A DNA stretch of 64,000 nt, taken from positions 124,001 to 188,000 of the forward strand of contig DASSPH010000067.1 of the NCBI GenBank assembly GCA_035699745.1, given 5' to 3'. The notes under the pieces are model-generated. The model was not told the origin of the DNA, made no database searches, and saw nothing but the letters and a program-made list of their open reading frames with translations. The position numbers and the translations under genes are program-made. This stretch comes from Vicinamibacterales bacterium. Its GTDB lineage: Bacteria > Acidobacteriota > Vicinamibacteria > Vicinamibacterales > 2-12-FULL-66-21. Numbering within the stretch: the stretch's first letter is position 1; every line of letters starts with the position of its first letter. This document shows positions 1 to 64,000 of this stretch, piece by piece.

Positions 1-2343
1 AACCGGGCTGCCGAGGCGATGTTCGGCTACTCGGCGGAGGAGGCCGTCGGGCGGTCGATCCGGATGATCATCCCCGCCGACCGCCAGGATGAAGAGGACA
101 TGGTGCTGAGCCGGATCGCCGCCGGGCGCTCGGTCAGCCACTTCGAGACGGTGCGTCAGCGCAAGGACGGAACGCTGATTCCGATCTCGCTGACCGTCTC
201 TCCCATTTACAACGAGGAGGGACGGGTCATCGGCGCGTCGAAGATCGCGCGCGACTTGCGCGACCGTGCGCGCGCCGCCATCGCCGACGAGCGCCTCGCG
301 GCGGTGATCGAATCCTCGGACGACGCGATCATCACCAAGGATCTCGCCGGCATCATCACCTCGTGGAATCCGGCCGCCGAACGGATGTTCGGGTACACCG
401 CCGAGGAAGCGATCGGACAGTCCGTCCGCATGCTGGTTCCCGCCGAACTGCAGACCGAAGAGGATGAGGTGCTGGCGAGAATCCGCCTGGGCGGGAGCGT
501 AGATCACTACGAAACCGTCCGCCAGCGTAAAGACGGATCGCGGCTCACGATTTCACTGTCCGTCTCACCGCTGCGCGACGAGCACGGCAGGGTGTTCGGC
601 GCGTCGAAGATCGCCCGCGACGTGACGGAGCGGGCCCGCCTCGCCGAGCTCGAGCGCATTCACGCGCGCAACACGGCGAAGCTCGGCGAGATCGGCGCGG
701 CCGTCGCCTCCTCGCTCGACCGCGAGACGATCGTTCAGAAAGTGACGGACGTCGCCACCGACCTGACCGGCGCCGAATACGGCGCGTTCTTCTATAACGT
801 CACCGACCCGAAATCGGGCGACGCCTACATGTTGTACACGCTGTCGGGCGCCCCGCGCGACGCGTTCGCGAAGTTCCCCCATCCGCGCGCGACGGCGATC
901 TTCGCGCCCACGTTCCACGGCCACGGCCCGGTGCGGCTCGACGACGTGACCGCGGATCCGCGCTATGGCCACAACCCGCCGTATCACGGCATGCCGCCCG
1001 GACATCTGCCGGTGAAAAGCTACCTCGCCGTGCCGGTGAGAGGCCGCGGCGGCAGCGTGCTCGGCGGCCTGTTCTTCGCCCACTCGAGCGCCGGCATGTT
1101 CACCGAGCAGCACGAGCGGCTGGCGGCCGGCATTGCGAGCTGGGCGTCGGTGGCGCTGCAGAACGCGCAGCTCTATGCCGACGCACAGGCGGCGAGCCGC
1201 ACCAAGGACGAGTTCCTCGCCGTGCTCTCTCACGAGCTGCGCACGCCGCTGAATGCGATCGTCGGCTATTCGCGGTTGCTCAGGGGAGGCATCCTGGCGG
1301 GCGACAAAGCGGAGCGAGGGTTGGAAACGCTCGAGCGGAACGCCACGTGGCTGACGCAGATCGTCGAAGACGTCCTCGACGTGTCGCGCATCGTCTCGGG
1401 CAAGATCCGCCTCGACGTCCAGCCCGTCGAACTGCCGGTCATCATCGACAACGCCGTCGCCACGATGCAGCCGGCCGCCGACGCGAAGGGGGTGCGCATG
1501 CACACGCTCGTCGATCCGCGGGTCGGGCCGGTCTCCGGCGATCCGGGCCGGCTGCAGCAGGTCGTCTGGAACCTGGTCTCCAACGCCGTCAAGTTCACGC
1601 CGAAGGGCGGACGCGTGCAGGTGCGGCTCGAGCGGGTCAACTCGCACGTCGAGATCGTCGTGAGCGACACCGGAATCGGCGTCAGCCCGGACTTCCTGCC
1701 GTTCGTGTTCGAGCGCTTCCGCCAGGCCGAGGTGGGGACGACGCGAAAGACCGGCGGTCTGGGCCTGGGCCTCGCCATCGTCCGCCACATCGTCGAGATG
1801 CACGGCGGGACGGTCGAAGCGTTCAGCGAGGGAGAGGGGCGCGGCGCGACGTTCCGCGCCCGCCTGCCGCTGATGAGCGTCCATCCCGAGGCGCGTGAGA
1901 TCCGCCGCGAGCATCCGCGCACCGAGCGGCTCGAGCCGCTGACCGCCCTGGGCGATCTGTCCGGCGTTCACGTGCTCGCGATCGATGACGAGGAGGACGC
2001 GCTGACGCTGCTCCGGGTCGTGCTCGAGACCGCCGGTGCGACCGTCACGACCATGGCGTCGGCGGCCAGGGCGCTCGAACGGATCGCAGAGGTCAGGCCC
2101 GACGTGCTGGTGGTGGACCTGGGCATGCCGGAAATGGACGGGTTTGCGCTCATCGAGCGGGTGCGGAAATCGCCGGATCCCGACGTCCGCCGGCTGCCCG
2201 CGGCAGCGCTCACCGCGTTCGCGCGATCCGAGGATCGCACCCGCGCGCTGCGGAGCGGGTTCGAGATGCATCTGGCCAAACCGGTCGATCCGGCTGAACT
2301 GGTCGCCTCCGTGGCAACGCTGGCGCGCCGGCAGGTGCGCTGA
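1..2343 (+). CDS. Hybrid sensor histidine kinase (PAS-PAS-GAF-HisKA-HATPase-REC), 5' end outside window
   Basis: The reading frame is open from base 1, so the start lies upstream; 780 codons are visible. Order: a PAS domain already under way at the edge, a second and very similar PAS (both carry the FGY-AEEA and VRQRKDG blocks, so the pair looks like an internal duplication), a GAF domain, a HisKA dimerisation helix with the phospho-acceptor His in SHELRTPLNA (codon about 411), an HATPase_c domain with N-box and GLGLGLA, and a C-terminal receiver whose phospho-acceptor Asp is in VVDLGMPEMDG (codon about 706). No membrane segment is seen in the visible part, so a cytoplasmic sensor is likely. 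It is followed after 18 bases by a second hybrid kinase of related design. The signal sensed cannot be read from the sequence. Confidence 0.9.
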   Translation, partial: NRAAEAMFGYSAEEAVGRSIRMIIPADRQDEEDMVLSRIAAGRSVSHFETVRQRKDGTLIPISLTVSPIYNEEGRVIGASKIARDLRDRARAAIADERLAAVIESSDDAIITKDLAGIITSWNPAAERMFGYTAEEAIGQSVRMLVPAELQTEEDEVLARIRLGGSVDHYETVRQRKDGSRLTISLSVSPLRDEHGRVFGASKIARDVTERARLAELERIHARNTAKLGEIGAAVASSLDRETIVQKVTDVATDLTGAEYGAFFYNVTDPKSGDAYMLYTLSGAPRDAFAKFPHPRATAIFAPTFHGHGPVRLDDVTADPRYGHNPPYHGMPPGHLPVKSYLAVPVRGRGGSVLGGLFFAHSSAGMFTEQHERLAAGIASWASVALQNAQLYADAQAASRTKDEFLAVLSHELRTPLNAIVGYSRLLRGGILAGDKAERGLETLERNATWLTQIVEDVLDVSRIVSGKIRLDVQPVELPVIIDNAVATMQPAADAKGVRMHTLVDPRVGPVSGDPGRLQQVVWNLVSNAVKFTPKGGRVQVRLERVNSHVEIVVSDTGIGVSPDFLPFVFERFRQAEVGTTRKTGGLGLGLAIVRHIVEMHGGTVEAFSEGEGRGATFRARLPLMSVHPEAREIRREHPRTERLEPLTALGDLSGVHVLAIDDEEDALTLLRVVLETAGATVTTMASAARALERIAEVRPDVLVVDLGMPEMDGFALIERVRKSPDPDVRRLPAAALTAFARSEDRTRALRSGFEMHLAKPVDPAELVASVATLARRQVR

Positions 2344-2349
2344 CTGGCG

Positions 2350-2355
2350 TAGAAT
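2350..2355 (+). promoter_or_regulatory. Candidate -10 element for a leaderless transcript
   Basis: TAGAAT lies 6 bases before the ATG at 2362, and no Shine-Dalgarno sequence is present. That spacing would put the transcription start at or next to the start codon. No convincing -35 was found. Confidence 0.4.
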
Positions 2356-2361
2356 CCACCG

Positions 2362-4377
2362 ATGGCGACGCCCGCCGCTTCCCACACGGCCGTGTGCCTG
2401 TCGCTGACGCGGGCGATCGGCAGGAGCCGCACGGTCGACGAGATCTACGACGCGACGCTCGATGCGCTCGCCGCGGGACTCGGCATCCGGCGCGCGTCCA
2501 TTCTGCTGTTCGACGCCGACGGCGTGATGCGCTTCAAGGCGTACCGCGGAATCTCGGAGCGCTATCGCCGTGCGGTCGAGGGGCACACGCCCTGGCGGCC
2601 GGACACCCGCGATGCGGAGCCGATCGTCGTCCCCGACGTGACCAAGGACGCATCGCTGCGGTCCTACCTGCCGGTCTTCGCGGCGGAGCAGATCGCCGGT
2701 CTGGTGTTCATTCCACTCGTCAGCCTCGACGGTGTGATCGGCAAGTTCATGCTGTATCTCGATCGGCCCGGCGCGCCGGGCGTGGACGAGATGCAGCTGG
2801 CCGGCTTGATCGCCGCCCAGGTGGCGTTTGCCGTGGAGCGGACGCGCACGGAGGCGCAGGCGAAACGCAGCGAGGCGCGTTTGCGCTTCGCCCTGGACGC
2901 GGCGGAGATGGGTACGTGGGACTGGGATCTGTCGACCAACGCGGTCGTCTGGTCCGACAATCTCGAGCGGATCCACGGCCTGCCGCCGGGGACCTTCGAC
3001 GGCACCTTCGCGAGCTACGAGAAGGAGATCCACCCGGACGACCGCGGCCGCGTGCTCGCCTCGATTCAGCACGCGCTGAACGACGGCGCGCCGCACGAAG
3101 TCGAGTACCGGCTGGTCGCGCCGGACGGCACGGTGCGGTGGTGCGAGGGCAAAGGACGCGTCGAGTACCAGGGCGATCGGCCGGCGAGCATGAGCGGCGT
3201 CTGCATGATGGTGACGCGCCGCAAGGAAGCGGAGCTCGCGCGACTGGCCGCGGCGGAAGACGCCAGCCGCCATAAGGACGAATTCCTCGCCACGCTCTCG
3301 CACGAGCTGCGCACGCCGCTCAATGCCATCCTCGGATGGGTGCAGATGATCGCCGCCGGGCAGCTGTCGCCCGAGCGGACGCGGCAGGCGATCGACGTCA
3401 TCGCGCGCAACGCCCGGCTGCAGCAGCAGCTGATCGAGGACATCCTCGACGTGTCGCGCATCATCACCGGCAAGCTGCAGATCGAGCGGATCCCGGTCGC
3501 CGTGCCGGGGCTGCTCGACACCGTGGTCGCCGGCGCCTCGCCCGACGCGGAGGCGAAGCAGATCGCGTTCGTGCAGCGCGTCGAGCCGGAGCTGCCGCCG
3601 ATCGAAGGCGATCCCAAGCGGCTGCATCAGATCCTCGGCAACGTGCTCTCGAATGCGATCAAGTTCTCCGCCAGGGGGGGCACGATCGAGCTGACCTGCG
3701 GGCAGCGCGACGGATCGCTCGAGATCTCGATCCGCGATCAGGGCGCCGGCATCGCGCCCGAGTTCCTGCCGTACGTCTTCGATCGCTTCCGGCAGGCCGA
3801 CAGCCGATCGACACGACGGCACGGCGGGCTCGGACTCGGACTGGCGATCGCGCGCCATCTGGTCGAGGAGCATGGCGGCGATATCCGCGCCGACAGCGAG
3901 GGGCCCGGCCGCGGCACCACCATCACCATCCGCCTCCCCGTGGGGCTCGCCGACGAGGCGCTTGCCGGCGCGCGGCCGGTGGCCAAGCGCTCGGTCGCCA
4001 ACGTCAGCCTCGGCGATCTCAAGGTGCTGGTGGTCGACGATCAGCTGGACTCGCGTGAAATGCTCGGCGCCCTGCTCGAATCGCGCGGCGCACGGGTGAT
4101 CCAGTGCGACAGCGCCGCGGCGGCGCTCAACCAGCTGCCGTCGCAGGCGATCGACCTGGTGATCGCCGACATCGCGATGCCGGGCGTGGACGGCTACGAA
4201 CTGCTGCAGCGGGTGCGGAAGCAGGGGCATACCATGCCCGCCATCGCCGTCACCGCCTTCGCCCGGCCGGACGATCGCGACCGGGCCCTGGCGGCCGGCT
4301 TCACCGCCTATTGCGCCAAGCCGATCGATGCCGCCCAGCTGATCGCGACGGTCCGCGGCCTGGTCGCCGCCACCTGA
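2362..4377 (+). CDS. Hybrid sensor histidine kinase (GAF-PAS-HisKA-HATPase-REC)
   Basis: A 671-residue two-component sensor. An N-terminal GAF domain (about 1-160) is followed by a PAS/PAC domain (about 175-295), a HisKA helix with the acceptor His314 in SHELRTPLNA, an HATPase_c domain (N-box LSNAIKFS, G-box GLGLGLA) and a receiver domain with the acceptor Asp603 in IADIAMPGVDG and the acidic pair VVDDQ. No transmembrane helix or signal peptide is seen, so it should be cytoplasmic. The ATG was chosen because a TAGAAT hexamer sits 6 bases upstream. It lies 18 bases after another hybrid kinase; the receivers at both C-termini suggest a phosphorelay, but no His-phosphotransfer protein or separate response regulator is nearby. 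Confidence 0.92.
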   Translation: MATPAASHTAVCLSLTRAIGRSRTVDEIYDATLDALAAGLGIRRASILLFDADGVMRFKAYRGISERYRRAVEGHTPWRPDTRDAEPIVVPDVTKDASLRSYLPVFAAEQIAGLVFIPLVSLDGVIGKFMLYLDRPGAPGVDEMQLAGLIAAQVAFAVERTRTEAQAKRSEARLRFALDAAEMGTWDWDLSTNAVVWSDNLERIHGLPPGTFDGTFASYEKEIHPDDRGRVLASIQHALNDGAPHEVEYRLVAPDGTVRWCEGKGRVEYQGDRPASMSGVCMMVTRRKEAELARLAAAEDASRHKDEFLATLSHELRTPLNAILGWVQMIAAGQLSPERTRQAIDVIARNARLQQQLIEDILDVSRIITGKLQIERIPVAVPGLLDTVVAGASPDAEAKQIAFVQRVEPELPPIEGDPKRLHQILGNVLSNAIKFSARGGTIELTCGQRDGSLEISIRDQGAGIAPEFLPYVFDRFRQADSRSTRRHGGLGLGLAIARHLVEEHGGDIRADSEGPGRGTTITIRLPVGLADEALAGARPVAKRSVANVSLGDLKVLVVDDQLDSREMLGALLESRGARVIQCDSAAAALNQLPSQAIDLVIADIAMPGVDGYELLQRVRKQGHTMPAIAVTAFARPDDRDRALAAGFTAYCAKPIDAAQLIATVRGLVAAT

Positions 4378-4439
4378 CGTAAAAATCCGCAAAACCGGCG
4401 TTCGCCGGCAAACTTCGCCCGGGCTCCATCCGTCCAAGG

Positions 4440-4453
4440 TCTTGTTACCAAGA
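4440..4453. promoter_or_regulatory. Short inverted repeat before a PadR gene
   Basis: TCTTG and CAAGA form 5-base arms around a 4-base centre, 11 bases before the ATG at 4465. It is a candidate autoregulatory operator by analogy with PadR family practice. The arms are short enough for chance. Confidence 0.25.
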
Positions 4454-4464
4454 AAGTCTGGGTA

Positions 4465-4797
4465 ATGAAGACGCCGAACTCGCTGCTGCACGGGGCGCTC
4501 GACGCGCTGATTCTGAAGACGCTCACCCGCGGCCCGAGCCACGGCTACGCGATCGCGCGCCACATCGAAGAGACCACCGGCGATGCCGTCCTGGTCGAAG
4601 AAGGCTCCCTTTACCCGGCGTTGTACCGGCTGGATCGGCGCGGCTGGGTCGAGGCCGAATGGGGCGTCTCGGAGCTCGGACGGCGCGCGAAGTTGTACCG
4701 GCTCACCGGCGCCGGCCGCCGGCAGCTCGCCGAGGAGACGGCGATGTGGCGGCGGTTCTCGGAAGGCGTGTCGCGGATGCTGCTCCCGCGAGGCTGA
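4465..4797 (+). CDS. PadR-family transcriptional regulator
   Basis: A 110-residue winged-helix repressor of the short PadR type. The N-terminal helix-turn-helix contains LDALILKTL and GPSHGYAIARHIEE, followed by the wing signature EEGSLYPALYRLDRRGWVEAEW and a C-terminal dimerisation helix. PadR proteins generally repress their own operon and are released by a small-molecule ligand; the ligand here is unknown. The stop codon at 4795-4797 is followed after one base by the GTG of an orphan permease, so the two genes are almost certainly co-transcribed. The 87 bases upstream hold a CCGGCG-tt-CGCCGG hairpin and a small inverted repeat. Confidence 0.9.
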   Translation: MKTPNSLLHGALDALILKTLTRGPSHGYAIARHIEETTGDAVLVEEGSLYPALYRLDRRGWVEAEWGVSELGRRAKLYRLTGAGRRQLAEETAMWRRFSEGVSRMLLPRG

Positions 4798-4798
4798 C

Positions 4799-7462
4799 GT
4801 GAAGCGATCGCTGCGCTCGTGGTTGTGGCGCGTTCCCGTCGAACAGGAAATCGACGAAGAGCTGGACCTGCACGTCGAGATCAAGACCCGCGATCTGATC
4901 CAGCGCGGGATGGATCCCGCGGCCGCGCGCGAGCTCGCCCTGAGGCGCCTCGGCGACGTCGCCGCCCTGAAACGCACGCTGGCCGGTCTGGCCAGGAAGA
5001 GAGATCGAGAGATGAACGTGACGCTGCGCCTCGAAGAGCTCTGGCACGATCTGACGTTCGCCCTGCGCCAGCTGCGCCACTCGCCCGGGTTCACTGGGGT
5101 GGCGGCGCTGACGCTGGCGCTCGGCATCGGCGCCAACAGCGCAATCTTCGCGCTGGTCGACGCCACGCTGCTGCGTCCGCTGCCCTACGCGCAGCCGGAT
5201 CGGCTCGTCACGTTGTGGGAGACGACGCCGAAGAATCCGCGCAGCTACGTGTCGCCGCTCAACATGCAGGACTGGCTCGCGCGCAGCCGGACGTTCGAGA
5301 AGATCGCCGGCTTCACGCCGGCGGTCGGGGGCATGGTGATGGCTGGGGCGGACGGCACCGCCGAGACCGTCTCGCGTCAGTGGGTCACGGCCGGCATCTT
5401 CGACGTCCTCGGCGTCACCCCGGTGGTCGGCCGGACCTTCAGCGAGGAAGACGACGCGAAGCGGCTCAGCGTGGTCGTGCTGAGCGAATCGTCGTGGCGG
5501 ACGCGCTTCAACGCGGACCCGGGCATCGCCGGCCGGCAGCTCCGGCTGGACGGGTCGATGTGGACCGTGGTCGGCGTGATCCCGAAAGAGATTCAGATTC
5601 TCGGCGATACCAGCATGTGGGCGATGCGGCCGATCAAAGGGCTGCCGCCGCGCCTGCGCGCCGCGTACGCCCTGCAGGTCGTCGGCCGGATGAAGCCCGG
5701 CGTCTCGGTCGAAACGGCGGCGTCGGACCTGCAGGCGGTGGCTGCGGGGCTCGCGACGGAGTTCCCGCAGACCAACAAGGGGCGCGGCGTGGCGGTCGAG
5801 ACGCTGCACCGGACGATGATCGGCAGCGATCTGCGGGTCACCTCGATGCTGTTCCTCGGCGTCGTCGCGTTCGTGCTGCTCATCTGCTGTGCCAACGTAG
5901 CCAGCCTGCTGCTGGCGCGCGCCACGGTGCGCGTGCGCGAGCTGGCGGTACGCTCGGCGCTCGGCGCCGGGCGGCGCCGCATCGTCCGGCAGTTGCTCAC
6001 CGAGAGCGTTCTCCTCTCGCTCATCGGCGGCGCGCTCGGCGCAGCGCTGGGCGCGGCGATCCTGAGCGCGGCGCCGTCGATCGTGCCCGCCGGACTGTTG
6101 CCGCCGACCGTCCAGCTCGCGTTCGACATGCGGGTCGTGGCGTTCTGCGCCGGCGCGGCGCTCGTCGTCGGGCTGCTGTTCGGAGTGATGCCCGCGGTCA
6201 AAGCGACGCAGTTCTCGTCCGCCGGGATCATGGCATCGAACAGCCGCAGCGTGACCTCTGGAGGCGGCCGGCTCCGCGCGCTGCTCGTGACGGCGGAAGT
6301 CGCGACCGCGGTGCTGCTGCTGTTCGGCGGCGGACTGCTGCTGCGCACGCTGCTCGCCGTCGATGCCTACGATCGCGGTTACCGTGCCGGCAGCGTCCTG
6401 TCGATGCTGATCGATCCGCTCGGATCGAAGTACCCCACGCCCGAGCTGCTGCAGCAGTTCTACGATCAGGTGGACGCCGAGGTGAGCGCCGTTCCGAACG
6501 TTGCCGCAGTCGCCTGGGCGAGTGCGCTGCCGCTCGACTTCTTCGACGACGGCGGGCTGACCTACGAGATTGCCGGCGATGCGCCGCTGGCCGAGCGCGA
6601 GCGTCCCACCACCGAATACCAGGTGGTCAGCCCGTCGTACTTCGCCGCGCTCGATCTGCCGATCCTTGCCGGCCGCGGTTTCGAGCGGCAGGACGGCCCG
6701 AAGAGCGTTCCCGTCTGCATCGTCAACGAGGCGTTCGCGCGTTCGCTCGGGGGGCGTTCGGCGGTCGGTCTGCGCATCGCCCTGCGGCCGGCATCCGCGC
6801 CGCAGGCGGCGCCATCGATTCGCGAGATCGTGGGCGTGGCGCGCCAGGTGAAGGGACGTCCCGACGAGCGCAACGACTTCGTCCAGGTCTACGTGCCGAT
6901 GGCGCAGGATCTCGCGGACGACGTCTACATGGTGGTGCGGCCGAAGGCCGGTCCGGCGGAAGCGCTGACGGGAGCGGTACGGGCGGCTATCTCGCGTGTC
7001 GATCGCGAACAGCTGGTCAGCGTGCGTGAGGTCAGGACGCTGGACGACATCGCCCGGGCGGTGACCTCGCGTCACCGGTTCCGCGCCGTCCTGGTGGCCG
7101 CGTTCGCGGCGCTGGCGCTGGTGCTCGCGATGGTGGGCGTGTTCGGCATCCTGGCCTACTCGGTCCAGCAGCACGTGCGCGATTTCGGGGTGCGCCGTGC
7201 GCTCGGCGCGACCGGCAGCGACATCCTGCGGCTCGTCACGCTCGGTGCGGCGCGCGTGATCGCCGCCGGCGTCGCGATCGGCCTCGTGCTGGCGGCAATG
7301 CTCGGGCGGCTGATCGAGTCGGTGCTGTTCGGCGTGCGCCCGCTGGACCCCGCCACGTTCGCGGTGGTGACGATCGTGCTGGGGATCACGGCAGCCCTGG
7401 CGATTGCCGGCCCGGCCTGGAGGGCGGTGCGGATCGATCCCGCGTCGGCGCTCCGGCAGTAA
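4799..7462 (+). CDS. ADOP-type ABC transporter permease (MacB/FtsX-like)
   Basis: An 887-residue orphan permease of the acidobacterial duplicated type. The GTG at 4799 was chosen because it follows the PadR stop directly and gives the usual N-terminal permease prefix (EQEIDEELDLHVEIKTRDL, then AARELALRRLGD). After that comes LALGIGANSAIFALVDATLL as TM1, a MacB-type periplasmic domain, a FtsX triplet of helices around 410-500 (ANVASLLLARATVRVRELAV), a second periplasmic domain and a terminal FtsX triplet ending in RAVRIDPASALRQ. MacB-like permeases couple to a LolD-type ATPase and drive periplasmic events, but no ATPase gene lies nearby and its substrate is unknown. It forms a cassette with the PadR gene just upstream. 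Confidence 0.92.
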   Translation: MKRSLRSWLWRVPVEQEIDEELDLHVEIKTRDLIQRGMDPAAARELALRRLGDVAALKRTLAGLARKRDREMNVTLRLEELWHDLTFALRQLRHSPGFTGVAALTLALGIGANSAIFALVDATLLRPLPYAQPDRLVTLWETTPKNPRSYVSPLNMQDWLARSRTFEKIAGFTPAVGGMVMAGADGTAETVSRQWVTAGIFDVLGVTPVVGRTFSEEDDAKRLSVVVLSESSWRTRFNADPGIAGRQLRLDGSMWTVVGVIPKEIQILGDTSMWAMRPIKGLPPRLRAAYALQVVGRMKPGVSVETAASDLQAVAAGLATEFPQTNKGRGVAVETLHRTMIGSDLRVTSMLFLGVVAFVLLICCANVASLLLARATVRVRELAVRSALGAGRRRIVRQLLTESVLLSLIGGALGAALGAAILSAAPSIVPAGLLPPTVQLAFDMRVVAFCAGAALVVGLLFGVMPAVKATQFSSAGIMASNSRSVTSGGGRLRALLVTAEVATAVLLLFGGGLLLRTLLAVDAYDRGYRAGSVLSMLIDPLGSKYPTPELLQQFYDQVDAEVSAVPNVAAVAWASALPLDFFDDGGLTYEIAGDAPLAERERPTTEYQVVSPSYFAALDLPILAGRGFERQDGPKSVPVCIVNEAFARSLGGRSAVGLRIALRPASAPQAAPSIREIVGVARQVKGRPDERNDFVQVYVPMAQDLADDVYMVVRPKAGPAEALTGAVRAAISRVDREQLVSVREVRTLDDIARAVTSRHRFRAVLVAAFAALALVLAMVGVFGILAYSVQQHVRDFGVRRALGATGSDILRLVTLGAARVIAAGVAIGLVLAAMLGRLIESVLFGVRPLDPATFAVVTIVLGITAALAIAGPAWRAVRIDPASALRQ

Positions 7463-7473
7463 CGGCTGCCAGC

Positions 7474-7947
7474 GTGATTCGACGCGCGTCCGGGACCGTG
7501 TGCCAGGCGCGCCCACTCCGCCCACGCCGCGCACAGGCGCGCAGCAGAAACCCGCGCCATTCCGCTGGTTTTCGACGATCCGGTCCTGGCACGCTCGACG
7601 CATTCTTCCGCGGCATGCAGGCCCTCAACCCGATGATGCAGTGGGAAATGTATGCGCCGGGCACCGCGATCGCCTTCTCGGCGGTGGCCGACGATTCCGG
7701 TATTCGCGTGACGTTGCAGCGGGACCAGATGCCGGTGCTCACCGGCGCGGCGGCGGATACGACGATGCTCTTGCGGCTGTCGCAGCAACTGCGCGCGCAG
7801 CTGCAGGGACTTGGCTACGCGTCGAAGCCGCCGGCCGGGCGGCTGTCGGCGCTCGAAGGGGGACCGTGCTGGGGTCCCGCGGCGCCGCTGAACTCCTCGC
7901 TGATCGAGACCCTGCTGCGCGCCGCCCCGCGCGCGGCGGCGTGGTGA
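7474..7947 (+). CDS. Hypothetical protein
   Basis: The C-terminal 110 residues, from ATG 7615 onward (MQALNPMMQWEMYAPGTAIA), have ordinary protein composition with plausible beta-strands and no transmembrane segment. The stretch between the GTG at 7474 and that ATG is very arginine-rich and may not be translated, so the true start could be 7615 or an alternative codon in between. No domain is recognised. It lies 11 bases after the ADOP permease and 39 bases before a carbonic anhydrase gene on the same strand. No Shine-Dalgarno sequence supports either start, so the existence of the gene is only moderately supported. Confidence 0.4.
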   Translation: MIRRASGTVCQARPLRPRRAQARSRNPRHSAGFRRSGPGTLDAFFRGMQALNPMMQWEMYAPGTAIAFSAVADDSGIRVTLQRDQMPVLTGAAADTTMLLRLSQQLRAQLQGLGYASKPPAGRLSALEGGPCWGPAAPLNSSLIETLLRAAPRAAAW

Positions 7948-7973
7948 GTCTGACCGCGCGCAAGCCCGCAGGG

Positions 7974-7979
7974 TAATAT
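7974..7979 (+). promoter_or_regulatory. Candidate -10 element for a leaderless transcript
   Basis: TAATAT lies 7 bases before the GTG start of the carbonic anhydrase gene at 7987; there is no Shine-Dalgarno sequence between them. Confidence 0.4.
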
Positions 7980-7986
7980 CCATGGC

Positions 7987-8655
7987 GTGACCAGCCTGCC
8001 CGAGCTTTTCCGCAACAACCGCGCGTGGGCGCGCGCCATCGTCGAGCGGCAGCCCGACTTCTTCGCCGCGCTCGCGGCGCAACAGACGCCCAGGTATCTC
8101 TGGATTGGCTGCGCCGACAGCCGCGTGCCGGCGAACGAGATCGTGGGGCTGATGCCGGGCGAGCTGTTCGTCCATCGCAACGTCGCCAACGTGGTGGTGC
8201 ACACCGACCTGAACTGCCTGTCCGTGCTGCAGTACGCCGTCGACGTGCTGGCGGTGCGGCACGTGATCGTCTGCGGCCACTATGGCTGCGGCGGCGTGCG
8301 CGCCGCCTACCTGAGGATGCCGCTGGGCCTGATCGACAACTGGCTGCGCCACGTGCAGGACGTACGGGATCGGCACCAGCCGCAGCTGGCGCTGCTCGAC
8401 GGCGACGAGCCGCGCATCGACCGCCTGTGCGAGCTGAACGTGGTCGATCAGGTGCGGCACGTCGCCCAGACGACCATCGTGCGGGATGCCTGGCAGCGCG
8501 GGCAGCCGCTCACGCTGCACGGCTGGATCTACGACGTGAAGGACGGGCTGCTGCGTGATCTCGGGTGCACCGCCTCGACCCCGGACGAACTCGCCGCCGC
8601 CTGCGACCGCTCCACGCTCGCGCCCGCGGGAGGAGAACGCCGCTCCCCAGACTGA
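7987..8655 (+). CDS. can: Beta-class carbonic anhydrase
   Basis: A 222-residue zinc enzyme interconverting CO2 and bicarbonate in the cytoplasm. The full beta-class signature is visible: Cys42, Asp44 and Arg46 in CADSRVP, the HRNVANVV block, and the second half of the zinc site, His98 and Cys101, in CGHYGCGG. Length and motif order match the bacterial Can/CynT group. The GTG at 7987 is used because the nearby ATG at 7982 is out of frame and the coding similarity begins at once (LPELFRNNRAWA). A TAATAT hexamer 7 bases upstream suggests a leaderless mRNA. No cyanate or carboxysome genes are adjacent, so a general bicarbonate-supply role is likely. Confidence 0.95.
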   Translation: MTSLPELFRNNRAWARAIVERQPDFFAALAAQQTPRYLWIGCADSRVPANEIVGLMPGELFVHRNVANVVVHTDLNCLSVLQYAVDVLAVRHVIVCGHYGCGGVRAAYLRMPLGLIDNWLRHVQDVRDRHQPQLALLDGDEPRIDRLCELNVVDQVRHVAQTTIVRDAWQRGQPLTLHGWIYDVKDGLLRDLGCTASTPDELAAACDRSTLAPAGGERRSPD

Positions 8656-8727
8656 GGCGGGGCGAGTGCTGAGCGTCGGGAACAGCTAAGCTTGCCGTCG
8701 ATGCGCGACCGGACTAACTTAGGCGGG

Positions 8728-8991
8728 ATGCCGGTGAGCGTGTTGTGCCCGCAGGTGCTGGATGCCGGGGCGCGCGCCCGGCTGCACAGCGCCGTCGAGG
8801 CGACCGTGCGGCGGTGGCGGCCCGGGTTCGAGAAGTGGCAGCTGAGCCTGTTCCGGTCACAGAGCGGCGACGGCTGGGATCTTGCGATCAGGGGACCGCG
8901 GTTCCGCAAGGTGCTGACGCTGAACGGACCGCTGGACGATTTGCCTGGCCTGGTGACGGCTTATGTTGACGCCGTCCTCGCCAACGCGTGA
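8728..8991 (+). CDS. Small hypothetical protein
   Basis: An 87-residue protein with no recognised domain. The C-terminal half (KWQLSLFRSQSGDGWDLAIR, RFRKVLTLNGPLDDLPGLV) looks like a small alpha/beta fold. The ATG at 8728 follows AGGCGGG without a gap; an in-frame ATG at 8701 and a TTG at 8692 are alternatives. It ends 21 bases before glgB on the same strand and may be co-transcribed, although glgB carries its own -10-like hexamer. No membrane segment or signal peptide. Confidence 0.6.
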   Translation: MPVSVLCPQVLDAGARARLHSAVEATVRRWRPGFEKWQLSLFRSQSGDGWDLAIRGPRFRKVLTLNGPLDDLPGLVTAYVDAVLANA

Positions 8992-9000
8992 CCGCAAGTA

Positions 9001-9006
9001 CATAAT
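9001..9006 (+). promoter_or_regulatory. Candidate -10 element upstream of glgB
   Basis: CATAAT lies 6 bases before the GTG start of glgB, consistent with leaderless transcription. A TTGACG at 8966 is too far away to be its -35. Confidence 0.35.
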
Positions 9007-9012
9007 CTGACC

Positions 9013-11259
9013 GTGCTGCCCGCCACTGACGCTTTCGACGCGCTCGCCGGCGCGCGCCATTCCGACCCCTTCTCGATCCTCGGTCCCCACGTCGACGCCG
9101 GCGCGCTCGTGATCCGAGCGTTCCAGCCGTCCGCCGGACGGATCGACGTCGTCCACGCCGGCGGCGCGACGACGATGGAACGCGTGCACGAAGGGGGGGT
9201 GTTCGAGGCGCGCCTTCCGGGTCAGCGGGACGTCATCGACTACCGCCTCCGCATCACGTATCCGGGCGACGACACCGTGACGATCGACGATCCGTATCGG
9301 TACGGGCGCGTCATCACGGAATACGACCTCTACCTGTTCGGCCAGGGGCGGCATACCCGGATCTACGACAAGCTCGGCGCGAACCTGATGCGGATTGGCG
9401 ACGCCGAGGGTGTTCATTTCGGCGTGTGGGCCCCCAACGCCGACCGCGTCAGCGTCGTCGGCGACTTCAACGCCTGGGACGGCCGGGTGCATCCGATGCG
9501 CCGCCTGGGGGCGTCGGGCGTCTGGGAGATCTTCGTTCCCGGCGTCGCCGCGGGCGATCGCTACAAGTACGAGATCCGTTCGAGCCAGCACGGCGAGCTG
9601 CTGCTGAAGGCCGATCCCTACGGGCTCCTGTTCGAGAAGCCGCCGCTCTCGGCATCCGTGGTCGCCGATCGCGGCCACACCTGGAGCGACGCGCAGTGGC
9701 TGATCGATCGAGCGGGGTGCAACGCCTGGTTCGATCGCCCGATGGCGATCTACGAAGTTCACCTCGGATCGTGGGCGCGCGTTCCGGAAGAGGGGAACCG
9801 GCCGCTGACCTATAGCGAGGCCGCCGAGCGGCTCATCCCGTACGTCAAGGAGATGGGCTACACCCATATCGAACTGCTCCCGGTGATGGAGCATCCCTTC
9901 TTCGGGTCGTGGGGCTATCAGGTCACCGGCTTCTTCGCGCCGAGCGCGCGCTACGGCACGCCCGCCGAGTTCAAGGGCTTCGTCGACGCCTGCCACCGCA
10001 ACGGGATCGGCGTGATCCTGGACTGGGTGCCGGGGCATTTCCCGAAGGACGCCCACGGCCTGGCGCGGTTCGACGGCACGCACCTCTACGAGCACGCCGA
10101 TCCGCGGCAAGGGGAGCATCTCGACTGGGGCACGCTGATCTTCAACTACGGGCGCAACGAGGTGCGCAATTTCCTGCTCGCCAACGCGCTGTTCTGGCTC
10201 GAGGAGTACCACCTCGACGGCCTGCGGGTCGACGCGGTCGCCTCGATGCTCTACCTGGATTTTTCGAAGGGGCCCGGTCAGTGGCTCCCGAACCGGTACG
10301 GCGGCAAGGAGAACCTCGAGGCGATCGACTTCCTGCGGGAGCTGAACACGCTGACCCACGGCGAGCATCCGGGGTCGATCACCGTCGCCGAAGAATCGAC
10401 CGCCTTTCCCGGCGTGACCCGCCCGACGCACCTCGGCGGCCTGGGTTTCACCTACAAGTGGAACATGGGCTGGATGAACGACACCCTCGAATACGTGAAG
10501 CAGGACCCGGTGTACCGCCGATTCCATCACCGCCTGCTGACGTTCTCGCTGCTGTATGCGTTCAGCGAGAACTACATCCTGCCGTTCTCGCACGACGAGG
10601 TCGTGCACCTGAAAGGCTCGATGTGGGCGAAGCCGACGGGCGACGAGTGGCAGCGCGCGGCGACCTTGCGCACCTTGTACGGCTACATGTACGCGCACCC
10701 GGGCAAGCAGCTGATGTTCATGGGCGCGGAGTTCGGCCAGCATCGCGAGTGGAACCACGACGTCAGCCTCGACTGGCACCTGCTCGACCTGCCGCTGCAC
10801 CGCGGCCTGCAGCAGTTCGTGCGCGACCTGAACCGGACGTACGTCGCCGAACCGGCGCTGCACCAGTGCGACACCGATCCCGCCGGCTTTCAGTGGATCG
10901 ACTGCAACGACAGCGACAACTCGGTCGTGGCGCTGATGCGCCGTGCCCGGAACCCCGACGACTTCCTGATCGCGATCGTGAATTTCACGCCGGTGCCGCG
11001 GCACGGCTACGTGATCGGCGCGCCCGCCGCCGGGCTCTACGCCGAGCTGCTGAACAGCGACGCCGCGATCTACGGCGGCGGCAACGTCGGCAACAACGGC
11101 GCCGTGCAGACGGAGGACATCCCGTCGCATGGATTCGCCCAGTCGCTGCGCCTGACGCTGCCGCCGCTCGGATTCCTGCTGCTCAAGCCGGAGCCGGGCG
11201 GGATCAGCGCTGACTCTTCTCCACAATCCACTCCCATTCGTCCGCCGGAACCGGCATGA
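9013..11259 (+). CDS. glgB: 1,4-alpha-glucan branching enzyme
   Basis: A 748-residue GH13 enzyme that introduces alpha-1,6 branches into glycogen in the cytoplasm. An N-terminal region (1-115) and a CBM48-like module (about 125-225, FGVWAPNADRVSVVGDFN) precede the (beta/alpha)8 barrel. The catalytic set is complete: nucleophile Asp407 in DGLRVDAVASMLY, acid/base Glu460 in TVAEES and transition-state stabiliser Asp528 in PFSHDEVVH. Length is normal for the long GlgB class. The GTG start fits both the family N-terminus and the upstream -10-like hexamer. No other glycogen gene is adjacent. Its last 56 bases overlap the convergent EVE-domain gene, so the final residues (ISADSSPQSTPIRPPEPA) are probably a non-conserved tail. 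Confidence 0.96.
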   Translation: MLPATDAFDALAGARHSDPFSILGPHVDAGALVIRAFQPSAGRIDVVHAGGATTMERVHEGGVFEARLPGQRDVIDYRLRITYPGDDTVTIDDPYRYGRVITEYDLYLFGQGRHTRIYDKLGANLMRIGDAEGVHFGVWAPNADRVSVVGDFNAWDGRVHPMRRLGASGVWEIFVPGVAAGDRYKYEIRSSQHGELLLKADPYGLLFEKPPLSASVVADRGHTWSDAQWLIDRAGCNAWFDRPMAIYEVHLGSWARVPEEGNRPLTYSEAAERLIPYVKEMGYTHIELLPVMEHPFFGSWGYQVTGFFAPSARYGTPAEFKGFVDACHRNGIGVILDWVPGHFPKDAHGLARFDGTHLYEHADPRQGEHLDWGTLIFNYGRNEVRNFLLANALFWLEEYHLDGLRVDAVASMLYLDFSKGPGQWLPNRYGGKENLEAIDFLRELNTLTHGEHPGSITVAEESTAFPGVTRPTHLGGLGFTYKWNMGWMNDTLEYVKQDPVYRRFHHRLLTFSLLYAFSENYILPFSHDEVVHLKGSMWAKPTGDEWQRAATLRTLYGYMYAHPGKQLMFMGAEFGQHREWNHDVSLDWHLLDLPLHRGLQQFVRDLNRTYVAEPALHQCDTDPAGFQWIDCNDSDNSVVALMRRARNPDDFLIAIVNFTPVPRHGYVIGAPAAGLYAELLNSDAAIYGGGNVGNNGAVQTEDIPSHGFAQSLRLTLPPLGFLLLKPEPGGISADSSPQSTPIRPPEPA

Positions 11260-11608
11260 CGGAGAGGCGCGGAATGCGCGTCAGCGGGAAATCGGCGAAG
11301 CGCCGGTCAGCCTTCACCTCGGCGAGCGTCACCGGCGTCTTCAGCTTCTTCACCGGCTCGACGTCCACGGCGTACAGCTTGCCCGTCTTGTCCGCGGGAT
11401 CCGGGTAGGCGTCGGCGGCGGCGCGGCAGATGCCGACCACCGCCTTCTCGTCGCCGGTGTGATAGAAGAAAATCTTGTCGCCTTTCTTCACACTGCGAAG
11501 GTGCCGCTGCGCGACCGGATTGCGGACGCCGGTCCACGACGTGCGTCCGTCCCTCGCGAGATCCTCGTAGCTGTAGTTCGACGGCTCCTCTTTGAACAAC
11601 CAGTTCAT
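11204..11608 (-). CDS. EVE-domain protein
   Basis: A 134-residue single-domain protein of the EVE/PUA-like fold. The family N-terminus NWLFKEEPSNYSYEDL, the WTGVRN block and KKGDKIFFYHTGDEKAVVG are all present. EVE domains bind modified nucleotides in nucleic acids; stand-alone bacterial versions are widespread and mostly of unknown role. The ATG at 11608 fits the family start exactly. Its start codon overlaps that of the divergent uracil-DNA glycosylase gene by two bases, and its 3' end overlaps glgB by 56 bases. A TAGAAT hexamer on this strand 8 bases before the ATG suggests a leaderless transcript. Confidence 0.9.
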   Translation of the reverse strand: MNWLFKEEPSNYSYEDLARDGRTSWTGVRNPVAQRHLRSVKKGDKIFFYHTGDEKAVVGICRAAADAYPDPADKTGKLYAVDVEPVKKLKTPVTLAEVKADRRFADFPLTRIPRLSVMPVPADEWEWIVEKSQR

Positions 11609-12221
11609 GGCCAACGATTCTAAGCCCGCGTGGGCGGATCTCAGACTCACCGACTGCATCGAGCCCGGCGTCAGGCTCCTGCTGATCGGCATCAACCCCG
11701 GCGTGATGTCGGCGACGACGGGGCATCATTTCGCCGGTCCCACCAACCGGTTCTGGCGGCTTCTGTACGACTCGGGGATCGTGCCCGAGCCCGTCACCCA
11801 CGAAGACGACGTGCGGCTGCCGACGTGGGGCATCGGCATGACCAACCTGGTCGCGCGTCCGACGCCGGGAATCGACACGCTGCGCCCCGAGGAATACCTG
11901 GAAGGCTGGAAGATCCTCGAACAGAAGATCGAACGCTACCGGCCCGGGATCGTCGCCTTCGTCGGCGTGACGATGTATCGAGCGTTGTGGAAGGTCATTA
12001 CCGGCGAGCCGCGGGGGGCGGAGATCAAGCCGGGATTTCAGCCGGCCACCATCCACGGGGCGCGGATCTTCGTGCTGCCCAATCCGAGCGGGCGCAACGC
12101 GCACTTCTCCTACGCGGACATGCTGTCCGCGTTCCGCGCGCTCGCCCGTGCCGCGCGGCTCAGGGCGCCGCCGCGGCCGCGTCGCGCAACTGCGGCGGCG
12201 CGTAAGCGCGCCCGCGGGTGA
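11607..12221 (+). CDS. mug: Mismatch-specific uracil/thymine-DNA glycosylase (Mug/TDG type)
   Basis: A 204-residue base-excision repair enzyme of uracil-DNA glycosylase family 2. The active-site motif GINPGVMSATTGHHFAGP near the N-terminus, FW after it, and the C-terminal insertion motif VLPNPSGRN are all present; Mug enzymes remove U or T mispaired with G. The last 35 residues are basic and Ala/Arg-rich, a tail that might bind DNA. The ATG at 11607 is preferred; a TTG at 11592 is an in-frame alternative inside the opposing EVE gene. Head-to-head pairing with a modified-base-binding EVE protein suggests, but does not prove, a shared link to base modification or repair. Confidence 0.92.
   Translation: MANDSKPAWADLRLTDCIEPGVRLLLIGINPGVMSATTGHHFAGPTNRFWRLLYDSGIVPEPVTHEDDVRLPTWGIGMTNLVARPTPGIDTLRPEEYLEGWKILEQKIERYRPGIVAFVGVTMYRALWKVITGEPRGAEIKPGFQPATIHGARIFVLPNPSGRNAHFSYADMLSAFRALARAARLRAPPRPRRATAAARKRARG
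11617..11622 (-). promoter_or_regulatory. Candidate -10 element for the EVE-domain gene
   Basis: TAGAAT on the minus strand lies 8 bases before the ATG at 11608, inside the coding region of the divergent mug gene. Confidence 0.35.
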
Positions 12222-12226
12222 TCCCG

Positions 12227-12892
12227 CTATGAGGGACGCAAGCCGAGCTGGTAGATGTTCGAGAGGAGATCGGCCGGATCCGCGTAGACGCGATACGCCC
12301 CGGCCTGGGCCAGCTCCTGTTCGCCGTAGCCTCCGCTGAGGAGCGCGACCGCGAGCATCCCGGCGCGCCGCGCCGCGAGCACGTCCCACACCGCGTCGCC
12401 GACGACGTAGCACTCCGACGGTGCGACGCCGAGCTTCTGCTGGCAGGCGAGGAAGAGATCCGGCTCCGGCTTCGCCCGATCGACTTCGGTGCGGTCGACA
12501 ATGACCATGTCGGACGGCGGATTCAGCGCGTCGAGCGAGGGCTGCGCGTCCTGGCGCTTGCCCGATGTGGCGATGCCGTGCTTGATCCCGGCCTCGCGCA
12601 GATGCTGCAGCAGCTCGAGCGCACCGGGCAAGGGGTGCCGATCCGGCATCAACGATTTATAGACCTCGCCGTGCCGCTTCTGCAGCCGCTCGACTTCATC
12701 CGGCGCCAGCCCGCGGCCGATCTCGTGCGCGGCCGCGCGCGTGATCAACCCGCCGCTCATGCCGATCAGGCGGTGCACCTTCCAGGACGGGACCGGGAGT
12801 CCGGCCTCCTGCAGCACGCGCCACCAGGCGAGCGTGTGGCCGTAGACGGTATCGACGAGGGTCCCGTCGAGATCGAAGATGACGGCGCGCAC
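12227..12892 (-). CDS. HAD-superfamily hydrolase (phosphoglycolate phosphatase-like)
   Basis: A 221-residue haloacid-dehalogenase fold phosphatase. Motif I is DLDGTLVDT at residues 7-15 with both catalytic aspartates; a helical cap follows (about 16-90); motif II is the Ser/Thr in IATSGKR; motif III is the Lys in RAKPEPD; motif IV is the acidic pair in VVGDAVWD. The sequence is closest in style to phosphoglycolate phosphatase or beta-phosphoglucomutase-type HADs, but the substrate is not predictable. It lies 13 bases downstream of the HxlR gene on the same strand and may share its transcript. Confidence 0.9.
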   Translation of the reverse strand: MRAVIFDLDGTLVDTVYGHTLAWWRVLQEAGLPVPSWKVHRLIGMSGGLITRAAAHEIGRGLAPDEVERLQKRHGEVYKSLMPDRHPLPGALELLQHLREAGIKHGIATSGKRQDAQPSLDALNPPSDMVIVDRTEVDRAKPEPDLFLACQQKLGVAPSECYVVGDAVWDVLAARRAGMLAVALLSGGYGEQELAQAGAYRVYADPADLLSNIYQLGLRPS

Positions 12893-12905
12893 GGTCAGCC
12901 GCCGA

Positions 12906-13286
12906 TCACTTGTGCGCCGCGGCGCGCTTCTTGACGGCCACCGGCGGCCGCACGGTCCGGGGCTCCGGGACCCACCGTTCGGCCCAGCGCCCGAGCGAGG
13001 CCAGCGACTGTTCGAGCGCCCGGCCCTTTTCGGTCAGCTCGTATTCCACGCGCACCGGCGTTTCGGGCACGACGATCCGCTCGACGATGCCTTCGGTCTC
13101 GAGCTCCCTCAACCGCTCCGACAGCATGCGGTCGCTGATGTCCGGGATCGAGTCGCGCAGTTCGGCGAAGCGCATGCGGCCGTTCAGCAGCAGCTGGATC
13201 ACGGCGCCGGTCCACCGGCCGCCGATGAGCTCGACCGCCCGGTGGAACCTGGCGCAGAGCTGGGGTTTGAGGCCCATGCCTTGCAT
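12906..13286 (-). CDS. HxlR-family transcriptional regulator
   Basis: A 126-residue winged-helix regulator. The HxlR signature is visible: the N-terminal Cys in LCARFHRAVELIGGRW, then QLLLNGRMRFAELRDSIPDI, SDRMLSERLRELE and the wing EYELTEKGRALE. Many HxlR proteins respond to electrophiles or quinones through that Cys (Cys11 here). It diverges from a YceI gene across 77 bases that hold a strong promoter and AT-rich inverted repeats, so regulation of both itself and yceI is likely. The C-terminal tail is basic and Ala/Lys-rich. Confidence 0.93.
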   Translation of the reverse strand: MQGMGLKPQLCARFHRAVELIGGRWTGAVIQLLLNGRMRFAELRDSIPDISDRMLSERLRELETEGIVERIVVPETPVRVEYELTEKGRALEQSLASLGRWAERWVPEPRTVRPPVAVKKRAAAHK

Positions 13287-13305
13287 TCTATCAGTCCATC
13301 TGCAC

Positions 13306-13360
13306 TTGACACAATCTACTTACTTTTGTATAGTCACTAAAGATTTCTTATCAAGGAGGA
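13306..13360 (+). promoter_or_regulatory. Sigma-70-type promoter and Shine-Dalgarno site of the YceI gene
   Basis: TTGACA (13306-13311), a 17-base spacer and TATAGT (13329-13334) form a near-consensus promoter. AAGGAGGA at 13353-13360 ends 3 bases before the ATG. TAGT-C-ACTA (13331-13339) overlaps the -10, and ACTTAC/GTATAGT flank the spacer; either could be an HxlR operator. Confidence 0.75.
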
Positions 13361-13363
13361 CCG

Positions 13364-13933
13364 ATGAGCACGACGACCCCCGCGAGCAGCACCACCACCC
13401 CCACCCTCACCGCCTGGAGCATCGACCCGGCCCACAGCCACATCGAGTTCGCGATCCGGCACCTGATGATTGCCACCGTCAAGGGACGGTTCGGCATCGT
13501 GCACGGCACCGTCTACTCGGATGATGCCGACCCGGCGAAGGGGCGCGCGCAGATCGAGATCGACGTCGACAGCATCGATACCCGCGAGGCCCAGCGCGAC
13601 GCGCACCTGAAGTCGGCCGACTTCTTCGACGCCGCGACGTTCCCGAAGATCACCTTCACCAGCACGCGCATCGCCGACGTCAGCGGCGATCGCTTCAAGC
13701 TGATTGGCGACCTGACGATGCACGGGGTGACGCGCGAGGTCGCGCTCGACGTGACGTCGGAGGGACGGAACCGCGACCCGTGGGGCGGCGAGCGCGCCGG
13801 CTTCACCGCGACCACGAAGATCAAGCGCAGCGACTTCGGCCTCACCTGGAACCAGGCGCTCGAGACCGGCGGCGTGCTCGTCGGCGACGACGTGAAGGTG
13901 TCGCTCGAGATCGAGCTGGTGAAGCAGCAGTAA
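13364..13933 (+). CDS. YceI-family protein
   Basis: A 189-residue lipocalin-like protein of the YceI family, which binds isoprenoid-type lipids or quinones in structurally known members. The core runs from WSIDPAHSHIEFAIRHL through VDSIDTREAQRDAHLKS, FFDAATFPKITFTST and GDLTMHGVTREVAL to FGLTWNQALETGGVLVGDDV, all typical of the family. There is no signal peptide, so this member is cytoplasmic; the first 15 residues are Thr/Ser/Pro-rich. It has the clearest promoter and ribosome-binding site in the window and diverges from an HxlR regulator, a common arrangement for stress-induced yceI genes. Confidence 0.93.
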   Translation: MSTTTPASSTTTPTLTAWSIDPAHSHIEFAIRHLMIATVKGRFGIVHGTVYSDDADPAKGRAQIEIDVDSIDTREAQRDAHLKSADFFDAATFPKITFTSTRIADVSGDRFKLIGDLTMHGVTREVALDVTSEGRNRDPWGGERAGFTATTKIKRSDFGLTWNQALETGGVLVGDDVKVSLEIELVKQQ

Positions 13934-13948
13934 CGGCGTCGGCGGTCA

Positions 13949-13980
13949 GCAGGAAGCCGGGCCCGCGACCCGGCTTCTGC
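13949..13980. terminator. Hairpin between convergent genes, probable bidirectional terminator
   Basis: GAAGCCGGG (13953-13961) and CCCGGCTTC (13969-13977) form a perfect 9-base stem with a 7-base loop, extended by GCA/TGC across a one-base bulge. It fills the 56-base gap between yceI and the convergent receptor gene. There is no T-run, so an intrinsic mechanism is not certain. Confidence 0.5.
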
Positions 13981-13989
13981 CGCCGCTGC

Positions 13990-16746
13990 CTAGAACGAGA
14001 GGCTCAGGCCGAAATCGATCTTGCGCGTGCCCTGGAAGCTGGTGGGCTTGCCGTAGTTCTTCGAGTTGATCGTGCCGGTGTAGCCGACCAGATTGTGGTG
14101 GTTCGTGAGGTTCTGGACGTTGGCGTTCAGGTTGAGGCGATAGCGCCCCTGAGTCGACGCGGCTCCCTGCGACGCGGTGATGCCGCCGGCGTCCGAGCGG
14201 ATCGAGATGCCGCCGGCGCGCTCGACCGGCTTGCCGAACGTCCAGCCGTAGGAGAAGTTGCCGTTCAGCGTCCACTGGCTGCTGCCGCGCTCGGTGTTGC
14301 GCCCGACGCCGGCCGGCCGATCGGTGAAGAGCAGGTCGCCGTTGGTGTCGACGCCGGTCCGCAGCGTGTACGGCGGGGCGGTGGACGCGTTCAGGTTCAG
14401 GTTCACGTTCAGCCCGCGCAGCTGCTGGCTGCTCCAGCCGACGTTGAAACGGCTGCGGACGTCGCCGTTCGACGGCCCCCAGTCATCTTCGATCAGCCCG
14501 GTCGCCGGCAGGCTGAAGGCCCCCTCGGTGTTGTTGAGCGTGCGTCCGAGGAACACGTTGGTGAAGATGCTCATCCGGCGCCAGTTCCACCGCGCGTTGG
14601 CCGGCGTCGGCCGCGCCCCCGGCGGCGGTGGCGGCGGCGGCGCGCCGCCCGCGATCATCACCATTCGCTCCGGACCACCGATCATCATCGGCCCGCCCGC
14701 CGGCCCGCCGGCGTTGAAGTTGATGCTGCTGCCGATGTTGACCGAATGCGTCCGCGACTCGGCGTCGCCGAGCACCTCGACGATGTTGGCGAAGAGCGGA
14801 TCGGGACGCGCGCCGTTCACCGGCGAATTGAGGTTGCGGCCCCGCATCAGGTTGTCGCCGCTCGTGTGCGCGTAGGTCGCGTTGACCCGCACCATCCTGG
14901 TCAGCTGCCGATCGAACCCGGCGCTCATCCGGAAGTTGCGCGCCATCTGTAGACCGTCGGACAGCAGATACCGGTTGGTGGGCAGCGAAAGTCCGGCGAT
15001 CGATCCCGGATCGGGATACGTCGGGTTCACGATGTTCACCTCGCGCTGGCGGAAGCCGTCGACGCGCAGCGTCTGCTCGTAGATGTTGGTGAAGAGCCAG
15101 TCGTAGAACACGCCGGCGCTCCCGCGGAGCGTCAGCTTGCCGCTCTTCCCCGGCGACCAGGTCGCGCCGAAGCGCGGGCCGACGTTGTCGTAGTCGCGGA
15201 GATGCGTCTGCGCCTCGTAGCGGATTCCCGGGCTGAGCGTCAGGTTCTTGCGGACGCGGATGTCGTCCTGCAGATACCAGCCCGCCTGCATGTTGAAGTA
15301 GCGGATGTTCGGATCGCCGATGCGCTGCGTGTAGCTGCGCGGCGTGCCGGCGAGGAACGCCTCCAGGCTCTCGAACGTGTAGGTGCCGAGGTAGTTCGAC
15401 TCGTCGTTCGACCGGTACGATCCGCCGTCGAGGGCGATGCCGGTGCGCCACGAGTGGATGCCGCGCACGTAGTCGAGATCGGACTGCAGGTTCAGCGCCT
15501 TCGAGCGGACCCCGCCGCGGCGCTGCCCGCCGCCGCTGGTGAACGTCTCGATGACGTTGATCGTCTGCCCTTCGAACACCGAGCGGCTCGACGAGTCCGC
15601 CCAGTTGATCGACGCGCGGGTGTTGATGAAGAAGCGCCGGCCGAGCGGTCCCGCCTCCTGAATGCGGATGTTGTTGTAGTTGTCGTCCGACGCGTAGGCG
15701 CGCTCGAGCTGGTTGAAGCCGCCCACCCCGATGTTCCTGCTGGTGAAGCGATCGCGGCTGAAGTGGACGCGGAGCGTCTGATCGCGCGTGATCGCATAGT
15801 CGAACATCCCGAACACGAACATCGAGTCGCGCGGCCGCCGCGGCGCGAGCCGGTTCACCACCGAGCCGTCCGGCCGGAAGTAGTAGAAATACGGCGTCTC
15901 GTAATTGCGGCCGCCCGAGAAGTTCAGCGAGAACGACGCCTTCTGCTTGATCACCGAGCCGCTGATGCCGCCGTTGTAGTTCTGATACCGTTCCGGCCCC
16001 TTGGCGCGCTGCTCGGCGAATGCCGCCGGCGGCCGGCCGCTCATCGAGCCGTCGCGCAGCCGCACACCCATGCTCGTGCGCAGCGGACCGATGCCGGGCT
16101 GCGTGATGATGTCGACGAACAGGCCGCCGGCGAAGTGGTTCTCCGCCGCGAACGCGTCGCGGGTGATGTGAATCGCCTTGATCGCCGCCTTCGGCGGCAG
16201 CCGTCCGCCTTCGAAGCTGTCGACGCGCAGCACCGCGTCGGAGCCGGCGATGTCCCGCAGCTGCTGCGCCATCTCGTCGGGATCGTCGGAGAGCGCTTCG
16301 ATCTGCTCGCGCGTCAGCGCCGTGCCGAACGTGGTGCGGCGATCCGACGCCGCTTCGCGCGCGTCGCGCGACACCGTGACCGAGTCCTGCAGCCCCTGAA
16401 TCGCGAGCACCGCCGCGTGCCTGTTGTCTCCAGCCCGGAGCTGCACGTCCCTCAGCACGCGCGGCTCGAAGCCGGGGAACTCCGCGGTGATGGTGACGCG
16501 TCCCGGCGTCAGCCCGCCGATCGTCGCGATCCCCTTCTCGTTGGTCGTCGCCGGCTCGGCCAGCGGCGCCGGCGGCGCCGCGCCGGGTACCGCTGCCGCC
16601 TTCGGATCCACCGTGGGCGCGATCGTCACCCTGGCGTTGGGAATCACCGCGCCGGTCTGGTCGACGACGGTGATGGTCACGCGCGCTTCGCGCGCCTGCG
16701 GGGCGGGCGCCGACAGCATCAGGACCGCAAGAAGAGCAGCAATCAT
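13990..16746 (-). CDS. Oar-like TonB-dependent receptor with N-terminal carboxypeptidase-regulatory domain
   Basis: A 918-residue outer-membrane protein. A signal peptide (MIAALLAVLMLSAPAPQA) is followed by a CarboxypepD_reg-like beta-sandwich (about 20-115: VTITVVDQTGAVIPNARVTI, NEKGIATIGGLTPGRVTI), a plug-like region (about 120-240) and a long beta-barrel with many aromatic strands, ending in FGLSLSF with a C-terminal Phe as expected for outer-membrane barrels. A Pro/Gly-rich loop (GGAPPPPPPPGARP) lies near residue 700. Oar/SusC-type receptors import large ligands, but the ligand is unknown. It starts 20 bases after the stop of the upstream PAG-rich secreted-protein gene, so the two are probably one operon. 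Confidence 0.88.
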   Translation of the reverse strand: MIAALLAVLMLSAPAPQAREARVTITVVDQTGAVIPNARVTIAPTVDPKAAAVPGAAPPAPLAEPATTNEKGIATIGGLTPGRVTITAEFPGFEPRVLRDVQLRAGDNRHAAVLAIQGLQDSVTVSRDAREAASDRRTTFGTALTREQIEALSDDPDEMAQQLRDIAGSDAVLRVDSFEGGRLPPKAAIKAIHITRDAFAAENHFAGGLFVDIITQPGIGPLRTSMGVRLRDGSMSGRPPAAFAEQRAKGPERYQNYNGGISGSVIKQKASFSLNFSGGRNYETPYFYYFRPDGSVVNRLAPRRPRDSMFVFGMFDYAITRDQTLRVHFSRDRFTSRNIGVGGFNQLERAYASDDNYNNIRIQEAGPLGRRFFINTRASINWADSSSRSVFEGQTINVIETFTSGGGQRRGGVRSKALNLQSDLDYVRGIHSWRTGIALDGGSYRSNDESNYLGTYTFESLEAFLAGTPRSYTQRIGDPNIRYFNMQAGWYLQDDIRVRKNLTLSPGIRYEAQTHLRDYDNVGPRFGATWSPGKSGKLTLRGSAGVFYDWLFTNIYEQTLRVDGFRQREVNIVNPTYPDPGSIAGLSLPTNRYLLSDGLQMARNFRMSAGFDRQLTRMVRVNATYAHTSGDNLMRGRNLNSPVNGARPDPLFANIVEVLGDAESRTHSVNIGSSINFNAGGPAGGPMMIGGPERMVMIAGGAPPPPPPPGARPTPANARWNWRRMSIFTNVFLGRTLNNTEGAFSLPATGLIEDDWGPSNGDVRSRFNVGWSSQQLRGLNVNLNLNASTAPPYTLRTGVDTNGDLLFTDRPAGVGRNTERGSSQWTLNGNFSYGWTFGKPVERAGGISIRSDAGGITASQGAASTQGRYRLNLNANVQNLTNHHNLVGYTGTINSKNYGKPTSFQGTRKIDFGLSLSF

Positions 16747-16766
16747 GGGATCCTCGGAGTGACGAG

Positions 16767-17780
16767 TTACTTGCGAACGTCGAATCGCCGGGGGTCGATC
16801 TTTGCGTTGATGCGATAGCGGTCGAACGTCGTTTCCTCGGTGGTTTCCGTGCCGGTGGCGCGGCGGATCCGGAAGGGGAGCTGCAGGCCGTCCACCTCGC
16901 GATACTCGGCGAAGTACATCCGGAACTCGGGCCGCGGTGCTCCGGGCGCCGCGCCGGGCGCGCCTTGCGGAGCGGCGCCTGCCGGCGGCGCTCCGGTGGG
17001 TGCCGTTCCCGCTGGTGGCCGGCCCGCTGGTGCCGCCCCCGCCGGCGGCGCTCCCGCCGGGGGCGCTCCCGCGGGCGCGCCCGAGCCCGCCGCCGGGGGA
17101 GCCCCTCGCGTCCCCGGCGCCGTACTTCCGGGTGGCGCGGCTGGCCCCGCACCTCCGGGACCTCGGCCCGGCCCGCCCCCGCGGGCGGGGGGCGCCGGCT
17201 GCTGCCAGGTCACCATGATCGGCAGATGCGTCTCGCTGTTGATGAAGTAGCGCAGCGTGAAGTTATCGGGTCCCTTGGCGTCGACCACATCGGCCTTCCC
17301 CTGCGGCGCCTCCGCCTGCCCGACGTAGGTGAAGGTCAGCGGGTACGAGGGGAACGACCCAGCGAACATCCCGAGCGCCAGCCGGGCGAAATCCTGCTTC
17401 AGCTGAGTCACACGAGCCTTGCGCGCCGGGTCCGGCATTGGCGCCGGCGGGAGGGGATCCACCAGCAGATCGTCGCCGGCGAACCCGGACGCGGTCGGCC
17501 CGCTTTCCTGCGCCGGGATTTCGTCCTTGCGCAGATACTTGTCCGGCAACTCCACGAAGATTTCGAATTCGATGGGGACGAGGTTCTCACCCCGCACCTG
17601 CCGTGTTCGGCCCTGCGCGGTGAACGATTTGACGGCGGCGAGCTTCTTTTCGCCGCCCAGCGCCTGCCGGGCCGCCGCGATCACGCTCGCCGCGTCCTTC
17701 GTCTGCGCCTCGGCGGGCGGCAGCCCGGCCAGCCCAAGCGCCGCGATGGCCACGGCGGTACTGTGTGCGAATCCGCGCAT
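16767..17780 (-). CDS. Secreted protein with Pro/Ala/Gly-rich linker, partner of the Oar-like receptor
   Basis: A 337-residue exported protein with signal peptide (AVAIAALGLAGLPPAEAQ). A globular N-terminal part (about 25-205) resembles LolA/outer-membrane-lipoprotein-sorting folds in pattern (FTAQGRTRQVRGENL, LPDKYLRKDE), but that is weak. A low-complexity stretch of about 90 residues built from GAPPAGA/PAG units follows, then a short C-terminal domain (FRMYFAEYREVDGLQLPFRI) that seems to complete the fold. The ATG at 17780 is preferred because GAGGGGGAG lies upstream and a signal peptide follows; the frame is open further upstream. The low-complexity insert is encoded by very GC-rich DNA and may vary in length. 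Confidence 0.8.
   Translation of the reverse strand: MRGFAHSTAVAIAALGLAGLPPAEAQTKDAASVIAAARQALGGEKKLAAVKSFTAQGRTRQVRGENLVPIEFEIFVELPDKYLRKDEIPAQESGPTASGFAGDDLLVDPLPPAPMPDPARKARVTQLKQDFARLALGMFAGSFPSYPLTFTYVGQAEAPQGKADVVDAKGPDNFTLRYFINSETHLPIMVTWQQPAPPARGGGPGRGPGGAGPAAPPGSTAPGTRGAPPAAGSGAPAGAPPAGAPPAGAAPAGRPPAGTAPTGAPPAGAAPQGAPGAAPGAPRPEFRMYFAEYREVDGLQLPFRIRRATGTETTEETTFDRYRINAKIDPRRFDVRK
16961..17190. repeat. GC-rich low-complexity DNA encoding the PAG repeat
   Basis: Imperfect tandem units encode GAPPAG, GAAPAG and GRPPAG on the minus strand. The same bases stay open in several other frames, which explains the shadow reading frames here. Confidence 0.7.
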
Positions 17781-17871
17781 TCGTACGCTCCCCCTCGAAG
17801 GCGTAACTGTCGGTCTTAGACGTGTCCAGCCTGAATTCAGTTGGACCCTGCCGATCCAGGAGTAATTCGAT

Positions 17872-19281
17872 CTAACGGGCGGGAAAGTTCCGGACGATCG
17901 CGTCGGACTTGATCCAGACGGGGCCGTCCTGCACGGCATTGCACTCGTTGCGGGAGGCCCAGCGCCACATCGCGTCGAGGATGATGACCTGGCTCATGGC
18001 CCCTTCGCGCGCGATCTCGTTCACCGGCGTGCCCGGCCGCATCACGTCCTTCGGGCCGCAGGCCTCGCGCGTGCCGGCCGCGTCCAGGAACACCTGCACG
18101 TCGTCGCGCACGACGATCGGGCGGTAGTACTGCTCGTCGCCGGTAATCGCCGCGTAGAACGCGTCCAGATAGGCGCGGGCGATCTCGCGCCCCTTGTCGT
18201 CGACCCCGGCGCCGTCGAGCGCGGCGTACGCCGCGGTCTTCCGTTCGATGAAGTGCCGGCGTTCGCCGTCGAGCTGCGCCCGCGGGAAGAGGGATCGCGT
18301 GCGCTGCACCTGACTCAGGACTTCGATCTCGATCTCGGACTTCGACGGCACGAACGCGCGGTTCCACACCTTGTCGAACCAGGTGTGGCGGCCGACGACC
18401 ATGCCGGCGAGATCGAAGTCCTTCATCAGCAGCGATGTCCGCCCGCCGCCGCGATCGAACGCGACCACGTTCCACAGCGGCTTCGGTTCGTTGCACCGGT
18501 AGATGTCGTCCGGAGAGAATTTCAGGCACCAGTCGAAGTTGCCGATCATCGCCTCCGCGAAGGCGATCCGCGCGGCGTCCGCGCCGGCGCCTCTGACCGC
18601 GACGTTGCCGAACGCCTCGAGCGGTATCTCCGCCGTCCCTCCCACCCGGGCCATCGCATCGTCGTCGTCTTCGAGGAGCAGCGCATGGCGTTCGAGCGGC
18701 GGCTGCGCGCCGTCGATGTAGGTGATGCGCGCCGGGCGAGTGCGCAGCGTGGGCGCCTCGACCGCGCGCAGCAGATCGTAGACGAGCGATTCGCGGAGCG
18801 GCGACTTCTCGTTGGCGAGACGGCCGTACTTCGGACTGAGCTCGTGATCGGCGGCCTCGCCGCAGTGGCTGCCGATCTTGATCGAGCCGGCACCCTTCAG
18901 CTTGAGCTTCAGCTTGGGAAAGGTGCACTCCGTTTCCCGCCTGCTGGTATGTCCACGGACCGACACCGCGACGTCTGTGAGTACAACTTCCGCTCCGGAC
19001 GTCCGATCTTTGAACTTCACGGTGCCCGGCACCGCGACGTCCTCGTCTTCGAGACCGGTCTCGAACAGACGCTCGAGCGGGGCTTCGAGCGTCAGCGCAA
19101 CGGGCCCGGTGCCGTCGAGCAGGCGCTCCAGTCTGGCGGGCTCGGCGGCTGGCTGCGGTGTGCCGGCCGCGGGCGCGGCAGGAACACCCGGCACCGTCGG
19201 CGGCGCCGGCGGATTCGGCTGCTGTGGAAGAGCTGCGCCCAGCAGAACGGTCGAGACGACGAGCGCTGCACGGACCAGCAT
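17872..19281 (-). CDS. CotH-like secreted protein (putative atypical kinase)
   Basis: A 469-residue exported protein: signal peptide (MLVRAALVVSTVLLGAALP), a Pro/Ala linker, then a domain resembling CotH spore-coat kinases. The correspondences are VSVRGHTSRRETECTFPKL (CotH RGNSS-PKK block), SPLRESLVYDLLRAV (R-KLAYDL block), GNFDWCLKFSPDDIY (N-D block) and LLMKDFDLAG (DFD metal-binding block). CotH proteins phosphorylate Ser in secreted or coat proteins. The match is by pattern only and the domain is divergent, so catalytic activity is uncertain. Eight cysteines in the mature part suit an exported protein. The neighbouring ADOP gene ends 51 bases upstream on the same strand. Confidence 0.6.
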   Translation of the reverse strand: MLVRAALVVSTVLLGAALPQQPNPPAPPTVPGVPAAPAAGTPQPAAEPARLERLLDGTGPVALTLEAPLERLFETGLEDEDVAVPGTVKFKDRTSGAEVVLTDVAVSVRGHTSRRETECTFPKLKLKLKGAGSIKIGSHCGEAADHELSPKYGRLANEKSPLRESLVYDLLRAVEAPTLRTRPARITYIDGAQPPLERHALLLEDDDDAMARVGGTAEIPLEAFGNVAVRGAGADAARIAFAEAMIGNFDWCLKFSPDDIYRCNEPKPLWNVVAFDRGGGRTSLLMKDFDLAGMVVGRHTWFDKVWNRAFVPSKSEIEIEVLSQVQRTRSLFPRAQLDGERRHFIERKTAAYAALDGAGVDDKGREIARAYLDAFYAAITGDEQYYRPIVVRDDVQVFLDAAGTREACGPKDVMRPGTPVNEIAREGAMSQVIILDAMWRWASRNECNAVQDGPVWIKSDAIVRNFPAR

Positions 19282-19332
19282 CGAACCAACGGCGATGCGA
19301 GTCCGCTGCCAACTGCCGGCCGGCCGCGGCCG

Positions 19333-22041
19333 CTACTGCGCCCTAAGCGCAACCATAGGGTCCACCGACGCCGCGCGGCGGGCCGGCATCAGGCAGGCGA
19401 GGACGGCGACCAGCAACAGCGCAGCGACCACGCCGATGTAGGTGAACACGTCGGTCGGAACCGTGTCGACGAGCAGCGTGAGCGGCGGCGGCGTGGGCCC
19501 GGCGCTCGCCGGCGGCGCCTCGAAGATGACGGAGCCGAGCACCCGCGTCAGCGCGAGCGCCCCGGCGAGTCCGATCCCGAGGCCGATGGTCACGAGCTGC
19601 AGTCCCTCGCGGAGCACCATCGTCAGCACGCCGGCGCGAGGGGCGCCGAGCGCCATCCTGATGCCGAACTCCTGCGTGCGCTGGTTCACCGAGAAGGCGA
19701 TCACGCCGGCGATTCCCGCGGCAGTGATGACCAGCGCGAGGAACCCGAACATGCCGATCAGCGCCACGACGACGCGGCGCGGCGCGAGCCCCTCCGATCG
19801 CACCTCGGCGAGCGTTCGGAAGTTCTCCACCGGCAGATCGCGGTCATGCGTCTGCGAAACCGCCTTGATGTTCCGCACGGCGTCTTCGATCGGCAGCTTG
19901 GACTGGATCACCCACGTGGTGTTCAGGTTCGCGGTCTGGGCCACCGGAACGTAGACCTCCGCCGCCGGTGCGCGATCGAGCTGCTGCCGCACGTCGGCGA
20001 CGACGCCGACGATCGTGCGGAACTGGCCCGGCCCGCCTCCGGCGATGCGCGTGCCGATCGGATCTTCGTTGGGCCAGAACAGCCTGGCCGCAGACTGGTT
20101 CACGATCGCGACGCCGGTGGAGGTGAGCGTGTCCGACGCGGCGAACGATCGTCCGGCCGCGATCGACTGACCGAGCGTGCGGAAGTAGTCGGGCGTCGCG
20201 AATCGCACGTTGATCTGCGGGGGCTGCACGCCGGGCGGCAACGGCCGGCCGTCCCTGACGAGCCCCTGCGGGAACGGGTCGATCTCGTTCAGCGGGAACG
20301 TGCCGCCGCCGGCGACGGCGATCACGCCCGGAATGGAACCGAGGCGGCGTTCGTACTCCGTCCAGTACCCGGCGATCTTCGCGCGCCGCTCGGCCGGCGG
20401 CAGCGTCAGCGGGAACTTGTCGAAGCTCATGTAAGCGCCGTAGGAGATCAGATTCTCGGTCTTGATGCCGGGATCGATCCGCTGCACGTTGAGGAGGCTG
20501 CGCAGCGTCAGGCCGGCGGCGATCAGCAGCATGAACGACGCGCTGACCTGCGCGACGATCAGCACGCTGCGCACCCGCTGGCTGGAGTGGCTGGAGCGGC
20601 CTCCTTCGCGGAGCGCCGGGGCCACGTCGATGCGGCGCGCGAACGCCGGGATCGAGCCGAAGATCAGTCCGGTCAGCACGGACACGCCGAGGGTGAAGAA
20701 GAGCACCGTCAGGTCGATCGAGATCTCGTTGGCCCGGGACGTGAAGCGGCCGGCGAAATTGACCAGCAACCGCAGCGAGAGGGCAGAGAGGACCAGGCCG
20801 AGCACGCCGCCGCACAGCGCCAGCACCAGGCTTTCGGTCAGCAGCTGCCGCAGCAGCCGCCCGCGCGTCGCGCCGAGCGCGGCGCGGACCGAGATCTCCC
20901 GCTCGCGACGGACCATCCGCGCCAGCAGCAGGTTGGCGATCGAGGCGCACACGATCAGCAGGACGAATCCCGCGGTTCCCAGCAGCACCCACAGCGTCGT
21001 GGTGAAGTTCCGCGTCAGTTCCGTCTTGAGCGGAATACCTGCGGCCTTGAACCCGCTGTCGGGATAGAAGCCCTTGTAATCGGTCTGCAGCCGCGCCGCG
21101 ACCAGATCGAGATCGGCCTGCGCCTTGGCGAGCGTCACCTCGGGACGGACGCGCGCGAACGCGGTGAGCATCCGGCCGCGGCGGTTCGCGATCAGGCTGG
21201 GACTGGATCGGAACGGGCACGCCGACGACGGCATGTAGATGTCGACTTCCAGCGGATACTGCGGCACCGGCGGCATCACGCCGATCACCGTGTGCGGCCT
21301 GTCGTTCATCCGGAACGTCTGCCCGACCACGCTGCGGTCGCCGCCGAAGCTGCGCTCCCAGTACTTGTAGCCGAGGACGAGGACGGCGGGAGCGCCCGGC
21401 GCGTCGTCGGCGGCGACGAACGTCCGGCCGTGCAGCGGCGTGACGCCCAGCACGTCGAAGTAATTGGCCGACACCACGCCGGTCGACAGACGCTCCGGCT
21501 CGGCGCGGCCGAGCAGGTTGAAGAACATGTTGTGGAACTCGACCACGCCGCTGAGCGACTGCGCCTGCCGGTAGTCGTCCATCTCCTTCGGCGAGAAGCC
21601 GAAGTCATTGGCGACCGGATCGCTCTGGCCGTGGTGCAGCACGACCAGCTTGTCGCCGTCCTGGTAGGGCAGCGGCCGCAGGAGCACGCCGTTGACGACG
21701 CTGAAGATGGCGGTGTTGGCGCCGATGCCGAGCGCCATGGTGACGATGATGACCAGGGCGAAGCCGGGATTGCGCCGGAGACTGCGGACGCCGTAGCGGA
21801 TGTCCTGCGCGGCGACCTCGACGAAGCGGGAGAGCCAGCTGTCGCGGACGTCGTCCTTGACGGCGTCCATCGTGCCGAACACGCGCTGCGCCTCGCGCCG
21901 GGCGGCGTCGGGCGGCATGCCTTTCGCGAGGTTCTGCTCGATCAGCATGTCGAGGTGGTAGCGCAGCTCGGTATCGAGCTCGCGCTCGAGGCGCGCCCGC
22001 TTGAACAGCGACGAGAGGCGGACGGAGAGATGACGGAACAT
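19333..22041 (-). CDS. ADOP-type ABC transporter permease (MacB/FtsX-like)
   Basis: A 902-residue orphan permease. The ATG at 22041 follows GGAGGG and gives a normal permease prefix (LERELDTELRYHLDMLIEQN, PDAARREAQRVFG). TM1 is in MALGIGANTAIFSVVNGVLL; a MacB-like periplasmic domain follows, then FtsX helices with ASIANLLLARMVRREREISV, a second periplasmic domain and a terminal FtsX domain ending in ARRAASVDPMVALRAQ. No ATPase gene is adjacent. It begins 20 bases after the stop of a PadR gene on the same strand, forming a PadR-permease cassette. Confidence 0.92.
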   Translation of the reverse strand: MFRHLSVRLSSLFKRARLERELDTELRYHLDMLIEQNLAKGMPPDAARREAQRVFGTMDAVKDDVRDSWLSRFVEVAAQDIRYGVRSLRRNPGFALVIIVTMALGIGANTAIFSVVNGVLLRPLPYQDGDKLVVLHHGQSDPVANDFGFSPKEMDDYRQAQSLSGVVEFHNMFFNLLGRAEPERLSTGVVSANYFDVLGVTPLHGRTFVAADDAPGAPAVLVLGYKYWERSFGGDRSVVGQTFRMNDRPHTVIGVMPPVPQYPLEVDIYMPSSACPFRSSPSLIANRRGRMLTAFARVRPEVTLAKAQADLDLVAARLQTDYKGFYPDSGFKAAGIPLKTELTRNFTTTLWVLLGTAGFVLLIVCASIANLLLARMVRREREISVRAALGATRGRLLRQLLTESLVLALCGGVLGLVLSALSLRLLVNFAGRFTSRANEISIDLTVLFFTLGVSVLTGLIFGSIPAFARRIDVAPALREGGRSSHSSQRVRSVLIVAQVSASFMLLIAAGLTLRSLLNVQRIDPGIKTENLISYGAYMSFDKFPLTLPPAERRAKIAGYWTEYERRLGSIPGVIAVAGGGTFPLNEIDPFPQGLVRDGRPLPPGVQPPQINVRFATPDYFRTLGQSIAAGRSFAASDTLTSTGVAIVNQSAARLFWPNEDPIGTRIAGGGPGQFRTIVGVVADVRQQLDRAPAAEVYVPVAQTANLNTTWVIQSKLPIEDAVRNIKAVSQTHDRDLPVENFRTLAEVRSEGLAPRRVVVALIGMFGFLALVITAAGIAGVIAFSVNQRTQEFGIRMALGAPRAGVLTMVLREGLQLVTIGLGIGLAGALALTRVLGSVIFEAPPASAGPTPPPLTLLVDTVPTDVFTYIGVVAALLLVAVLACLMPARRAASVDPMVALRAQ

Positions 22042-22061
22042 CGGACTGCCCTCCGGGATGT

Positions 22062-22391
22062 TCAGAGTCCGGCAAGCACGCGCGCGACGGCGGTGGAAAG
22101 GCGTTCCCAGGTCTTCGTCTCTTCCGCGAGCTGCCTGCGGCCGTCCCGCGTGAGCTGATAGAACTTCGCCTGCCGGTTGTTTTCCGAGCTGCCCCATTCC
22201 GCCGCGATCAGCCCCTGCTGCTCGAGCCGGTGCAGCGCGGGGTACAACGACCCCTGGTTCACCTGCAGCACGTCTTTCGAGAGCTGCTGGATCCGCTGCG
22301 AGATGCCCCACCCGTGCATCGGTTCACCCGAGAGCGTCCGCAGGATCAACAGATCCAGCGTGCCCTGGAGCAGGTCTGATTTGGGCGCCAT
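22062..22391 (-). CDS. PadR-family transcriptional regulator
   Basis: A 109-residue short PadR protein: helix-turn-helix with LDLLILRTLSGEPMHGWGI, then NQGSLYPALHRLEQQGLIAAEW, a wing (RQAKFYQLTRDGRRQL) and a C-terminal helix. The ATG at 22391 (MAPKSD) has GGAGG 6 bases upstream. The promoter reads TTGACA-17 bases-TACCCT on the minus strand (22459-22431). The Shine-Dalgarno site sits in the loop of a GAACAT/ATGTTC inverted repeat, so autoregulation of transcription or translation is plausible. The downstream gene is an ADOP permease. Confidence 0.92.
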   Translation of the reverse strand: MAPKSDLLQGTLDLLILRTLSGEPMHGWGISQRIQQLSKDVLQVNQGSLYPALHRLEQQGLIAAEWGSSENNRQAKFYQLTRDGRRQLAEETKTWERLSTAVARVLAGL

Positions 22392-22459
22392 GAACATCCT
22401 CCAATGTTCTTCCTGTCGTCGGTCGACAAGAGGGTAGTGCGGCTCTTGTAGAGTGTCAA
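22392..22459 (-). promoter_or_regulatory. Promoter and operator-like repeats of the PadR gene
   Basis: On the minus strand TTGACA (22459-22454) and TACCCT (22436-22431) are 17 bases apart. Downstream, TGTCG/CGACA form a small inverted repeat, and GAACAT (22409-22404) and ATGTTC (22397-22392) flank a 6-base centre that contains the GGAGG ribosome-binding site. Confidence 0.6.
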
Positions 22460-22460
22460 G

Positions 22461-22560
22461 GGGAATCTGGGAATTTGGAAATTTGGAAATGTGGGAATTT
22501 GGAAATGTGAAATGTGCGAATGCCGAATGCGAGATTTCCACATTTCCAGATTTCCAAATC
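22461..22560. repeat. AT-rich imperfect inverted repeat built from GGAAATNTG units
   Basis: The left half (22471-22509) is made of tandem GGAAAT/GGAATTTG units. The right half (22529-22560) is close to its reverse complement (GATTTCCACATTTCCAGATTTCC type). A long stem with a loop near 22510-22530 could form. The composition contrasts sharply with the GC-rich surroundings. It lies between divergent genes, just upstream of the PadR -35 box. Confidence 0.75.
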
Positions 22561-22600
22561 CGCTTGGCTAAATCCTGATTTGGTGGTTCACTTCGGGGCC

Positions 22601-23662
22601 ATGACTCGCGGCTGGGTGACGTCGGGCGTGCTGCTGGCCATGGTCTGCGCGGCCACGGGGGCGTGGGCGCAGGAGCGGCGCTGGGAGGTCGAGGTCTACG
22701 GCGGGCTGGTCGCCGCGGCGACGGCGAGCGACGGCCGGCAGACGCTGCCGCGGCCCGGCGCGGCGATCGCGACGTCGACCCCGCTCTTCCCGAGCCGCGA
22801 GGTGCCGTCGTGGTTCTTCGGCGACGGCGCGGCGCTGCTCGACGCGGTCAATGCCGCGTTCGAGGGACCGTCGCGAATGGTGCCCCTCGATCCGCTGTTC
22901 GCGGCCGTGAAGCCGGGCCGGACCGGGGCCGGCGGCGTCAGGGTGCGGCGTTCGACCTCCGCGTCGGCGTCGCTGGAGCTCGCGGTCGACTTCCTCGGGG
23001 CGGCGCCGGTTGCTCCCGGGGATCTGGCCGCGATCGTGGACGCCTCTCGCCACTCGTTCGCCAGCACCTTCACCGAGCTGCTGCGAACCGGGCCGTTCAC
23101 CGGTGTCGTGGTCGACGCCGCCGGGGAGGCCGAGAGCGGCACCCGCCGCGAGATTGCCGCGACCGCCGCATTCAACACCGATCTCGGCGCGCTGGGATCC
23201 GTGATCCCCTATCTGACGTTGGGCGGCGGGATCGTGACGGGCACCGGTTCGCCGTCCGCGACACTGTCCGGCCGGTACCGCTTTGCGGTGCTCGATCAGG
23301 TGCCGATCGACGAAAGCGACCGCGTCACGATCGCCTTCGAGCGGCCGCTCACGTTCGCGGGCGTCGTCGGCGGGGGGGTGCGGCGCCGGATCTCCGACCG
23401 CTGGGGTTTCCGCCTCGACGTTCGCGCCTTGCTCGGTCCCGACGCGACGCGCGTGCGCGTCAGCACGGAGCCGTCCAGCCGGCGCGGCTCGCCTGCCGGC
23501 TTCGTCGAGTCGTTCACCAATCCGGCGATTCAGTTCAGCAACGACCCGTCACTCGGGCGGCGCTCCTCGCTCAGCGCGCCGCCGCTCGAGCGGGTGACGG
23601 TGTTCGACGGCGGCTTCCAGAGCCGGACCGTCGTCGCGTTCGGAGTATCGCGGCGGTTCTAG
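22601..23662 (+). CDS. Exported protein of unknown function, possible outer-membrane beta-barrel
   Basis: A 353-residue protein with a signal peptide (TSGVLLAMVCAATGAWAQ). The mature part alternates polar and hydrophobic residues and ends in VVAFGVSRRF with a terminal Phe, typical of an outer-membrane barrel. VRRRISDRWGFRLDVRALLG is a common barrel-type strand pair. No named domain is recognised. The ATG at 22601 was chosen because it starts the signal peptide; the frame is open upstream through the AT-rich repeat, which is not coding-like. The stop overlaps the 3' end of the convergent propeller gene by 4 bases. Confidence 0.75.
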   Translation: MTRGWVTSGVLLAMVCAATGAWAQERRWEVEVYGGLVAAATASDGRQTLPRPGAAIATSTPLFPSREVPSWFFGDGAALLDAVNAAFEGPSRMVPLDPLFAAVKPGRTGAGGVRVRRSTSASASLELAVDFLGAAPVAPGDLAAIVDASRHSFASTFTELLRTGPFTGVVVDAAGEAESGTRREIAATAAFNTDLGALGSVIPYLTLGGGIVTGTGSPSATLSGRYRFAVLDQVPIDESDRVTIAFERPLTFAGVVGGGVRRRISDRWGFRLDVRALLGPDATRVRVSTEPSSRRGSPAGFVESFTNPAIQFSNDPSLGRRSSLSAPPLERVTVFDGGFQSRTVVAFGVSRRF

Positions 23663-26478
23663 GGATCCAGCCTCGTATAGAAGATTCCGAGTCCGTGCGT
23701 CGCGGCCACCAGGACGCGCTCGGATCTCACGAACTCGAGATCGACGACCAGCGCTTCGGGGAAGCCCACCCCCGCCAGTTCCCAGACCGGCGATCCGCGG
23801 CGCAGCACCAGCACGCCGAAGTCCGTTGCCGCGTACAGATCGCCGCGGCCGTCGTCGACGGCGATCGTGTTCACCGGCAGGTCGCCCAGATCGCGATCGA
23901 GCAGCGTGAACGTCGCCGTGCGCGACGACGGGTTGAAGACCGCGCGAAAGATGTGCCCCGGCGATGACGGCGTGAGCGCGTTGAACCCCGAGTAGGAGAT
24001 GAAGGCGGCATTCGGATCGGTCCGATCCGGCACGATGCGGGTGACGAAGCGGTTGGGCGTGACCGGCGTGTCGACGCGGCTGAAGGTCACGTCGGGGCCG
24101 GCCGCCGCGTCGGCGTTCTTCGAGACGAAGAGACGTCCCGCGCTCGTCGCCGCCCACAGCGTTCCCGCATCGAGCGCGGAGCGCTCTACGGCCACGATCA
24201 CGCCGCCGGTGCGATCGGACCCGTACGCGTCGGCGGTGAGATCGCCGGGGCGGCGGCCGGCCGATTCCGGCGTCGAGCCGGCGGGAAACGGATGGGCGAC
24301 GCCGAGCGGAATCCAGTCGCCGCAGATCAGCGCCGCGGACCCGCCGGAGAACCGGCAGTTTGCCTCGAGGAACGCCTGGCTGCCGCCGTTGCTCTTGGTT
24401 CGCCAGACGTGCTGAAAGCCGGTGAACTGGGTGTCGGGATTCACCTCGTCGAACGAGAGGAACTGCCGTCCGGTCGACGCCGTGATCGTCGCGCGTTCGT
24501 TGGCGGCGCGGATCGGATCGTCGATCCGCAGCCATCGCGCCAGGTCGCCGTTGGCGAAGTTCACGAAGAACCGGTTGCTCTGGAAGCTGGCGAACAGCAC
24601 GCCGGCGCGCGACGGATGGAAGCCCGAGGCCGACGTTCCGTCGCCGAACGGGAACACGCTCTTCCACACGCCCGCCGCGCCGGTGCCGTCCTGCCATACC
24701 GTGCCGTTGTCCTGCAGGCCGCCGATGAGCCGTTGCAGCGGAGCGCGCGGATCGAGCGCCACGTTGTAGAACTGCAGCGTCTGCAGGCCCCGGTTCAGGA
24801 AGTACATCTGCCGGGGAACGGCCGCGAGCATCCGCGCGCACTGCGGCGCATTGCCGAACAGCGAGCCGCACCGGTCGGCGATGTTGACGAACACGCCGTC
24901 GTTGCGAACGACGCCGCCGTCCGAGCCGACGAACGCGATGTCGGGATTGCGGGGGTGGAAGGCCACGGCCCGGACGTCCACGTGCGCCCGGTTCGGCGGC
25001 GTCTGCGCATCGCTCGAGAACGCCGAGAAAGTAACGCCCGCGTCGGTGGACCGGATCGTCGGTTCGCCGAAGGTCGGCGTCGCCACCCCGCCGAGGACGA
25101 CCGTGTCGGGGCGCCGCGGCGGCACCGCCACCACCAGATCGTAGAAGCACTGCGACGCGCAGATCGCGCGGCTCGTCGATCCCTCCTGCGCCGGGTCGTT
25201 CGACGAGAGCGCGATCCACGACGCGGTGTTGGAGAGGTTGGAGCCCGATCCGGTCACCAGCTCCGCTGCCGGAACGTCGGCGTTGTCCAGCCGATACAAC
25301 CCCTGCGTGCCGGCGGCGAGCGTGCCGTTGTAGGCGTAGACCCGCGTGTGCCCGCGGCTCTCCGTCAGGTCGAACATCGCGAGATCCTGGAATCCGCCGC
25401 GCCCGACGATCGCGAAGACCGGTTTGAAGGAGGCGTCGCCGTTCTCCAGCGGCGGCGCCGAGCGGTGGATGGCGTTGTTCCACGCGCTGGCGTAGACGAT
25501 GCGCGGGTTGCGCGGGTCGATCTCGACCCAGCGCACGCCGATCATCGTGTCCCCCTGCCCGACCGTCTGGTGCGGATTCGGCGCGATCGCCGGCGCGAGC
25601 GGCGGCACCCAGATCAGCGACCAGGATGCGCCGCCGTTCTCCGTCTTGTAGAGCCCGACCCGCGGCTGCGGGTAGCCGGTAATCTGGCTCTGGCCGCCGC
25701 GCACCGCCGTCATGCCCAGCATGGCAGTCGTCGTCGCGACGTAGATGACCTGCGGGTTGCCCGGCTCGATCGCGATCGATCCGATGCCCCGTGTCGACGT
25801 GAAGTCGATCGGCGCCGGCGACACCGCGGGATCGACGATGTTGGTGGAGACGCGTGCCCAGCGGTCCCCGCCGTCGGTCGAACGATACAGTCCGGTTCCC
25901 GCGCCGGAGTTCTGAGGCGAGTTGGTTTCCCCGGTGCCGACGTAGATCGTGCCGCCGCTCTCGTCGTTGGGGTCGAGCGCGAGACTGCCGATGTTGTTGG
26001 TGCCCAGGCCGGCTCCGATCCACCGCCAGCCCGCGTCGTCGGCATGCATCGCGTCGTCCGAGCGCCACACGCCGCCGCCCGCGGTGCCGACCCAGAGCCG
26101 GCATGGTCCGTGGAGCGCACATGCCGGCGAGATCGCCAGCGCGGAGACACGCCCCGAGAAATTGCCGGAACCGCTCGCGCCGCCTTCGGTCGTGCTCGAG
26201 GGGCCGAGGCTGATCCATGCCGTCCCGGCGGGCTGCGCGCCGCGATATGCGACGCCGCGATAGACCCAGTAACGCGCCGCGGACGCGCGCGCGACTTCGA
26301 CCGAGCCGGGCACGCCGGGGAAGGCCTGTTCGTAGGCCCGCAGATCCTCGAAGCCCAGAGGAGAGAACGCGTCCGGTTTTTCGGCAGCCTGGCCTGGAGC
26401 GGGCTGCTGGACGAACGAGTCGGTGGCGCCGGCCGTCACGAGCAGCGCCACGATTACGACGGCCCTGCCGGCTTTCAT
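23659..26478 (-). CDS. Secreted BNR/sialidase-like beta-propeller protein
   Basis: A 939-residue exported protein: signal peptide (VVIVALLVTAGATDSFVQQ), then repeated propeller blades with BNR/VPS10-type motifs such as STDGGDRW, SDDAMHADDAGW, KTENGGASWSL and STDAGVTFS. Cysteine pairs (SPACALHGPCRLWVG, SRAICASQCFYD) could form disulphides. Proteins of this type are found among sialidases, VPS10-like receptors and photosystem-assembly factors; no sialidase catalytic set is evident, so binding or structural roles are as likely as hydrolysis. The start lies 13 bases after the stop of the ADOP gene upstream on the same strand, suggesting one operon. Confidence 0.85.
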   Translation of the reverse strand: MKAGRAVVIVALLVTAGATDSFVQQPAPGQAAEKPDAFSPLGFEDLRAYEQAFPGVPGSVEVARASAARYWVYRGVAYRGAQPAGTAWISLGPSSTTEGGASGSGNFSGRVSALAISPACALHGPCRLWVGTAGGGVWRSDDAMHADDAGWRWIGAGLGTNNIGSLALDPNDESGGTIYVGTGETNSPQNSGAGTGLYRSTDGGDRWARVSTNIVDPAVSPAPIDFTSTRGIGSIAIEPGNPQVIYVATTTAMLGMTAVRGGQSQITGYPQPRVGLYKTENGGASWSLIWVPPLAPAIAPNPHQTVGQGDTMIGVRWVEIDPRNPRIVYASAWNNAIHRSAPPLENGDASFKPVFAIVGRGGFQDLAMFDLTESRGHTRVYAYNGTLAAGTQGLYRLDNADVPAAELVTGSGSNLSNTASWIALSSNDPAQEGSTSRAICASQCFYDLVVAVPPRRPDTVVLGGVATPTFGEPTIRSTDAGVTFSAFSSDAQTPPNRAHVDVRAVAFHPRNPDIAFVGSDGGVVRNDGVFVNIADRCGSLFGNAPQCARMLAAVPRQMYFLNRGLQTLQFYNVALDPRAPLQRLIGGLQDNGTVWQDGTGAAGVWKSVFPFGDGTSASGFHPSRAGVLFASFQSNRFFVNFANGDLARWLRIDDPIRAANERATITASTGRQFLSFDEVNPDTQFTGFQHVWRTKSNGGSQAFLEANCRFSGGSAALICGDWIPLGVAHPFPAGSTPESAGRRPGDLTADAYGSDRTGGVIVAVERSALDAGTLWAATSAGRLFVSKNADAAAGPDVTFSRVDTPVTPNRFVTRIVPDRTDPNAAFISYSGFNALTPSSPGHIFRAVFNPSSRTATFTLLDRDLGDLPVNTIAVDDGRGDLYAATDFGVLVLRRGSPVWELAGVGFPEALVVDLEFVRSERVLVAATHGLGIFYTRLDP

Positions 26479-26491
26479 GCGCCGGAGGGTA

Positions 26492-28861
26492 TCACTTCAG
26501 CTTCAGCGCGGCCATCGGATCCACCCGCGCCGCCGTCCGCGCCGGCCACCACGACGCGGCAAGCGCGGCGCCGCCGAGCAGCGTTGCCGCACCCGCGAAC
26601 AGCGCCGGGTCGAAGGCGCGCAGCCCGAAGAAGATCGACGAGAGAAAGGCGGTGGCGGCGAACGCGAGGAGCAGTCCCGCGCCGACGCCAATCGACACGA
26701 GGCGCAGCGCGCTGCCGAGAATGAGCTGCAGGATCGCGCGCGGCGTTCCGCCGAGGGCGGCGCGGATTGCGATCTCGCGATGGCGCTCGGCGACGGTCAG
26801 CGACATCACGCCGAAGACGCCGAGGGCGGCGACCAGCAGGGCGACCGCGCCCAGCGACCCGAGCACGAACCCCTGCAGCCGGCGATCCTCCGCGTATGCG
26901 CGATAGGTCCCGTCCATCGTGTGCACCGTGACGGCAACGGCGGGGTCGACGCCGGCCGCCGCGGTGCGCACCGCGTCCACGGCTGCGGACGACTCGCCGG
27001 CGGTCCGCACGACGAACGCCACGTCACGGCCGTTCGGCAGCGTGTAGTACATCTGGCTCTCGGGCGGGCCGGGGAGCGCGCGCTGCGCGACGTCACCGAC
27101 GACGCCGACGACGGTGAACCAGGCCGAGGGATTCGCGGCCCCGGGCAGGCGCAAACGAGCGCCGATCGGATCGCGATCGGGCCAGTGCCGGCGCGCCATG
27201 GTCTCGTTGATGATGACGGACGCGCTTCGCTCGTCGCGAGCTTCGCGCGCGGTGAAGGCGCGCCCGCGGCGAACCGGGATCCGCATCGCGTCGAAGTAAT
27301 CCGCGTCCACGAACCGGAACGTCGCGGCGGGCGGCGACGCGGTCGCGGTCCATCCCTCCACGATGAAGCCCGTCGCCGGCACGTTGCGATCGACGAGCGG
27401 TGCATGGCTGATCGCGGAGACCGCCGAGACGCCGGCGACCGCCGCCAGCCGCGCCCGCATCGAATCCACCAGATCCATCCGCAGCGCCGTCGAGTCGAAC
27501 CGGGCGTCGGGCAGCGGCGCGCGCACGACGACGAGGCCGGCGCGCTCGAAGCCGGGGTGCACATCGTCCATGGCGAGCGCGCTGGTCACGATGGATGCCC
27601 CGCCGGTGACCAGGCCGAGCGAGAGCGCCACCTGCGCGGCGACCATCGCGCCGCGCAGCCGCGCGCGGCGGCGCGACCCGGACGCCTGCTGATCCTCCTG
27701 GAGCACACCCCGGATGTCGACGCGGGACGCGCCGATCGCGGGCGCGACACCGAGGATGGTCGAGGTCGCCGCGGCGGCGGCAAAGGCGAACGCCACGACC
27801 CGGGCGTCGATGGAGAACGTCAGCCAGCTCGCGCCGCCCGGCTTGCCGAGGGTATTGACGAACAGATCGGTGCCCCAACTCGCGACCAGCACGCCGAGCG
27901 CGCCGCCGGCGACCGCGAGGAGCGCGCTTTCGGTCATCACCTGCCGCACCAGCCGCCAGCGCGCCGCGCCGATCGCCGCGCGGACTGCCAGCTCGTGCCG
28001 CCGGCCGCTGACGTACGCCAGCAGCAGGCCCGCGAGATTCGCGCACGCGACGACGAGCACGACGCCGGACGCGAGCAGCAGGATCAGCGCCGCGTCACGC
28101 TGCTTCGAGCCGAGGACGGCGTCCCGCAGCGGGCGCGCCGCGATCGTCCACGCGCGGTTGTCCGGGGCGCCGCCGGTCTGCGACGGTTCCAGTCCGGCGA
28201 GTGCCGCCGCGGCTTCGGCGGGCGGGACGCCGTCGCGCAGCCGCGCCGCGACGTCCACGCCGCGCCGCGCGTCGCGCCGCAGCGTCAGCCAGATCCGCGC
28301 GTCGGCGGGAAACGCGAAACCGGCAGGGGCGATACCGACGATGGTGTGGGGCACGCCGTCGATCGCGATCGACGCGCCGAGCGCCGCGTCGCTGGCGCCG
28401 AAGCGTCCGGTCCACAGATCGTGTCCGATGACCGCAACCGGTGACGTGTCGCCGTCGCCGATCGAGCGGCCGCGCAGGAGCGGCGTCCCGAGCAGCGCGA
28501 ACAGATCGCCGGAGACTTCCGCCCCGGCCGCCTGCACCGCGCCCCCCTCGCCGCTCAGCGTGACAGGGCGCGCGACGTACGCCACCGCCTCGGCGATGCC
28601 GGCCGCCTCGCGCACGGAGATGAACTGTTCGACGGTGAGTCTCGATCGGACCGCCGCGCCGCGCGCGGCGCGGTCCACGGCGACCAGGCGATCGGCGTCC
28701 GCGAACGGCAGCGGCCGCAGGGCCACGCCGTTCAGGATTGAAAAGAAGGTCGTCGTCGCGCCGATGCCCAGGGCGAGCGTCGCCAGGACGATCGCGCTGA
28801 ACGCCGGACGGCGGGCGAGTTGACGGAGAGCGACGCGAACGTCCTGACTGATGCCATGCAC
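26492..28861 (-). CDS. ADOP-type permease lacking the N-terminal prefix
   Basis: A 789-residue orphan MacB/FtsX permease. The GTG at 28861 gives VHGISQDVRVALRQLARRPA, so translation begins directly before TM1 (LATLALGIGATTTFFSILNG) without the usual prefix. The rest is standard: periplasmic MacB-like domain, FtsX helices with CANLAGLLLAYVSGRRHELA, a second periplasmic domain and a C-terminal FtsX ending in RTAARVDPMAALKLK. No PadR gene precedes it; instead a decayed dioxygenase fragment and another ADOP lie upstream. The propeller gene follows after 13 bases. Confidence 0.9.
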   Translation of the reverse strand: MHGISQDVRVALRQLARRPAFSAIVLATLALGIGATTTFFSILNGVALRPLPFADADRLVAVDRAARGAAVRSRLTVEQFISVREAAGIAEAVAYVARPVTLSGEGGAVQAAGAEVSGDLFALLGTPLLRGRSIGDGDTSPVAVIGHDLWTGRFGASDAALGASIAIDGVPHTIVGIAPAGFAFPADARIWLTLRRDARRGVDVAARLRDGVPPAEAAAALAGLEPSQTGGAPDNRAWTIAARPLRDAVLGSKQRDAALILLLASGVVLVVACANLAGLLLAYVSGRRHELAVRAAIGAARWRLVRQVMTESALLAVAGGALGVLVASWGTDLFVNTLGKPGGASWLTFSIDARVVAFAFAAAAATSTILGVAPAIGASRVDIRGVLQEDQQASGSRRRARLRGAMVAAQVALSLGLVTGGASIVTSALAMDDVHPGFERAGLVVVRAPLPDARFDSTALRMDLVDSMRARLAAVAGVSAVSAISHAPLVDRNVPATGFIVEGWTATASPPAATFRFVDADYFDAMRIPVRRGRAFTAREARDERSASVIINETMARRHWPDRDPIGARLRLPGAANPSAWFTVVGVVGDVAQRALPGPPESQMYYTLPNGRDVAFVVRTAGESSAAVDAVRTAAAGVDPAVAVTVHTMDGTYRAYAEDRRLQGFVLGSLGAVALLVAALGVFGVMSLTVAERHREIAIRAALGGTPRAILQLILGSALRLVSIGVGAGLLLAFAATAFLSSIFFGLRAFDPALFAGAATLLGGAALAASWWPARTAARVDPMAALKLK

Positions 28862-28868
28862 GCCGCCA

Positions 28869-29159
28869 TCATACCCGGCCGTTGCGCCGCCCGCGACCGC
28901 GCCCCTCCGCATCGGATCGGCCGACGGCGGCATCCGACAGATCGAGCGCGATCGCGATGCCGGCCTCGTACCCCGAGGCGCGCCGGGCGGGCTGCAGCAG
29001 GAGCTGGTCGCCGGCCTGGCGATAGATGCCGTCGCGCTGATTGATCGTGTCGCGGCGCCCGTTCGCCGCATACGGCTCGCGCGCGTGGATCTCGTCGTTC
29101 AGGGTCTCGGGAAAGAACAGCTGCGACGTGTACTCCCGGCGGCGGGCGCGGAGGCTCGA
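28869..29159 (-). pseudogene. 3' remnant of an intradiol ring-cleavage dioxygenase gene
   Basis: Reading on from the stop codon of the upstream ADOP gene in the same frame gives 96 codons with no usable start. They contain REYTSQLFFPETLNDEI, PYAANGRRDTINQRDGIY and GDQLLL, then YEAGIAIALDLSD. This pattern is the C-terminal strand-rich end of exported intradiol dioxygenases (catechol/protocatechuate 3,4-dioxygenase superfamily), where it follows the metal-binding core. The Tyr/His ligands and all of the N-terminal domain are missing. It is therefore a gene remnant, probably left when a rearrangement placed the ADOP gene against it. The assignment is from family memory; a profile search would settle it. 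Confidence 0.65.
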
Positions 29160-31550
29160 TCAGTCGGCGTTCAAGGCTGCCGACGGATTCGTCCGCGTCG
29201 CGCCCCGCGACGCCCACAACGTCGTCGCGAGCCCGGCGCCGATCAGGAGCACCGACGCGGTTCCGTACGTGAGCGGATCGAAGGCCACGATCCCGAAGAT
29301 CCGCGACTGCAGGACGCGCGACACCAGCACGCCGCCCGCGAGACCGGCGACCGCGCCGATCGCGAGCAGCCGGACGCCTTCGCGAAGAAACATCGCGAGC
29401 ACGTTGCGCGCGGTGGCGCCGAGCGCGACCCTCACGGCCACTTCCTTGTGGCGCTGCTGCACCGCATATGCGGTCACCCCATAGATGCCGAGCAGGGCCA
29501 GAAATGCGGCGATGGCGGCGAACGACGTCAGCATCATGGTCAGGAATCGCGTCCCGGCCAGCGTGCGGTCTTCCGCCGAGACGAGCCGCGGCGGATCGAC
29601 GACCGCGTCTCGATCCAGATCGGCAGCCGCCTTGCGCAGCGCCTCGAACAGGGCAGGGGTCGCCGCCCCGGTCCGGACGTAGAAGGTTCCGAACCGCCCC
29701 TCGGGCAGCCGCGGCATGTACAAATCGCCTTTCGCTTCGTCGCCGTACGCCTGCCGCACGTCGCGAGCCACACCGACGACCGTCCGCCATTCCGTCGAGC
29801 GCGGTCCGGACGGCGTCTGGTCGACGAAGCGCAGCCGGCGTCCCACCGCTGTGCCGTCCGGCCAGAGGCGCTGCGCCAGCGACGCGCTGACGATGGCGAG
29901 CGGCGCGGCCGCCGACACTTCGTCGGCCGAGAACGGACGTCCTTGTTGGAGCGCAATGGCAAACGCCGAGAAATAGCCGCTGCTCACGAAGACGGTTCCC
30001 CCCATCGCGGTGCCGGCGCCGTCCGCTTCGACGAGGCGATCGGGCGGCGCGACGTAGGGCGGCCAGCTGCTGTAGGCGGTCACCGCACCGGTCGCTTCCG
30101 TGACGCGCCGTTCGAATTCCGCCTTGAAGGCCAGGTAGCTCGCGGGATCGGGATGGTTGCGCGCGCGCAGTACCACGCGGGAGCGCACGAGACCGTCGGG
30201 ATCGAAGCCGAGATCGGTCGACACCATCGCGATCAAGCTGCGCACCATGAGGCCGCAGGCGACCAGGAGCACGAGCGAGCCGGCGACCTCGAAGGCGATC
30301 AGTCCGCCGCGCAGCCGCCGCATCGGCCGGCCGCCGCTGACGCCCCGCCCGGACTGGCGCAGCGCGTCGGTCAGCGCGCGCCCCCCAGGAACGAGCGATG
30401 ACGCGAGCGGCGCGAGCGAGATTGCGACTGCGGCCAGCAACCCCGCTGCGGCGACGGCGAGGAGAACGGTGGCATCGATCTGGATTCCCGCGGCATTGGG
30501 GGCCTGGCGTCCGAGCTGCGTTTCGATCAGCGGCGCCAGCGTGCCCAGCGAGAGCGCGGTCAGCCCGAGACCGCCGGCCAGTCCGGCGCCCGAAAGCAGC
30601 GCCGTCTCCGCCATGAGCATGCGCGCGATCTGCGTCCAGCCCGCGCCGAGCGCGAGCCGGACCGCCACTTCGCGCCGGCGCTGCATCGCGCGGAGCAGCA
30701 TGAGCACGGCGACGTTCGCACACACGATTACCAGGACGAGCGCCACCGCAATCACCACGCCGAGCAGCACGGGCCGCACGCTGCCGACCCATCGTTCGTG
30801 CGCCGATTCGAGCTGCACGCCGGTCCAGCCGGCGGGAATCGGCGACGTCGCGGCGGCGCGCGCGGCGTCGGTGATCCGCCGCTCGGCGACCGCCGGAAGC
30901 ACGCCCTGGCGCAGCTTGACCATGTAGGCGCGAATCGGCGCCGCCTGTGTCACGAGCAGGTCGACCCCGGTGCGCGCTTCGCGGCCGTAGTAGAAGTCCG
31001 GCTCCAGCACCCCCGCAATGCGGAAGGTCTCCGGCGCACCCGGGCGGGATTCCGCTTCGGCCAGAATCACTCGTCCGATCGCACCCGGATCCGCGCCGAA
31101 GCGCTCGCGCCACAGCGCGTGACCGATCAACGCGGCGGGCTCGCCGCCCGCGGCGAAATCGTGCGGCTGCAGCGTGCGCCCCGACACGACCCGCACCCCC
31201 AGCCCTTCGACGAACCCGTGCGTCACGCGCAGGGCGCGGAGCGACGTCGAGAACCCGCCATCGCTGACGTGGAACGTCTCGCCCGCCGACGCGATCGGAT
31301 GCTCGACGACATCGGCGACGGCGGTCCAGTCGAGCGCCGTCATCCCGCGCGGCTCCCACGGCCCTGGCGGCGCGTAGCGCAGGTGATAGATCCGACCGGC
31401 GTCGCGATAGGGCAGCGAGCGAATCAGATACGCATTGACGACGGACACGGCCGACGCCGCAAGGGCGAGGCCGACCGAAAGCGATGCGACCGCGGCAAGC
31501 GTGAAGGCCGGGGTGCGTCGAAGTCCACGCGCGGCGTACAGCCAGTTCAT
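29160..31550 (-). CDS. ADOP-type permease lacking the N-terminal prefix
   Basis: A 796-residue orphan MacB/FtsX permease starting at ATG 31550 with MNWLYAARGLRRTPAFTLAA, directly before TM1, so no prefix is present. The TM1 motif is unusual (LSVGLALAASAVSVVNAYLI rather than LALGIGANTAIFS). FtsX helices follow with CANVAVLMLLRAMQRRREVA, then a second periplasmic region and a terminal FtsX ending RTNPSAALNAD. No ATPase and no PadR gene are adjacent. The stop codon is directly followed by the dioxygenase remnant. The Oar-like receptor gene ends 40 bases upstream on the same strand. Confidence 0.9.
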   Translation of the reverse strand: MNWLYAARGLRRTPAFTLAAVASLSVGLALAASAVSVVNAYLIRSLPYRDAGRIYHLRYAPPGPWEPRGMTALDWTAVADVVEHPIASAGETFHVSDGGFSTSLRALRVTHGFVEGLGVRVVSGRTLQPHDFAAGGEPAALIGHALWRERFGADPGAIGRVILAEAESRPGAPETFRIAGVLEPDFYYGREARTGVDLLVTQAAPIRAYMVKLRQGVLPAVAERRITDAARAAATSPIPAGWTGVQLESAHERWVGSVRPVLLGVVIAVALVLVIVCANVAVLMLLRAMQRRREVAVRLALGAGWTQIARMLMAETALLSGAGLAGGLGLTALSLGTLAPLIETQLGRQAPNAAGIQIDATVLLAVAAAGLLAAVAISLAPLASSLVPGGRALTDALRQSGRGVSGGRPMRRLRGGLIAFEVAGSLVLLVACGLMVRSLIAMVSTDLGFDPDGLVRSRVVLRARNHPDPASYLAFKAEFERRVTEATGAVTAYSSWPPYVAPPDRLVEADGAGTAMGGTVFVSSGYFSAFAIALQQGRPFSADEVSAAAPLAIVSASLAQRLWPDGTAVGRRLRFVDQTPSGPRSTEWRTVVGVARDVRQAYGDEAKGDLYMPRLPEGRFGTFYVRTGAATPALFEALRKAAADLDRDAVVDPPRLVSAEDRTLAGTRFLTMMLTSFAAIAAFLALLGIYGVTAYAVQQRHKEVAVRVALGATARNVLAMFLREGVRLLAIGAVAGLAGGVLVSRVLQSRIFGIVAFDPLTYGTASVLLIGAGLATTLWASRGATRTNPSAALNAD

Positions 31551-31590
31551 GCCGGAAGGGTATACCCGTTCCGGCGGCGTGTCAGTCGGT

Positions 31591-34500
31591 CTAGAAGAAC
31601 AGCTTGACGGCGAACTGCATCAGCCGCGGCGGACCCGCGGACAGGATGCGGCCGAAGCTGGGGGAGTTGAGATCCGCCACCGGCAGCCCGAAGTTGGCGT
31701 GATTCGCGAGGTTGAACACCTCGGCGCGGATCTGCAGCCGCGTCTGCCGCACCAGCGCCACGTCGCGCACGAGCGCGAGGTCGACGTTGGTGTACGCGGG
31801 GCCGCGCGCGATGTTCCGGCCGGCGTTGCCGAACTGGCCCGCCTGCGTCTGGATGCTCAGGCGCTCGAACGCCGAGCGGCTCAACCACGCGTTCACCGTA
31901 TGCGGACCCGCGTTCGGGTCGCCGACGAGATTCGGCCGGCTGGCGGGGAACCCGGAGATGGGCGGACTGTTCGCCTGCAGCGCGACATTGGCGGAGTCCG
32001 AGACGGTGAACGGCGTCCCCGAGTTGTGCGAGGCCGCCACGTTCAGCTGCCAGCCGTTGATCACCGCCCGCATCGCCGCCGGTGCGCTGCGGGACACCGG
32101 CACCATCCACGTCGCGCTGGCCACGAGCCGATGGCGCGCGTCGAACAGCGACGGCCCCCACTCCGCTTCGAGATCGAACGGGTTCTGCGCGAGGTCGTTC
32201 TCACCGGCGAGCGGACGGGCCGCCGCGCCGGAGAGATTCATCGCCGACAGATGGTCGTACGACCGCGAGTACCAGTAGGACGCGTTGAACCCCAGCGTCC
32301 CGCCGAAGCGCCGCGACACGCTCACCTGCGCCGCGTCGTAGCGCGATCGCGCGACGCTGCGCAGCATCGCCACGGTCGACAGCGCGCACGCGCTCCCGTC
32401 CGCCGGACAGTTCCCGTAGATGCGCCGCCGGTCGGCGTTCTGCGCCGTCGCCCCGGGTCCGAAGACCGCAGGATTCGCTTCGACGTTGCGCGGCAAGTGC
32501 TTCCCGCGCGCGCCGACGTACCGCAGTTCGACGACGTAGCGATCGAGCATGGAGCGCTGGACGCTCGCGTTCCAGTTGTGCACGCGCGGCGGCTTCGCCT
32601 CGGGATCGAGGGCGAAGAGCGTCGACGGCCGCACGAACGTGTCGGGCGCCGTCGGCGGGCGGCCGAGAAACGGATTCTGGAAGTTCAGGCCGGCGCCGCT
32701 GAATTGCACGAACTGCGCCCACGGCGTACTGCTGATCGCAATCTGCGACGTCGTCCCGGCGCCGTTCTGGAACTGATCGTAGAACAGGCCGTAGGCGGCG
32801 CGGATCGACCACACGCCGGCGCCGTTGGGATCCCAGGCGACGCCGGCCCGCGGCATGAGCGCGTGGATGCCGTCGGCGATGCCGCGGCCGATTCCCGGAT
32901 CGCCGGGGAAGACGAGCCCGAGCGGCGCGTCCGGCCTGACGGTGGACTGCACGCCGGGGACGAAGCCGTTCAACCGGTCGTCTGCCTCGGTGAACGGGTT
33001 GATGCGCTCGTAGCGCAGCCCGTAGTTGAGCGTGAGGCGCGGCGTGGCGCGCCACTCGTCCTGCAGGTACGCGGATGCGCTCCAGACCGCAACCGCGCGG
33101 CCGAAGTCGCCGAGGCCCTGGTAGAACGTGACCGGCGCGCCGAGCAGGAGGTTGGCGATCGCGTTGTTGGTCGGGAACGTCCCCGCGAACACGAAGAAGG
33201 CGTTCGGCGCGATCGTCTGCACCATGTCGATGCCGGTGCGGCGGAACTCGCCACCCGTCTTGATCAGGTGCGCGCCGTTCGTCCACGCGACGCCGTCCTG
33301 GATCTCGAACGTCGTCTGCGTCGAGTTGCGCGGGCCGGTGATCGCGCCGCCGATCGGCGAGTAGCCGCTGATGTTGAAGAACGGCGGTCCCTGGCCCACG
33401 TCGTTGGACGAGTTGTAGCCGAAGCCGAGCGCGGACGGCGGATTGCGATTCAGCCGCTGATCGAAGAAGAACGCGTGCCGCATCCAGCTGCCGCGGAGCG
33501 AATTGGTCAGCGACGGCGACAGGATCCGCGTGTTCGAGATCGTCGTGTGATGGGTCGAGTAGTCGTCGCGGGTCGGAAACCCCGGCACGTCGGTGCCGCG
33601 GACCGAAATGGGATTGATGTTGTGGCCGCCGGAATACGCATACCGCCCGAAGAGCTGATTCTCCGGCGACAGGTTGACGTCGAACCGGCCCCCGGCCTGG
33701 TTCGAGACGTTCCGCACCACCACCGTCTCGCGATAGAGCGATGGCGAGACGTTGCCTTGCGGGTAGAGACTGAGGACGCTGCGGGCGACGGGATTGATTG
33801 CCGCGTCCGGGATCCTGTTGCCGGGGAAGGGGACGCCGCCGGCCGCCAGGTTCAGCAGCGGCACGCCGAGCCCCGAGAAGTCGCCGAGACGCTCCTGCGC
33901 GGTCGGCACCGTCGCCGTCGTCGTCAGCCCCTGGGTGTTGCGGAACCCCTCGTAGTAGCCGAAGAAGAGCGCGCGCTCGGGCGAGAGCGGTCCGCCGATC
34001 GTGCCGCCGAACTGGTGCTGCTCGAGCGGCTCGACCTTCTCGGAGAAGTAATTCCTCGCATCGAAGGCGTCGTCGCGCACGAACTCGTAGAGCGATCCGT
34101 GCAGCTGGTTGGTGCCCGAGCGCGTGACCACGCTGGTCGTCGCGCCGGCAGTGCCGCCGTACTCGGCCGGCGCCGTCTGGGTGAGGATGCGGAACTCGGC
34201 GATCGCTTCGACCGGCAGCTTGAGCGCATAGCCGCCGTCCATGCGGTTCTGGTTCTGCGCGCCGTCGACGAGATACATGTTCTGCTCGGGCCGCATCCCG
34301 TTCACCGCGTACGCCTGTCCCTGCCGCAGGCTGCCGCCGGCGGTCGCCACGCCGGCGGGGAGCGGCGCGACGCCGGTCTCGAGCAGACCGAGCTGGGTGA
34401 AGTTGCGTCCGTTCAGCGGCAGATCAACCAGTTCGCGCCCGGTGATGACGCGGCCGAGGACGTTGGTGGTCGTATCGACCAGCTGCGCTCCGCCCGACAC

Positions 34501-34860
34501 CTTCACCGTCTCGCTCAGCGACGAGAGTTCGAGCTGCGCGTTGACGCGCACGCTCTGGCTGACGCTCACGTCGATCGCGTCGCGAACCAGCGTCGTGAAG
34601 CCAGGCGCCTGCATGGTGACGGTGTAGCGGCCGACCGGCAGCAGAAGAATCCGATAGAAGCCGTCCGCCCCGGTCTCCGCGTCCTTGGCGAGTCCGGTTC
34701 CGGCGTTGACGGCGGTGACGCGCGCCCGCGGCAGCGGCGCGCCGGTGGCGTCGGTGATGGTGCCCTCGACGGCGCCGGTGGGATCCTGCGCTCGCGCGTC
34801 GCGCGCGAACACCACGAGTGCCGCGAGGGCCGCAGCCACGAGCAGAGGTCTCGGTACCAT
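31591..34860 (-). CDS. Oar-like TonB-dependent receptor with carboxypeptidase-regulatory domain
   Basis: A 1089-residue outer-membrane receptor. The ATG at 34860 has GGGAGGAG 4 bases upstream and begins a signal peptide (LLVAAALAALVVFARDARAQ). A CarboxypepD_reg-like domain follows (about 24-115: GAVEGTITDATGAPLPRARV, GFYRILLLPVGRYTVTM), then a plug-like region with LPLNGRNFTQLGLLETGVAP and YAVNGMRPEQNMYLVDG, then a long barrel with many Tyr/Phe-rich strands ending FAVKLFF. The LNGRN and NG-R-N-LDG motifs are typical of acidobacterial Oar homologues. The ligand is unknown. The downstream gene is an ADOP permease. Confidence 0.93.
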   Translation of the reverse strand: MVPRPLLVAAALAALVVFARDARAQDPTGAVEGTITDATGAPLPRARVTAVNAGTGLAKDAETGADGFYRILLLPVGRYTVTMQAPGFTTLVRDAIDVSVSQSVRVNAQLELSSLSETVKVSGGAQLVDTTTNVLGRVITGRELVDLPLNGRNFTQLGLLETGVAPLPAGVATAGGSLRQGQAYAVNGMRPEQNMYLVDGAQNQNRMDGGYALKLPVEAIAEFRILTQTAPAEYGGTAGATTSVVTRSGTNQLHGSLYEFVRDDAFDARNYFSEKVEPLEQHQFGGTIGGPLSPERALFFGYYEGFRNTQGLTTTATVPTAQERLGDFSGLGVPLLNLAAGGVPFPGNRIPDAAINPVARSVLSLYPQGNVSPSLYRETVVVRNVSNQAGGRFDVNLSPENQLFGRYAYSGGHNINPISVRGTDVPGFPTRDDYSTHHTTISNTRILSPSLTNSLRGSWMRHAFFFDQRLNRNPPSALGFGYNSSNDVGQGPPFFNISGYSPIGGAITGPRNSTQTTFEIQDGVAWTNGAHLIKTGGEFRRTGIDMVQTIAPNAFFVFAGTFPTNNAIANLLLGAPVTFYQGLGDFGRAVAVWSASAYLQDEWRATPRLTLNYGLRYERINPFTEADDRLNGFVPGVQSTVRPDAPLGLVFPGDPGIGRGIADGIHALMPRAGVAWDPNGAGVWSIRAAYGLFYDQFQNGAGTTSQIAISSTPWAQFVQFSGAGLNFQNPFLGRPPTAPDTFVRPSTLFALDPEAKPPRVHNWNASVQRSMLDRYVVELRYVGARGKHLPRNVEANPAVFGPGATAQNADRRRIYGNCPADGSACALSTVAMLRSVARSRYDAAQVSVSRRFGGTLGFNASYWYSRSYDHLSAMNLSGAAARPLAGENDLAQNPFDLEAEWGPSLFDARHRLVASATWMVPVSRSAPAAMRAVINGWQLNVAASHNSGTPFTVSDSANVALQANSPPISGFPASRPNLVGDPNAGPHTVNAWLSRSAFERLSIQTQAGQFGNAGRNIARGPAYTNVDLALVRDVALVRQTRLQIRAEVFNLANHANFGLPVADLNSPSFGRILSAGPPRLMQFAVKLFF

Positions 34861-34943
34861 GCACTCCTCCCGACGAATCGCCCCGGAGCGCGCATGATAC
34901 CGGAGATTCTGACGTTGCGTGACGAAGCCGACGATCGGGGAGG

Positions 34944-36140
34944 TCAGCGGTAGAGCAGGAACGGCTTGCGGCTCTCGGCGAAGGCCGCGGCCTCGCGATC
35001 CCATTCGTCGAGGAGCGCCGGCAGCCGTCCTCCTTCAATCGCCAGCCGCACCTCGTCCGAGCCGGTCAGCCGATCGATCGACGGTCCCCACGAGAAGTCC
35101 TTCGGGTACAGCCGCCGGATTTCCGCGATCAGAATCAGCGCGGTGCGCACCGGACGGTAGGCGCGGGGATCCGTGATCACGAACCTGACGCCGGGGATCG
35201 TCATCCCCTTGAACTTCGCCGCGGTCGGCGCGACCGTCATCGTGATCGCCTCGAAGCGGACGCCCGGGAGTCCCTTCTCGTTCATCAGCTTCACGACTTC
35301 GGGCGCGAAGAGCCAGGACGCGCCGATCTGCTCGAACGGCCGATCCGTGCCGCGACCCTCGGTCAGGTTCGTTCCCTCGAAGTACACCGAACCGGGATAG
35401 CTCGTCAGCGCCGCCAGCGAGCGCAGGTTCGGCGACGGATTGACGAACGGAAGCCCGGTCTCGTCGAGCCACTGCGACCGCTTCCAGTTCGCGGCGCGCA
35501 CGACGATCAGATTCGCGCCGATGCCGTGCTGCCTGTTGAACAGCGTCGCCAGCTCGCCCACGGTCATCCCGTGCCGCGCCGGGATGGGGTACATGCCGAC
35601 GAACGACCTGAACCTCGGATCGAGCAGCGCCCCTTCGACGATCTCGCCGCCGATCGGGTTCGGGCGATCGAGGACGACGAACGGAATCCCCTTGCGCGCC
35701 GCCGCCTGCATCGACAGCGCCATCGTCGACACGTAGGTCCACGTCCGGCCGCCGACCTCCTGCAGGTCGTAGAGGATCGCGTCGACGTCCTTCAGCATCT
35801 CCGGGGTGGGGCCGCGGTCCTCGGACGCGTACAGCGAGTAGATCGGAATGCCGGTCTTCGCGTCGACGTCGTCGGCGATCTTCTCTCCCGCGGCGGCGGT
35901 GCCGCGGATGCCGTGTTCCGGCGCGAGCAGCGCCACGAGCTTGACGTCCTTGCTCGCGGCGATCAGGTCGATGTCCGGCACCTTCTCGCGGTTGACGGCG
36001 CTGTAGTTGGTGATCAGCGCGACGCGCTTGCCGCGGATCGCGCGCGGGACGTCGGACAGGAAGACGTCGATGCCGGGAAGCACCGTCGCCGCGCCGGCAA
36101 CCGCCGCCGCGGCGGCAAAGACGAGCGGAATGACTGACAT
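34944..36140 (-). CDS. namZ: DUF1343/NamZ-type exo-beta-N-acetylmuramidase (GH171-like)
   Basis: A 398-residue exported protein. The ATG at 36140 opens a short signal peptide (VIPLVFAAAAAVAGAATVL). Family blocks are clear: GKRVALITNYSAVNR, LLAPEHGIRGTAAAGE, YSLYASEDRGPTPEML, ILYDLQEVGGRTWTYV, VLDRPNPIGG, GMTVGELATLFN and YFEGTNLTEGRGTDRPFE. DUF1343 includes Bacillus NamZ, which removes MurNAc from the non-reducing end of peptidoglycan fragments, so cell-wall recycling or scavenging outside the cytoplasm is the likely role. It starts 17 bases after a PQQ-type sugar dehydrogenase gene on the same strand, so the two are probably co-transcribed. Confidence 0.9.
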   Translation of the reverse strand: MSVIPLVFAAAAAVAGAATVLPGIDVFLSDVPRAIRGKRVALITNYSAVNREKVPDIDLIAASKDVKLVALLAPEHGIRGTAAAGEKIADDVDAKTGIPIYSLYASEDRGPTPEMLKDVDAILYDLQEVGGRTWTYVSTMALSMQAAARKGIPFVVLDRPNPIGGEIVEGALLDPRFRSFVGMYPIPARHGMTVGELATLFNRQHGIGANLIVVRAANWKRSQWLDETGLPFVNPSPNLRSLAALTSYPGSVYFEGTNLTEGRGTDRPFEQIGASWLFAPEVVKLMNEKGLPGVRFEAITMTVAPTAAKFKGMTIPGVRFVITDPRAYRPVRTALILIAEIRRLYPKDFSWGPSIDRLTGSDEVRLAIEGGRLPALLDEWDREAAAFAESRKPFLLYR

Positions 36141-36157
36141 CGCTGGTTCTCCGCAGG

Positions 36158-37417
36158 TTATCGGATGATGCGCAGCGTACCGGGCGTCGGCGGCGGTCCG
36201 ACGATCCTCAGGACGACTCCGCGGCTGTAGCTGACGACGAACAACTCGCCCCCCGCGTCGATGCCGAACGAACTGACCCCGGCGAGCTGCGCCGCGCCGC
36301 CGAGCTCGGCGGTGTGCTCGCGCAGATCCGACGCGCGCCCCTCGCCGCCGCCGTCGGCCGTCAGCGCGATCGACCATACGCGGCTGCGGACGAAATCGGC
36401 GAAGAAGTACCTGCCGCGAAACGCCGCGCCGAGCGCCGTCCCGCGATACACGTAGCCGCCGGTAATCGAGCTGCCCTGCGAATGATCGTACTCGTGGATC
36501 GGATCGATCAGCGGCGTGAAGGCGGGCGGCCGCGAGGTCACGTTGTTGTGCGCCCCTTCGCGGTTGCGCCACCCGTAGTTCCGGCCGCCGCGCCCCGGCG
36601 GCTCGTAATCCACTTCCTCCCATGCGTTCTGTCCGACGTCGGCCGCCACCAGCGCGCCGGTGCCGCCGCGCGACGGATCGTCGAAGGTGTATCGCCACGG
36701 ATTGCGCCAGCCGAAGCTCCAGATCTCCGGCCGCGCCCCGGTGCCGGCAAACGGGTTGCCCGCCGGCACGATGTACCCGGTGGGGTGATTCTCCGGCACG
36801 CCGACGTCGACGCGCAGCATCTTGCCAAGCAGCGACGCCGGGTCCTGCGCGAAGTGATTCGGATCGTCGCCCGATCCGCCGTCCCCCATCCCGACGTAGA
36901 GGTAGCCGTCCGGCCCGAACGCCAGATGCCCGCCGTTGTGATTCGCAAAGGGCTGCACGATGACTGCCGGCCCGCCCGCGCCGTTCCACCGCAGGTCGAA
37001 CCGCGAGGCGGCGTCGGCCACGAGCGGATTGCCCGAGCGGCGAAAGCGCGCGACGACGGTGTGCCCCTCCGTGTTCGTGAAGTTGACGTAGAAGCGGCCC
37101 GTCAGGGCCGCGTCGGGCGGAAACGCCATGCCGAGCAGCCCCTGTTCGCCGCCGGACCTGACGGCGGCGGTGAGATCGAGGAAGTCCGCCGGCTCCACCG
37201 TGCCGCCGCGGATCGCACGAATCCGTCCGCGCTGCTCGAGGACGAACTGGACCGCCGGGTCGGCGGGATCCTGGACGATCGCGAGCGGCTGCGTAAAGCC
37301 GGACGCGTGCACGCGCGTGCGCAGCTGCGCCGCCGCGTCCGCGGCGGCGGCCAGCACGATCAGCGCGGCGATCGCGATTCGCAACACCACAGTCCCGCGC
37401 CTATTATCGGTGGACAT
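36158..37417 (-). CDS. PQQ-dependent sugar dehydrogenase (soluble aldose dehydrogenase type)
   Basis: A 419-residue exported six-bladed propeller of the glucose/sorbosone dehydrogenase family. A signal peptide (VVLRIAIAALIVLAAAADAAAQ) is followed by family motifs: FVLEQRGRIRAI, GGEQGLLGMAFPP, NHNGGHLAFGPDGYLYVGMG, LLGKMLRVDV, WSFGWRNPWRY and GRYFFADFVRSRVW. Members oxidise aldose sugars at C1 in the periplasm with PQQ and Ca2+. The ATG at 37417 overlaps the start of the divergent lipoprotein gene; GTG codons at 37390 and 37387 would also precede the signal peptide and avoid the overlap. It probably forms an operon with namZ. Confidence 0.9.
   Translation of the reverse strand: MSTDNRRGTVVLRIAIAALIVLAAAADAAAQLRTRVHASGFTQPLAIVQDPADPAVQFVLEQRGRIRAIRGGTVEPADFLDLTAAVRSGGEQGLLGMAFPPDAALTGRFYVNFTNTEGHTVVARFRRSGNPLVADAASRFDLRWNGAGGPAVIVQPFANHNGGHLAFGPDGYLYVGMGDGGSGDDPNHFAQDPASLLGKMLRVDVGVPENHPTGYIVPAGNPFAGTGARPEIWSFGWRNPWRYTFDDPSRGGTGALVAADVGQNAWEEVDYEPPGRGGRNYGWRNREGAHNNVTSRPPAFTPLIDPIHEYDHSQGSSITGGYVYRGTALGAAFRGRYFFADFVRSRVWSIALTADGGGEGRASDLREHTAELGGAAQLAGVSSFGIDAGGELFVVSYSRGVVLRIVGPPPTPGTLRIIR
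37402..37407 (+). promoter_or_regulatory. Candidate -10 element upstream of the divergent lipoprotein gene
   Basis: TATTAT lies 8 bases before the ATG at 37416 without a strong Shine-Dalgarno sequence, consistent with leaderless transcription. Confidence 0.35.
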
Positions 37418-38783
37418 GGCGGCGCGCCTCTATCTCGTCCTCGCGCTCGGCGCCCTGGCGGCGTGCGGCCGGACACCGCCGCCGACGCCGTCGCCGCCCG
37501 GCACCCCCGGCGAGGCCATCACCGGACGCGAGCGCCTGGGATGGGATCAGCAGGCGCGCGACGCAGCCGAGCTGGCGACGTTCCGCTACGCGATTTACGT
37601 CGACGGCGTCCGCTCCGAGGTCGCAGACGTCACCTGCGGCGCGACTGCCGGTGCCGCGGGCTTCGCGTGCTCCGGCCGCCTGCCGGTGCTGTCGAACGGT
37701 GCGCACACGCTCGAGCTCGCCGCCTTCATCCTCGACGCCGGCGGCACGCTCGAGAGCGGCCGCAGCGCACCGTTGACCGTGACCGTCGCCGGTCTGGCCG
37801 CTCCGCCGCCGATCGCGGCGCCGCTCGCCGCCGGCGAGACGATCGCCACCGCGGACGGCGTGAGGTTCGAGGCGCAGCAGCTCGCCGGCGATCTGCACGA
37901 TGTCGTCGACCTGGCGCTGCTCCCTGACGGCCGCAGCCTGGTGGGCGAGCGCTCGGGATCCATTCGCCTCGTCAGCCGGGCGCCCGGGAGCGCCCCGCCG
38001 TCCCCGGCGCTCCGTCGCTCGGTCGACGGCGGCGTGGCGGCGCTCGCCGTCGCGGCGGACTTCGCGCGCACCGCATACGTCTTCGTCATTCACACGCCGG
38101 CGGGAGCGTTCCGCCTCGTCCGCTATCGCCTGGCAGGCGACGCGCTCGTCGATCGCATGCCGCTGATGCGCGACGTCGCGGCATCGGCCGAGAACGCGGC
38201 CGCGCTCCGCGCCGGCCGTGACGGACAGCTCTATGCCGCGTTCGACGACGGCGGCAGCCGCGAGGCGGCGAGCCGTCCTTCCGAATGGAACGGCAAGATC
38301 CTGCGTATCAACGCCGATGGCAGCACGCCCGGCGATCAGCCCGCCGCGTCGCCGGTCTACTGGAGCGGTCTGCGCGCGCCGCGCGGACTCGGATGGGCGG
38401 CGGACGGCGTGCTGTGGTTCACCGAGGAGCGCGGCGACCGGACCGAGCGCCTGGCGGCGATTGGTGTCGCGTCGATCCGTCCGCGGCGGGCGTCGCAGCG
38501 CGCGTCGTATCCGTTGCCGCAGCCATTCGGCGTGCGAACGCTCGCCTTCCACGCCGGCGGCGACGTCCCGGCGCTCGACGGCAACCTGCTGATCGCGGCG
38601 AGCGATGCCGGACATGTGCTGCGCATCCGCTTCGATGCCGGGGATGCCGGCCGGATCGTCACGACGGAGCGGCTGCTCGACGGACGCGTCGGGCCGGTCC
38701 GCGCCGTCGCCGTCGGCAGCGGCGGCGCCATCTACGTGGCCAGCGACTCAGCGCTCTGGCGCCTGATCCCCCACGCGCCATAG
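37416..38783 (+). CDS. Lipoprotein with sugar-dehydrogenase-like beta-propeller
   Basis: A 455-residue lipoprotein: signal sequence and lipobox LGALAACG (Cys18), a short Pro-rich linker, an Ig-like N-terminal domain (about 35-125: FRYAIYVDGVRSEVADVTC, LSNGAHTLELAAFI) and a propeller related to PQQ-type sugar dehydrogenases (LAGDLHDVVDLALLPDGRSL, RAPRGLGWAADGVLWFTEE). The NHNGGHLAFGPDG block of active dehydrogenases is replaced by SAENAAALRAGRDGQLY, so enzymatic activity is doubtful. It diverges from an apparently active dehydrogenase, suggesting duplication and specialisation. Its 3' end overlaps the convergent methyltransferase gene by 36 bases. Confidence 0.8.
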   Translation: MAARLYLVLALGALAACGRTPPPTPSPPGTPGEAITGRERLGWDQQARDAAELATFRYAIYVDGVRSEVADVTCGATAGAAGFACSGRLPVLSNGAHTLELAAFILDAGGTLESGRSAPLTVTVAGLAAPPPIAAPLAAGETIATADGVRFEAQQLAGDLHDVVDLALLPDGRSLVGERSGSIRLVSRAPGSAPPSPALRRSVDGGVAALAVAADFARTAYVFVIHTPAGAFRLVRYRLAGDALVDRMPLMRDVAASAENAAALRAGRDGQLYAAFDDGGSREAASRPSEWNGKILRINADGSTPGDQPAASPVYWSGLRAPRGLGWAADGVLWFTEERGDRTERLAAIGVASIRPRRASQRASYPLPQPFGVRTLAFHAGGDVPALDGNLLIAASDAGHVLRIRFDAGDAGRIVTTERLLDGRVGPVRAVAVGSGGAIYVASDSALWRLIPHAP

Positions 38784-39440
38784 CCCGAGGCTCTTGTCGG
38801 CGAAGAGATCGCCTCCTTCGGTGCACTGCTCGTTGAGCAGCCGCTCCGGCGGCGGCAGGTTGAACGGCGGCAGTTGCAGGTTCAGCGGCCGCCAGTCGCC
38901 GGTAACGATGTCCTCGTTGGCCGTGCAGCCGGGAAACGTGGTCGTGAGCAGCCACTCGCAGCGCGAGCGGCGGATGTTCGAGAGCGCGAGCCGGGCATCG
39001 TCCAGCGAGAGGTGAACGAGGCAGTCTCGGCAGAGGAGCAGGTCGGCGTCCGGCAGGTCGTCCTTCAGCAGATCGATGGTCATGAAGCGCCGCCGCGGGC
39101 CGCCCCACTGTTCCTGGTTCGCGCCCGCCAGCTCCGGCAGCACGTCGCCGCCGATGTAGTTCACGTCGGTCTCCAGGTGGCGCATCCAGGCGAAGTCGCC
39201 GCACGGCACGTCGAGCAGCGTCCGGATCCCCAGACGATCGATGAGCGATCCGAGCTGCGACAGGATCGCGGCGGCCTGCTCGACCGAGGCGCCGGCGCCG
39301 GAACGCTCGCGCGCCCCCCAATGGTTGGTGCGGTAGATCTCGCGGAACGCCTGCTCGGTCGAGTAGCGCCGCCCGGCCGATGCCTCGCGCTCGAAGTGGA
39401 ACGGGTCGAAGGGCACCGAGGTCCGTCGATTCGTCGCCAT
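38748..39440 (-). CDS. Class I SAM-dependent methyltransferase
   Basis: A 230-residue Rossmann-fold methyltransferase. Motif I is LLDVPCGDFAWMRHL (about 77-91); the acidic residue of motif II is in YIGGDVLPEL and a later CRDCLVHLSLDDARLAL block resembles motif IV/post-motif. The substrate is unknown. The ATG at 39440 (MATNRR) is preferred; an ATG at 39458 sits inside the palindrome shared with the divergent PadR promoter. The 3' end overlaps the convergent lipoprotein gene by 36 bases. Confidence 0.85.
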   Translation of the reverse strand: MATNRRTSVPFDPFHFEREASAGRRYSTEQAFREIYRTNHWGARERSGAGASVEQAAAILSQLGSLIDRLGIRTLLDVPCGDFAWMRHLETDVNYIGGDVLPELAGANQEQWGGPRRRFMTIDLLKDDLPDADLLLCRDCLVHLSLDDARLALSNIRRSRCEWLLTTTFPGCTANEDIVTGDWRPLNLQLPPFNLPPPERLLNEQCTEGGDLFADKSLGLWRVGDQAPER

Positions 39441-39452
39441 GGTTGCCTTTGT

Positions 39453-39470
39453 CTCCATAATGGAGATAAT
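39453..39470. promoter_or_regulatory. Palindrome and -10 element of a PadR gene
   Basis: CTCCAT-A-ATGGAG (39453-39465) is a perfect 6-base-arm inverted repeat that touches GATAAT (39465-39470), a -10-like hexamer 6 bases before the ATG at 39477. Binding there could also affect the divergent methyltransferase gene. Confidence 0.5.
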
Positions 39471-39476
39471 TCACGG

Positions 39477-39815
39477 ATGCCCGCACCGGTCGACGCGTTC
39501 CTGCCGCTGACGCATCTCCTCTATGCCGTGCTGCTCTCGCTCGCGGAAGAGGCGACCCACCCGTACGAGCTGGTCAAGCGCATTCGCGAGCGGTCGGACG
39601 GCCGCATCGATCCGGGCACCGGATCGTTCTACTCAGTTTTATCGCAAGCGGAGCGCCAGGGACTCATCCGCGAGCGCGCCGCGCCGGCGGATTCGCGCCG
39701 GCGCGTCTACGAGCTGGCGCCCCTCGGCCGGCGCGTGCTCGCGGCCGAAGCCGAGCGCCTCGCCGGCCAGTTGAAAGCGACCCGGGCGGCACTGGTCGCG
39801 GATCGGCGGCCGTGA
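39477..39815 (+). CDS. PadR-family transcriptional regulator
   Basis: A 112-residue PadR protein: helix-turn-helix with LLYAVLLSLAEEATHPYELV, KRIRERS, then GTGSFYSVLSQAERQGLIRE and wing RRRVYELAPLGRRVL. The start at 39477 is supported by GATAAT 6 bases upstream. Its TGA overlaps the GTG of the next gene (GTGA), so the pair is translationally coupled. The next gene is an internally deleted ADOP, making this a cassette with a shrunken permease. Confidence 0.9.
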   Translation: MPAPVDAFLPLTHLLYAVLLSLAEEATHPYELVKRIRERSDGRIDPGTGSFYSVLSQAERQGLIRERAAPADSRRRVYELAPLGRRVLAAEAERLAGQLKATRAALVADRRP

Positions 39816-40198
39816 CGGTCTTCGAACAGCTCTATCGCGCCGCGCTGGCGCTCATGCCGCGCGGGTTCCGCGAGCGCCACGGCGCCGATGCGCTCGAGAT
39901 GGCCGTGAGCCGCGTCCGCGAAGAAGCCGGCGCCCGTCGTGTCCTGCGAGCGGCCCGCGAGCTGCTGGATCTGCTGCGGCACGTGCCGCGGATCCGGCGC
40001 GACGCCGCGACGCTGCCGGTCGGGCGCGGCGAGAGGGGCGGTATGCGGGACGGGCTCGCATCCGACCTCCGCGCGGCGGCGGATCCCGCGGCGATTGCGG
40101 TCGTATCGATCGCGTTCGCCGCATGCGGCCTGCTCGCGGTCGGCTGGCCGGCGCGCACGGCGGCGTCCACGGATCCGGCCGCGGCGCTCAGGAACTAG
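39812..40198 (+). CDS. Mini-ADOP: orphan permease with large in-frame internal deletion
   Basis: A 128-residue protein made of the two ends of an ADOP. Residues 1-65 are a permease prefix (LMPRGFRERHGADALEMAV, RELLDLLRHVP). MRDGLASDLR then matches the usual restart before TM1, and the next residues jump to the extreme C-terminus: ADPAAIAVVSIAFAACGLL, then GWPARTAASTDPAAALRN, the last TM helix and tail of the second FtsX domain. About 650-750 residues expected between them are absent, yet the frame is intact. It starts with GTG overlapping the PadR stop. Either a decaying gene that kept its frame by chance or a selected single-TM derivative is possible. Confidence 0.7.
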   Translation: MTVFEQLYRAALALMPRGFRERHGADALEMAVSRVREEAGARRVLRAARELLDLLRHVPRIRRDAATLPVGRGERGGMRDGLASDLRAAADPAAIAVVSIAFAACGLLAVGWPARTAASTDPAAALRN

Positions 40199-40250
40199 CT
40201 GCGGCCGAGCTTACAGAACTCGCAGCGGACACACGGAATTGTGAAACCGC

Positions 40251-40269
40251 CTGTGCCGTTCCGGCACAG
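40251..40269. other. Isolated hairpin in the 177-base gap before the GGDEF-EAL gene
   Basis: CTGTGCC and GGCACAG form a perfect 7-base stem with loop GTTCC. It may be a terminator for the mini-ADOP transcript or a regulator site; there is no T-run. Nothing else gene-like was seen in 40199-40375 apart from an AAGGAG at about 40318 preceding an out-of-frame short reading frame. Confidence 0.4.
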
Positions 40270-40375
40270 ATCCACCCCCTCGCCGTCCGCTCTCTGCTGT
40301 AGCAACCCATTGATTTGAAGGAGTTTATCGCCGCTATACCGATGGTGTTCCGTTTGCTTGGATCGCGCCGGCCCA

Positions 40376-43207
40376 ATGCGCCCCGCCGTTCCCTCGCAGA
40401 ACGCGATCGCCACGCTGGCCGGCGTGTATGCCGCCGCCCTGGCGGCACCCTGGCTCGCGGGCTGGATCGCGACCGATCGCCTTCCGGAGCTTGCCGGCGT
40501 TCTGCTCGCGGGCATGCTGACGGCGTGCGTGCCGGCGCAGGCGCGTGCCCTGACGGATCGTTCGTTCATGGCCCCGTCGTTCATTGCCGTCTTCGTCGCG
40601 CTGCTGCTGATGGGGCCGCAGGTTGCGTCGATAGTGGCCGTCGCCGCCGCGATCACCGGCGGATACGTCGCGGCGCACACGAGTCCGCGCCAGACGGCGA
40701 TTGATGCCGCCGTCGCGGTGGCCGCGACCGCGGTGGCAGGCTTCGTCCATGGGCTGCCCGCCGGCCTGCAGGTGTTTCAGGGCTGGCCGTGGCTGCTCAT
40801 CCCTCTGGCCGCCGCGGCCGTGGCGTATCACGTCGCGCTGGGCGCGTTGACGAGCATCGCCATTCCCTGCGTCCTCCGGCAGGCGATGGACGACTCGTGG
40901 CCGTCGCGCGCGACGAACGGCTATCCGGTCTATCTGCTCGGCGCGATCGTCGCCGCCGTCCTTGCCGAGATCGTGCAGCAGGGCCTGTGGAATGTCGCCC
41001 CCGCCGCCGCCGGCGGCTTGTATTGCGCGTATCGCGTCTACAGCGACTACATCCGGCGCCTCGAGGAGCAGCAGCGCCGGCGCGAAGTGATCGAGCACCT
41101 CGATCAGGGCATGTCGGTGATCGACGGCGCCGGCGTCGTCACCCAGTGGAACGACGCGCTGGAGCGGCTGGTGAAGTGCGATGCCGAGCGGGCGGTCGGT
41201 GTTCCTCTCGTCTCGGTGGTTCCGGCGCTGGCGCGCACGGAGCTTCCTCGGACGATGAAGGAGACGCTCGCGGACGGGAAGGTCCGCGTCGTCAACAACC
41301 TGGTGCTGCCGTCCGGCGCCGAGACGCGGATCGCACAGATCAAGGTGGTGCCGGTGTCGGGCGGCGTCACGCTGCTGTGGCACGACGTCACCGAGCGGAT
41401 CCGCGCCGAGCACGAGCTGCGGCGCAGCGGCGAGCGGCTCGCGCTGGCCGCCGAAGGGGCGAACGACGGCCTGTGGCAGTGGAACCTGCAGACGCAGGAG
41501 TTCTACGTGTCGAGCCGGTGGCGCGCGATGATCGGGCTGCCGGCGCACGCGGCGAGCGGCAGTCCCGGCGAGTGGCTCGATCGCGTGCACCCCGACGACA
41601 TCGAACCGCTGACGGGCGCGCTGCAGGCGCACCTCTCCGGCGCCAGTCCCGTCTTCCAGCACGAACATCGCATCCGCCACGAAGACGGCGGCTACCGGCG
41701 GTTCCTGTGCCGCGGCGTCGCGGTGAGCGCCGGCGTCGGGCGGAAGCCGAACCGCATCGCCGGATCGCTGACCGACACGACCGAGCAGGCGCTCGCCCAG
41801 GAGCGGCTGCGCAGCGTCGGTTTCGTCGACGCGCTCACCGGCCTGTCGAACCGCGCCGTGTTCGTCGAGGCGCTCGGACGGCAGCTCGACGAATGCCGCC
41901 GCCGTGGCCAGCGCAGCGGCTTCGCGGTGCTCTACCTCGATCTCGATCGATTCAAGATCGTCAACGACAGCCTCGGCCATCTCGTCGGCGACGAGCTGCT
42001 CGTCGCCGCCTCGCGCCGCCTCGAGTCGTGTCTGCGCCAGGGGGACTCGCTGGCCCGGCTCGGCGGCGACGAGTTCGCCATCTTCCTGAACGGGCTGACG
42101 GACGACGGGCAGGCGAATGCGATCGCGGGACGGATCCAGGACGCGCTCAGCGCGCCGTTCTCGATCGCCGGGCGCGAGGTGTTCACCTCCGCGAGCCTCG
42201 GCATCGCGTTCGGCCCGGCGCACTACACCAATCCCGACGAGATCATGCGCGACGCCGACACCGCGATGTACCACGCCAAGTCACGCGGCAAGTCGCGCCA
42301 CGAAGTGTTCGACGCGGCGATGCACGCCCGCGTGCGCGACCGCCTCAGCCTGGAGAACGATCTCCGCCGCGCCATCGCGAACAACGATTTCGAAGTGCAC
42401 TACCAGCCGATCGTCTCGCTCAAGACCGGCATGTGCGTCGGCTTCGAATCGCTGGTGCGCTGGACGCGCAACGGCGAGAAGGTCTCGCCGGTCACGTTCG
42501 TGCCGATCGCCGAGGAGCTCGGGCTGGTCGAGCCGCTCGGCACCTGGGTGCTCCAGGAAGCGTGCCGGACGTTCGCGGAGTGGCAGCGGCAGTATCCCCA
42601 CGCCGGCCTCGACTGCATCACCGTCAACGTCTCGAGCCGCCAGCTGGTGAAGCGGAACTTCCCGCGCGTCGTCCAGCAGACGGTCCACCAGACGGGGCTG
42701 CGGCCGGCCGACCTGCGCGTGGAGATTACCGAGACCGCGCTGCTCGACAGTCCCGGCGAGGCCGCCATCGTGCTGCGCGAGCTGCGCGATTTCGGCGTCA
42801 AGGTGTATCTGGACGACTTCGGCACCGGGTATTCGTCGCTGAGCCACCTCCACAACCTGCCCGTCGACGCGCTGAAGATCGACCGTTCGTTCGTCAACAG
42901 CCTGCTGCTGCCCGGACGTCCGGCGATCGTCGAGAGCATCCTCGCCCTGGCCCGCACGCTCAACACCAGCGTCGTCGCGGAAGGCATCGAGAGCGAGGTA
43001 CAGGCACGCGAGCTGGAGCGGCTCGGCTGTACGCACGCGCAGGGCTTCCTCTTCTCGCACCCGCTGCCGACCGAGAGGGTGGAAGCGCTGATCAGCGCCT
43101 GCCGGCCGCTCGGGCCGAAGGCGCTGCTCGCCGACGGCGAGCCGGATTCATCGCGCGACTTCCCTCGCGTCAGCACGCACCCGGCTGCCACCGCGCCGGC
43201 GGTGTAG
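40376..43207 (+). CDS. Membrane-bound GGDEF-EAL protein with two PAS domains
   Basis: A 943-residue cyclic-di-GMP enzyme. The N-terminal 225 residues hold six to eight hydrophobic helices (a MASE-like membrane sensor), followed by two PAS domains (about 240-345, IDGAGVVTQWNDAL; and 355-470, GANDGLWQWNLQTQ), a GGDEF domain with intact GGDEF at 563-567, and an EAL domain. The EAL signature reads ESL (691-693) but keeps the catalytic Glu; NVSSRQ, EITETALL, LDDFGTGYSSL, KIDRSF and VVAEGIE are intact. Both synthesis and hydrolysis of c-di-GMP are possible. The ATG at 40376 is preferred; TTG 40358 is in frame upstream. Confidence 0.93.
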   Translation: MRPAVPSQNAIATLAGVYAAALAAPWLAGWIATDRLPELAGVLLAGMLTACVPAQARALTDRSFMAPSFIAVFVALLLMGPQVASIVAVAAAITGGYVAAHTSPRQTAIDAAVAVAATAVAGFVHGLPAGLQVFQGWPWLLIPLAAAAVAYHVALGALTSIAIPCVLRQAMDDSWPSRATNGYPVYLLGAIVAAVLAEIVQQGLWNVAPAAAGGLYCAYRVYSDYIRRLEEQQRRREVIEHLDQGMSVIDGAGVVTQWNDALERLVKCDAERAVGVPLVSVVPALARTELPRTMKETLADGKVRVVNNLVLPSGAETRIAQIKVVPVSGGVTLLWHDVTERIRAEHELRRSGERLALAAEGANDGLWQWNLQTQEFYVSSRWRAMIGLPAHAASGSPGEWLDRVHPDDIEPLTGALQAHLSGASPVFQHEHRIRHEDGGYRRFLCRGVAVSAGVGRKPNRIAGSLTDTTEQALAQERLRSVGFVDALTGLSNRAVFVEALGRQLDECRRRGQRSGFAVLYLDLDRFKIVNDSLGHLVGDELLVAASRRLESCLRQGDSLARLGGDEFAIFLNGLTDDGQANAIAGRIQDALSAPFSIAGREVFTSASLGIAFGPAHYTNPDEIMRDADTAMYHAKSRGKSRHEVFDAAMHARVRDRLSLENDLRRAIANNDFEVHYQPIVSLKTGMCVGFESLVRWTRNGEKVSPVTFVPIAEELGLVEPLGTWVLQEACRTFAEWQRQYPHAGLDCITVNVSSRQLVKRNFPRVVQQTVHQTGLRPADLRVEITETALLDSPGEAAIVLRELRDFGVKVYLDDFGTGYSSLSHLHNLPVDALKIDRSFVNSLLLPGRPAIVESILALARTLNTSVVAEGIESEVQARELERLGCTHAQGFLFSHPLPTERVEALISACRPLGPKALLADGEPDSSRDFPRVSTHPAATAPAV

Positions 43208-43216
43208 CGCTCCCGG

Positions 43217-44416
43217 CTAGAGCGACTTCAGGAACTCGACGAGGTCCGCCTTCTGTTCCGCGGTGAGTCCGAGCGCGAACAGCGCATCGTAGTGGTTGAC
43301 CACCGCGAGCAGATCAGGCGCGCTGCCGTCGTGGAAGTACGGCGCGTGCTGCCACAGGGCGCGCAGCGGCGTGGTGCGATACATCCCCGTGGCGCTCCGC
43401 GCCGCGTATCGCGGATCGGCGCCGACCTCAGACGGGGCGTGCAGCAGCGGCACGCGCGGGTCGGGACCGGCCAGCACGTCGGTGTAGGTCGGCGCAGCGT
43501 GGCAGGTACTGCAGCGTGCCGCGCCATTGAAGATCTGCCGTCCACGCTCCGCCGCGGTCTGATCGAAACTGCCCGCGGGAGGAGGCGGAGCGCCCAGGCT
43601 CAATTGGTAGGCGAGCAGCGCCGGGAGCTTCGGCGTCACGCGATCGGGCTTCTGCGTGACGGTGACGCCGATGCGCGGATCGGCGAAGCTGCCGTGTCCG
43701 CCCATCTGCGTCACCCCGACGTACCCGTTCCAGTACGAGATCGGACCATCGCCGGTGAACGTCTCGAAGCCGACGCCCTGGAGTCCGTACGCGGGAGGAA
43801 TCACCACCGGCAGCGACGGCGTGTTCAAGGGAACGATGTTCGTGCCGTCGAAGATGTGGTGGCGTGGATCGTACCTGCCCGGTCCCCACGCCCTGAACTC
43901 CTCACGCAAGCCGTCCGGGAAACCGGGTGCGGCGGCCGCGATCTTTCCGGGATCCAGGTCGAGGTTGGGCCAGCCGTCCAGCCGCCGTCCGATGCCCGGC
44001 GCGAGCGAATCGTCGACGGTCGAGTGGCACAACGCGCACGTGACGCCGACGCTCTTCACACGGTCGGCGCTCACCCTGGCCACGACGCCGACGACGGCGT
44101 TCAATTCGAGCAAACGGCGAGTGACGCGCGGATCGTCGACGTCGAGTGTTCCCGCGACCAGCGCGTCGACCACGTGCCGGGGCAGCGCCTCGACGTCGAC
44201 CTTGAGGCCGAGGCCGAGCGCCGCCGCGGGTGACAGTGTCTGAACCGTCTCGTGCAGCCGCAGCGTGTCGGTCCACAACTGCTCGTCGCCGAACGTGTCG
44301 AACCTGAAAATGCTCCGGCCGTCGAGCGGCTGCGCGCCGGCGGACGGTCCGGCCAGCGAGACGACCAGGACTAAGGTCAGCAGGAATGCACCCGCCGCGG
44401 CACCGATGAGTCGCAT
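43217..44416 (-). CDS. Exported di-haem c-type cytochrome
   Basis: A 399-residue periplasmic protein: signal peptide (AFLLTLVLVVSLAGPSAGAQ) and two CXXCH haem-binding sites, CALCH at 127-131 and CSTCH at 302-306. A late Met in TGMYRTTPLRALWQHAPYFHDGS is typical of the C-terminal cytochrome domain of di-haem peroxidase-related proteins. A role in periplasmic electron transfer or peroxide reduction is likely, but the redox partner is unknown. The ATG at 44416 is preceded by GAGGAG. It is convergent with the GGDEF-EAL gene, 9 bases apart. Confidence 0.9.
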   Translation of the reverse strand: MRLIGAAAGAFLLTLVLVVSLAGPSAGAQPLDGRSIFRFDTFGDEQLWTDTLRLHETVQTLSPAAALGLGLKVDVEALPRHVVDALVAGTLDVDDPRVTRRLLELNAVVGVVARVSADRVKSVGVTCALCHSTVDDSLAPGIGRRLDGWPNLDLDPGKIAAAAPGFPDGLREEFRAWGPGRYDPRHHIFDGTNIVPLNTPSLPVVIPPAYGLQGVGFETFTGDGPISYWNGYVGVTQMGGHGSFADPRIGVTVTQKPDRVTPKLPALLAYQLSLGAPPPPAGSFDQTAAERGRQIFNGAARCSTCHAAPTYTDVLAGPDPRVPLLHAPSEVGADPRYAARSATGMYRTTPLRALWQHAPYFHDGSAPDLLAVVNHYDALFALGLTAEQKADLVEFLKSL

Positions 44417-44623
44417 GACATCTCCTCAGCGCGACCATCCCCCGGCGAGATGCGCAGCGGCATCGTCAGCAAGATACGCGCCCGTCGAAAGCGCAGCCGG
44501 AGTACCGGGCCGCGCAATCCATTCGATGCGCGCGGCTGGTGCGGCGTTCCCGCCGCCGATGAGATGCCCCGCAACTCTTTCGCGCGCGCCGCCGTCTAAG
44601 TACGCGTTTGTAGAACTAATCCT
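44417..44623. other. 207-base divergent intergenic region
   Basis: It holds TAGAAC (44611-44616), a -10-like hexamer 7 bases before the PadR ATG. The minus strand is open to a stop at 44426 and reads protein-like (PAARIEWIARPGTPAALSTG), but has no start codon, so it could be a gene remnant or a chance frame. Confidence 0.35.
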
Positions 44624-44944
44624 ATGGCCAAAGGGGACTTCCTCGGCGAATTCGAGATCTACGTGATGCTGGCGCTGGCCCACCTCGGGCCGGACGCCTA
44701 CGGCGTGACGATCCGGCAGGAGATCACGCGCCGGACGGGGCGGGAGGTCGCCATCGGCGCCGTCTACGCCACGCTGTCGCGGCTCGAGGCGAAGCGGCTG
44801 GTGCGGCATACCCTTTCGGACCCGCTGCCGGTGCAGGGCGGGCGTACGCGCAAGCATTTCACCCTGACGCCGTCCGGCGCCCGCGCCCTCGCGCACGCCA
44901 CGTCGATGCTCGCCCGCATGATGCAGGGCTGGCGCCATGCCTGA
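44624..44944 (+). CDS. PadR-family transcriptional regulator
   Basis: A 106-residue PadR protein of the subgroup starting with GDFLGEFEIYVMLALAHLGP. The rest is standard: DAYGVTIRQEITRRTGREV, GAVYATLSRLEAKRLV, the wing RKHFTLTPSGARAL and a C-terminal helix. TAGAAC 7 bases upstream suggests a leaderless mRNA. Its 3' end overlaps the ADOP start by 8 bases, so the two are translationally coupled. Confidence 0.92.
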   Translation: MAKGDFLGEFEIYVMLALAHLGPDAYGVTIRQEITRRTGREVAIGAVYATLSRLEAKRLVRHTLSDPLPVQGGRTRKHFTLTPSGARALAHATSMLARMMQGWRHA

Positions 44945-47690
44945 CCGGGTGCCGCGCCTCGCGCGCTGGATCCTGCGGCTGGCGGCCGGCGCCGAGCACC
45001 GTGACGCGCTCCTGGAGGATCTCGCCGAGGAAGCCGCCGACCTGGCGCGGGCGTCGGGACCCGCCGCGGCGCGCCGCTGGATCCGCCGCCAGGCGCTCGC
45101 CTCGCTGCGGCCGCTGCTGCTTCGACGCGCCGAGACCGCCGGCGCCCTCGTGAGGAACGCATCGATGAACGGATGGCGCGGGTTCGGGTCGGACCTCTCG
45201 GCGGCGTCGCGCCGGCTGCGCGACACGCCAGGCTTCACGCTGGTCTGCGTGCTGACGCTCGCCCTCGGGATCGGCGGCAACACCGCGGTCTTCACGCTGA
45301 TCGACCGCGTGCTGCTCAAGCCGCTGCCGGTGCCGCGGCCGGCGGAACTGTATCGCGTCGGCGACACCGACGCCTGCTGCGTCAACTCCGGGCTGCAGGG
45401 CTCGTTCTCGTTGTTCTCCTACGATCTCTACACTCATCTGCGCGACGCGGCGCCGCAGTTCACCGGGCTGGCCGCGTTCCAGGCCAACACCCGCACGGTG
45501 ACGATCGGGCATGCGGATGGCGCCACCCCTCCCGAAACGCTGAACGGCGCCTTCGTCTCGGGCAACTACTTTCAGATGTTCGAGCTGGTCCCCGCGGCCG
45601 GCCGCCTCATTCATGGCGCAGACGACGAGCGCGGCGCGCCGGTCGTCGCCGTCCTCAGCCACAACGCCTGGACGCAGCGCTTCCAGTCGCGCGCCGACGC
45701 GGTCGGCCGCCGGATCTCGCTCAACGGCGTACCGGCGACGATCGTCGGCGTTGCGCCGCGCGGCTTCTACGGCGAGTCGCTGCGGCCGGATCCGCCGCAG
45801 ATCTGGATGGCGATCGCGAGCGAGCCGCTGCTGCAGCCGGCGGCAAAGCTGCGCGACGGCAGGGGGCAGCACTGGCTGTACGCGATCGGCCGCTTGAAGC
45901 CGGACACGGCGATCCCGGCGCTCGAGTCGCAGTTGACCGCGACGCTGCGCCAGTGGCTCGGCACCATCGACCTGTCCCGGGAACGCGGCGAGATCTCGCG
46001 GCAGACCATCACGGTGATTCCCGCCGCGGCCGGCGTCGACAACCTGCGCAACGCCGTCGCGCCGACGCTTCGGGCGCTGCAATGGCTTGCCGGCGCGGTG
46101 CTCCTCATCGCCTGCGCCAATCTGGCGAGCCTGCTGCTCGCCAGAGGCACGGCACGGCGGACCGAGACGGCGGTCCGCGTCGCTCTCGGCGCGTCGCGGT
46201 TCAGACTGATCGGCCAGTTCCTGCTCGAGAGCATCCTGCTCGCGTGCGCCGGCGGCGCGGCCGGCCTCGCCGTGTCGTACGTCGGCGCGCGCGTCATCAT
46301 CAATCTCGCGTTCCGCGGCGCGACCGACGTGCCCGTCGATCCGACGCCGTCGACGCTCGTCGTCCTCTTCGCCTTCGGCGCCTCGCTGGTGACCGGCGCG
46401 CTGTTCGGCGCGGCGCCGGCGATCGTCGGGTCGCGGACCAGCCCGATCGACGCGCTGCGCGGCGCATCGCGCATTGCGAGCGACCGCGGCGGCCGCCTGC
46501 GCGGCTCGCTGATCGCGCTGCAGGTCGCGCTCTCGCTCGTGCTCATCACCTGCGCGGGGCTGCTGGGGCGCAGCCTGCAGCAGCTCGAGCTGCAGGATTT
46601 CGGCGTCGCCATCCCCAGCCGCTACGTCGTCACCCTGGCGCCGTCGCTGAGCATGGTGACGCCCGAGGAGCTGCCGTCGATGTACGCGCGCATGCAGGAG
46701 CAGCTCGCGCGGATCCCCGGCGTCGTCAACGCCGCGTTCTCGCTGTACGCGCCGATGTCCGGAGACAACTGGTCGACGCGGATCGTGGTCGAGGGGCGCA
46801 GCACGCCCGAAGCCGCGTCGTGGAATCGCGTCAGCCCGCGCTACTTCGAGACGGTCGGCACGCCCCTGCTGCGAGGCCGGGCCTTGACCGAGCAGGACCG
46901 TCCCGGATCGCCGCTGGTCGCGGTGGTCACGCAAGCCTTTGCCGCCCGGTTCTTCGGCACAGCCGATCCGATCGGCCGCCGGATCGGGCAGATCACGCCG
47001 GAGATCGAGATCGTCGGCGTGGTCGCGGACGCGAAGTATCAGGACGGCCGCCGCGCGCCGCGCGAGATGTTCTTTCTGCCGTACCTCCAGGAAACCTCCA
47101 CCAGCCGCACGCGAGCCGCGGCTGGCGGCCTGCGCATCGATCGCTCGCACTATCCGCAGGCGATCGTGCTGCAGACCGCCGGTCCGCGGTCGGGCCTCGA
47201 GGCCGACGTGCGCCGTGTGCTCGCGGACGTCGATCGCCGCATCACGGTCCGCTCGCTGGTCTCGATGGAGGAGCAGGTCGCGCGGGCGTTCAGTCTGGAT
47301 CGGCTCACCGCGCGTCTGACCCTGGCGTTCGGTGCGGTCGCGCTGCTGCTGGCGTGCCTCGGCCTCTACGGCGTCACCGCGTACTCGGTGGCGCGGCGCA
47401 CCCGTGAGATCGGCGTCCGCATGGCCGTGGGCGCGTCGCGGGGCCGCGTGGTCGGGACGATCCTCCGTTCGGCGATTGGTCAGGTCGCGGCCGGCGTCGC
47501 CATCGGCATGCCGCTGACGTTGATGGCCGGCCGCATTCTCGCATCGCGTCTGTTCGGCGTCACCGGCCACGACCCGCTGGTGATTGCCGCAGGTCTGGCG
47601 CTGCTCGGCGTGTCGGCGGCGATCGCCGCGCTGCTGCCGGCGGCGCGCGCCGCAACAATGGATCCGGTCCGGGCGCTGCGGATTGAATAA
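44937..47690 (+). CDS. ADOP-type permease with the second type of N-terminal prefix
   Basis: A 917-residue orphan MacB/FtsX permease. The N-terminal prefix differs from the other cassettes: PDRVPRLARWILRLAAGAEH followed by LLEDLAEEAADLARASGPAA, the style of the second permease prefix domain, matching its distinct PadR subgroup. TM1 lies in LALGIGGNTAVFTLIDRVLL; FtsX helices follow with CANLASLLLARGTARRTETAV, a second periplasmic domain and a C-terminal FtsX ending ARAATMDPVRALRIE. Its substrate and ATPase partner are unknown. The ATG overlaps the end of the PadR gene. Confidence 0.93.
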   Translation: MPDRVPRLARWILRLAAGAEHRDALLEDLAEEAADLARASGPAAARRWIRRQALASLRPLLLRRAETAGALVRNASMNGWRGFGSDLSAASRRLRDTPGFTLVCVLTLALGIGGNTAVFTLIDRVLLKPLPVPRPAELYRVGDTDACCVNSGLQGSFSLFSYDLYTHLRDAAPQFTGLAAFQANTRTVTIGHADGATPPETLNGAFVSGNYFQMFELVPAAGRLIHGADDERGAPVVAVLSHNAWTQRFQSRADAVGRRISLNGVPATIVGVAPRGFYGESLRPDPPQIWMAIASEPLLQPAAKLRDGRGQHWLYAIGRLKPDTAIPALESQLTATLRQWLGTIDLSRERGEISRQTITVIPAAAGVDNLRNAVAPTLRALQWLAGAVLLIACANLASLLLARGTARRTETAVRVALGASRFRLIGQFLLESILLACAGGAAGLAVSYVGARVIINLAFRGATDVPVDPTPSTLVVLFAFGASLVTGALFGAAPAIVGSRTSPIDALRGASRIASDRGGRLRGSLIALQVALSLVLITCAGLLGRSLQQLELQDFGVAIPSRYVVTLAPSLSMVTPEELPSMYARMQEQLARIPGVVNAAFSLYAPMSGDNWSTRIVVEGRSTPEAASWNRVSPRYFETVGTPLLRGRALTEQDRPGSPLVAVVTQAFAARFFGTADPIGRRIGQITPEIEIVGVVADAKYQDGRRAPREMFFLPYLQETSTSRTRAAAGGLRIDRSHYPQAIVLQTAGPRSGLEADVRRVLADVDRRITVRSLVSMEEQVARAFSLDRLTARLTLAFGAVALLLACLGLYGVTAYSVARRTREIGVRMAVGASRGRVVGTILRSAIGQVAAGVAIGMPLTLMAGRILASRLFGVTGHDPLVIAAGLALLGVSAAIAALLPAARAATMDPVRALRIE

Positions 47691-47694
47691 TGCG

Positions 47695-47700
47695 TAGAAT
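47695..47700 (+). promoter_or_regulatory. Candidate -10 element for a leaderless transcript
   Basis: TAGAAT lies 5 bases before the ATG at 47706; no Shine-Dalgarno sequence is present. Confidence 0.35.
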
Positions 47701-47705
47701 CGGAT

Positions 47706-48569
47706 ATGGGCCCACCCGGCAGGACGATCGCGGCGGACGATAGCGCCGCGCTGCACATCCTCGAAGCCAGGCTGCAGGCGCTGCTGCCGCAGGAATACCA
47801 GGGCTCGTACGACGAGGTCGAGCCGGTGCCGATGGGATCGGCGGGCTTGAAGTACGACGCCGACGGGCAGGTCGCGTGGAACGAGATCTGGCAGACGTTC
47901 TGCGACCTTGCGCTCGCCGGCGGCCCGCCGCACAAGGGGCGTCTCCTCCTGCCCGGCGCCGCCGACGCCATCGCCGCCGAGCCCGATCGCTACGCCGCCG
48001 TGACGGGGGAGATCTGCAGAGGGATCTCACTGGCGACCGGGCTGCCCTCGGAGCCGTCGGCCGAACCGGGCTGGATTCATGTCGGCTGCGACAGTGCGGG
48101 CATGGCGGGCTGGCTGCTGCGGGCGATCGCGATGGAGAACGTCGCCGTCCGTGCCGACGACAGCGTGCTCGATCTTCCCGCCGCGCCGGCATACCGCCTC
48201 GAGAAGGAAATCAAGAACGTCGTCACGGTGATCGCGAAGACCTGCCACTACTGGGCCGGGCACATGTGGTGCTTCGAGCAGCGGGCGATCGCGGACCTGT
48301 TCGCCGAGATGGACGCGGAATCGCCGCTGCTCGTGCCGTCGTACCCGAATCCCGACTGGATCGGCGTGCCGTGCCCGAACGTCCGCAGCGCCGTCTGGAT
48401 GACGCGCATCCTGGTCGCCGGCAACGTGCTCGCGCGGCGCGAGGACACGGTGCTGCTGGTTCCGGTCGACCCGGTTCGCGATCCGCACGCCACCGCGGTG
48501 CAGGCGGCGGTGGCCCGGGCGCGACGACTCGCGGTGCTGAAAGGGCTCGTCGAGCCCCCGGCCGGCTGA
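47706..48569 (+). CDS. Conserved-looking cytoplasmic protein of unknown function
   Basis: A 287-residue protein I could not assign to a family. There is no signal peptide or clear membrane span. The composition looks like an enzyme: WNEIWQTFCDLALAGGPPHK, GWIHVGCDSAGMAGWLLRAI, and a block AKTCHYWAGHMWCFEQR (about residues 179-195) with C-x-H, His and Cys spaced so that they could bind a metal. The C-terminal part (CPNVRSAVWMTRILVAGNVL, ARREDTVLLVPV) is well ordered. It stands 15 bases after the ADOP gene with its own -10-like hexamer, so it may be independent of that cassette. Confidence 0.75.
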   Translation: MGPPGRTIAADDSAALHILEARLQALLPQEYQGSYDEVEPVPMGSAGLKYDADGQVAWNEIWQTFCDLALAGGPPHKGRLLLPGAADAIAAEPDRYAAVTGEICRGISLATGLPSEPSAEPGWIHVGCDSAGMAGWLLRAIAMENVAVRADDSVLDLPAAPAYRLEKEIKNVVTVIAKTCHYWAGHMWCFEQRAIADLFAEMDAESPLLVPSYPNPDWIGVPCPNVRSAVWMTRILVAGNVLARREDTVLLVPVDPVRDPHATAVQAAVARARRLAVLKGLVEPPAG

Positions 48570-48700
48570 CCCCCGGATTCCCTCGGAAATCGCTTCCCTC
48601 GTCCGTCTCCTGATCTGGCTGTTCGCTTCGCCCTGCCTGGCCGTTAAGGCGTGTAGGCATTGCAGAGCGCAACCGGCAGTGGTGTGCGAAGGGGGCGCAG

Positions 48701-50452
48701 ATGAGCGCAGAATTTCAGGTCGTCGGCGGCAACTCGAAGGCGCCTTTCACGCTGAAGGTGCACAGGGGCGACGGTATGGCGCTGCTCGCCATGAACTGGC
48801 GCCACGGGCGCCCGCCGCGGAACTTCGTGGGGTTTGCCATCGAATTCCGCGAACCGGACAGCGACAAGTTCTGGGCGGTCAGGAACCGGATCGGGTTCCC
48901 CGGGCAGCGCAGGAAGTTCTCCGACCCGCCGGTGGAAAGCACCATGGCGCCGATTCAGAAGTTCCGGTGGGTGCACTTCCCCGGGAACGCCGAGAAGCCG
49001 GGCAAGTTCACCTACCGGATCACCCCGATGTTCATGGACGAGGGTGGCGCGTTGAGCAAGGGGGAGGCGCAGACGGCTTCGATCGCGCTGATGCGCGAGA
49101 CGCTGCCGGGGCAGGTGAACGTGTCGTTCACGCGCGGCTACGTCTCGTCGCAGGCCTTCGTGCAGCGGTTCGCCCCCGACCGCGTGCTCTCCACCCTGAT
49201 ACCGGACGGGTCGCACGAGGGACTGGATTTCACGCCCACGCACAAGCACGCGAAAGAAGCGCACGAGTGGATGGGATTCGAGGCCCGATCGGTGATCCAC
49301 GAGCTGCTCGACGAGGCCATCAGCAGGAAGGCGGAGGTTCGCGCCATCGCGTTCGATCTGAACCTGCCGGAGATCCTGGCGCCGCTCGTCAAGCTCAAGT
49401 CGCGGCTGAAGATCATCATCGACGATTCCGCCTCGCACAAGGCGGCGAAGGGGCCGGAGAGTCAGGCGGCGGCGAAGCTGAAGGCGTCGGCCGGGCCGGC
49501 CAACGTCAAGCGCCAGCATCTCGGCAGCCTGCAGCATCACAAGTCCATCGCGGTGCGCGGCAGCGGCATCAACAAGGTGCTGTTCGGCTCGACCAACTTC
49601 AGTTGGCGCGGCTTCTACGTGCAGTCGAACAACGCGGTGGTCGTCAACAGCAGGAAGGCCGTGGACGACTACTTCGCGAGCTTCGACGCCTATTTCAGCG
49701 CCAGGCGGACCCCCGACTTTCAGAAGTCTCCGTCCGCGAAGACGTGGCACACGCTCGGCGTGCCCGGTCTCACCGCGAAGGTCGGCTATTCGCCGCACAT
49801 CGCGAAGAAGGGTCTCCTGGCGGACGTCGGCAGGGACATCGCAAAGGCGAAGTCGTCCGTCCTGTTCTCGCTCGCGTTCCTCGGCCAGACGACGAAGGGG
49901 CCGATCGGTCCTGCTCTCGGCAGGCAGATCAAGAGCCCGAAGGTGCACACGCTCGGGATTGCCGATGCCAACGTGAAGGCCGGGAACCTGGGCGTCGAAG
50001 TGATCACGCCCGACAACAAGCGCCGCATCGTCCGCTCGGCGGCGCTGACCGGCAACGTGCCGGCGCCGTTCAGCACCGAGCCGTCCGGCCTCTCGGGGAG
50101 CAAGGGGCAGCATCGCGGCACCCGCATGCATCACAAGTTCGTGGTGATCGACTTCGACACGGCTGACGCGCGCGTCTACTTCGGTTCGTACAACTTCTCC
50201 GTGCCGGCCGACGAGAAGAACGGCGAGAACCTGGTGATGATCAAGGACCGCGCCGTCGCGACGAGCTTCATGATCGAGGCGGTGCGGCTCTACGATCACT
50301 ATCGTTTCCGCACCGTACAGGAAGACGCCAGGGACAGGAAGCGCAAGGTGATTACGCTGCAGCGGCCTCCCGCAAAGCCGTCGCAGAAGCCCTGGTGGCA
50401 GAAGGACTGGGACGATCCCATCCGCGCGCGCGATCGCGTGCTGTTCGCCTGA
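48701..50452 (+). CDS. Phospholipase D-like protein with one degenerate HKD motif
   Basis: A 583-residue protein with an N-terminal beta-rich region (1-190; NSKAPFTLKVHRGDGMALLA) and two PLD half-sites. The first, QHHKSIAVRGSG then FGSTNFS, has H279 and K281 but Arg286 where the canonical Asp stands. The second, MHHKFVVIDFDTADARVYFG, keeps H477, K479 and D484, followed by GSYNFS. PLD enzymes act through both His residues, so activity as phosphodiesterase, nuclease or phospholipase remains possible. No signal peptide is obvious. The ATG is preceded by AGGGGG. The 131 bases upstream hold no gene. Confidence 0.85.
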   Translation: MSAEFQVVGGNSKAPFTLKVHRGDGMALLAMNWRHGRPPRNFVGFAIEFREPDSDKFWAVRNRIGFPGQRRKFSDPPVESTMAPIQKFRWVHFPGNAEKPGKFTYRITPMFMDEGGALSKGEAQTASIALMRETLPGQVNVSFTRGYVSSQAFVQRFAPDRVLSTLIPDGSHEGLDFTPTHKHAKEAHEWMGFEARSVIHELLDEAISRKAEVRAIAFDLNLPEILAPLVKLKSRLKIIIDDSASHKAAKGPESQAAAKLKASAGPANVKRQHLGSLQHHKSIAVRGSGINKVLFGSTNFSWRGFYVQSNNAVVVNSRKAVDDYFASFDAYFSARRTPDFQKSPSAKTWHTLGVPGLTAKVGYSPHIAKKGLLADVGRDIAKAKSSVLFSLAFLGQTTKGPIGPALGRQIKSPKVHTLGIADANVKAGNLGVEVITPDNKRRIVRSAALTGNVPAPFSTEPSGLSGSKGQHRGTRMHHKFVVIDFDTADARVYFGSYNFSVPADEKNGENLVMIKDRAVATSFMIEAVRLYDHYRFRTVQEDARDRKRKVITLQRPPAKPSQKPWWQKDWDDPIRARDRVLFA

Positions 50453-50574
50453 CGCGGCCGCCCCGTGTCCCCGATCGGGCGATGCGGCTGGAGCACACCC
50501 CAGCCGTATCGCCTTGGTAGGAACTTTGAAGGCGTTCGTCCTCGCATCGCGCTCGGACCTGAGCGTTTTCACGG

Positions 50575-52980
50575 ATGGCTCCTGCCAGGTCGATCTGCCG
50601 CGTTTTCCTGCACAGCGCCGCTGCTGTCGTTTCCGCGTGGCTGCTCGCAGGCTGCGGATCGTCCGTCAGCACTTCCACATCGCCCTCCGCCATTTCCAAA
50701 TGTGCGGTCACGTTCGACGCACCCGCTGCGGCGCTGCCCGCCGGCGGCGGCACGGCTCAGATTGCGGTAAAGGCCGAGCGCGAGTGCCCGTGGACGGCGG
50801 AAGCGAGCGACGCCTGGCTCAGCATCACCGCAGGCCGCTCGGGGCAGGGGAATGGAACTGTCGAGGTCGCCGCCGCACCGAATGGCGATCCGGTGGTGCG
50901 CACGGGCGGCATCATGCTGAACGGATCGCGCGCCCAGATCACGCAGGCCGCGTCGGAGTGCAAGTACACGCTCTCGGCCGGGTCCGCGTCGTTCGGCGCG
51001 GCCGGCGGCTCGGGCGCCGTGGACGTCCGCGCGTCGAGCGCGCTCTGCGCCTGGACCGCGGCGTCGAACGGCGACTGGATCTCCATCACCTCGGGCGCGA
51101 GCGGGAAGGGTTCGGCCACGGTGTCGTTCACCGTCGCGCCGGCCGCCGGCCCGCCCCGCTCCGGCACCCTGACGATCGCCGGGCTGCCCTTCGAGATCAC
51201 GCAGTCCGAAGGCTGCACGTTTGCGATCGCCCCCTCGACATTCGCCGCCGGATCGGCCGGCGCCTCGGGGGCCGTGGCGGTGACGGCCCCCGCCGGGTGT
51301 CCGTGGACCACGTCGAACAGTGTGAGCTGGATCACGCTCGCGGCGACGTCGGGGACCGGCAGCGGGGCGGTCGGGTTCACGGTGGCGGCGACGACCGGTC
51401 CGACGCGCACTGGAACACTGACCATCGCCGGTCTGCCGTTCACCGTCACGCAGTCACCCGGATGCAGCTACGACGTCTCGCCGCTGAACCACGCCGTGGA
51501 TCCGAGCGGCGGCGCGCGCACCGTCACCGTCGGTGCGGCGGCCGGATGCGCCTGGACGGCGTCGAGCAGCGTGCCATGGATCACGATCACCGCGGGCACC
51601 AGCGGCAGCGGCGCCGGCAGCGTCACGTTCGCCGTCGCCCCGACGACCGGTCCGTCGCGTACGGGTACGCTCGCGGTCGGCGGTCAGACCGTGACCGTGG
51701 TGCAAAGCCAGGGCTGCACGTTCGCGATCTCGCCCGAGACGCAGTCGATGCCTGCGGCCGGCGGCGACGGGCGCGTGACGGTGACGGCGGGCGCCGGCTG
51801 CGCCTGGACGGCGACGAGCGGCGCGCCGTGGATCGCGATCGTGTCCGGCGCGACCGGCAGCGGCGACGGCAGCGTGAGCTTCAAGGTCGCGGCAACCACG
51901 GGTCCGGCGCGCACCGGCACGCTGACGATTGCCGGACGCACCTTCACGCTCAATCAGGGCGCGGACTGTACGATCGCGCTCTCCGCCACGTCCGCGACGC
52001 AGCCCGCCGCCGGCGGCAGCGGCGAGTTCGACGTGCGGACGGCGGCGGGATGCGGCTGGACGGCGTCGAGCCAGACACCGTGGCTGACCGTCACCGGCGG
52101 CAGCAGCGGCGACGGCAACGGCACCGTGCGCTACAGCGCGGCGCCCAACACGGGGCCGCAGCGGACGGGCACCATCAGTGCCGGCGGGCAGCTCTTCACG
52201 GTGCAGCAGACCGGCGGCTGCACCTACGCGATCTCGCCGCGGGAGCAGAACGTGCCGTCCGCCGGCGGCCCGGGATCGTTCGACGTCGCCACGGCCGGAG
52301 GCTGCGCATGGACAGCGACGTCGAGCGCGCCGTGGATCTCCGTTACATCGGGCGGCAGCGGAAACGGCCCGGGAGCGGTGCAGTTCACCGTGGCCGCAAA
52401 TACCGCCGGCGCCCGCAGCGGCACGATTGGCGCCGGCGGCCAGACGTTCACCGTGACGCAGGCTGCGGCCTGCAGTCCCGCGGTCGCGCCGGAGGCCATC
52501 ACTGTCCCGCCGTCCGGCGGCCCGCAGAACGTCACCGTGACGGCCGCCGCGGAGTGCCCGTGGACGGCCGTCAGCAACGCCGCGTGGATTGCGGTCACCG
52601 CCGGCGCGAGCGGATCGGGCAGCGGCGCCGTGCAGCTCGACGTCCAGCCAAACGCTGGTCCGGCACGGAACGGAACGGCGACAGTCGCGGGCAGGACGGT
52701 CGGCATCACTCAGGAGAGCGGCTGCACGTTCTCCATCGCGCCCGCCACGCAGCCCGCCGCAGCGGCGGGTGGGACCGGATCCGTCGCCGTCACCGCCGGC
52801 GCCGGCTGCGGCTGGACGGCCGTCAGCAACGCCCCGTGGATCACGGTGACCAAGGGGGCAGGCGGATCCGGCGCCGGCAGCGTCGAGTTCAGCGTCGACG
52901 CCAACGCGACCGGCGCCGCCCGCACCGGCACGATCACCATCGCCGGACAGACGTTCACGCTCGAACAAGCCGGATCCTGA
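50575..52980 (+). CDS. Lipoprotein with nine tandem BACON-type domains
   Basis: An 801-residue surface lipoprotein. Lipobox LLAGC (Cys27) follows a signal sequence; from residue 43 there are nine head-to-tail modules of about 84 residues. Each begins with a Cys (CTFAISP, CTYAISP and variants), has a second Cys in the G-C-x-W-T turn, a PWITVTSG-type strand, G-GSGxGxVxFTVA and ends R-GTLTIAG-TFTVTQ. This is the BACON/Ig-like pattern found in adhesins and carbohydrate-binding proteins of several phyla. One Cys pair per module suggests one disulphide each. A role in adhesion or polymer binding is likely. Confidence 0.85.
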   Translation: MAPARSICRVFLHSAAAVVSAWLLAGCGSSVSTSTSPSAISKCAVTFDAPAAALPAGGGTAQIAVKAERECPWTAEASDAWLSITAGRSGQGNGTVEVAAAPNGDPVVRTGGIMLNGSRAQITQAASECKYTLSAGSASFGAAGGSGAVDVRASSALCAWTAASNGDWISITSGASGKGSATVSFTVAPAAGPPRSGTLTIAGLPFEITQSEGCTFAIAPSTFAAGSAGASGAVAVTAPAGCPWTTSNSVSWITLAATSGTGSGAVGFTVAATTGPTRTGTLTIAGLPFTVTQSPGCSYDVSPLNHAVDPSGGARTVTVGAAAGCAWTASSSVPWITITAGTSGSGAGSVTFAVAPTTGPSRTGTLAVGGQTVTVVQSQGCTFAISPETQSMPAAGGDGRVTVTAGAGCAWTATSGAPWIAIVSGATGSGDGSVSFKVAATTGPARTGTLTIAGRTFTLNQGADCTIALSATSATQPAAGGSGEFDVRTAAGCGWTASSQTPWLTVTGGSSGDGNGTVRYSAAPNTGPQRTGTISAGGQLFTVQQTGGCTYAISPREQNVPSAGGPGSFDVATAGGCAWTATSSAPWISVTSGGSGNGPGAVQFTVAANTAGARSGTIGAGGQTFTVTQAAACSPAVAPEAITVPPSGGPQNVTVTAAAECPWTAVSNAAWIAVTAGASGSGSGAVQLDVQPNAGPARNGTATVAGRTVGITQESGCTFSIAPATQPAAAAGGTGSVAVTAGAGCGWTAVSNAPWITVTKGAGGSGAGSVEFSVDANATGAARTGTITIAGQTFTLEQAGS
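50703..52974 (+). repeat. Nine approximately 250-base tandem repeats encoding BACON-type modules
   Basis: The repeats are diverged at DNA level and in register with codons; module boundaries fall at the Cys codons that follow each TQ/VQ pair. Confidence 0.75.
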
Positions 52981-53006
52981 CGCCGCGCCGGGACCCGGCC
53001 GATCGG

Positions 53007-53036
53007 TTGACTGCCAACACCTTGGAGGTGTAGGCT
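53007..53036 (+). promoter_or_regulatory. Promoter with operator-like palindrome upstream of a PadR gene
   Basis: TTGACT (53007-53012) and TAGGCT (53031-53036) are 18 bases apart; the ATG is 8 bases beyond. ACACCT-TGG-AGGTGT (53017-53031) is a perfect 6-base-arm inverted repeat lying in the spacer, a classic repressor position. Confidence 0.6.
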
Positions 53037-53044
53037 CCCAACAC

Positions 53045-53389
53045 ATGACACCCGACAAGAGCGACGTGCTCTACGGCACCCTCGGCTTGATGGTCGTCAA
53101 GACCCTCGAGGCCCTCGGGCCGTTGCACGGCTACCGCATCGCCCGGCGGATCGAGCAGATCAGCGGCAACCAGCTCGCGCTCAACCAGGGCACCCTGTAT
53201 CCGGCGCTGCTCAAGCTCGAGCAGATGGGGTGGATCTCGTCGAGGTGGGGCACCTCCGAGACCGGCCGGCGGGTCAAGGTCTACGCGCTGACCCGCGCCG
53301 GACGGAAACAGCTCGCCAGGGAAGAAGCCCAATGGCAGCGTGCCGCGGGCATCGTCGAGCGCTTCCTCAAGATCCCGGAAGGCTCGTGA
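53045..53389 (+). CDS. PadR-family transcriptional regulator
   Basis: A 114-residue PadR protein: helix-turn-helix with LGLMVVKTLEALGPLHGYRI, ARRIEQIS, NQGTLYPALLKLEQMGWISS, then wing RRVKVYALTRAGRKQL and a C-terminal helix (QWQRAAGIVERFLKI). The ATG is placed 8 bases after a TAGGCT -10; the GGAGG further upstream is too far away to serve it. Its TGA overlaps the GTG of the following ADOP gene (GTGA), so the two are coupled. Confidence 0.93.
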   Translation: MTPDKSDVLYGTLGLMVVKTLEALGPLHGYRIARRIEQISGNQLALNQGTLYPALLKLEQMGWISSRWGTSETGRRVKVYALTRAGRKQLAREEAQWQRAAGIVERFLKIPEGS

Positions 53390-56022
53390 TCACCAGGCTG
53401 CGGATCTTCCTGTTCCGTCTGCGGGCCCTCGTTCGGGCGCGGCAGATGGATCGCGATCTGGAGGACGAGATCGGCAGTCACCTGGCCGAAGCGGCGGAGG
53501 AGTACATCCGGCAGGGGCTTTCGCCCGAGGAGGCGCGGCGGGCGGCGCGCCGCAGCTTCGGCGGCGTGCCGCAGACGCAGGAGATCTGCCGGCAGGTGCG
53601 GTCGTTCGCGTGGCTGGAGGAACTGTCGCGTGACCTGCGGTATGCGCTGCGCACGCTGCGAAAGAATCCGGCGTTCACCGTGACCGCGGCCGCGACGCTG
53701 GCGCTTGCCATCGGCGCCAACACCGTCATGTTCTCCGTCGTGGATGCGGTCCTGCTCAGGCCGCTTCCCTACCGAGCGCCGGAGGAGCTGGCGATGTTGT
53801 GGACCGAAGATCCGGCCATCAACCTGCGCGAGGGGCGATCGGCACTGTGGGACGTCGCGCAGTGGCGGGAGCGAAGCGAGTCGTTCGTCGACATCGCGAC
53901 GTTCGATTCGGTGTCGACGCTGCTGACCGGCGCGGACGGAGTGGAGCAGGCCGACGGCGCGAGCATGTCTCCCAACCTGCTCTCGGTGCTCGGCGTTCAG
54001 CCGATCCTCGGACGCGCCTTCTCGACCGATGAAGCCGGGCAGCGTCAAGCGGTGATCCTGATCAGTCATCGTTTCTGGCAGGCGCGCTTCGGAGGAGCGC
54101 CGGACGCGCTCGGCGCGACGCTGATCGTCAACGGCTTGCCCTCGCAGATCGTCGGCGTCCTGCCGGCCGGCTTCGCTATCGCCGGCGTCGACGCCGACCT
54201 CTGGCGGCCCCACCCGGCCCGTCCCGCCGTGCGCGGCGGGCAGACGTGGTTCGTCGTCGCGAGACTTCGCCCTGGCGTAAGTGACGGACACGCCCAGACC
54301 GAGATGAGCGCCATCGCCCGGCGGCTTGACGACGAGTTGCCGGCGGAAGCCAGGAACCAGGGAATCGCGGTGGTCCCTCTGAGTCTTTATGTCGTTGGAC
54401 CGCAGCCGCGGCTGGCGCTGTGGCTGCTCGGCGCCGCCGTGTTCTGCGTGTTCCTCATCGCCGCTGCCAACGTCACGAGCCTGTCGCTGGCGCGCGGCGC
54501 CGCCCGCGCGCGCGAGATGGCGGTCCGCGCAGCGCTCGGCGCGAACGCCGGACGGCTCGTCCGGCAGCTGCTCACCGAAAGCCTCGTGCTCGCCGTCCTG
54601 TCCGGCTCGATCGGCACGCTGCTCGCCGTCTGGGGCATCCGGCTGGTGCGCGCGTTCGGGCCCGCCACCCTGCCGCGCCTGAACGAGGTGAGCGTGGATC
54701 TGCGCGTCCTCGGTTGCGCGATCGCCATCGCTCTGCTCTCGGGAATCGTGGTGGGACTCGCGCCGGCGATGACCGCACTGCGGCGCGACCTGCGACCGTC
54801 GGGCGAGGAGAGCGGCAGAACCGTATCGGGCGGATCGTCGAGCCGCCGCATGCGCCGTTCCCTCGTGGTGGCGGAGTTTGCGCTGGCGATCGTTCTGCTC
54901 GTCGGCGCCGGGCTCCTCGTCCGAAGCTGGTGGCACGTCATCAACGTCGACGTTGGATTCGACTCCGAGCGGGTGCTGCTGATGGGGATCTCCACTCCGC
55001 CGGCGCTCACCGTACCGGCGGAGCGGACGGCCCTCTATCTCCGCGTTCTCGAGGAGGTTCAGGCGGTGCCGGGCGTCGAGCGGGCCGGCATCATCGACGA
55101 TCTGTTCACCGGCAACCCGAGGGAACGCGTCATCACCGTCGAACGCAACGACGGAGCCGTGACCGAGCGGGCGCGGCTCACGAGCGACGAGGTCAGTCCG
55201 GACTTCTTCGCCGCGATGGGGACACCGCTGCTCCGCGGCCGCGTCTTCTCGGCGACGGACAGGATCGACGCGCCGCTGGTGGCGATTGTCAACGAGGCGA
55301 TGGCGCGCCGCTCGTGGCCGCGGCAGGATCCGGTCGGCCGGCGCTTCACGTTCGGGGCGCGGGATGCCGGCGCGCCGTGGTTCACCGTGGTCGGCGTGGT
55401 CGGCGACATGCGCCGGCAAGGTCCCGAGCGCACGGCGCTGCCGCAGGTGTTCGTCTCGCTCGCGCAGAGTCCTGCCTCGCGCAGCGTGAATCTGCTGATC
55501 CGGACATCGTCGGATGATCTGCTCGGAATGGGCGACGCGTTGCGGGAGGCCGTGCGGCGCGTCGACAGGAACGCGCCGATCGTCGGCGTGGCGCCGCTGG
55601 AGCAGCAGCTCGGGACGTATGTCGCCCAGCGACGCTTCCAGACGTCATTGCTGACCGGCTTCTCTCTGGTTGCGCTGCTGATGGCGGCTGTCGGCGTCTA
55701 CGGGCTGATCCAGTATTCGATCGCCACGCGCACGCGCGAAATCGGATTGCGTATGGCGATCGGCGCGCAGCGCGCCGACATCTTCCGCATGGTGGTCGGC
55801 GAAGGGCTGGCGTTGAGCGTGACGGGCGCCGTCATCGGCCTCGCCGGAGCCTGGTGGCTCGGCCGGGCGGGGTCGAGCCTGCTGTTCGGCGTCGCCGCCG
55901 GCGATCCGCTGACGTTCGCGACCGTCTTGCTGCTGCTGATTGCCGTCGCCGCGGCGGCGTGTTACGTCCCGGCCCGGCGCGCCATGAACGTGGATCCGAT
56001 ACGCGCGTTGCGCGTGACGTGA
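53386..56022 (+). CDS. ADOP-type ABC transporter permease (MacB/FtsX-like)
   Basis: An 878-residue orphan permease beginning at the GTG that overlaps the PadR stop. The prefix (RQMDRDLEDEIGSHLAEAAE, PEEARRAARRSFGG) is of the common type. TM1 lies in LALAIGANTVMFSVVDAVLL; the FtsX region contains AANVTSLSLARGAARAREMA, followed by a second periplasmic domain and a terminal FtsX ending ARRAMNVDPIRALRVT. No ATPase gene is present. It forms the downstream half of a PadR-permease cassette and ends 9 bases before the convergent DinB gene. Confidence 0.93.
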   Translation: MITRLRIFLFRLRALVRARQMDRDLEDEIGSHLAEAAEEYIRQGLSPEEARRAARRSFGGVPQTQEICRQVRSFAWLEELSRDLRYALRTLRKNPAFTVTAAATLALAIGANTVMFSVVDAVLLRPLPYRAPEELAMLWTEDPAINLREGRSALWDVAQWRERSESFVDIATFDSVSTLLTGADGVEQADGASMSPNLLSVLGVQPILGRAFSTDEAGQRQAVILISHRFWQARFGGAPDALGATLIVNGLPSQIVGVLPAGFAIAGVDADLWRPHPARPAVRGGQTWFVVARLRPGVSDGHAQTEMSAIARRLDDELPAEARNQGIAVVPLSLYVVGPQPRLALWLLGAAVFCVFLIAAANVTSLSLARGAARAREMAVRAALGANAGRLVRQLLTESLVLAVLSGSIGTLLAVWGIRLVRAFGPATLPRLNEVSVDLRVLGCAIAIALLSGIVVGLAPAMTALRRDLRPSGEESGRTVSGGSSSRRMRRSLVVAEFALAIVLLVGAGLLVRSWWHVINVDVGFDSERVLLMGISTPPALTVPAERTALYLRVLEEVQAVPGVERAGIIDDLFTGNPRERVITVERNDGAVTERARLTSDEVSPDFFAAMGTPLLRGRVFSATDRIDAPLVAIVNEAMARRSWPRQDPVGRRFTFGARDAGAPWFTVVGVVGDMRRQGPERTALPQVFVSLAQSPASRSVNLLIRTSSDDLLGMGDALREAVRRVDRNAPIVGVAPLEQQLGTYVAQRRFQTSLLTGFSLVALLMAAVGVYGLIQYSIATRTREIGLRMAIGAQRADIFRMVVGEGLALSVTGAVIGLAGAWWLGRAGSSLLFGVAAGDPLTFATVLLLLIAVAAAACYVPARRAMNVDPIRALRVT

Positions 56023-56031
56023 GCTCCGGCG

Positions 56032-56556
56032 CTACGATCCCGCAGACGCCGGCAGCGGTTCATCTGCGCTGGCGCCGTAGATCGCCGGTACCTTCGACCC
56101 GCACGCCCGCAGGTACGATGTCAGCTGCCCGCGGTGGTGGATGGAGTGGTTGTTCGCGAAGCCGAGATAGGTCACGTTCGGCTGCTGCATCATGCCGAAG
56201 AAATCCACGACCCTGGTCAGGCGCTCGGCGGGAAGCGCGCGCAGTTCGTTGAGTCTTGCCGGCACTTCCCGCTGGTAGAACGCCGCGAGATCCTCCCCGT
56301 TCCTGAACCGCGCCGCCTGGGCCTTCTCCGCCTCCGGGTCGAACTTGAAGCCGCCGTCGATGATGCTCTGGATGAACCACACGTCGCCGAGGGCGAGATG
56401 CGTGGCCAGCTCCCACGCGGTGCGGGATTTCTCGTCCGGCCGGTAATCGCGCCCATCGACGGGCACGTTCCGGAGCACCTTGGTCGTGGCGGGCAGCTCC
56501 CCTTGCCAGAGATTCGCGAAGTACTCCACCAGCAGCTTGGCCTGTTCTGCGTTCAT
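56032..56556 (-). CDS. DinB-family protein
   Basis: A 174-residue four-helix-bundle protein of the DinB/YfiT-like superfamily. The metal-binding His residues are visible: one in WELATHLALGDVWF and two in NNHSIHHRGQLTSYLRACG, the usual three-His arrangement. Members are metal-dependent enzymes or thiol transferases (bacillithiol, mycothiol) and many are uncharacterised. The ATG at 56556 (MNAEQAK) is favoured by GGGGAG just upstream; an ATG 18 bases earlier is in frame. The convergent ADOP gene ends 9 bases away. Confidence 0.88.
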   Translation of the reverse strand: MNAEQAKLLVEYFANLWQGELPATTKVLRNVPVDGRDYRPDEKSRTAWELATHLALGDVWFIQSIIDGGFKFDPEAEKAQAARFRNGEDLAAFYQREVPARLNELRALPAERLTRVVDFFGMMQQPNVTYLGFANNHSIHHRGQLTSYLRACGSKVPAIYGASADEPLPASAGS

Positions 56557-56604
56557 CACCGTCTCCCCGGACATGAATGAGGGCGTTTCGAAGCGCGGAT
56601 GGTA

Positions 56605-57579
56605 TCACGCGAGCGGCGAAGCTGCGTCAACGCGGCCTGAGTTCCTCGACCGCGCCGCCCGGGCCAGCAGGACACAGGCCATCAGGAAGAACGTCATGTT
56701 CGGCATCCACGCTCCCACCGCAATCGGCAGCGTCGATCCGGAGGCGATGACCGCCCACGCCCAGTGAACCGCGAAGTAGAACATCGCGAGGCCTACCGCA
56801 AGCGCCGCCGCGGGCCCGGCGCGACGCACGTGGCGCGCCAGACCGCACGCCACCAGACCGAGCGGCACCGACGCGCAGCAGAGCGCCCAGAGCACGTGGT
56901 ATTGGCGGACGGCCGCAGCATCCGTTCGCCGACCGAGCCGGGAGAGCCCAAGCTCGTTGAGCCCTCGCGGTATCGAGAGGGTGCGCCCGTCGCCGGCGAC
57001 GCGCGCGGCGATCAGCTCGCGGAACGCCTGATTGGCGTCCGGCATCATCCACTCGAGCACCACCCACACGACCATCGTGAAGATCAGGCCGATCGCGAGC
57101 ACCGTGCCCACGCGGCGCCACGTGACGCGTTCCCCTCGCATCGCCCACAACACGGCGACACACAGCCCCGCTGGAATGCTCAGCGGCAGGGCCTGGGGGA
57201 CGAGGATCAGGGCGAGACGCGCCCCAAACGCCGGATCGGCCTGCCACGAGGGAAAGCTCAGGAGAGGTGGAACGATCAACGGAATCGTGAAGAGGGCCGC
57301 TGCGAGCGCGGTGACGATGCACGTCCGGGCGGCGTCGGCTTGCGCGCCGCCCATGTGAGCGTGCGAGACGGCCCGCAGTCCCAGAGAGATCACCGCGCGT
57401 GCCAGCGCGAACCAGCCGCGCACGGCATGCAGTCGCGCGCGCCATCGCCGGCCGCGCGCGAGTGCGTCGGCGTACTCGCAGTGCAGGTCGGCCAGAATCG
57501 GATCGACGACGCGTTCCATCGTCTGCGCCGCGAACAGGCGCGAGGCAAGCGCCCGTATACGCTCCGCAGCCGGCGTCAT
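56605..57579 (-). CDS. Multi-pass membrane protein, LptF/LptG-like in pattern, paired with PadR
   Basis: A 324-residue protein. An N-terminal soluble helix region (1-60: ALASRLFAAQTMERVVDPIL, LHCEYADALARGRRWRA) resembles the permease prefix of ADOPs, and is followed by about six transmembrane segments. VPQALPLSIPAGLCVAVLWA and VLEWMMPDANQAFRELIAAR recall LptF/LptG permeases, but the match is by eye and the periplasmic domain typical of those proteins is not evident. The ATG overlaps the PadR stop (ATGA), so it is coupled to a PadR regulator like the ADOPs in this window but with a different membrane module. Confidence 0.65.
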   Translation of the reverse strand: MTPAAERIRALASRLFAAQTMERVVDPILADLHCEYADALARGRRWRARLHAVRGWFALARAVISLGLRAVSHAHMGGAQADAARTCIVTALAAALFTIPLIVPPLLSFPSWQADPAFGARLALILVPQALPLSIPAGLCVAVLWAMRGERVTWRRVGTVLAIGLIFTMVVWVVLEWMMPDANQAFRELIAARVAGDGRTLSIPRGLNELGLSRLGRRTDAAAVRQYHVLWALCCASVPLGLVACGLARHVRRAGPAAALAVGLAMFYFAVHWAWAVIASGSTLPIAVGAWMPNMTFFLMACVLLARAARSRNSGRVDAASPLA

Positions 57580-57890
57580 CGCGCAAACCTGGGTAACAGG
57601 CGGTTGCGCAACGCGACGCGGGCCGCCTGCAGCTCACGTCCGTACGCAGTTGCGGTGTAGAGGCGGCGCGGCAAACCGCCGGACGGCGGCGGTTCATCGT
57701 CCAGCCGTGAAGCGATGAATCCTTTCTCTTCCATCCGCGCCAGCGTCACGTAGACCGTTCCGCGCTTCAGTCCGCCGCGCGAGGCGGCGACCAGCTCCAG
57801 CCCGTACATCTCCTTCGAGCGGCCGAGCAGATCGAGGATCACCCCTTCTTTCGCGGAGAGGCTCGGGAGGCGTCCGGCCGGGCTCGACAC
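57576..57890 (-). CDS. PadR-family transcriptional regulator, probably autoregulated
   Basis: A 104-residue PadR protein: SAKEGVILDLLGRSKEMYGL, then ELVAASRGGLKRGTVYVTLA, RMEEKGFIASRLDD, a PPPSGG wing insert and RRLYTATAYGREL. The frame is open to an ATG at 57941, but the codons between would run through a perfect 13-base-arm palindrome; the GTG at 57890, 2 bases beyond it, is the better start and has a -10-like TAAGAC 7 bases upstream. Its stop overlaps the start of the membrane protein gene by 4 bases. Confidence 0.85.
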   Translation of the reverse strand: MSSPAGRLPSLSAKEGVILDLLGRSKEMYGLELVAASRGGLKRGTVYVTLARMEEKGFIASRLDDEPPPSGGLPRRLYTATAYGRELQAARVALRNRLLPRFAR

Positions 57891-57892
57891 AC

Positions 57893-57921
57893 CGTCAGTC
57901 TTACATTTTGTAAGACTGACG
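57893..57921. promoter_or_regulatory. Perfect 13-base-arm palindrome, probable PadR operator
   Basis: CGTCAGTCTTACA and TGTAAGACTGACG flank TTT. On the minus strand it covers the spacer and -10 of a likely promoter (TTGACG at 57925-57920, TAAGAC at 57903-57898) just before the PadR GTG. On the plus strand the small gene at 57986 starts 65 bases away. Confidence 0.8.
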
Positions 57922-57974
57922 TCAAGACGACCCGCGGTCATCGTCCGCAGGCCAAAGCGGCCGCCCTGCCGTCA

Positions 57975-57980
57975 TAGAAG
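57975..57980 (+). promoter_or_regulatory. Candidate -10 element for the small divergent gene
   Basis: TAGAAG lies 5 bases before the ATG at 57986 and there is no Shine-Dalgarno sequence. The match to TATAAT is modest. Confidence 0.25.
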
Positions 57981-57985
57981 ATGAC

Positions 57986-58276
57986 ATGCCTTCATTGAGC
58001 GAGTCGGCCAGGATCGTCCTGGGCCGTATGGATCCGGATCGTCCGTACCAGCTGCAGGACCTCCGGCTGGTGGCGCGCGACGCCAGCCCCGAACGTCTCC
58101 GGGAAATCATGCACGAGCTGTGGATCGCCCGGCAGGTCGAGCGGGTCGGCGACGCCGCCTGGCGGCGCCATCGGTCGGCGGCGCCGCATGCTTCCCATCC
58201 TGCCTCGGGCGAGATCAAGACGGTCAAACCGGAAGACCTCTTCGATTACGCGAGCTTCGCGGAATTCTTCAAGTAA
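57986..58276 (+). CDS. Small hypothetical protein, possibly DNA-binding
   Basis: A 96-residue protein not assigned to a family. The N-terminal 60 residues (DPDRPYQLQDLRLVARDASP, ERLREIMHELWIARQVERVG) have the helical pattern of a small winged-helix domain, where a helix-turn-helix is followed by WRRH. The C-terminus (KPEDLFDYASFAEFFK) is acidic and aromatic. It diverges from the PadR gene across the 95 bases that hold the large palindrome, so it may be regulated with it. It is convergent with the kinase-propeller gene, 34 bases apart. Confidence 0.6.
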   Translation: MPSLSESARIVLGRMDPDRPYQLQDLRLVARDASPERLREIMHELWIARQVERVGDAAWRRHRSAAPHASHPASGEIKTVKPEDLFDYASFAEFFK

Positions 58277-58310
58277 CAGCCGCCGCACCGGAGGAATCGT
58301 CGTCGGCGCG

Positions 58311-61058
58311 TCAGCGCCGCGGCACCGGCACCTTCGCCTTCAACTCCTCCTGCCAGTTCAGCACCACCGCAAGGCGCTGCGCCGAGGGCGCCTCCTCGCT
58401 GCCTTCCGGCAGGATGACGGCGGCGATGCGCCCGTCGGGCGCGACGTCGTAGGACCGCCGTCCCTGTGGCGGAATCAACCGGAACGGCCGCGGGAGATCG
58501 ACAGGATTGCCGAACCCGAACTTCGGCGCGGTCGCCACCGCGACGACCTCGAAGGCGCCGGCGCGCGGGTTGAGGAACAGCTCCGTCCCCTGCGGCGACC
58601 ACATCGGCTCGTGCGGCACGTCGTTCCGCCGCGGCAAGTACTGGTAAACGGCGCCCGTCGGCGGCACTGGCTGCACGTAGACGGTGGTCCGGCCGCTTTG
58701 ATCGCTCTGGTAGGCGATCCATCGGCCGTCCGGCGAAAACACCGCGTTGATCGGAACGGTCGATGACACGCCCCCGAACGGCTCCGCGCGTTTGTCCGGC
58801 AGCGATAACGACCAGAGGGTGTTGCCGCCGTCGCGGTGCACGCTGAAGAGCAGCGTGCCGGTGGTCGGTGACGCTGATTCCGGCGCATGCGATTCGCCGG
58901 GGCCGGCCTTGGTCAGCCGTTCCGGCGAGCCGCTGCCGTCGGCCGCCTGCCAGAAGATCGAGGTATCCCCCTCGCGATCGCTTTGGTACGCGAGCCGGCT
59001 GCCGTTCGACGCCCACACCGGGAAACGGCTGCGGCCTCCGAGTGTCAGCCGCCGCATGGCTTTGGTGCCTGCGAGCTCGTAGACCGCGACGAATTCGTCG
59101 CCGCCGGCGGCGACGGTGAACGCGAGCTGGGTGCCGTCGGGCGACACGCGCGGGTGCGCGTATGCACCGAGCGGCAGCTTCAGCGGTGTGACCTTGCCGG
59201 CTCGATCGAACAGTCCGAAGTCGATCGCCGCCGTCGCGGAGGCAGGGCCGGGAACGTACACGAGCGTCCCGCTCTGTGACACCGCATAGTGCGCGGTCCC
59301 GATGCCGGGACTTCCGCGGCGGACTCCGCTCAGGACCGGGACCTCCGCTCCGTCGAGCCGCGCGCTGGCGGCGTCGAACGGCGCGGCGAACAGCACACCG
59401 GCCTTGGCGTACAACAGGTGCCCCGTCGAGACGTAGCGTGCATCCGACGCGCCTTCGACGAGGACCCGCTCGTCGCCCGATTCGAGCGAGTGGACGACGA
59501 TCCGCCCTTTGTCCCATTCGCCGGAGGTCCCCGCGGTGACCGAGTAGAGGATGAATTTCGCGCCCGGCAGGACCTCGGGGGCGCTCACCAGCTCTCCTTG
59601 TTTCGCTCGCGCGATGACGTCCGACCTGCCGCCGTTCGACGGCACGCGCGCGATGAATCCCTTGTCTCCCTGGGCGAAGTAGACGCCGCTCTCGTCCCAG
59701 GCGAGGCCGTACGGGTTGTCGGCCGGGCAGAGCGTCACCACCGCGCCGCCTTCCACCGGCACGCGCTTGATCGTTCCATCCCCCGACCAGAACGCCAGCG
59801 CGCGGCCATCCGGCGAGAAAGCCGGGGCGAACAGCTCGCCGAGATCCTCGGTGCCGGCCACGGGCTGCGCATCGAGCTCGGAAATGCGCCGCACGAACAG
59901 CCTTCGACTCGCTCCGTAGACGTACGCGATCTGTGTCCCATCGGGCGAGATGTTCAGGAACGGACGCGCGAGCGGCGCGAGCGTCAACCCGCCGGTCAGT
60001 GCGTAGTCGAACCGCACGATCGGGGCAGGCGGCGTGCGTTCGCGATAGCGCACGACGAGAGCGCCGGCCGATCCGGCGATCACCGCCACCGCCACCAGCG
60101 GTATTGCGCGCTTCCACACCGCTCGATGCGGTTCGACGGCGCGGCCGGGAAGCTCCGCCTGGCGGCCGCCGGCGGGGTTCAGCGAGTGGTCCTCGAGCGC
60201 AATTCGCGCCTCGCCGATGTCGCGCAGGCGCTTTCGCGGGTCACGTTCGAGGCAGCGTGCCAGCAGATGCCGCACCGCCGGCGGCGTCGCGGCCGGCAGG
60301 GCGCTCCAGTCGATCGGCTGACGCAGCACCGCAGCCAGCGTCTCCGACACGTCGTCGCCGGCGAAGAGGCGACGGCCGGACAGCATCTCGTACAGCACGA
60401 CGCCGAAGGCCCAGATGTCCGCGCGGCGATCGACGGCGCGCCCCTTCGCCTGTTCGGGAGCCATGTACGCGGCGGTGCCCAGCAGGACGCCCGCCTGCGT
60501 CGCCGGCACGCTGATCGTGGGAGAGTTCAGGACGCCGGAGGAAACGGTCGCGCCCGGATCGAACGCCTTGCCGAGGCCGAAATCGAGCACCTTGACGGCG
60601 CCCTCCTCCTTCACCTTGACGTTGGCGGGCTTGAGGTCGCGATGGATGATGCCGCACTCGTGCGCGGATTCGAGCGCATCGGCGATCTGGCGCGCCACGG
60701 CGATCGCTTCATCCACCGGCAGCGGCCCTTCGGCGAGACGGTCCGCGAGCGTCGGCCCATCGACCAGCTCGAGCACGATGGCCCCCGAGGGCACGGCCGG
60801 ATCCGACGGCGGACCGATCTCTTCGAATCCGTAGATCTGCGCGATGTTCGGATGATTCAGCGTCGCGAGCAACTGCGCTTCGCGGCGGAAGCGGGCGACG
60901 CGGCTGATGTCGGCGGCGAACGTGTGCGGCAGGACCTTCAGCGCCACATCGCGGTTGAGCCGTGTATCGCGCGCGCGATACACCTCTCCCATTCCGCCGG
61001 CGCCGAGCGGCCCAAGGATCTCGTAGATGCTGATGCGTGTGCCGCTGGCGAGGCTCAC
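58311..61058 (-). CDS. Ser/Thr protein kinase with C-terminal TolB-like beta-propeller
   Basis: A 915-residue membrane-anchored PknB-type kinase. The kinase domain spans about 12-275: glycine loop LGAGGMGEVYRA, catalytic Lys41 in VALKV, HRDLKPANV with Asp141, DFG at 159-161 and APE in YMAPEQ. A single TM helix at about 318-337 (AIPLVAVAVIAGSAGALVVR) puts the rest outside the cytoplasm: WD40/TolB-like blades with repeated SPDG motifs (ISPDGTQIAYV, FSPDGRALAFWSG, VSPDGTQLAFTV). Such fusions are abundant in Acidobacteriota and may sense an external ligand. The start is GTG 61058; TAGTAT at 61079-61074 on this strand is a possible -10. Confidence 0.95.
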   Translation of the reverse strand: MSLASGTRISIYEILGPLGAGGMGEVYRARDTRLNRDVALKVLPHTFAADISRVARFRREAQLLATLNHPNIAQIYGFEEIGPPSDPAVPSGAIVLELVDGPTLADRLAEGPLPVDEAIAVARQIADALESAHECGIIHRDLKPANVKVKEEGAVKVLDFGLGKAFDPGATVSSGVLNSPTISVPATQAGVLLGTAAYMAPEQAKGRAVDRRADIWAFGVVLYEMLSGRRLFAGDDVSETLAAVLRQPIDWSALPAATPPAVRHLLARCLERDPRKRLRDIGEARIALEDHSLNPAGGRQAELPGRAVEPHRAVWKRAIPLVAVAVIAGSAGALVVRYRERTPPAPIVRFDYALTGGLTLAPLARPFLNISPDGTQIAYVYGASRRLFVRRISELDAQPVAGTEDLGELFAPAFSPDGRALAFWSGDGTIKRVPVEGGAVVTLCPADNPYGLAWDESGVYFAQGDKGFIARVPSNGGRSDVIARAKQGELVSAPEVLPGAKFILYSVTAGTSGEWDKGRIVVHSLESGDERVLVEGASDARYVSTGHLLYAKAGVLFAAPFDAASARLDGAEVPVLSGVRRGSPGIGTAHYAVSQSGTLVYVPGPASATAAIDFGLFDRAGKVTPLKLPLGAYAHPRVSPDGTQLAFTVAAGGDEFVAVYELAGTKAMRRLTLGGRSRFPVWASNGSRLAYQSDREGDTSIFWQAADGSGSPERLTKAGPGESHAPESASPTTGTLLFSVHRDGGNTLWSLSLPDKRAEPFGGVSSTVPINAVFSPDGRWIAYQSDQSGRTTVYVQPVPPTGAVYQYLPRRNDVPHEPMWSPQGTELFLNPRAGAFEVVAVATAPKFGFGNPVDLPRPFRLIPPQGRRSYDVAPDGRIAAVILPEGSEEAPSAQRLAVVLNWQEELKAKVPVPRR

Positions 61059-61116
61059 CTGGTTGGCCTGAGGATACTACGCAGCGCCGGCCGGGCTGCG
61101 CGATGCCCGCCGCCGC

Positions 61117-62013
61117 CTACTGGAAGACCTCCTCGCGCGCGGCGCTCGTGATCGCCACCACGCCCGGGTGCTTCAGCCGGCGCTCGACCGATATCGCGTA
61201 ATAGCGTTCCCGCACCGCGTCCGTGTGCCCGATCACGCGCACGCCGTAGAAGCGGCAGATGTCCTGCGCGATGGCCGCGGGCGCTGGAAACACGGCCGGC
61301 GCGCCCTGCCCGAAGACCTTCATGAGGGCGGTGTCCTCGAACTCTCCCACCACGCGCGGCCGCAGTCCCTGCTTCTCGAACCACGCGTCCAGCGCCCGCC
61401 GCAGCGGCGTATTGGTCGTCGGCAGGAGCATCGGCGCTCCGGTCAGCGACGCCGGAAACCTCCGGCGCAGGGTCGCTGCCAGCCGCGGCGGCGCGAAGAA
61501 CGCGGTCCCGGATTCGCCGAGCAGGTGATTGAACGCCTTGACCCGCACGTGAGCGGGCACGGGCGCATCCGTGATCACGACGTCGAGCGCGTGTGCCGCA
61601 AGATCGGCGAGGAGACGTTCCGGTTCCCCCTCACGGCAGACCAGATGCATCGCTTCGCCCCGAGCCGCCGGACGTAACAGCCGGTACACGATCAATTTCG
61701 GCACCGCGTCGGCGACGCCGACGGTCAGCTGCAGCGGCCGCCCCGCCGGCCGCCCGCGAAGCGTCTCGACGAACTCACGGCCGATGCCGAAGATCTCGTC
61801 GGCGTAGCGGTAGGCCAGGCGTCCGACATCGGTGGGGACCAGCGTGCGCCCCTGCCGCTGCAGCAGCCGTTCGCCGAGCGACTCCTCCAGCTGGCGGATC
61901 TGTGCGCTGATGGTCGGCTGCGAGAGGTGGAGCTTCTCCGCCGCTTTCGAGACGCCGCCCTCGCGGACGACGGTCCAGAAGTAGAGCAGGTGGTGGTAGT
62001 TCAGCCATTCCAT
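61117..62013 (-). CDS. nhaR: LysR-family regulator of the NhaR type
   Basis: A 298-residue LysR-type regulator. The N-terminal winged helix has the NhaR-like opening MEWLNYHHLLYFWTVVREGG, then SKAAEKLHLSQPTISAQIRQ and LEESLGERLLQRQGRTLVPT; the C-terminal part (about 90-298) is the effector-binding periplasmic-binding-like fold. NhaR proteins activate Na+/H+ antiporter or envelope genes in response to cation stress. No nhaA is adjacent; instead it diverges from a terC gene across 160 bases that hold a palindrome, which makes TerC its likely target. Confidence 0.88.
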   Translation of the reverse strand: MEWLNYHHLLYFWTVVREGGVSKAAEKLHLSQPTISAQIRQLEESLGERLLQRQGRTLVPTDVGRLAYRYADEIFGIGREFVETLRGRPAGRPLQLTVGVADAVPKLIVYRLLRPAARGEAMHLVCREGEPERLLADLAAHALDVVITDAPVPAHVRVKAFNHLLGESGTAFFAPPRLAATLRRRFPASLTGAPMLLPTTNTPLRRALDAWFEKQGLRPRVVGEFEDTALMKVFGQGAPAVFPAPAAIAQDICRFYGVRVIGHTDAVRERYYAISVERRLKHPGVVAITSAAREEVFQ

Positions 62014-62020
62014 GGACGGG

Positions 62021-62042
62021 ATCTATCAATAGGTTAAACCTA
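62021..62042. promoter_or_regulatory. Candidate LysR operator between nhaR and terC
   Basis: TAGGTT-A-AACCTA (62030-62042) is a perfect 6-base-arm inverted repeat in an AT-rich stretch beginning ATCTATCAA. It lies 17 bases upstream of the nhaR start, in the position expected for autoregulation and divergent activation. Confidence 0.45.
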
Positions 62043-62173
62043 AGAGTAGCGACGAAACTATCTATTTGTCTATCTGTTGCCCGGTCCGTATCGTGAGGAG
62101 TGCCGCGGTGAACCGCCCGTCCTGGGCGTCCGCGGCCGCCCGCCCGGCGCTTTCCCGAACGGAGTCATCAGAC

Positions 62174-63178
62174 GTGGACGTGTTGTTCCCCTTCGCCGAG
62201 TACTGGTGGATGTACGGGCTCTTCACCGCCTTCATCCTGGTCTTGCTCGCCGTGGACCTCGGTGTCTTCCACCGGCATGCCCATGCCGTCACCTTCCGCG
62301 AATCGCTCGCCTGGTCCGCGGTCTGGGTCACGCTGGCGCTGGCGTTCAACTACGGTCTGTTCGCGTATGCCGCGGGGCGCTTCGGTCCGGAGGCGGGCGA
62401 ACGGCTCGGGCTGGAGTTCCTCACCGGCTTCCTGGTGGAGAAGTCTCTCGCCGTCGACAACATCTTCGTGTTCGTCCTGGTGTTCGCCTACTTCCGCATC
62501 CCGCTGCAGTACCAGCATCGCGTCCTGTTCTACGGCATTCTCGGCGCCCTGGTCCTGCGCGGCGTCTTCATTGCGCTCGGATCGGTCCTGATGCAGTACC
62601 ACGCGGTGGTGCTGATCTTCGGCGTGTTCCTCGTCCTGACCGGGCTGAAGATGCTGCGCGCGCCCGAGCAGCAGGTCGACCCGGACCGCAACGCCGTGAT
62701 CCGGCTGTTCCGGCGCTGGATCCCGGTGACCCGGGAGCTGCACGGCGCGCGCTTCCTGGTGCGGCACGACGGACGCCTGCAGGCCACGCCGCTGCTCGTC
62801 GCGCTCGTGTTCCTGGAGATGAGCGACGTCATCTTCGCCGTCGATTCCGTGCCGGCGATCTTCGCGATCTCGCGCGAGCCGTTCATCGTGTTCACGTCCA
62901 ACGTATTCGCGATTCTCGGCCTGCGGGCGATGTACTTCCTCCTGGCCGGCGCGATCGAGCGCTTCCACCTGCTGAAGTACGGACTGGCGCTCGTCCTGAT
63001 TTTCGTCGGGCTGAAGATGGTCTGGCTGAACGACGCCTTCGGCGGGAAGTTCCCGATCGAATGGTCGCTGGCGATCATCGCGACGCTGCTTCTCGCCGCC
63101 ATCCTGGCGTCGCTGGTCGTGCGGCGCCCCCGCGCCGGCACGGCGACGGACAGCAGCATCGATTCGCAGCCCGTTTGA
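62174..63178 (+). CDS. terC: TerC-family integral membrane protein
   Basis: A 334-residue protein of the TerC/Alx family with about nine TM helices. Family blocks are clear: WWMYGLFTAFILVLLAVDLG, FHRHAHAVTFRESLAWSAVW, FLVEKSLAVDNIFVFVLVFA, then FYGILGALVLRGVFI and VALVFLEMSDVIFAVDSVPA with the conserved acidic residues in membrane spans. Members export metal ions such as Mn2+ or link to tellurite resistance. The GTG at 62174 fits the family N-terminus (VDVLFPFAEYW); a GTG at 62108 with GAGGAG 7 bases upstream would add 22 residues and is a serious alternative. Confidence 0.92.
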   Translation: MDVLFPFAEYWWMYGLFTAFILVLLAVDLGVFHRHAHAVTFRESLAWSAVWVTLALAFNYGLFAYAAGRFGPEAGERLGLEFLTGFLVEKSLAVDNIFVFVLVFAYFRIPLQYQHRVLFYGILGALVLRGVFIALGSVLMQYHAVVLIFGVFLVLTGLKMLRAPEQQVDPDRNAVIRLFRRWIPVTRELHGARFLVRHDGRLQATPLLVALVFLEMSDVIFAVDSVPAIFAISREPFIVFTSNVFAILGLRAMYFLLAGAIERFHLLKYGLALVLIFVGLKMVWLNDAFGGKFPIEWSLAIIATLLLAAILASLVVRRPRAGTATDSSIDSQPV

Positions 63179-63221
63179 ACGTCGGGCAAGGATGCTTCGC
63201 TCCGGCCGTTCTCAGCATTCT

Positions 63222-63236
63222 CCCCATGGTGTGGGG
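63222..63236. other. Weak hairpin in the 124-base convergent gap
   Basis: CCCCA-TGGTG-TGGGG could form a 5-base stem between terC and the convergent barrel gene. No T-run follows; nothing else is seen in 63179-63302. Confidence 0.2.
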
Positions 63237-63302
63237 TGACTACCAGATCCTCGACACGCGGGCGCTGATCGCGACGTCTCACGGTCGGCGCCCGCCGGGG
63301 AA

Positions 63303-64000
63303 TTACCAGCCCTGAAAGAAGCCTCCTTCGTACCAATCCCACAGCAGGTAGACGATCACGCTCTTCTTGCGGGTCCCGGCATCCGTCACCGGCAGCCGCA
63401 GACCTGCCGCCAGCCGTACGTGCTGGCGCGCGTTGAGCGTGACTTGCGCGCCGGGAAGCACATCCCACGCGATCTTCGCGCCCGAGACGAGCGGTCGTGC
63501 GGCCAGCACCTCGAGCATCGGAGACCAGACGCGGCCGAAGCGCGGCGCCTCCAGCGACGTGCCGATGGCCGCGCGCCAGAAGATCTCGTCGTCATGCTCG
63601 CGCTCCAGCGGCAGAGCGAATCCCGCCTGGACCTGGATGAAGCTGTTGGCCGGGAGGAGCTGCCCGTAGGTGGCGAACGGTTCGAAGACCGGATACCCCT
63701 TTCCGAGTCCGCGCGTGGTGCTCCCGGTGGGCAGCACGACTTCGCCGGTGAGGCTGACGATGTTGCCGCGCGACAGGCTGTGGGCCAGCGTGCGCTTGTA
63801 CTCGAGGGCGAGGTCGCCCAGTCCGGATGAACGGCCCGACCCGGCGTCGACCGACGAGATGGGGACGATCACCTCGAGCTGGTTCAACGGACCGAACCGC
63901 CGCTCGTAGTGGACCTTCGTGATCACGTTTCCCGACTGGGCGGACGCGCTGACGACCGCTTCGTCTTCGGGAAACGCCTTTGCCGTCACCAGGGGCCGCG
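63303..64000 (-). CDS. Outer-membrane beta-barrel-like protein, 5' end outside window
   Basis: 232 codons are visible on the minus strand and the frame is open to the window edge, so the start lies beyond 64000; the GTG at 63989 is probably internal. The sequence alternates as transmembrane beta-strands do: NVITKVHYERRFGPLNQLEV, SGLGDLALEYKRTLAHSLS, GNIVSLTGEVVLPTG, RQHVRLAAGLRLPVTD and a terminal VIVYLLWDWYEGGFFQGW. This resembles the exported barrel proteins often annotated as transporter or phenol-degradation MetA-like; the specific role is unknown. Confidence 0.75.
   Translation of the reverse strand, partial: RPLVTAKAFPEDEAVVSASAQSGNVITKVHYERRFGPLNQLEVIVPISSVDAGSGRSSGLGDLALEYKRTLAHSLSRGNIVSLTGEVVLPTGSTTRGLGKGYPVFEPFATYGQLLPANSFIQVQAGFALPLEREHDDEIFWRAAIGTSLEAPRFGRVWSPMLEVLAARPLVSGAKIAWDVLPGAQVTLNARQHVRLAAGLRLPVTDAGTRKKSVIVYLLWDWYEGGFFQGW

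Follow-up and report, generated by a model that had tools for sequence, protein, structure and literature searches.

The short open reading frame at 39812-40198 of the window (the whole stretch of 64,000 nucleotides that was analysed) is likely to be what an in-frame deletion left of a PadR-linked ADOP permease gene, that is, an ordinary product of decay lying beside a PadR regulator that still works. In the mechanism proposed here, the parent ADOP would have lost the whole region between a point shortly before TM1 and one shortly before its last helix, with the reading frame retained by luck, and PadR, the candidate operator and the translational overlap would have survived the deletion. The likeliest present state of the frame, whose product is called the mini-ADOP below, would then be that of a recent, near-neutral remnant next to a working regulator. 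The features concerned are the following.

39449..39469, no strand assigned: 21-bp imperfect palindrome TTGTCTCCATAATGGAGATAA, lying between the start of padR and that of the divergent methyltransferase gene
39477..39815, forward strand: padR, intact PadR-family regulator of 112 aa (Pfam PF03551, E 9.9e-14; TIGR03433, E 3e-12)
39812..40198, forward strand: mini-ADOP ORF, 128 aa, with a GTG start overlapping the padR stop (GTGA); probably derived from a PadR-linked ADOP permease by an in-frame internal deletion
39812..40009, forward strand: cytoplasmic prefix domain, predicted three-helix bundle (alignment, profile match, AlphaFold2)
40043..40072, forward strand: ADOP restart segment MRDGLASDLR, residues 78-87 (comparison with full-length ADOPs)
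40073..40084, forward strand: deletion junction (between AAA and D), with TM1 to TM7 and both MacB-like periplasmic domains absent
40088..40144, forward strand: remaining transmembrane helix, residues 93-111, equivalent to ADOP TM8 (hydropathy peak 2.39; TIGR03434 763-802)
40145..40198, forward strand: ADOP C-terminal tail PARTAASTDPAAALRN and stop (TIGR03434 match, tail comparisons)

Descent from an ADOP gene of which both ends were kept is indicated by similarity in the prefix as well as in the tail. Residues 1-66 match a 26-row profile of the prefix at the N-terminus of PadR-linked ADOPs (E 7e-13; the profile contained the mini-ADOP's own sequence), MRDGLASDLR corresponds to the segment that precedes TM1 in full-length ADOPs (e.g. 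MHTLAHDLRLAVRSL), and residues 89-128 align with positions 763-802 of TIGR03434, the ADOP model of 803 positions (E 1.8e-4). Compared with that family, the protein has the last helix, the tail, the overlap with padR and an N-terminal prefix as found in PadR-linked full-length ADOPs, but lacks both MacB_PCD domains, TM1-TM7 and about 94% of the model, and it fails the whole-model cut-off of 622 bits, scoring 19.7 bits over 40 residues. A Pfam search of the mini-ADOP gave no match, so that no MacB_PCD/FtsX half was detected, and the hydropathy profile has one peak, whereas that of the intact ADOP at 44937-47690 has eight. The earlier note had described an in-frame miniature ADOP that keeps the two ends of the permease, and the 128-codon frame with its prefix, restart, last helix and tail agrees with that description; the deletion of 'roughly 700' codons also stands, although its size is slightly larger, at about 750 codons relative to a full-length ADOP.

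Two parents instead of one could in principle be envisaged, the front of one ADOP having been fused by recombination to the tail of another. The nearest relative of the tail (58% identity to the last 40 residues of L070, a full-length ADOP of another genome) is indeed a protein without a prefix, and the nearest prefixes come from other ADOPs; yet all of these similarities are low, the parent gene is without a close relative and two parents are not required. A single deletion within one gene is simpler, and we regard a fusion as most improbable.

The retention of an intact frame, of PadR and of the coupling between the two genes, all of which had been claimed from the sequence beforehand, is confirmed. 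The ORF is open and carries the codon signature in both of its halves (in-frame log-likelihood per codon of +0.31 and +0.16, turning negative just downstream); the open frame itself is weak evidence, because the DNA is GC-rich and opposite-strand frames of 90-112 codons overlap it. The regulator gene at 39477-39815 is intact, with its PF03551 domain, and its stop codon shares the sequence GTGA with the start of the mini-ADOP. It is a PadR of the same general kind as the acidobacterial PadR regulators of TIGR03433, but scores under the cut-off of that family (46 of 101.8 bits). Upstream of it, the palindrome at 39449-39469 has a score that was reached by 0.019 of shuffled upstream sequences, and we infer that it is a candidate PadR operator. 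A core resembling it, TCCATAATGGA, lies upstream of the PadR gene at another locus (L172).

Since padR, the candidate operator and the overlap are all intact, the cell probably still makes the 128-residue protein, which consists of the three-helix prefix and one helix. This protein can no longer act as a permease, having lost both periplasmic domains and seven of the eight helices. The topology of the remaining helix should, moreover, be inverted in the membrane relative to that of TM8, given that an odd number of helices was removed and that the Arg-rich N-terminus is expected to stay cytoplasmic; with the helix inverted, the tail would be unable to make its native contacts. For the prefix, AlphaFold2 (with a 5-row alignment) predicts three helices at residues 3-12, 17-36 and 41-67 with a mean pLDDT of 84.7. 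A single-sequence AlphaFold2 model of the whole mini-ADOP was set aside (pLDDT 49.8).

The earlier note had also suggested that the short form may be functional, and had proposed to search relatives for it. When the protein was compared with 60 relatives and then with the 162 genomes of the order, its only full-length match was to itself, and a scan against GTDB contigs gave no match either; the same GTDB scan with PadR returned only distant PadRs (39-44% identity). No conserved short form was thus found among the genomes of the order or the GTDB contigs, and conservation lends the suggested function no support: no other genome has the short form, the equivalents at two other loci (L164 and L218, described below) are out of frame, and the prefix and tail diverge more than nearly all others of their families. 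Downstream of most relatives of the PadR gene lies an ADOP that overlaps the gene or nearly adjoins it, and these ADOPs are full-length, with roughly 860-960 residues, as far as unbroken frames and sufficiently long sequence stretches are concerned. On this comparison of gene neighbourhoods, the full-length PadR-ADOP arrangement is very probably ancestral.

Erosion of ADOP genes is a common process in the order. The genome to which the window belongs (G000) has at least 67 full-length ADOPs in 6.3 Mb and 99 ADOP-tail matches, mostly within frames at least about 790 codons long, together with tail-only leftovers (L216, L217 and L220). At L218, on contig C66 of this genome, the start MDTLVQDIRSAVCTVV is followed, in a different reading frame, by the last helix and tail, and in another family of the order (L164:1516-1941) a PadR gene and a prefix are followed by model positions 766-820 in another frame; the breakpoints of these two loci are nearly equal to those of the mini-ADOP. 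For L164, a full-length orthologue was sought in five genomes of its own genus and not found, so that this case comes without a before-and-after comparison. Other loci retain different portions of the gene, namely the prefix followed by model positions 208-820 (L162), positions 12-38 followed by 617-820 (L233), positions 9-122 followed by 685-820 (L150), and PadR together with a tail of positions 748-817 (L228), and the relatives as a whole include internal deletions, prefix-only leftovers and tail-only leftovers. These counts are not a census, as the searches scored part of the candidates and several of the assemblies are fragmented. Deletions that keep both ends are accordingly not rare, and that of the window is the only one seen cleanly in frame, which is compatible with a one-in-three chance of frame retention. 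As a remnant, the mini-ADOP would illustrate how very large ADOP families erode, with the permease body lost and PadR and the prefix often kept. Five other loci that looked like further miniature forms (L146, L149, L154, L155 and L156) were discarded as contig ends. The very large ADOP expansion in this 6.3-Mb genome is a separate observation.

A short ADOP could also arise artificially, when two ADOP ends are wrongly joined in a draft or metagenome assembly, and a genome with dozens of ADOPs in 110 contigs is a setting that is prone to such collapse. The genome was searched for a second copy of the junction or a DNA repeat across it and none was found, the best match outside being about 33 bases at 91%; no other place in this genome has sequence in common with the stretch across the junction, which argues against repeat-driven misassembly. 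The junction, furthermore, lies deep within a 208-kb contig, and comparable deletions are present in unrelated assemblies, so that an assembly artefact appears very unlikely. As for the route of the deletion, a loss between direct repeats was considered, but the only direct repeats around the junction are short and imperfect (13-20 bp) and show no sign of having been used.

Measures of constraint on the two ends fit a mild relaxation but are not decisive on their own. In leave-one-out scoring the prefix ranks third lowest of 26 (36 bits against a median of about 63), and the tail ranks second lowest of 66, scored on the 37 shared residues with those lost at the junction left out; values of this kind would also suit a divergent parent and, against the remnant interpretation, could mean a divergent functional paralogue. 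Two further points count against that interpretation. Decay is not far advanced, since the frame, the codon signature and the hallmark residues of the tail (DP, PAR and DP..ALR) and of the prefix (L12, P16 and R20) are intact, and remnants are a minority in this genome as against at least 67 full-length ADOPs. A fairly recent deletion is the favoured reading, and the suggestion in the earlier note that the form may be very recent fits it.

The prefix itself, with the consensus LYR.LLRLYP..FR..YG.EM, is a PadR-linked domain that is present in 64 of 161 genomes of the order. Searches of 26 prefixes against Pfam and NCBIfam, including the HAAS/DUF1700 models, gave no match; a fold search of the PDB gave no match with E <= 0.001, and the prefix profile found only chance matches among PDB sequences. 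By these comparisons the domain appears to be undescribed, and it is absent from Pfam and NCBIfam; both annotation work and a PadR-binding test could take it as a concrete target. A reasonable working analogy is provided by HAAS, a three-helix domain that is always encoded beside a standalone PadR and whose listed partners are FtsX/MacB_PCD fusions as well as 6TM, 4TM and 2TM proteins (Ravi et al. 2024, PMC11237479). As in the HAAS-PadR dyad (PMC11237479), a standalone PadR (PF03551, E 9.9e-14; GTGA overlap) adjoins a membrane protein, and the prefix of the mini-ADOP, for which three helices are predicted, lies where HAAS would lie; unlike it, the prefix in the window has no sequence match to the HAAS/DUF1700 models and the mini-ADOP has no sensor domain.

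This analogy opens the alternative that the mini-ADOP is functional as a PadR-prefix pair on a single-helix anchor, in which PadR would be held or released by the three-helix prefix, as has been proposed for HAAS-PadR pairs, with no permease involved. A PadR-linked single-helix sensor of this kind is conceivable, given that the three-helix prefix survives and that there are PadR-prefix proteins with one to six helices. More specifically, the prefix is intact and predicted to form a three-helix bundle, the order contains other permease-less PadR-linked prefix proteins (of 6-TM, 2-TM and 1-TM type, and L080 in the same genome), PadR and prefix recur without a detectable permease at L064, L163, L166 and L168 (unrelated short proteins may be among them), and dyads of HAAS and PadR, FtsX/MacB fusions included, are described in the literature (PMC11237479). 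The short form is, however, not conserved, the 1-TM form (L170) is likewise a singleton, the prefix and tail are unusually divergent, the equivalent product at L164 is frame-broken, and an inverted last helix would have cost the tail its native contacts; we consider a functional mini-ADOP, the chief alternative to a remnant, rather unlikely. A broader version, in which PadR and the prefix form a self-sufficient signalling pair, ADOP loci repeatedly shed the permease and the mini-ADOP is such a stripped-down pair with a recycled, inverted last helix, is likewise given little credence. If the remaining pair does still signal, it would offer a natural test, in minimal form, of PadR control from the membrane.

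Apart from the mini-ADOP, which we take for a decay remnant, the prefix domain precedes not only ADOPs but also 6-, 2- and 1-TM bodies (L162-L181). The 2-TM proteins linked to PadR are those at L165, L171, L174 and L176, and the 1-TM protein is that at L170. In the genome of the window, a PadR gene on contig C48 (L080, about 4310-4700) is followed by a non-ADOP protein of 125 residues that combines a prefix-2-like domain with one C-terminal helix, and on contig C32 (L222) the protein encoded after PadR is short and prefix-like and has about three helices. The undescribed prefix domain may be the more useful outcome of this analysis, and together with its 6-TM relatives it is the part most worth following. 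L169, L173, L178 and L179 form a recurring family of PadR, prefix and a 6-TM-like body, in which no permease or MacB domain was found and which share the motif Y[FL]YHPYLEG.
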